Shown here piece after piece: positions 1 through 20,027 of a DNA stretch of 20,027 bases (the stretch's first letter is position 1; every line of letters begins with the position of its first letter). The notes under the pieces are model-generated. The model did not search any database, was not told the DNA's origin, and worked only from the letters and a program-made list of their open reading frames with translations. The stretch spans positions 1 to 20,027 of the IMG/VR virus record IMGVR_UViG_3300024509_000059, one strand, 5' to 3'. This DNA comes from a virus. The translations under genes and the position numbers were made by a program.

Positions 1-370
1 AGCGAACACTATCGCCCCAAATCTGTTTCCATTTAGGATCATCGGGAAAACAGCCACTAGGCCAATCTTGTTTAATCCAATTAATTGTAGATCCTTGGTC
101 GTTGATATCGTCTACAATTAAAATTTGTTTGCCTTTAAAAGCATCTTCTGCCATCCACAAGTTACTTTCGCCGCCTTCGCCGTCACGTAAACTGACATTA
201 AGAGTATGCATCTTAATACCGGTGTATTGACTCAACAAGTTAGCAGGAACAAGCCCACCGCGGGTTATACCAACAATATAGTCTGGCTTCCAATTATGTG
301 CAGACATTTGGCGAGCAATATCTAATACTGCTCCTTCGACTTGCTTCCAGCTATAGTAAACTTTCTTCAT
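1..370 (-). CDS. Phosphoribosyltransferase-like protein, 3' end outside window
   Basis: The first 123 residues of a gene that runs off the window edge. The frame begins MKKVYYSWKQVE and continues without a stop. Residues about 28-42 read PDYIVGITRGGLVPA, the beta-strand plus RGG loop typical of type I phosphoribosyltransferases. Residues about 82-95 (KQILIVDDINDQGS) match the PRPP-binding signature of hydrophobic strand, DD, then a G-S/T loop. The family moves a base on or off 5-phosphoribose using PRPP, and this layout is closest to the short xanthine/guanine-type enzymes. The substrate cannot be read from this fragment. The ATG overlaps the stop of the preceding gene as ATGA. Purine salvage would suit a phage making nucleotides, or recovery of bases released by the TGT-like enzyme at 5978-7528, but that link is inference. 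Confidence 0.75.
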   Translation of the reverse strand, partial: MKKVYYSWKQVEGAVLDIARQMSAHNWKPDYIVGITRGGLVPANLLSQYTGIKMHTLNVSLRDGEGGESNLWMAEDAFKGKQILIVDDINDQGSTINWIKQDWPSGCFPDDPKWKQIWGDSVR

Positions 371-603
371 GCAGTTAGCCCGTACGCCAACGACTGCAAT
401 TCTTCTTTAGTCATGTGAAAATTATATGTGCTAGATTGCCATACTTCACCATCTTTACCTAGACTTTCTTGGATTAAATCAATATTGAATAATCCTTTAG
501 GACTAATAGCTTCCCATTTTTCTAAGCGAAGTCTAAAACCTTCACTTTCTTTAATAACCATTTCTTTTGCTGTGTGAGCAACGTCTGGGTGTAATTCTCT
601 CAT
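367..603 (-). CDS. Hypothetical protein, 78 aa
   Basis: Unrecognised small protein beginning MRELHPDVAHTAKEM. The start at 603 is chosen over the upstream in-frame ATG at 630 because AAGGAGA lies 7 nt before it and because the ATG overlaps the preceding stop as ATGA. The protein is charged and probably mixed alpha/beta, with a run (LRLEKWEAISPKGLFNID) that could be a small beta-sheet. No membrane segment, Cys cluster or catalytic motif is visible. Its stop overlaps the phosphoribosyltransferase ATG, so the two are probably translated together. Confidence 0.7.
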   Translation of the reverse strand: MRELHPDVAHTAKEMVIKESEGFRLRLEKWEAISPKGLFNIDLIQESLGKDGEVWQSSTYNFHMTKEELQSLAYGLTA

Positions 604-920
604 TCTTCTTCTCCTTTGATTGATTCCCACATTCTATATTTGGATAATTCCTTAATATAGTCGTCATACATCTTTTTGAGTTTTGGATGTTTAGCTTCTA
701 GTTTAACATCTCGTTCAGGAATAGTCAATACCTTTTCAATTGTCTTTAATCGTTCTTCCAAATCTTGACCATTTATAATCACGTTGCCTTTAACTTCTAA
801 TCCTGCTGGAGCATTTTGGACAGTTAAAACAGGATTAACCCATGTGCTTGATGTTGTTCCGTTAGCAAATGTTATGTTAGATGTTGCTGCTGTGTTGTTT
901 GTTATGTAAGTATAACTCAT
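600..920 (-). CDS. Conserved phage-type small protein, Ser/Thr-rich N-terminus and charged helical C-terminus (106 aa)
   Basis: Residues 1-35 are rich in T, N, S and A and look like short beta-strands. Residues about 40-50 (GLEVKGNVIINGQDL) form a beta hairpin, and the rest (EERLKTIEKVL onward) is charged and helical, ending in KKMYDDYIKELSKYR. I recall this architecture from hypothetical proteins of T4-like marine phages, but I cannot assign a role. A structural adaptor is possible. The start ATG at 920 lies inside the 3' end of the cupin gene (44-nt overlap). Its ribosome-binding site is weak, with only GGA about 7 nt upstream. The C-terminal part resembles that of the protein at 1328-1738. 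Confidence 0.7.
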   Translation of the reverse strand: MSYTYITNNTAATSNITFANGTTSSTWVNPVLTVQNAPAGLEVKGNVIINGQDLEERLKTIEKVLTIPERDVKLEAKHPKLKKMYDDYIKELSKYRMWESIKGEEE

Positions 921-1362
921 TATGGATCCATTTATTTTTTACGAGAAAACCCCATTCTCGTTTTTGCGGACCTGGCATAAACAAAGTCCACGGAGTTATC
1001 CCTTCTTGAAGTTCAATTCGATGATAACTGCTAGAACTACAAACACGAAAATGGCCAGGACCTCTCCAATGACGAATTTCACCAATCATTTCGCCTTTAG
1101 TATTAAATTCTGGAACCCATTCGTAGTATCCGCCTGCAAGTATAAGTGTTGCATATGGCCAAGGATGATCGTGTACATCACCAGGATCACCTTTGTGAAA
1201 TTTATGTAAGAATACGTTAAACGGGAATGTTTTACGATCTTTTAGAAAAAGGTAGTATCGTGTAAGTAATGGCTCGTTGCACTGACGATCCATAATAATT
1301 CTTTTTCGATCATGCGCCTCTAACCAATTAAGGACGAATTTTTTTATTCGGTGGAGCATCAT
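877..1362 (-). CDS. Cupin-fold protein, about 161 aa
   Basis: The central region carries a cupin-like first motif, GDVHDHPWPYATLILAGGYY, in which H64 and H66 would be metal ligands. The second motif follows as GPGHFRVCSSSSYH, where H104 would be the third His. Cupins bind a metal in a small beta-barrel and include sugar epimerases, isomerases and dioxygenases. The substrate is not evident. A conserved-looking PGPQKREWGF segment lies near the end. Three nearby in-frame ATGs (1368, 1362, 1359) are possible. AAAGGA lies about 5 nt before 1362 and overlaps the 1368 codon, so 1362 is preferred, with 1359 also possible. The gene overlaps both neighbours by tens of bases. Its place near glycosyltransferase and sugar-dehydrogenase genes fits a sugar-modifying role, but that is inference. 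Confidence 0.75.
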   Translation of the reverse strand: MMLHRIKKFVLNWLEAHDRKRIIMDRQCNEPLLTRYYLFLKDRKTFPFNVFLHKFHKGDPGDVHDHPWPYATLILAGGYYEWVPEFNTKGEMIGEIRHWRGPGHFRVCSSSSYHRIELQEGITPWTLFMPGPQKREWGFLVKNKWIHNELYLHNKQHSSNI

Positions 1363-1738
1363 AGTCATCCTTTACTAACAAATAAGTTGTTTTAAATTTT
1401 TCAAAAGCAATTTTGAGGCCGGGATATTCTTCGCACATTTTTTGAATTCTATTCCAGTCGGGAAAACTATTTTCCCATTCAGTAGGGAACAAACTAACAT
1501 CTATGCTTGTGATAGGACCAATCGATATCGATCCAGCACCACCGTTTGATATTGTATATGTTCCTGAAGCACCGCTACCACCAAGTGTAACCGTGCTATA
1601 TGACCCAGTGCCACCACCGAAGCCGCCTGCCCCGCCTATAATTGTCGGTTGTGTAATAGTAATAGTATCCAATGATGAAAAATCTAAAACATCAACCGAT
1701 GAGCTTGAGTAAGTTGTCTGCGCTGAAGAATTGTTCAT
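1328..1738 (-). CDS. Gly-rich small protein, 136 aa
   Basis: The start at 1738 (MNNSSAQTTYSSSS) is preferred over the upstream ATG at 1951. GAGAGA precedes it, and the longer version would lie almost wholly inside the glycosyltransferase gene. Residues about 1-30 are Ser/Thr-rich. Residues about 30-75 are very Gly-rich (IIGGAGGFGGGTGSY and similar) and suggest a repetitive beta structure such as is seen in phage fibre or adhesin tips. The last 45 residues are charged and helical and resemble the end of the 106-aa protein at 600-920. The gene overlaps the glycosyltransferase end by 47 nt. A small virion decoration or adaptor protein is possible, but the function is unknown. Confidence 0.65.
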   Translation of the reverse strand: MNNSSAQTTYSSSSVDVLDFSSLDTITITQPTIIGGAGGFGGGTGSYSTVTLGGSGASGTYTISNGGAGSISIGPITSIDVSLFPTEWENSFPDWNRIQKMCEEYPGLKIAFEKFKTTYLLVKDDYDAPPNKKIRP

Positions 1739-2786
1739 GTAAATCTCTCGCTTGTTTGTGTACAGTTGGAACAAACTTTGTATAGTTTTCCATAAACTGT
1801 ATAATCTTACTGCATAAAAATGGTCTAGATGCTTCGTAAGATTTAAAATCTTCTGTCCAAGTACTTGGATACTTAAATGTGTCGTAATACATTTCTGTGT
1901 AACTAAGTCTGTCCGGAACCATAGGAATAGCGTCAACCACCGCACCTTCATAGCAACTAATGCCTAAAGTTTCTTGTAAGTTTGCGCTAAACACTATCTT
2001 TGCTTCGCCTAACAAGTTATGATATTCATTTTTTGTTAGCTGTTGATCCTGACACACTACAAATTCATACTGCGGTAAGTGTGTAGCTAAGTCTCGAAAA
2101 ATCTCAACTTGCTTCTCGGGTGCGATGCGATGCGGGAAAAGAATAAGGTTACGCTTAGGCATATTCTTATACATTTTTAATGTATCTTCCATATACTCCA
2201 TTGGCCAGCCTGTGCGTACATATTTGCTAGATTCTAACATATCTGCTTTATCTTCCTCTTCCCAAGGATTTTCAACCATTCCGTCATTGAGTAAATTATG
2301 ATGGAACATGTCGATATGAAAGTTAGTAGCAAAATAGTTATGATCAAACGCTGCAAAGAAACTTTTCTCTGCATGTCTAACCCAAGGCTTATTACCAACG
2401 AGACGACCCAAGAAGTCTTGCGGGTCGTATGATCCAGCATGCCATAAACCATGTGTGGTTACTGGGATATTCAGTAACTCACTCATGTATTTTAAGTTTA
2501 TGATACCAGGATGCCAAGCATCAGTAAAGATAAAGTGATCACCGGAACAAACGGTTCCGTTACAAAATAAACGCCCCATTTGCTCAACTTGGCTAGACTT
2601 ATAGATATTAGTGCCGCCAAAATTAAGAAAGGCGCCAGGAGTAGTGGCACTAGGAATGTCCGTAGGACCAGAGATAATTTGAACATTATGACCTGCCTTT
2701 CGTAAAAGATGTGGTACATGGGTCTTCCATTGACCCGTGTACCTTGTTTCTACAGCTTCTAAATCAATTAGAAAAACGTTCGCCAT
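1692..2786 (-). CDS. GT-B fold glycosyltransferase, 364 aa
   Basis: The protein starts MANVFLIDLEAVETRYTGQW, a beta-strand plus loop as in the N-terminal Rossmann domain of GT-B enzymes. The second domain shows FPHRIAPEKQVEIF at about 217-230, the R/K donor-phosphate region of GT4-like enzymes. It then has E-TLGISCY-E (E272 to E280), the EX7E motif that contacts the nucleotide-sugar donor. The reaction would be transfer of a sugar from a nucleotide-sugar donor to an unknown acceptor: DNA base, surface glycan or protein. The start at 2786 is chosen over 2939 because AAGGAAAA lies before it and the extra 51 residues would overlap the previous gene widely and look unstructured. With the Ugd-like gene at 8883-9656 it may form a sugar pathway. 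Confidence 0.8.
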   Translation of the reverse strand: MANVFLIDLEAVETRYTGQWKTHVPHLLRKAGHNVQIISGPTDIPSATTPGAFLNFGGTNIYKSSQVEQMGRLFCNGTVCSGDHFIFTDAWHPGIINLKYMSELLNIPVTTHGLWHAGSYDPQDFLGRLVGNKPWVRHAEKSFFAAFDHNYFATNFHIDMFHHNLLNDGMVENPWEEEDKADMLESSKYVRTGWPMEYMEDTLKMYKNMPKRNLILFPHRIAPEKQVEIFRDLATHLPQYEFVVCQDQQLTKNEYHNLLGEAKIVFSANLQETLGISCYEGAVVDAIPMVPDRLSYTEMYYDTFKYPSTWTEDFKSYEASRPFLCSKIIQFMENYTKFVPTVHKQARDLHEQFFSADNLLKLIG

Positions 2787-3036
2787 TGTGACGTTTTCCT
2801 TGATACGGCTTGCGTTCGCCATTCCATTGTTTTTTCTCACCGTTCCATGGCTTACGTGGTCGTGTGCTACGCTCGTATTGTTGCCATACTCTAGATTGGC
2901 GATTATATAAATCTGCTTCGTTATATGGAAGCATTTCAAATCGACAGAAGTCGAGAAGTTTATCTAAGTCATCAAAAATTTTGACAACATCGGGACGATT
3001 TTCAAAGTAACTGTAATCGTTGTAGTTCTTAGCCAT
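2764..3036 (-). CDS. Hypothetical protein with basic W-N-G-E repeat tail, 90 aa
   Basis: Residues 1-55 (MAKNYNDYSYFENRPDVVKIF onward) look like a compact helical domain with several acidic and aromatic residues. The C-terminal third is strongly basic and repeats NGE followed by K/R residues three times (WNGEKK, WNGERK, HNGER). Such a tail could bind nucleic acid. I do not recognise the family. AGAGG lies 6 nt before the ATG. A 12-nt gap separates it from the QueD-like gene, and its last 23 nt overlap the start of the glycosyltransferase gene, so that gene's ribosome-binding site lies within this coding sequence. Confidence 0.7.
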   Translation of the reverse strand: MAKNYNDYSYFENRPDVVKIFDDLDKLLDFCRFEMLPYNEADLYNRQSRVWQQYERSTRPRKPWNGEKKQWNGERKPYQGKRHNGERFSN

Positions 3037-3048
3037 TATAGCCTCTTA

Positions 3049-3444
3049 TTAGTATTTTATGAATGAACCATTTTCTCCGTCTTCGGAGACCTCAATCCAA
3101 ACCTCGCGGCCTGGATACTTTTGCTCAATGATGTCGTACAAATCGTCAGACATCATTTCACAACTCTTATAATCAAGGCTTAAAACGGCACCTTGACCAT
3201 TATACAGCGACTCGAGCCATCGTTTGAATTGGATGAATTCGATGTCCCTGTCATTGTGTTGCACACTGATCCACACCCTGAAATGAAAGATGTGGCGATG
3301 AGGATAACCCAAAAATGATACGTCATATTCGTCTCCTGTTGCTAACGCAGGATCTGTTAGCGCCGCAGGATATTTATGAATACCTTCCTTGCGGAAAGTT
3401 ACCCAGATCATTTTGTTAGGTCGAATGTCTTGTTTAATTTTCAT
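3049..3444 (-). CDS. QueD / 6-pyruvoyl-tetrahydropterin synthase-like protein lacking catalytic residues, 131 aa
   Basis: The order of motifs fits the tunnelling (T) fold of QueD/PTPS: an early His (GIHKYPAA, H23), then HRHIFHFRVWI with H49 and H51, then DIEFIQFKRWLESLY. These correspond to the three zinc His residues and the D-F-x-x-LK strand-helix. The tail IEVSEDGENG matches the strand with the substrate-binding Glu (E121). The Cys that normally precedes the HxH pair is replaced (SFLGYPHRH), and the catalytic LDHH-type His is absent (LDYKSCE). In the family QueD makes carboxytetrahydropterin for 7-deazaguanine synthesis. This copy may bind a pterin or purine without that chemistry. The start at 3444 forms ATGA with the preceding stop. 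Confidence 0.6.
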   Translation of the reverse strand: MKIKQDIRPNKMIWVTFRKEGIHKYPAALTDPALATGDEYDVSFLGYPHRHIFHFRVWISVQHNDRDIEFIQFKRWLESLYNGQGAVLSLDYKSCEMMSDDLYDIIEQKYPGREVWIEVSEDGENGSFIKY

Positions 3445-3983
3445 TTGATTTCTTTGTCTTGCGTATATTGATCCCAATATGTAAATTTATCTTTACTCAT
3501 TAGGCTGTGTAAGTGATGTGTCCATACACCGGGATTTGTAGCACCCCATGTACGGTCATCTAGTTTAAGTGTTGCATTATAGTTTAGTTGATTAATGTAG
3601 GGCAACTTTACACTAATCATAGGAATAAATTTAGGATATTCATTATAACAAGATTCCAGTACACCTTCGATGTGTTCTACACCAAAGTCTAATGCTACCC
3701 AGTAACCTTCCTTTAGACAACCTACAATGACTTCGTCCCAGCGTTTATATTCTTCGTGTGAGATGGATTTAGGATTAAAACTTTGACTGGTGCCAAAGTA
3801 AATTTGTTTAATACGTTTGCTTTCATCTAGATATGCCTGTGTGTCTCCAGCAATACGTAGTATTTCTTCTAGAGGAGGTGTACCAACTACAAATAGTGTG
3901 TACATTCCATAAGCAACAGTATGCTCTACTTCGTAACCTGTAAAGTATGTAACACCTTGTCGTTCTTCAGTGTTTAATCCCAT
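3441..3983 (-). CDS. Hypothetical protein, 180 aa
   Basis: Unrecognised soluble protein starting MGLNTEERQGVTYFTGYEVE. The segment EVEHTVAYGMYTLFVVG looks like a beta-strand pair. A central portion (IKQIYFGTSQSFNP), a later one (GYWVALDFGVEHIEGVL) and FIPMISVKLPYI suggest an alternating alpha/beta, TIM-barrel-like or Rossmann-like order, which I cannot confirm. It has His pairs (THHLHS) near the C-terminus and few Cys. AGAGG lies about 9 nt before the start. The gene overlaps the dehydrogenase by 10 nt and is ATGA-coupled to the QueD-like gene, so it probably shares a task with that protein, possibly in modified-guanine metabolism. Confidence 0.7.
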   Translation of the reverse strand: MGLNTEERQGVTYFTGYEVEHTVAYGMYTLFVVGTPPLEEILRIAGDTQAYLDESKRIKQIYFGTSQSFNPKSISHEEYKRWDEVIVGCLKEGYWVALDFGVEHIEGVLESCYNEYPKFIPMISVKLPYINQLNYNATLKLDDRTWGATNPGVWTHHLHSLMSKDKFTYWDQYTQDKEIK

Positions 3984-4855
3984 TTGATATAACCTCTACT
4001 GTAGCCATTTGGACGATCCACACCATCCGCAAATGCCTGTTGCCACTCTGTGTTTCTATTATAACCTTTTGTCCAAAAATTATCAACCTCTAGTTTACCG
4101 TTTTCTATCATCCAAACTGCATCTTTCATACATTGATGAAAATTTGAATTGCGTGGACTTGGTTTGATTGTAGTGCAAGCCTTCCAAAGTTGTTGCTGGG
4201 CTTCTTCTTTACTTACGGCTTTGCCAACAGCATCAACAATCGACGCATTATTATTTAGGTTTATATCAATGCCTAGTTCATATTTTCCAGACAAGTCAAT
4301 AACTACATCGTAACTTTCACTAGTACTAACTAATAGTATATCTCCCCATAAGTCGATATTACTAGAACCTACTACATCTACATTTTCGCAATGTTTAAAT
4401 TTAGTTAAAGTATGATAAGCTACCCACGCTAAAAATCCACTTCCAATTATAAGTATCTTGTCTTGCTTAGAACAATTTGCAACATCTACTGCGTTGATTC
4501 CGCAAGCAACAGGTTCGATAATATAGCGAGGATGTGCTTCTGGTATTTGTACATACTCATCTTTACGAACATTATAATAGTCTGCGTATGCTGGCTCGCC
4601 TCTAGTGGCTACAAAATTGCCCTTTTCTACATTGGTGACTTCAGACCCGACGTCTACAACTTGTCCTAATCCTTCGTGTCCTTGCATACTAAGAGGCAAT
4701 GGTCCAAAGTTACCTTGCATCATATCAATATCGCTACGACATACACCAGTCATAATAGCACGGACGCAGATATCTGTTGGTCCTAATGAAGGAAGTTCAT
4801 ATGTTACTTCTTCAAAACGACCTTGACCCAATGTTTGTAAGCAACGAACTATCAT
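3974..4855 (-). CDS. Zinc-dependent medium-chain dehydrogenase (alcohol/sorbitol dehydrogenase-like), 293 aa
   Basis: The N-terminal catalytic domain has GVCRSDID (C39, catalytic zinc ligand) and the GHE signature GHEGLGQVVDVGSEV (H60, E61). The EPVACGINAV segment carries the Glu/Pro of sorbitol-dehydrogenase-type enzymes. A shortened Rossmann domain begins ILIIGSGFLAW, with the last Gly of the usual GxGxxG replaced. At 293 aa it is shorter than the 340-380 aa typical of the family. The four-Cys structural-zinc lobe is absent. It would oxidise an alcohol or sugar hydroxyl with NAD(P), on an unknown substrate. The start at 4855 (MIVRC) is chosen because it forms ATGA with the stop of the Gfo/Idh gene. 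The two enzymes occur fused in some bacterial bi-domain oxidoreductases, so a shared pathway is likely. Confidence 0.8.
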   Translation of the reverse strand: MIVRCLQTLGQGRFEEVTYELPSLGPTDICVRAIMTGVCRSDIDMMQGNFGPLPLSMQGHEGLGQVVDVGSEVTNVEKGNFVATRGEPAYADYYNVRKDEYVQIPEAHPRYIIEPVACGINAVDVANCSKQDKILIIGSGFLAWVAYHTLTKFKHCENVDVVGSSNIDLWGDILLVSTSESYDVVIDLSGKYELGIDINLNNNASIVDAVGKAVSKEEAQQQLWKACTTIKPSPRNSNFHQCMKDAVWMIENGKLEVDNFWTKGYNRNTEWQQAFADGVDRPNGYSRGYIKWD

Positions 4856-5730
4856 ATATTTTCTATTCTTTCGTGAATCCACAAATCAATCTCTAATTGT
4901 TCATTCCAGAAATTATCGTTATCTACGTTTCCTATCGCATCTTTAATCATTAATTCGTATGCATATTCTGGACATAGTCCTAACTCTATAATATCAACTG
5001 ATTTATCTTGATTTATAAACTCAATGTTTATTTTTTCTTCTGTTATTCTACGCCAATCTGCTTCAAGATTCCATTTACTAGCAAAAGAAAAATGACACTT
5101 GTCATCTACATCATAAACGCCGTCAACATTTACAGTTCCGTAATTAGTATTTGCAATATCTTCTAAACTCCATCGAGTCATGGAACTATAGCCATTTAGC
5201 ATATCTGTTCGCCAATTAGGATTTAATGCAACATACAGGCTTAGTAAGTGTGGCATTAAATCTCGGCTCACTCCTCCATATGCTAATGTTTTATTAGTAA
5301 ACCAACTACCTGGATTTGGAACTCGATCTTTGTTAATCCAGTTTATTTTAATCGATTTTGCAGACTGTGCTTTTGTTTGTAGTTCAGATATGTTATCTCG
5401 CCACATGTTATTTTTAACCATGATAAAACGAGTATTTGGAAAATTGTTAATCAGGCTCTGCCACGATGTTTTATCTTTAACACCAGGTTTTTCAACAAAA
5501 ATAATTTTACTAAACGGGGCAAGTTTAGTTGCAATATCCAAGTGAGTACAATTTGGAGTACAAATGTTTACAGTATCAAATCTACCATAAGAAAAAATAG
5601 CCGATTCAATAGTTGGGAAGTCGGCACCTTTTGATATATCCCCGTCAACCGTTATAACTTCGTGGTTGAGTTTTAATAAAATGGATTTGTACAATTGGCC
5701 AAAACCCATTCCAACAACTAAACTTCTCAT
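4852..5730 (-). CDS. Gfo/Idh/MocA-family oxidoreductase, 292 aa
   Basis: The N-terminus MRSLVVGMGFGQLY is a dinucleotide-binding Rossmann motif. The strand VNICTPNCTH and the IIFVEKPG motif (E80, K81, P82) are signatures of the Gfo/Idh/MocA family. The second domain contains YGGVSRDLMPHLLSLY, where D157 and H161 fit the conserved D-x3-H of the catalytic region. These enzymes oxidise or reduce sugar or cyclitol carbons with NAD(P), often on nucleotide-linked sugars. At 292 aa the protein is a little shorter than the usual 330-370. It is ATGA-coupled on both sides, to the BPSL0761-like gene before and the zinc dehydrogenase after. The substrate is unknown. Confidence 0.8.
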   Translation of the reverse strand: MRSLVVGMGFGQLYKSILLKLNHEVITVDGDISKGADFPTIESAIFSYGRFDTVNICTPNCTHLDIATKLAPFSKIIFVEKPGVKDKTSWQSLINNFPNTRFIMVKNNMWRDNISELQTKAQSAKSIKINWINKDRVPNPGSWFTNKTLAYGGVSRDLMPHLLSLYVALNPNWRTDMLNGYSSMTRWSLEDIANTNYGTVNVDGVYDVDDKCHFSFASKWNLEADWRRITEEKINIEFINQDKSVDIIELGLCPEYAYELMIKDAIGNVDNDNFWNEQLEIDLWIHERIENI

Positions 5731-5981
5731 ATTTTTTCCTTTTTTGATTGTTCATATTGAGCCATTAGTCTTGTAACTGCTTCCATACGTTCTTGAAACA
5801 CATCGGGCGCACCTTCTGCGGCACGAGTCATATCCCAGTCACTAGGGTAGTGTCGTAGCATAGAATGAGCATGTTCTCTAATAATTTTAGGAACTCTTGG
5901 TGTATGCTGTGGATTGCACAAGTCTAACAAAAATCTGCGAGTCTGTATAACGGCACGATAACGTTCGTCTGGTAGTGTCAT
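5727..5981 (-). CDS. BPSL0761-like small protein, 84 aa
   Basis: The protein reads MTLPDERYRAVIQTRRFLLDL, then TPRVPKIIREHAHSMLRHYPSDWDM. This order (P-x-E-R-x-x-A-V/L, FL-x-x-L, VP, R-x-A, LRHYPS) is what I recall of the BPSL0761 family of small proteobacterial proteins of unknown function. It is helical and basic to neutral, without membrane segments or Cys clusters. It sits between the TGT-like gene and the Gfo/Idh gene with ATGA overlaps on both sides, so it is translated with them. It may be a small partner of the base-exchange enzyme or a regulator captured from a bacterial host. Confidence 0.6.
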   Translation of the reverse strand: MTLPDERYRAVIQTRRFLLDLCNPQHTPRVPKIIREHAHSMLRHYPSDWDMTRAAEGAPDVFQERMEAVTRLMAQYEQSKKEKI

Positions 5982-7528
5982 TCTTTTACCTGTAATTCTA
6001 GCTGGTCTAATTTGGATTCTTCCTCGTCGGTGAATTCACCGTCGTCATGTGATTGTACACTATCTTCTTCTACTTCGTCAAACAATTCGAAGTATTTGGT
6101 ACTAGCATTAACCGTTTTCTTACCAACAGCACCCCTAGTTCCAGGTATTGCTTGCCAAAATCTGTCAAATTCGTCAATAATGGCTTCTGCATCGCCTCTG
6201 TTAGAAGTTGCAAACACAGCTTCAACTACATCTTTGAAGTAGGTTCTTTGGAAACGTTCTTCAACTAACATGTTTGGACATAAGCCTGCATCGTATTGAC
6301 GATTAGCTTCTTGTACGCTATTGATATGTTGCCATACATTATGACCCATCATAATAGCATAACTGAAACTATCCCACGATGTTTTACCTTCTTTGCCTAT
6401 CTTATTTAGGTCGCCAGGTTTGTATATACAAATATCCTTAATAGGAACACCGTCCATAACAGGGCTAGTTGTAAATGACTGGAAAAAGTTATCCTGAATT
6501 ACTGCGTCTTGGAAGAGCCTTGTGTCTGTTGCATATTTTTTGTCATCAATAGACGGCAACATTCTGTAGAGCCATTTTTTCCTGTCTTCGATTTCTGTTT
6601 GGACATAGATTTGTCCGTTTGCAGTTGCGAGGAACGGTGAGGCGCAATCAAAAGAGATGGTAAAGTTTTCATTATGATATTTCCTTACAGCACGTTGAAT
6701 GTCTGTGAGCAATAGTGCCCACTCTAATTTTGATGTACCTAAGAAATGCATCCAGTCTTGCTGGCCTTTTTCTAATAGTCCATCAAATCTCAGTGCCACT
6801 AGTCGTTTTAAGACTAAGTGTACATCGCACATATTCTGTCCGCCCATAGCCCAACCGTTAAATGCACGGTCACCATAGACTTTAGGATCGCAATATTTTT
6901 TCATTCTATCATACCAATCGTCTGCATCAGTATGATTTTCACCTTGGAGAACATTTAAGAATTTACAATTACCATTGCGATTGTTTACAAACCAATCATT
7001 GTTAATATAAGTACCTTGAACTGCTTCTGCGTATGTTGTAATGCCTGTAGCTTTTTGACCAGCAGGACTACGAGCAACCCATGCCGGGATATCGAGACAC
7101 ATACCATAGTCCATAAGTGCATCCATCCACTTGAGAACTTGTTCACGTTTCTTTTGTGCTTTAGGACAGTTAGGATTTTTCCAGTCCCCTTCCCACACAC
7201 CTTTACCAATTTGGAAGCCGCCTGAATCACCTAGTACCCAACTAGTATTACGATTGCGATTACGGAACATATCCTCGCCGTCGTCTTGTTTGTTTAGGTC
7301 TAGATTTGCATGTCCTGCGCTATACAAACAATGATCGTAGTAAAATAATCCTTTGTCAGGATCTAGATAATTTAAACTTTCAACACCATTTTTCCATACA
7401 GCAGGTATACGTGCTGGATCAACATAATTGCCATAACGCTGTTTGCCGATAAAAGTAGCATAGAAGCCGCTTGTTGCTGGCAAAAAGTATGCATAGTCGT
7501 TTTGTGCCGCCGTTAAATTTTTATTCAT
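5978..7528 (-). CDS. TGT/DpdA-like base-exchange enzyme, 516 aa
   Basis: Motifs occur in the order of the tRNA-guanine transglycosylase TIM barrel. GDSGGFQIG (D101) matches the general-acid DSGGFQ loop, and MCLDIPAW (D146) the substrate-recognition Asp. NVLQGE (about 193-197) matches the VQGG strand, NGWAMGGQ (about 224-231) the YAIGG loop, and HFLGTSK (about 261-267) the YLMGVG region. SFDCASPF (D294) matches the nucleophile Asp strand. The family swaps a guanine for a 7-deazaguanine in RNA, or in DNA for DpdA proteins. The CxCxxC...H zinc site of tRNA enzymes is not visible, as is usual for DpdA-type members. At 516 aa it is longer than bacterial TGT (about 370-390), with a unique acidic C-terminus. 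The start at 7528 is preferred to 7549, which has no ribosome-binding site. The substrate (DNA or RNA) is not known. Confidence 0.8.
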   Translation of the reverse strand: MNKNLTAAQNDYAYFLPATSGFYATFIGKQRYGNYVDPARIPAVWKNGVESLNYLDPDKGLFYYDHCLYSAGHANLDLNKQDDGEDMFRNRNRNTSWVLGDSGGFQIGKGVWEGDWKNPNCPKAQKKREQVLKWMDALMDYGMCLDIPAWVARSPAGQKATGITTYAEAVQGTYINNDWFVNNRNGNCKFLNVLQGENHTDADDWYDRMKKYCDPKVYGDRAFNGWAMGGQNMCDVHLVLKRLVALRFDGLLEKGQQDWMHFLGTSKLEWALLLTDIQRAVRKYHNENFTISFDCASPFLATANGQIYVQTEIEDRKKWLYRMLPSIDDKKYATDTRLFQDAVIQDNFFQSFTTSPVMDGVPIKDICIYKPGDLNKIGKEGKTSWDSFSYAIMMGHNVWQHINSVQEANRQYDAGLCPNMLVEERFQRTYFKDVVEAVFATSNRGDAEAIIDEFDRFWQAIPGTRGAVGKKTVNASTKYFELFDEVEEDSVQSHDDGEFTDEEESKLDQLELQVKE

Positions 7529-7754
7529 CTCGCTGTATCCAACATTCATAATACGGATCGTATGCCCAACCTGTTGGAGGATTAAGAGGATCGTATTTTT
7601 CTGGATGAGTGAACGGAGTCATTGGTGGCCTGTATAGTTTATTATAGTTGGCTGCAATTTCTAATCGTATCTTCTCATCCTTAATTTCGTGAGCCATTAT
7701 TCCTTCGGGAATAGTTTCAAATTCTGTCCATCTAAATAATTTAGGCAGTTTCAT
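7521..7754 (-). CDS. Hypothetical Tyr/Pro-rich protein, 77 aa
   Basis: Small protein starting MKLPKLFRWTEFETIPEGIM. Its second half is rich in Tyr and Pro (YDPLNPPTGWAYDPYYECW). No known motif is visible and the family is not recognised. The start at 7754 is chosen over the upstream ATG at 7784 because it forms ATGA with the stop of the membrane-protein gene. The ribosome-binding site is weak, in line with translational coupling. Its stop overlaps the start of the TGT-like gene by 8 nt, so it may be a co-translated accessory of that enzyme. Confidence 0.6.
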   Translation of the reverse strand: MKLPKLFRWTEFETIPEGIMAHEIKDEKIRLEIAANYNKLYRPPMTPFTHPEKYDPLNPPTGWAYDPYYECWIQRDE

Positions 7755-8104
7755 TTTAGTAAGTGTTGTGCCAATACCATGCAACTAATCCAAGTCCAAA
7801 TAGTATTAAACCCAACTAGTGTAGGTAAAAACTTTTTATTACTAGCCCATATAAGTGCTAAACTAGTTGCTAAAGTTAAAAAATATAAGTACCAAAGACT
7901 GATTCCAAAAATTAATCCTGGAATAATAATAACAGCCTTTGCCGCCCAACTAATGAATTCCACAGTATTATAGTCTGTCCAGTATTCTCTAGTAAACCAC
8001 ATGCCATAACACTCTTTTACTTTAGTCCAACCAGTTCGACTATACACTACATAGATTAGCACTAAAAAGGCTAGATTAGCAGAAATTATTTGAGTAGTAT
8101 TCAT
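7751..8104 (-). CDS. Putative inner-membrane protein, 117 aa, three to four TM segments
   Basis: Hydrophobic stretches lie at about residues 6-22 (SANLAFLVLIYVVYS), 50-69 (AAKAVIIIPGLIFGISLWYL), 70-86 (FLTLATSLALIWA) and 93-113 (LVGFNTIWTWISCMVLAQ). A hydrophilic W/Y-rich loop lies between the first two (FTREYWTDY). No signal peptide or enzyme motif is visible. The start at 8104 (MNTTQII) is used because the longer frame from 8149 would overlap the clamp gene. It follows the clamp stop by 1 nt and is ATGA-coupled to the next gene. The sequence resembles PnuC-type transporters in hydrophobic pattern only; I cannot support that assignment. Confidence 0.7.
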   Translation of the reverse strand: MNTTQIISANLAFLVLIYVVYSRTGWTKVKECYGMWFTREYWTDYNTVEFISWAAKAVIIIPGLIFGISLWYLYFLTLATSLALIWASNKKFLPTLVGFNTIWTWISCMVLAQHLLK

Positions 8105-8105
8105 A

Positions 8106-8837
8106 TTATTTGCTCTGTGCTGGTAAAATGTAATCGTAAACAGCAACACCGCTGTCTACAGTAATCATCATTGCGCCAACATCCGCAATTTTCATAGTAA
8201 TGTTTCCAGACAAATTAAGAATACTCATAACTTGTACAACCGGCCACGACCAAGTTTGCTTTAGTTTACCAGTAACTCCTGATTGGAAAACAAACTCTCC
8301 TGCGTGTGTACTTGCATCACCAAAACTGAATACTAGATTATCGTTTTCGCTTTTAACTTGGAACACACTTTCTTCGCTGTGTGCGTTTGCTTGAAACTTC
8401 AAACGTTGAATTGATGCAACACTTGGCTCAAATTCAATATCCCATTTAGCACCTTTAAACTTAACTGACTTTAGTTTTTCGTTAATAATTTCTGTATTCA
8501 TAAAACGATAGTCGTTTTCAAAGTCACCGTCTTTATTTTCAAAGTGTAAGCCTGTAGGAATTTCTTCTCCGTTACGCTGTGCTTTAGTAACACTAATCTT
8601 AGCGTTTTCTTTATATTCCGGACACTTAAGATGAATGTCTAGTTTATTTAGGTTTGGCATACCAAACACACCTGTAAATTCATCGACTGGTGTTTTTGTT
8701 TTTGCATTAACAATAACTGAACGGTCTTCAGCCATAGCTTCGATTTCAGTAGCTTGTTCAGTAGAACTAACTTTAACCAAAGGAATAAATCCTAGGCTAT
8801 GAGTGTGTGCTACCAAGTCTTGTAAAATATCTTTCAT
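8106..8837 (-). CDS. 45: Sliding clamp (T4 gp45-like), 243 aa
   Basis: The trimeric clamp encircles DNA and holds the polymerase on it. In T4 it also activates late transcription. The C-terminal half follows the clamp repeat: ASIQRLKFQAN, then paired strands KSENDNLVFSFGDAS, then SWPVVQVMSILNLSGNITMKI and finally GVAVYDYILPAQSK, which ends like the Y-x-L-A/P strand of clamps. The N-terminal half has DEFTGVFGMPNLNKLDI, equivalent to the central L-G loop of T4 gp45. T4 gp45 is 228 aa, so the size fits. The start at 8837 (MKDILQDL) has GGAG 6-7 nt upstream and is preferred over 8849. Its own promoter lies directly upstream. The call rests on fold-level similarity. Confidence 0.75.
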   Translation of the reverse strand: MKDILQDLVAHTHSLGFIPLVKVSSTEQATEIEAMAEDRSVIVNAKTKTPVDEFTGVFGMPNLNKLDIHLKCPEYKENAKISVTKAQRNGEEIPTGLHFENKDGDFENDYRFMNTEIINEKLKSVKFKGAKWDIEFEPSVASIQRLKFQANAHSEESVFQVKSENDNLVFSFGDASTHAGEFVFQSGVTGKLKQTWSWPVVQVMSILNLSGNITMKIADVGAMMITVDSGVAVYDYILPAQSK

Positions 8838-8857
8838 ATGATTCTCCATGTTTAGTG

Positions 8858-8886
8858 ATTATATTTAGGTTTTTTGTAAAAGTCAA
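8858..8886 (-). promoter_or_regulatory. Sigma70-type promoter of the clamp gene
   Basis: On the minus strand TTGACT (8886-8881) is followed by a 17-nt spacer and TATAAT (8863-8858). That is five of six and six of six matches to the bacterial housekeeping consensus with ideal spacing. The -35 box overlaps the TGA of the upstream dehydrogenase gene. A transcript would start near 8851, giving a leader of about 14 nt that includes GGAG. It would allow clamp and downstream accessory genes to be made early by unmodified host polymerase. Confidence 0.7.
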
Positions 8887-9656
8887 GGCTCATTTCTTAC
8901 TTTTTTGTTATATTCGACTGCTGATTCAACCAAACTAATTGGCGCACCTATAGTGTTAGCCCATCGAATAAATGCTTGTGTGTCTTTAGGAAAACAATGT
9001 CCTCCCCAGCCACGGTATCCATCTGGACCAGGTACTAGTGTATGCCCTGAACCAATTCTATTATCTTGTGATATAATATGTCTAACTGTTTCAAAAGACA
9101 TGCCTGTCTTTTCGCATAAGTCATAGACTTGATTGAAGAAGCTGGCTTTTAATGCTAAAAAACTGTTTACACTATACTTGACTAAACAAGCCTCTTCTTC
9201 GGTACAGTTTAAAATCATTTTACAGTTTGGCAATGTATTTTGAAATAGATCCTGCCAGAAACATTCTGGATCCTCTCCACCTATTACAACATATTTTTGA
9301 TTTAAGAAATCTTTGTCAGCTGTATTGGCTCTTAGGAATTCTGGACTGTAACAAATACTATGATCTGGATATATTTCTTTGAAGCCTTCTACAATACCAG
9401 GTGTCACGGTACTCTTAATAAGAATAGGCATAAACACCGGGACATAATCTAATACTTCGGCTATTATGCTGGCATCGCAAATTCCATATTCTGTTGTAGG
9501 AGTAGGAACACATACAATGATGCCATCTGCATCGTGGTGATCAATAATTTTAAAATCTGTATACTGCGGATCGTGTATAACAATTTCGTGCTGATCTTTT
9601 AATGCATTAGCAACTGCTTTACCAACAAATCCGTAACCAGCAATTATAAATTTCAT
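8883..9656 (-). CDS. Short UDP-glucose/nucleotide-sugar dehydrogenase-like protein, 257 aa
   Basis: The protein starts MKFIIAGYGFVGKAVA (GxGFVG, NAD-binding Rossmann). It then shows IVCVPTPT, KSTVTPG (T83), SPEFLR (E106), KYSVNSFLALKASFFN (K160, N164) and GWGGHCFPKDTQAF with catalytic Cys221 and Lys225. All catalytic residues of UDP-glucose 6-dehydrogenase are therefore present. That enzyme oxidises UDP-glucose to UDP-glucuronate with two NAD+. Full-length enzymes are about 390-450 aa. This one stops at the end of the central helical region and lacks the C-terminal UDP-binding Rossmann domain, so the substrate handle may differ. It lies between polymerase and clamp, 1 nt from the polymerase stop. 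Shared donors with the glycosyltransferase at 1692-2786 are plausible. Confidence 0.85.
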   Translation of the reverse strand: MKFIIAGYGFVGKAVANALKDQHEIVIHDPQYTDFKIIDHHDADGIIVCVPTPTTEYGICDASIIAEVLDYVPVFMPILIKSTVTPGIVEGFKEIYPDHSICYSPEFLRANTADKDFLNQKYVVIGGEDPECFWQDLFQNTLPNCKMILNCTEEEACLVKYSVNSFLALKASFFNQVYDLCEKTGMSFETVRHIISQDNRIGSGHTLVPGPDGYRGWGGHCFPKDTQAFIRWANTIGAPISLVESAVEYNKKVRNEP

Positions 9657-9657
9657 A

Positions 9658-12324
9658 TTAAAATTCGAACAGGCTGTTAAACGTGTTCTTCTCCTCAGTT
9701 GATTTAATATCCCAGTTCAATACGCCAATAAGGTTGGATAGTTTGTTATCAATAATAGTTGCTTCCATTTCATCATGGTCAAAAGGTAAATCTTTGAACC
9801 ACTGTGGCAAACGCAATTCATCTACTGGATATGCAACACTAGTAAATCCTAAAGGATTTTGTTTTAGTTTACATACAATAACTTTAGCACCGTCTGTAAT
9901 ATTCATCGAGTACTTGTCGTTGTACATACGCTTCAAAGTATTCCAATTGATACTTGCACGGACATGTCCTGGCATATTGGCTTTACCAGCTTTCTTTTCT
10001 TTAGCTTCATATTCAGTAATGTTATTTGCTCTCTTAGGACTTCCTTTTTCCCAACCAGGACGAGCTTTAAACGCTGTACGGAAATGTGTAATGTGTTCTA
10101 ATACTTGTTCTTCTGTAGCACCAGTTAACACCATTTCAAGGACATCGCTTAAGAAGTTTTGAATAAATTCAGGTGTATCACTACGTTTAAGATCTAGACC
10201 CATGGCCTTAATCTTGCCTGGTTTGCCATCGACGTCTGCACGTTTGCCTTCTTTGTCATAGTAAAGAACAGCATAACGCTTCTTAGTAATAAACAAACTC
10301 TTAGAACCAACAATTTCACGGCCTGCTTTAATAACTTCACCACGTGTTTTTGGTACATGAAATGCATCTAACATAAACTGTGGAAATGTTGTGTTTACTT
10401 CTTCGCCGATTTGGTCATAGAGTTGAACTACAGTTTCTTTAGTCCAAGGTATATGACCTGCATCAATTTCTTTCTTTAGGGTCTTATAAGCAGAGAAATA
10501 ACAGGAATCGGTGTCTCCGTAGATGATTGCTTTACCCACGTGGTTATATTCTCCCGCAACAATCTCATTGACTTTTCCAGCCATATGCTTTGCGATCTGT
10601 CGCCCTGTAAGAGTTGTAGATTGGCCGATACGTTTATCAAAAAAGCGACAGCCAGGATTAAGAATGGCGCCATAGAGCGAGTTAAGGTTAATCTTCTTGA
10701 CCAACTGTCTCTTGTCCCAATACTCTTCTTCAATTTTGTTACCAGCATTTATAGCCTCCTTTAACTTGGCCTGCATTTCTTTACGTTCTGCATACCAACG
10801 TTTTAGTAGCCCTGGAATAATTCCTTCCTTTTCATAAGTGAAGATAGTGCCATTTGCTGAAAGCATCCAGGGCTGATTGCTTTCAAAAATCAATCTATAG
10901 ACTTCGGCGGCACTAACAACATCACTAGTTCCATCTTCCCAGTCAATGGTAATGTCAGTTCCAATTTCTTGATTCATTACTGCTGTGTACTCTAATGATC
11001 CAAATACACCTTCCCACGCTGCCGCAAAGCTCTTGCCTTTTGCCATTTGGTTTTGCAAGAAATCTTCAGTCAGTGTTTGACGTAGCTGACCAACAATAGT
11101 TTCAGGACCCATGTTAAGCGCACGAATGGCACTTGGATAAAGACTGTTAATATCTAATGATCCTACCCAGTCTTGAATACCTTCTTTAGGATATGCAACG
11201 TAAGCACCGGCGGCCGCAGTATCTTCACGTTCGCTCATCTTTGGACGATTTGGTACAACAAATCCTCTACGATGTGCTTCGTTAATAATGGCCTGTTCTG
11301 TCACAGCAACAGCACCCATTGTTGTTTGTAACAATACTGTGTTTTCGTGTGCCAGTGTGTTGGCTAGGTCTAAGAACTTTAGTTTCTTATCAAGTCTGTC
11401 CAATAGCGCACAGTCTTGTCTGTTGTATTCGACGAACGTTTTAAAATCGTTGTTGTAGAGTTGGTCCAAAGTTCCTTCATATTGAGTCTTTCTTTCGCCA
11501 AGTTCGTATTCCGCGATGGCATCCAATCGATAGGAGTGTCTTTCTTCATATGTGTACTTTCTATAAAGTTCAAGATAGTCTACGTGAACACGACCGATTA
11601 AGTCATAAGTTGTAGCAGTACGACCAAATTTTTCATATTCACGTTTACGAGGAAATTGATCAAACAAACAAAAACGTCTTGTATCTTCTTTGCTAAGGAC
11701 TTTGGTAACACGATTAACAGTATATGGAATATCAAAGCCTTCACTGTTCCAACCTGATAATACATCTGCTTCTTGTATTAGGTCTAAAAATGCTATGAGC
11801 AAATCCGCTTCGTTGTCAAACAACATTGTGTTTGGAAAGTCTTTAACCATTTCCTTAGCATCTTCCATGCTAACACCTTTTGGCGGAATAGCCAAACATA
11901 CCATAGTGTCTAACCATTGTAGGTGAACTGCAATAGCAGTGATTGGCATGAAAGCATCATCTGGACTTGCGTAACCACGCTCGGGGTCAAAGTCTACCTC
12001 AATATCGAAAAATGCAGCATTTAGTTTAGGCGCATCTTGATTGAGATAATTTTCACTTAGTGTAACAAAGATTGGATTGATGTCTGCTTCGTATAGAGTT
12101 TTGCCACTATTAATGGCCATTTCTTTACGTAGTTCTTTTGTATTTTTACAAACGATACGGCTTACTGCTTCGCCGTAGATTGAAATATGTTTGCCCTTAG
12201 GGTCTTTAACATATAATGTGTGACGAACTGGAATATCTCTAAATTCTCTTTCGCCTTTTTTGTTGCGTTCAACAACACGAATAATATCATTATCGCGGTC
12301 AAACCAAGCGTCTACATAAGACAT
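9658..12324 (-). CDS. 43: DNA polymerase, family B, T4 gp43-like, 888 aa
   Basis: Replicative polymerase with 3'-5' exonuclease. Exonuclease motifs are AFFDIEVDFD (D107, E109), SGWNSEGFDIPY (D198) and YNRQDCALLD (D304). Polymerase motifs are SLDINSLYPSAI (motif A, D391), KKINLNSLYGAIL (motif B) and IYGDTDSCYF (motif C, D604 and D606). The length matches T4 gp43 (898 aa). The last residues, FNSLFEF, resemble the C-terminal clamp-binding peptide of T4/RB69 gp43. The start at 12324 has GGAG about 10 nt upstream. An 85-nt leader with a TATAAT box and two hairpins precedes it, suggesting its own promoter and translational control. No inteins or splits are seen. Confidence 0.97.
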   Translation of the reverse strand: MSYVDAWFDRDNDIIRVVERNKKGEREFRDIPVRHTLYVKDPKGKHISIYGEAVSRIVCKNTKELRKEMAINSGKTLYEADINPIFVTLSENYLNQDAPKLNAAFFDIEVDFDPERGYASPDDAFMPITAIAVHLQWLDTMVCLAIPPKGVSMEDAKEMVKDFPNTMLFDNEADLLIAFLDLIQEADVLSGWNSEGFDIPYTVNRVTKVLSKEDTRRFCLFDQFPRKREYEKFGRTATTYDLIGRVHVDYLELYRKYTYEERHSYRLDAIAEYELGERKTQYEGTLDQLYNNDFKTFVEYNRQDCALLDRLDKKLKFLDLANTLAHENTVLLQTTMGAVAVTEQAIINEAHRRGFVVPNRPKMSEREDTAAAGAYVAYPKEGIQDWVGSLDINSLYPSAIRALNMGPETIVGQLRQTLTEDFLQNQMAKGKSFAAAWEGVFGSLEYTAVMNQEIGTDITIDWEDGTSDVVSAAEVYRLIFESNQPWMLSANGTIFTYEKEGIIPGLLKRWYAERKEMQAKLKEAINAGNKIEEEYWDKRQLVKKINLNSLYGAILNPGCRFFDKRIGQSTTLTGRQIAKHMAGKVNEIVAGEYNHVGKAIIYGDTDSCYFSAYKTLKKEIDAGHIPWTKETVVQLYDQIGEEVNTTFPQFMLDAFHVPKTRGEVIKAGREIVGSKSLFITKKRYAVLYYDKEGKRADVDGKPGKIKAMGLDLKRSDTPEFIQNFLSDVLEMVLTGATEEQVLEHITHFRTAFKARPGWEKGSPKRANNITEYEAKEKKAGKANMPGHVRASINWNTLKRMYNDKYSMNITDGAKVIVCKLKQNPLGFTSVAYPVDELRLPQWFKDLPFDHDEMEATIIDNKLSNLIGVLNWDIKSTEEKNTFNSLFEF

Positions 12325-12339
12325 AAATTTTTCTCTCCA

Positions 12340-12357
12340 TGCGATTTACGGCTCGCA
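12340..12357 (-). promoter_or_regulatory. Leader hairpin 2 of DNA polymerase, next to the ribosome-binding site
   Basis: On the minus strand TGCGA (12357-12353) pairs with TCGCA (12344-12340) around the 8-nt loop GCCGTAAA. The Shine-Dalgarno sequence GGAGAG begins 1 nt after the stem and the ATG follows at 12324. T4 gp43 represses its own translation through an operator hairpin with a 5-bp stem and 8-nt loop beside its ribosome-binding site. The size and position here are the same in kind. The sequence differs, so binding by this polymerase is inference. Confidence 0.6.
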
Positions 12358-12369
12358 AATACCTAATAT

Positions 12370-12387
12370 GGCAGATTATGGCCTGCC
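12370..12387 (-). promoter_or_regulatory. Leader hairpin 1 of DNA polymerase, copy of the downstream hairpin
   Basis: On the minus strand GGCAG (12387-12383) pairs with CTGCC (12374-12370) around the 8-nt loop GCCATAAT. The loop shares GCC-TAA with the hairpin at 12340-12357 (GCCGTAAA), although the stems differ in sequence. The two hairpins are 12 nt apart. An alternative pairing of ATATGG with CCATAT would exclude this stem, so a switch is possible. Confidence 0.5.
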
Positions 12388-12397
12388 GCACCCATAT

Positions 12398-12426
12398 ATT
12401 ATACTATACTTAGATACGTTTTGTAA
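12398..12426 (-). promoter_or_regulatory. Candidate promoter of DNA polymerase
   Basis: On the minus strand TATAAT (12403-12398) is a perfect -10 box. A poor -35 (TTACAA, 12426-12421) lies 17 nt upstream, inside the 3' end of the dsbA-like gene. Transcription would start near 12391, just before the first leader hairpin. The -35 matches consensus at only three of six positions, so activation by a phage factor is possible. Confidence 0.45.
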
Positions 12427-12667
12427 TATCCAAAATAGCTTCAATTTCTTCCCAATCTTCATTGTAAGCCTGCCAATCGCCTTTGTGTGCGATTTTAATT
12501 GCTTTGTTAATGACACTGGGTTTTACTTGTAATTCTTCAGCAACTGCTTTAACAGTTTCTTTTAGGCCTTCTTGTAAATCTTCAATTTCACGTAATACTG
12601 TGGAACCTTCGCTAATTAGTCGTTCCAATTTTGCCTTTTCTTCTGCGCCATAGTTGCGTCCAGCCAT
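12410..12667 (-). CDS. dsbA: DsbA-like late-transcription / dsDNA-binding protein, 85 aa
   Basis: T4 DsbA (89 aa) binds double-stranded DNA near late promoters. This protein has the same size and the same C-terminal layout: EIEDLQEGLKETVKAVAEEL, then a short loop with VKPSVINKAIKIAHKGD, then an acidic helix (WEEIEAILDI). This parallels the T4 order of helix, GVDGKMFNRLLALYHK and an acidic tail. The N-terminus MAGRNYGAEEKAKLERLI is charged and helical. GGAG lies 6-7 nt before the ATG. It lies between a terminator and the polymerase leader, with its own candidate promoter. The similarity is judged by eye, so another small DNA-binding role cannot be excluded. Confidence 0.65.
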   Translation of the reverse strand: MAGRNYGAEEKAKLERLISEGSTVLREIEDLQEGLKETVKAVAEELQVKPSVINKAIKIAHKGDWQAYNEDWEEIEAILDITKRI

Positions 12668-12691
12668 GTAAATCTCCTAGTAATAATGCCT

Positions 12692-12720
12692 ATTATATAT
12701 TAGTTATCTTAGTAATGCAA
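12692..12720 (-). promoter_or_regulatory. Candidate promoter of dsbA-like gene
   Basis: On the minus strand TTGCAT (12720-12715), a 17-nt spacer and TATAAT (12697-12692) precede the dsbA-like gene. The -10 is perfect and the -35 matches TTGACA at three positions. The -35 touches the outer arm of the terminator hairpin, so the replication module would restart transcription right after the virion module stops. Confidence 0.5.
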
Positions 12721-12768
12721 GCTCAAAGACAAAAAACGGCAAAATAAATTTGCCGTTTTTATGAGCTT
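12719..12768 (-). terminator. Strong hairpin terminator between virion and replication modules
   Basis: An inner stem of 12 bp (AAAAACGGCAAA at 12732-12743 with its complement at 12749-12760) surrounds a 5-nt loop. An outer stem of 7 bp (AAGCTCA at 12719-12725 with TGAGCTT at 12762-12768) flanks it. On the minus strand the GC stem is followed by a T run, as for intrinsic termination. The symmetry would also stop plus-strand transcripts. It lies 7 nt after the stop of the 989-aa gene. Confidence 0.8.
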
Positions 12769-12775
12769 AAAAATG

Positions 12776-15745
12776 TTATCTTCGAACACCTTGACCTGGA
12801 TATGTTGGTGTTGCAGCTGATTTTTTTGCTAGATCTTCAGCACTTGCACTAACACCGGCTCTACCAAAAACTCTAGCATTTGAATCACCACCTGCTGTAG
12901 CCGCTGGTTGAGGTTGAACGCCGCCTTCTTTAAATCCTTCTGGCGCCTTGGCACCAGCTGCAACAGCCGCCTTAATTGTTTCAGCTGTTTCTGGATCAGT
13001 TGGCCAACCACCATATAATTGAGCAAGAAGTTTTTCAAGATCTAAAAGTTGACGTTTGCGTTCTTCTTCTTTTGGATCTACTTGCGGTTGAACTGGCGCT
13101 GGCCCAGGTGCTGGTCCTGGTCCTGGTCCTGGTCCTGGTTGCGGTTCGACTGGTTTGTCCGTTGTCACAATTTTGTAAATTCCATATGCTGCCAACAAGG
13201 CTAGTAGAGTTAAGAATTTATTGTTCTTAATAAATCTTACAAAACGTCCGCCTAATTTTCCAACTTGATAAAGTAATCCTTCTCCCTTAGCAGCATCTGC
13301 TGTTAATTTAGAAACAGCCTCGTCTCCTACCTTAGGAAGAACTTTTTCTGCATCGGCTACACCTTTCTCTACATTAGCTACACCTTTTTCTGCATTAGCT
13401 ACACCTTTTTCTGCATTAGCTACACCCTTCTCTGTATTGGCTACACCTTTCTCTGCAGCAGATGTACCTTTTTGTCCTGCACGTTCAATATCGCTAGCCA
13501 TTTTTCTTGCAGCACGAAGTTCACCGGGACTAGCAACTTTGGATGCCAAAGGTTCGTTAGCAAGTTTAGCTAGTCGTTGTCCTCTTGGACCGCTTGCTAT
13601 CATTTGATCAATGACCCAACTTGCAAATTTCATGCCGCCGCCAATACGATCCTCTTCAAGATCATCATCTTCATATAAGCCGGATAGTTTCAGTATGCGA
13701 GCTAGGTCTGACGATTCAGCTGTTCTAGTTGTTCCTTGAACAAGACCGCCATCACCACCACCTGCCATTACAGTTGGAGCGGCTTGTCCGCCACTCATAT
13801 TTGGACCACCGGTTGTATCTGCCGTAGCATTTGATGCATTTGCTCCAGCACCTGCATCTGCAACTTCTTCTCCGTCTTTAATTCCTACAGCATCCATTAA
13901 TGCTGCTAACTGCTCTTGAGTGATGTTAGGAGGTGTTATTCCTAATTTCTTCATAGCATCTTGTACTACTTTTGGATCTAAATCTGCCATGGCATTTGTA
14001 GCCGTTGTTGGACCAGAAGGAGCTGCATCATTTTGACGTTGTAGTCTAGCTGTTTCTGCATTACTTTGATCTGGTTCTGACGCTGAAGGAGCTGCATCAT
14101 TTTGACGTTGTAGTCTAGCTGTTTCTGCATTACTTTGATCTGGTGCAGAAGGTATTTTTCCGTCAGCAGTTAATTTTCCGTCTTTCTTAGCACGAGCAAT
14201 AGCATCTTGAGTTTCTTTGCCTAGTTTTCCATCTGCACCAAAGCGAGGTAATATGTTTTTTGCACTACCGTATTGTGCAACTAAGTAATCTTGAATTTTC
14301 TTAACTTCTTCGTCGTATTTTAATTTGTTATTAGCTGGTTGTGGATTCGGTGGTTGCGGATTATTTGACGGAACGTTATCTGGATGAGGATCTACTCCGG
14401 CTGCTTTATCTATTTGATCAACAGCTTTTTGAGTACCAACTACAGCACCTGTACCTGTAACAAACTGGCCGACTTTACCCATACCAAGTTTTTGAGCACC
14501 TTTCACACCTACTTTAAACATACTTGTAATAGCGCCAGGGCCTACAAGGCCTAATACGTCACCTATAGTCATGTTTCCAGCTGGATTGTTTGGATCCATT
14601 TTCCAGCCAACTGCATTTGCCGCTGAACGTAAATTCAAAGCATTTGGATCTAAGTTATAAGCTCTATCAGCCGCTTGTTGTTTTTCGCGTTCTTTTTTGT
14701 ATGTGGTATTTGGATCAAATGCGCTACTAGCTGCTGCCGCTGCTTTGTCCGCTAGATCAAAAGTTGCCATATTAGCCCAGTCTTTAACTGTTTTACCTAA
14801 ATGGTCACTCCAATCTAGTTTAGCATGTCCTTTCTTTAACAATGCGAGATTATGTTTTACTTGTTCAGGACTTAGATAACCTTTCCAGTCTGGTTCAAAA
14901 AGTTTAGCACCTGCCTTTTGACCTTGAGGTGTTAATGACAATTCCATTAACATTTCTGAATCATTATCTAATGATTCATTTGCTGGTGTACCAGCACCTC
15001 CACTACGTTCTCCTCCAGCTGGTGCAGCCGGTGCAGTTGATGTTGTTGCCGCAGGTTTTATTGCAGCAATAACTTCTTTAATACGTGCAATTAACGCATC
15101 TCGTTGTTGATTGTATGCTCTAAATTGTGCAACAAGGTCTGCTGAATCAGGATCTGATTTTGCAAAAGGAGTAAGTTTTTGTACTAGCCCTTTTAACTCT
15201 GCATGTTCTTCTGGTGTAATGTATTCTAGTAACGAAACTTTGTAGCCAAAACTACCTAATAATGATTCTGCAATGCTTTCTTTAGCTGGTGCAGCTGATG
15301 GTGCAGTAATAGCTTTTTTCATTAATTCTTCTGCACGATCAACCATTTTGTCTCGTTCTTGAGCTGACTGGTTGTCTCCAATAGCTGTTTTTCTATCTTG
15401 GCCTCTAGCACCCATCCAGCTAGATGTTTTTGCATTTAAAGGAAGTAAACCCCAACCTTTTAATCTATTAACAGTAGCTTCGTCTGCACCTAAGAATGAT
15501 GCATAGCTTCCGTCTGCCTTTACAAGCTCACCGCTAATAGGATCAAATAAAGTTTGTAGACCATTATCAGCAGCCAGTTTTGCCAATGCTTTTCCTCTAG
15601 CATCGTCGTCTGTAGCATATTGTTTTGCAACAGCTTCAACATCGCTATAGCGAATGCGAACCTTTTCCATTAGTTCTTCTGCTTCTGCTAGTAGTTTAGT
15701 TTGTTCAATAGCATCTAACTTGTTAATAAGATCTCTTAAATCCAT
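12776..15745 (-). CDS. Large putative virion protein with PG-binding-like segment, heptad repeats and a TM helix, 989 aa
   Basis: Low-complexity Ala/Pro/Lys-rich protein starting MDLRDLINKLDAIEQ. Visible parts: a helical N-terminus (1-240); a Gly/Ala-rich linker with PANPQP-type runs; a segment at about 475-527 (IQDYLVAQYG ... FGADGKLGKETQDAI) resembling a peptidoglycan-binding_1 domain; and a duplicated 23-residue block near 535-577. A short motif, LARILKLSGL, follows at about 680. Next come six EKGVAN heptads at about 762-802, one membrane helix (FLTLLALLAAYGIYKIV, about 842-858) and a GPGPGPGPAPGPAP linker. I infer a virion or injected protein from position and from similar proteins in marine T4-like phages, but I cannot name it. 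AAGGA lies 8 nt before the ATG. Confidence 0.8.
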   Translation of the reverse strand: MDLRDLINKLDAIEQTKLLAEAEELMEKVRIRYSDVEAVAKQYATDDDARGKALAKLAADNGLQTLFDPISGELVKADGSYASFLGADEATVNRLKGWGLLPLNAKTSSWMGARGQDRKTAIGDNQSAQERDKMVDRAEELMKKAITAPSAAPAKESIAESLLGSFGYKVSLLEYITPEEHAELKGLVQKLTPFAKSDPDSADLVAQFRAYNQQRDALIARIKEVIAAIKPAATTSTAPAAPAGGERSGGAGTPANESLDNDSEMLMELSLTPQGQKAGAKLFEPDWKGYLSPEQVKHNLALLKKGHAKLDWSDHLGKTVKDWANMATFDLADKAAAAASSAFDPNTTYKKEREKQQAADRAYNLDPNALNLRSAANAVGWKMDPNNPAGNMTIGDVLGLVGPGAITSMFKVGVKGAQKLGMGKVGQFVTGTGAVVGTQKAVDQIDKAAGVDPHPDNVPSNNPQPPNPQPANNKLKYDEEVKKIQDYLVAQYGSAKNILPRFGADGKLGKETQDAIARAKKDGKLTADGKIPSAPDQSNAETARLQRQNDAAPSASEPDQSNAETARLQRQNDAAPSGPTTATNAMADLDPKVVQDAMKKLGITPPNITQEQLAALMDAVGIKDGEEVADAGAGANASNATADTTGGPNMSGGQAAPTVMAGGGDGGLVQGTTRTAESSDLARILKLSGLYEDDDLEEDRIGGGMKFASWVIDQMIASGPRGQRLAKLANEPLASKVASPGELRAARKMASDIERAGQKGTSAAEKGVANTEKGVANAEKGVANAEKGVANVEKGVADAEKVLPKVGDEAVSKLTADAAKGEGLLYQVGKLGGRFVRFIKNNKFLTLLALLAAYGIYKIVTTDKPVEPQPGPGPGPGPAPGPAPVQPQVDPKEEERKRQLLDLEKLLAQLYGGWPTDPETAETIKAAVAAGAKAPEGFKEGGVQPQPAATAGGDSNARVFGRAGVSASAEDLAKKSAATPTYPGQGVRR
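13340..13458. repeat. Six 21-bp in-frame repeats encoding EKGVA[N/D] heptads
   Basis: Within the 989-aa gene, 21-bp units encode EKGVAN followed by a variable residue (T, A, A, V), then a diverged EKGVADA and a final EKVLPK. The units differ mostly at silent or single positions. The heptad with hydrophobic V and A spacing could form an extended coiled coil leading to the membrane helix. Confidence 0.85.
14016..14144. repeat. Perfect 60-bp direct repeat, 69-bp period
   Basis: Bases 14016-14075 and 14085-14144 are identical, separated by 9 nt, inside the 989-aa gene. The in-frame period of 69 bp gives two copies of a 23-residue block that ends in RLQRQNDAAPS. Complete identity at silent sites points to a recent tandem duplication or gene conversion. 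Confidence 0.9.
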
Positions 15746-15746
15746 T

Positions 15747-16343
15747 TTACTGTTCCTTGTTTATCTCGTCTGTTTTTCCAAATGGGAATACTTGAATCCA
15801 TTGTGTGCCTTGTTTTTGTACCCATTTCTTTGGATCAAATTTGCTTCGTATAATGCCATGAATTTTTAATGCTTTTTCTTGACTATCTCGAAATCCTTCT
15901 GCATGAGCACTACGTTCTTCGTGATTAGAAATCATTCGTTGTTTTAAACGACCATCTCTGTAGATATACATTAAATTAGCTTCGTCGTCGATATCTCGGC
16001 GACCGCGCCCAAAACCACTTATACTACTGTCGTAATCACGTTGATATGCATCATAGCTACCATAACGTCGATTTTCTAAAACACGTTGACTAATTTTTTG
16101 AGCATACTGCTGAATTAGTTGTTTACGTTCAGTTTGCTGTTGTAATGTTTCTTCTTGTACTTGTTCAAAGTATTTTCTAACAACATTTTCTTTTTTAATA
16201 GCGGGCTTTTGATATTGTTGCATAGCCATTTGTACCGGTAACGCAACTTTGTGAGGATTAGATCCTTCAGTCAGTACACTAGAATCTTCTACAGGTTTTG
16301 TAGAAACGCTATCAATAGCCTGTAGAATTTTCTTCATGTCCAT
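15747..16343 (-). CDS. Putative virion protein, 198 aa
   Basis: Basic, Gln/Arg-rich soluble protein starting MDMKKILQAIDSVSTKPVED. The middle part is a long charged helix (EQVQEETLQQQTERKQLIQQ, then more). It is followed by a Gly/Arg/Asp segment (SISGFGRGRRDIDDEANLMYIYRDG) and a C-terminal DPKKWVQKQGTQWIQVFPFGKT. No known domain is recognised. It lies 3 nt from the stop of the 575-aa gene and 1 nt from the 989-aa gene, so it belongs to the same unit. The start could also be the second Met (16337), because no clear ribosome-binding site separates them. Confidence 0.75.
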   Translation of the reverse strand: MDMKKILQAIDSVSTKPVEDSSVLTEGSNPHKVALPVQMAMQQYQKPAIKKENVVRKYFEQVQEETLQQQTERKQLIQQYAQKISQRVLENRRYGSYDAYQRDYDSSISGFGRGRRDIDDEANLMYIYRDGRLKQRMISNHEERSAHAEGFRDSQEKALKIHGIIRSKFDPKKWVQKQGTQWIQVFPFGKTDEINKEQ

Positions 16344-16347
16344 ACTA

Positions 16348-18075
16348 TTAACCTACTAGTCTTTGTTTAAATTGCATCAAACGTTCAAACTCTGCATTTT
16401 CTCTTAACTGTGCAGCTGTTGTAGCAACTTTTTGTTGGAAATCATCTTCTTTACGAACGTCAGCTTGTGTTGCTGATCTTAATCCACCAGCGTTTGATGG
16501 CTTTGGATCGGGAGTAGGTTGTCCCATAACTGGTTGGTTTGGTCCTTTTGGATTTCTTGCTTGATTATAACCAGATGTAGCTGCATTTGCTACATCTTTA
16601 ACACCTTGAACTACATTCTTACCAACTTGTTGAGCACCTTGTACTACACCTTGTACAGTATTAACTGCATTGCCAACTTCTTGACCTAATTGATTAGCGG
16701 CACCTTGTACAAATTCTCCAGGATGTTTAGCTGCTGATACAACGCCATTAACAAAATTCATAGCCGCACCTTCTTCTGCTTCAACTTCTCCTGCTGCTGG
16801 CATGTCTTTTGGTTCTGTACCTGCTGTTGGTGCAGCTGGAGCACCTGCGCCAGGTTGTGTTGTAGGTTGAGGATTTGCCGGAATCTTATTTGCTAAATCT
16901 TTAAAATAATTTTCTACAGCCTGTCCACCTTGTTGTACAGCCTGTGCAAGTCCTTGGGGATCATTTTGTTTTGCGTAGTCAAGTAAGGCTTGCAAACCAG
17001 CTTGAGCTTGTGCTTGATCTTCTTCGTTTAATGGTGCTTCAGGAAGTAGTGCCTGTAGACTTTCTTTTAAACTCTTTGCTTTGTTTTTCCACATAGCGGC
17101 TGCAGCAATCTTCTCACCTTTTTCACCACCGCCTGCTTTCTTTGCAACTTTTTCAAAATTCTTTCCTGGCTTACCAATATCTTTTCCTGCCTTAGCAGCC
17201 TTTACAGTTGATGACTTTTCTTTCTTAGTCATACCTGCACTTGGTTTAGCATCTTCTTTCATACTGCATTCTTTCATGCCATGAACTGGACATGATTTAC
17301 CTTTGGCTGTATGGTTACATTTTTCTTCAGATGCTTCGTCTACTTTCTTTTCTTTCTTAGCTTCTTTAGCAGCCTTTTTCATTGGCTCTTTTTCATCGCC
17401 GTCTTTGTCTAAGTCTGCAAAGTCAGGTTTTGCACCTTCCTTAACTGTCTTTTCAAACTTCTCTCCACCTTTCATGCCCCATACACGAGTTCCTTTTTCT
17501 GGTTTAGGAAGTTTAATTTCTTTAGCTTTGTCTGCTTTCTTTTCAGCAGCACTTTTGCCTTTAGCTAGACTTGCAACTTCGCCGTGTTCTTCATCGGAGT
17601 ATTTTCTTTCATCTTTATGAACAACACCTTTACGTTTGCCATCATCGCCATATGTAGCTGTAGCAGTACCGTGTTGAGTTTTGGTAACTTCTTTACGGTC
17701 TTCTTTTACTTTTTCAGCTTGAAGTTTCTTTAGCTCAGCAACCTTAGCCTTAGCTTCCATTAACTTGTTTTTAAGTTCAAGTTTTTGGCTTTCATTATAC
17801 ATTTCGTTGTTGTCTAATCTAGCACCGTAATCGCTAAATTCCATTTCATATTCTAAGTAATGGAATACGCTGGCAATGTAGTCAGCAGCTTTAGTGATTT
17901 TAGCCTGAACCCATCCTTCAAGTTGGGCATCATCGTCTAGTTTCTTAAACAGTTTTAGACTGTAGTTGGCTAGTTTGTATAGGTCCGCTTTGGCCATTGC
18001 GCCTTCGCGATCTGATTCTCCATGGGCACCGATTGGTGCTTGGCTCATATTATCTGGTTGCATGTCGTCGTGCAT
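16348..18075 (-). CDS. Putative virion structural protein, Lys/Ala-rich, with Cys/His and DxDxDG motifs, 575 aa
   Basis: The first 120 residues form a recognisable helical block (REGAMAKADLYKLANYSLKLF ... LEGWVQAKITKAADYIASV). I recall it from virion proteins of T4-like cyanophages. A Lys-rich linker follows, with a DLDKDGDEKE loop at 221-230 (EF-hand/dockerin-like) and a compact CNHTAKGKSCPVHGMKEC cluster (C253, H255, C262, H265, C270). The C-terminal half is Ala/Gln/Gly-rich with amphipathic repeats (VQGVVQGAQQVGKNVVQGV). The last residues, EFERLMQFKQRLVG, are helical. GGAG lies 8 nt before the ATG. It could be a head-interior or scaffold-like protein; the exact role is unknown. Confidence 0.8.
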   Translation of the reverse strand: MHDDMQPDNMSQAPIGAHGESDREGAMAKADLYKLANYSLKLFKKLDDDAQLEGWVQAKITKAADYIASVFHYLEYEMEFSDYGARLDNNEMYNESQKLELKNKLMEAKAKVAELKKLQAEKVKEDRKEVTKTQHGTATATYGDDGKRKGVVHKDERKYSDEEHGEVASLAKGKSAAEKKADKAKEIKLPKPEKGTRVWGMKGGEKFEKTVKEGAKPDFADLDKDGDEKEPMKKAAKEAKKEKKVDEASEEKCNHTAKGKSCPVHGMKECSMKEDAKPSAGMTKKEKSSTVKAAKAGKDIGKPGKNFEKVAKKAGGGEKGEKIAAAAMWKNKAKSLKESLQALLPEAPLNEEDQAQAQAGLQALLDYAKQNDPQGLAQAVQQGGQAVENYFKDLANKIPANPQPTTQPGAGAPAAPTAGTEPKDMPAAGEVEAEEGAAMNFVNGVVSAAKHPGEFVQGAANQLGQEVGNAVNTVQGVVQGAQQVGKNVVQGVKDVANAATSGYNQARNPKGPNQPVMGQPTPDPKPSNAGGLRSATQADVRKEDDFQQKVATTAAQLRENAEFERLMQFKQRLVG

Positions 18076-18099
18076 AATGAAAACTCCGTTATCGTATAT

Positions 18100-18369
18100 T
18101 TAGCGTCTTTTAATAGTCTTACCACCAAAAATGCTAGTGCCTTTTAGGTCTAATGCATTTACAGCAGTACCATCTTTGCGTTTTTTCTGCTTAATTTTAG
18201 GCTGTTTAGGTGCTTTTGTTCCTGATATTCCGCCCCACATATTGCCTATGTAGCTTTTCTTACCTCTAGATTTTCCAGGACTAATGTGAGGTGCATCAAC
18301 TGTTGCAATGTTGCCCGCACTAGTTGCTCCTGCTGTAGCTGTTTCTTGTAGAATTTCAATTACTTTCAT
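18100..18369 (-). CDS. Small basic protein, 89 aa
   Basis: The protein starts MKVIEILQETATAGATSAGN, an N-terminal peptide with an ETATAG-type run that I have seen in hypothetical structural-module proteins of T4-like phages. The remainder is strongly basic (GKSRGKKSYIG, KQPKIKQKKRKDG and a KTIKRR end) with many Gly. It has no membrane segment. It could be a DNA-binding internal head peptide, which is inference from charge and position. The ATG overlaps the preceding stop as ATGA. Confidence 0.7.
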   Translation of the reverse strand: MKVIEILQETATAGATSAGNIATVDAPHISPGKSRGKKSYIGNMWGGISGTKAPKQPKIKQKKRKDGTAVNALDLKGTSIFGGKTIKRR

Positions 18370-18599
18370 GATTTTGTTCTTATTCCTGGTCCAACAGGTT
18401 TTTCACCAGTTAGTTTAGGTAAACTAAACCATAGTTGAAACCATTCAGGTGTTCCTGGTTGTATATTGTGTTTTTTCATTAGCTCGCCTTTTTCATTGCC
18501 AGTCAAACTGATATTGCTACCGTCTTCGATAGAATACTCTACTAAACCTGGAAAGGGTCTAATACCGGCTAACTTTTTAATTTGAGCTAGTTCATCCAT
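18366..18599 (-). CDS. Hypothetical protein with N-terminal LAQIKKLAGI motif, 77 aa
   Basis: The protein begins MDELAQIKKLAGIRPFPGLV. The LAxIKKLAGI peptide resembles LARILKLSGL inside the 989-aa protein. The rest (DGSNISLTGNEKGELMKKHN, then PGTPEWFQLWFSLPKL) is a small mixed domain, and the C-terminus is basic. The family is not recognised. The ATG lies 1 nt after the stop of the Dps-like gene with a weak ribosome-binding site, and its stop is ATGA-coupled to the 89-aa gene. Confidence 0.7.
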   Translation of the reverse strand: MDELAQIKKLAGIRPFPGLVEYSIEDGSNISLTGNEKGELMKKHNIQPGTPEWFQLWFSLPKLTGEKPVGPGIRTKS

Positions 18600-18600
18600 A

Positions 18601-19038
18601 TTATTTTAGTGTGCTTCTTAACATCCAGCTGTGCTTACGGTGTGCATCTTGACGATCTGCAAAGAAGTTACTCAGTCCATATTCACCTGCTTGATCCGCT
18701 AGTTGATAAACGGCTTTAAACACGCCTGCCATTGTCTCTGAATCTTTGTATAGTTCTGCTAACATATGACCAGGATCAGGTACACCATTTTCGTCATCTA
18801 CTTGTGTTAGCATACTAAATTTACTAAAACTTGCTGGAGCATAAGTTCCTGACTTGCGTAGATTTTCTGCAAAGTCATCGATAATTCCGCCTACTTCTTC
18901 GTAAATCTTTCCAAACAGTTCATGGTATTGAGGAAAGTTTGATCCTTCTACGTTCCAATGAAAGTTTTGTGCCTTTAGATAAAAGGCGTATTCACTAGCG
19001 AATGCTGTTTTTAATGCTAGGTGAAATTTCTCGTCCAT
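18601..19038 (-). CDS. Dps-like ferritin (DNA protection / ferroxidase), 145 aa
   Basis: Residues 20-62 read as the Dps ferroxidase region: NFHWNVEG (H27), FPQYHELF (H39), IIDDFAENL (D54, E58). The spacing 12-15-4 equals that of classical Dps (H31, H43, D58, E62 in Listeria numbering), so all ligands at the inter-subunit iron site are kept. Dps forms dodecamers that oxidise Fe2+ with peroxide and store iron, and some also coat DNA. The length is close to the family norm. The N-terminus is short and carries no basic DNA-binding tail. GGAG lies 6 nt before the ATG, inside the end of the nucleotidyltransferase gene. A place among virion genes suggests protection during late infection or packaging. 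Confidence 0.88.
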   Translation of the reverse strand: MDEKFHLALKTAFASEYAFYLKAQNFHWNVEGSNFPQYHELFGKIYEEVGGIIDDFAENLRKSGTYAPASFSKFSMLTQVDDENGVPDPGHMLAELYKDSETMAGVFKAVYQLADQAGEYGLSNFFADRQDAHRKHSWMLRSTLK

Positions 19039-19039
19039 A

Positions 19040-20026
19040 TTATACTCCGTATTTGTTCTTTTTAGGTTTTGCTACAGGGCTAGTTTTATTAACACCTGGA
19101 ATTTCTTCACTGCGCTTTCCACTCCAGTTTTCTATGTTACCTGCACCAACTGCCTTAGCTGCTGCTTTAACCATTTCTAATTCTTCTTCTGTATATGTGG
19201 ATAACAGAGGATCTCCACCGATCCAGTTATCTGCTTCTGCTCGTGTAGGATAATCAGGTGCACCTGCTAATGCAACTCCCATACGCCAATTTAAATATGC
19301 ACTACCTGTACTTTGATTTAAGTTAGGCATTGTCATAGCATTTTTCATTGCAGCCTTTTGTGTAGGATCTATCTTTTTTGTAATACCAGATGCTCTTAAT
19401 CCTAGAGCATTTGTAGTTCCTTCTGCAACTGCTGCTTTAGCATTCTTAGCAACTTTTTCTGGATACTTTTGTAAGTAGTGAGCAACAATATCAAATAAAG
19501 GATATGCCTTTTCGCCAATAGTAATCATGCTAGATGCTGGTATTCCAGCATCTTTATAAAAAGCAGCTTTGTTTCCTTCACGAACATACTTTCTTAAATC
19601 GGTTGCACGGGCTAAACGTTCTGTTTTCTTCCAGTCAATTTGTGCAAACTTATAACCGCCGTGCTTTTGATTCATCATGCCGTTGTATTTTTGTAAACCA
19701 CTTGCAAGCCACTCTTCATCGGTGTAGACATTTAAGTGAACATTTTCACCATATTTTTCGTAGATGTTTGTTGCCATAACAAACAAATCTTGTTCTGGAA
19801 TTACGTGTTTAGCTACGCCTGGCCATACAGCGGCCATGCATTGTAGTTTAATTTCATATGGTAGGGGATCTTTAGGACCTTCTGTATTTTCGTTAGTACC
19901 GACAAACCAAATAGGATTCTTACTAGCAGCTTTCCAAACTTCTCTATGTCCTTTGTGCGGAGGATTCCAACGACCGTAGCAAATGCCAATGGTTTTTAAA
20001 CCACCATCAAATTCTTCCCCACCTTC
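19040..20026 (-). CDS. Nucleotidyltransferase-domain protein (HxGH, NMNAT-like), 5' end outside window
   Basis: The frame is open to the window edge; 328 residues are visible and the start is not. CYGRWNPPHKGHREVW near the visible beginning contains the HxGH signature of cytidylyltransferase/NMNAT enzymes. WFVGTNENTEGPKDPLPYEIK follows, and RATDLRKYVREG corresponds to the second (I/S-S/A-T-x-x-R) motif. These enzymes join a nucleoside monophosphate from NTP to a phosphorylated substrate. About 110 residues of different, Ala-rich sequence follow the domain (MKNAMTMPNLNQSTGSAYL onward), so the enzyme may be fused to a structural part. An internal Met at 19837 is not the start, because the HxGH lies upstream of it. 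The substrate is unknown. Confidence 0.8.
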   Translation of the reverse strand, partial: EGGEEFDGGLKTIGICYGRWNPPHKGHREVWKAASKNPIWFVGTNENTEGPKDPLPYEIKLQCMAAVWPGVAKHVIPEQDLFVMATNIYEKYGENVHLNVYTDEEWLASGLQKYNGMMNQKHGGYKFAQIDWKKTERLARATDLRKYVREGNKAAFYKDAGIPASSMITIGEKAYPLFDIVAHYLQKYPEKVAKNAKAAVAEGTTNALGLRASGITKKIDPTQKAAMKNAMTMPNLNQSTGSAYLNWRMGVALAGAPDYPTRAEADNWIGGDPLLSTYTEEELEMVKAAAKAVGAGNIENWSGKRSEEIPGVNKTSPVAKPKKNKYGV

Positions 20027-20027
20027 G

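Follow-up and report, generated by a model that had tools for sequence, protein, structure and literature searches.

Why does a large phage carry a gene for Dps, and when in the infection and in which compartment would its product act? These questions are raised by a 145-aa ORF with an ATG start on the minus strand (18601-19038) of a 20,027-nt stretch of viral DNA, IMG/VR record IMGVR_UViG_3300024509_000059 (hereafter the window). Phage-encoded Dps proteins have usually been noted in single genomes as auxiliary genes. We find that the gene at this locus belongs to a virus-specific clade and lies in an operon preceded by a late promoter box of the T4 type, and we use this context to weigh where its product is likely to function.

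Identification of a Dps-type ferritin

The product of the ORF is matched by the Pfam Ferritin profile (PF00210, E=6e-21, above the gathering cut-off) and by PHROG 3636, described as 'DNA binding protein' (1.3e-29), and in a PDB search it matched 42 sequences, of which the named ones are mostly Dps and the best is the Dps 8ff9 (1e-24). Against the NCBIfam Dps equivalogs the best score is 47.5 bits, below the curated cut-off of 300. An AlphaFold2 model (pLDDT 92.9) is a four-helix ferritin-like bundle of the Dps type; in a VIA structural alignment of this model the top match is Dps 2c41 (Z 21.9 at 1.4 A), and nearly all the rows listed are Dps proteins, including 1o9r, the title of which refers to DNA protection by a Dps that does not bind it.

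Four residues, H27 (codon 18958-18960), H39 (18922-18924), D54 (18877-18879) and E58 (18865-18867; all on the minus strand), can be read directly from the sequence as the Dps ferroxidase residues with their exact 12-15-4 spacing, as an earlier sequence-only reading of this DNA had pointed out. None of the four, nor W28 or W138, varies across 67 distinct viral and 57 bacterial sequences. The same reading had called the ligand set complete, which holds for four of five positions. The fifth, occupied in Listeria Dps by a carboxylate at H39+4, is the non-acidic G43 in the window protein. At this position the viral copies have G (27), E (26), Q (8), D (5) or A (1) and the bacterial copies mostly E (35) or M (19); because it varies in both sets, we do not treat an acidic residue there as a defining feature of Dps. 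The N-terminal DNA-binding tail had been reported as missing, and the basic Lys/Arg tail, at either terminus, that marks the E. coli DNA-binding type of Dps is indeed absent: helix A of the model begins at residue 3, and the viral relatives inspected have no basic or tag-like N-terminal extension.

The lack of a basic tail is shared with several bacterial Dps proteins (Listeria innocua 1qgh, Agrobacterium 1o9r and P. aeruginosa PA0962 8ff9), which also have the same fold (Z ~20-21 at 1.6-1.9 A), the H/H/D/E spacing and both tryptophans. The viral protein differs from such tail-less forms in being no more than 43% identical to the bacterial relatives fetched, in the glycine at the fifth ligand position, and in its membership of a viral clade and a late phage operon. 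By sequence and fold there is nothing unusual about the window protein, which adds one more Dps to an established family.

A viral clade under purifying selection

Searching IMG/VR with the window Dps gave at least 597 viral matches, from which 80 relatives were fetched. In a tree that includes the 57 best bacterial matches, a branch with 100/98 support has 67 viral Dps proteins on one side and the 57 bacterial ones on the other. In the collection of cultured phages the best-ranked match is the Dps of cyanophage S-SRM01, whose host is Synechococcus KCZYC6, at 26% identity, and no match exceeds 33%. Values of omega from nine pairs range from 0.016 to 0.063, indicating strong purifying selection, and the gene is therefore not a chance ORF. 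Viral Dps of this type is thus widespread, virus-specific and strongly constrained. It might be argued that the gene is a mere passenger of host origin that does nothing for the phage, as bacterial Dps genes are common and those fetched are about 35-43% identical to the window protein. However, the single viral clade, the fixed place in a conserved operon, the omega values and the number of viral matches already make such an origin without function unlikely, and we give it very little credence.

Gene neighborhood and phage affiliation

The phage is a member of the T4 superfamily, with a DNA polymerase that shares 46-49% identity with its counterparts in Sinorhizobium phage Phosso and Agrobacterium phage Atu_ph07, and its 161-kb relatives encode homologs of gp23, gp21, gp20 and the sigma factor gp55 (E 5e-10 for the last). 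The conserved gene order runs from a ClpA-like gene through genes for a 207-aa protein, a 123-aa protein, a DUF6267 protein and an HxGH nucleotidyltransferase to Dps, and continues with a 77-aa protein, a basic protein, a 575-aa protein, a 198-aa protein, a peptidoglycan-binding protein, a DsbA-like protein and the DNA polymerase.

The upstream partner of Dps, cut by the edge of the window, is the HxGH-motif nucleotidyltransferase-like gene (19040-20027, minus strand; GRWNPPHKGH; CTP_transf_like at 0.009, below the cut-off), whose stop lies 1 nt from the Dps ATG and which is complete on the overlapping contig L001. Its sole match among cultured phages is in Methylophilales phage Melnitz, with no Dps annotated around the matching gene. 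Downstream of Dps, likewise on the minus strand, there follow the 77-aa gene (18366-18599; N-terminus MDELAQIKKLAGI), whose family is present in 61 of 81 sequences; the gene for the basic protein, of 89 aa (18100-18369), whose start MKVIEILQE is, by published motif rules (PMC9026906), like a T4 capsid-targeting sequence with an L-X-E cleavage motif; the charged, low-complexity 575-aa protein (16348-18075), kept in the block in 57 sequences and with no relative among the phages of the cultured collection; the conserved 198-aa block member (15747-16343), starting MDMKKILQ; and, at the end of the block, a 989-aa protein (12776-15745) with a weak match to a peptidoglycan-binding domain (PG_binding_1 at 1.8e-4, just below the cut-off).

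Several other features of these genomes were observed. The DUF6267 protein of the Dps operon (L001:2696-3907) has a KxDG motif (KWDGNP in relatives) and may catalyze nucleotidyl transfer; the late operon would then encode two putative nucleotide enzymes, this one and the HxGH protein. In relatives, genes for a ClpA/ClpB-like ATPase, DnaJ and peptide deformylase, all lacking late boxes, are clustered upstream of the Dps operon (L003:4458-6728 and upstream genes). Elsewhere in the window, a 523-aa protein (5978-7549, minus strand) without a Pfam or PHROG match contains the sequence GDSGGFQIGKG, which is reminiscent of tRNA-guanine transglycosylase-like DNA modification enzymes, and ADH-like, GFO_IDH_MocA-like and nucleotide-sugar dehydrogenase-like genes and a possible glycosyltransferase (1692-5730 and 8883-9656, minus strand) adjoin the polymerase and clamp genes.

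The Dps gene had been assigned to a virion module. In the linear contig coordinates of two 161-kb relatives, G001 and G002, the block lies ~93 kb and ~81 kb from gp23, and therefore it is not the canonical virion module; what survives of the assignment is the late operon and the neighbors with capsid-targeting-like N-termini, both taken up below.

Late promoter box and operon structure

Among 7-mers located 18-45 nt before ORFs in G001 and G002, ATAAATA, which forms the T4 late promoter core, shows the strongest enrichment (26 observed against 0.48 expected). In 51 of 51 loci a NATAAATA late box is found in the intergenic region before the 123-aa gene, nearly always in the form GATAAATA. This gene heads a compact operon in which it is followed by the DUF6267, nucleotidyltransferase and Dps genes, Dps being the fourth. 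The window ends before the operon head, and the box was read on L001, one of the 51 loci, which shares 3275 nt with the window at 99.97% identity and on which the genes from the operon head to Dps are spaced by 0-2 nt or overlap. Terminator-like sites in the region of the operon are at chance level, and a sigma-70 promoter scan found fewer sites than expected by chance. Genes of early type have no late box before them (clamp 0/20, ClpA 0/32, deformylase 0/26).

Boxes 14-15 nt before starts were left out of this evidence, and a CATAAATA box located ~35 nt ahead of the nucleotidyltransferase gene was discarded, as it is part of the coding sequence of the preceding gene, where it specifies a conserved HKYG. 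The gene for the 575-aa protein has a late box of its own ~25-35 nt upstream in 20 of 48 relatives. In the window, CTAAATA, a late-box variant that is also enriched before ORFs in the relatives, occurs at 18097-18103 (minus strand), 28 nt before this gene and overlapping the preceding stop codon.

A similar arrangement is seen in a second viral Dps lineage, typified by S-SRM01 (loci L269-L348), which comprises about 290 viral matches and is 26% identical to the window Dps. Here the late box lies 28-34 nt upstream of Dps itself in 36 of 36 distinct upstream regions; many of these regions follow what looks like the 3' end of a tRNA gene. The S-SRM01 protein resembles the window Dps in being phage-encoded, in its 12-15-4 ligand spacing and in its late box, but it occupies a separate branch of the tree and has its own promoter beside tRNA genes, elsewhere in the genome. 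Taken together, the upstream boxes in 51/51 and 36/36 cases, the gp55-like sigma factor and the box-free early genes make late expression of both viral Dps lineages well supported on sequence grounds, in keeping with the expectation of late rather than early expression in the sequence-only reading. This does not extend to the whole family, since about a quarter of the fetched relatives have Dps in other gene contexts and an L073-like clade has no late box within several kb of Dps.

A phage Dps-like gene has also been described in Lactobacillus plantarum myophages, where the DNA-binding ferritin-like protein was proposed to store iron as a defense against H2O2 (PMC6669764). Unlike the window Dps, it is reported to lie near replication and repair genes, in phages of a different host group, and the passage describing it cites no late-promoter evidence.

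Possible capsid-targeting signals in the Dps block

Late timing by itself cannot separate a cytosolic Dps from a packaged one, because many products of T4 late genes end up in virions. The T4 internal proteins enter the prohead by means of a 10-residue N-terminal peptide that is cut after L/I-X-E (PMC9026906, PMC3012670), and IPI-III and Alt resemble the products of the Dps block in being late and in having similar short N-terminal peptides (PMC3012670, PMC9026906). A motif built on T4 head-protein cleavage sites, of the form E-hydrophobic-hydrophobic-x-E, recovers 10 of 263 ORFs in T4 itself, nine of which belong to the head or virion or duplicate such a gene. Among the fetched loci the motif is present in 43 of 214 proteins of the main sequence cluster of the block, versus about 4 in the remaining ~540. 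These N-termini are suggestive of capsid targeting, and we consider it likely that the block is a source of internal head proteins and that Dps is a co-expressed gene without the tag. A start very like an internal-protein targeting peptide, MKTFKEFIKE, was also seen in T4 gp61.1 (NC_000866 18966-19130, minus strand), a protein of unknown function.

Near its start the 77-aa neighbor of Dps has the sequence LxxLKKLAGI, which is similar to IRRLAGLKF at the end of the gp22-like scaffold (G001 17659-18756), as is LARILKLSGL inside the 989-aa protein. The three may possibly reflect a shared capsid or scaffold contact, and the likeness in the 77-aa protein is a lead rather than evidence.

On this basis Dps could be an internal head protein, entering the prohead together with the scaffold core, possibly by way of a tagged partner such as the 77-aa neighbor, where it would protect the DNA of the particle or load it with iron. 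The late operon, the targeting-like starts that neighbors flanking Dps on either side have in some of the loci and the scaffold-like motif of the 77-aa protein are consistent with this. However, Dps itself differs from IPI-III and Alt in lacking the signals: neither a capsid-targeting peptide nor the L/I-X-E motif of the prohead protease occurs in any of 54 distinct viral Dps proteins, and Dps ranks 31-33 when N-termini are scored. A position profile trained on the N-termini of the block failed on T4, where IPI-III and Alt rank 45-155 with the register off by one residue and where the motif from head-protein cleavage sites performed better, and a looser motif is only modestly enriched in the block when counted per genome (p=0.002 and 0.02). 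Furthermore, a 9-nm Dps dodecamer could not pass the phage portal, and an injected role is unlikely because the assembled cage could not leave by that route. A search of open-licence papers found no virion-borne phage Dps. The earlier suggestion that the protein travels in the head with iron is not supported. Packaging of Dps inside the head is possible, but we regard its being an internal head protein as rather unlikely, and the wider proposition that in large T4-like phages a scaffold-targeted partner brings a viral Dps cage into the head as more doubtful still. Were Dps packaged, the virion would carry its own iron and peroxide scavenger beside the DNA, in the form of an enzyme cage inside a phage head.

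Proposed role

The reading that we favor, and think probably correct, is that a phage of the T4 superfamily makes a virus-specific, tail-less Dps late in infection as a cytosolic ferroxidase cage that protects progeny DNA. A gp55-type sigma factor with RNA polymerase would start at the GATAAATA box and transcribe the compact operon, from the 123-aa gene through DUF6267, nucleotidyltransferase and Dps to further genes of the block. In the host cytoplasm Dps would then form the 12-mer cage usual for its family, and the H/H/D/E site is predicted to oxidize Fe2+, preferably with H2O2, and to store the ferric mineral. The Fenton reagents that build up in the failing infected cell would in this way be removed, sparing concatemeric and just-packaged progeny DNA from nicking. 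Such protection would be chemical, without coating of the DNA. A point against this proposal is that G43 stands where many Dps proteins have the fifth carboxylate.

The Dps family stores iron, and with its conserved ferroxidase site the cage might instead serve the iron economy of the infection, hoarding host iron late to starve competitors or to supply progeny structures such as iron sites at the tail tip. This role would be hard to tell from protection by sequence, but beside Dps we recognized no gene for iron uptake, a siderophore or an iron-binding tail protein, and we consider it improbable.

What deserves attention in these observations is that the gene stands in a late operon, that its viral copies form a clade, and that a second lineage repeats the pattern. 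The presence of two separate viral Dps lineages behind T4-type late boxes argues for a common need late in lysis, at a time when the progeny DNA would be exposed to iron and peroxide.
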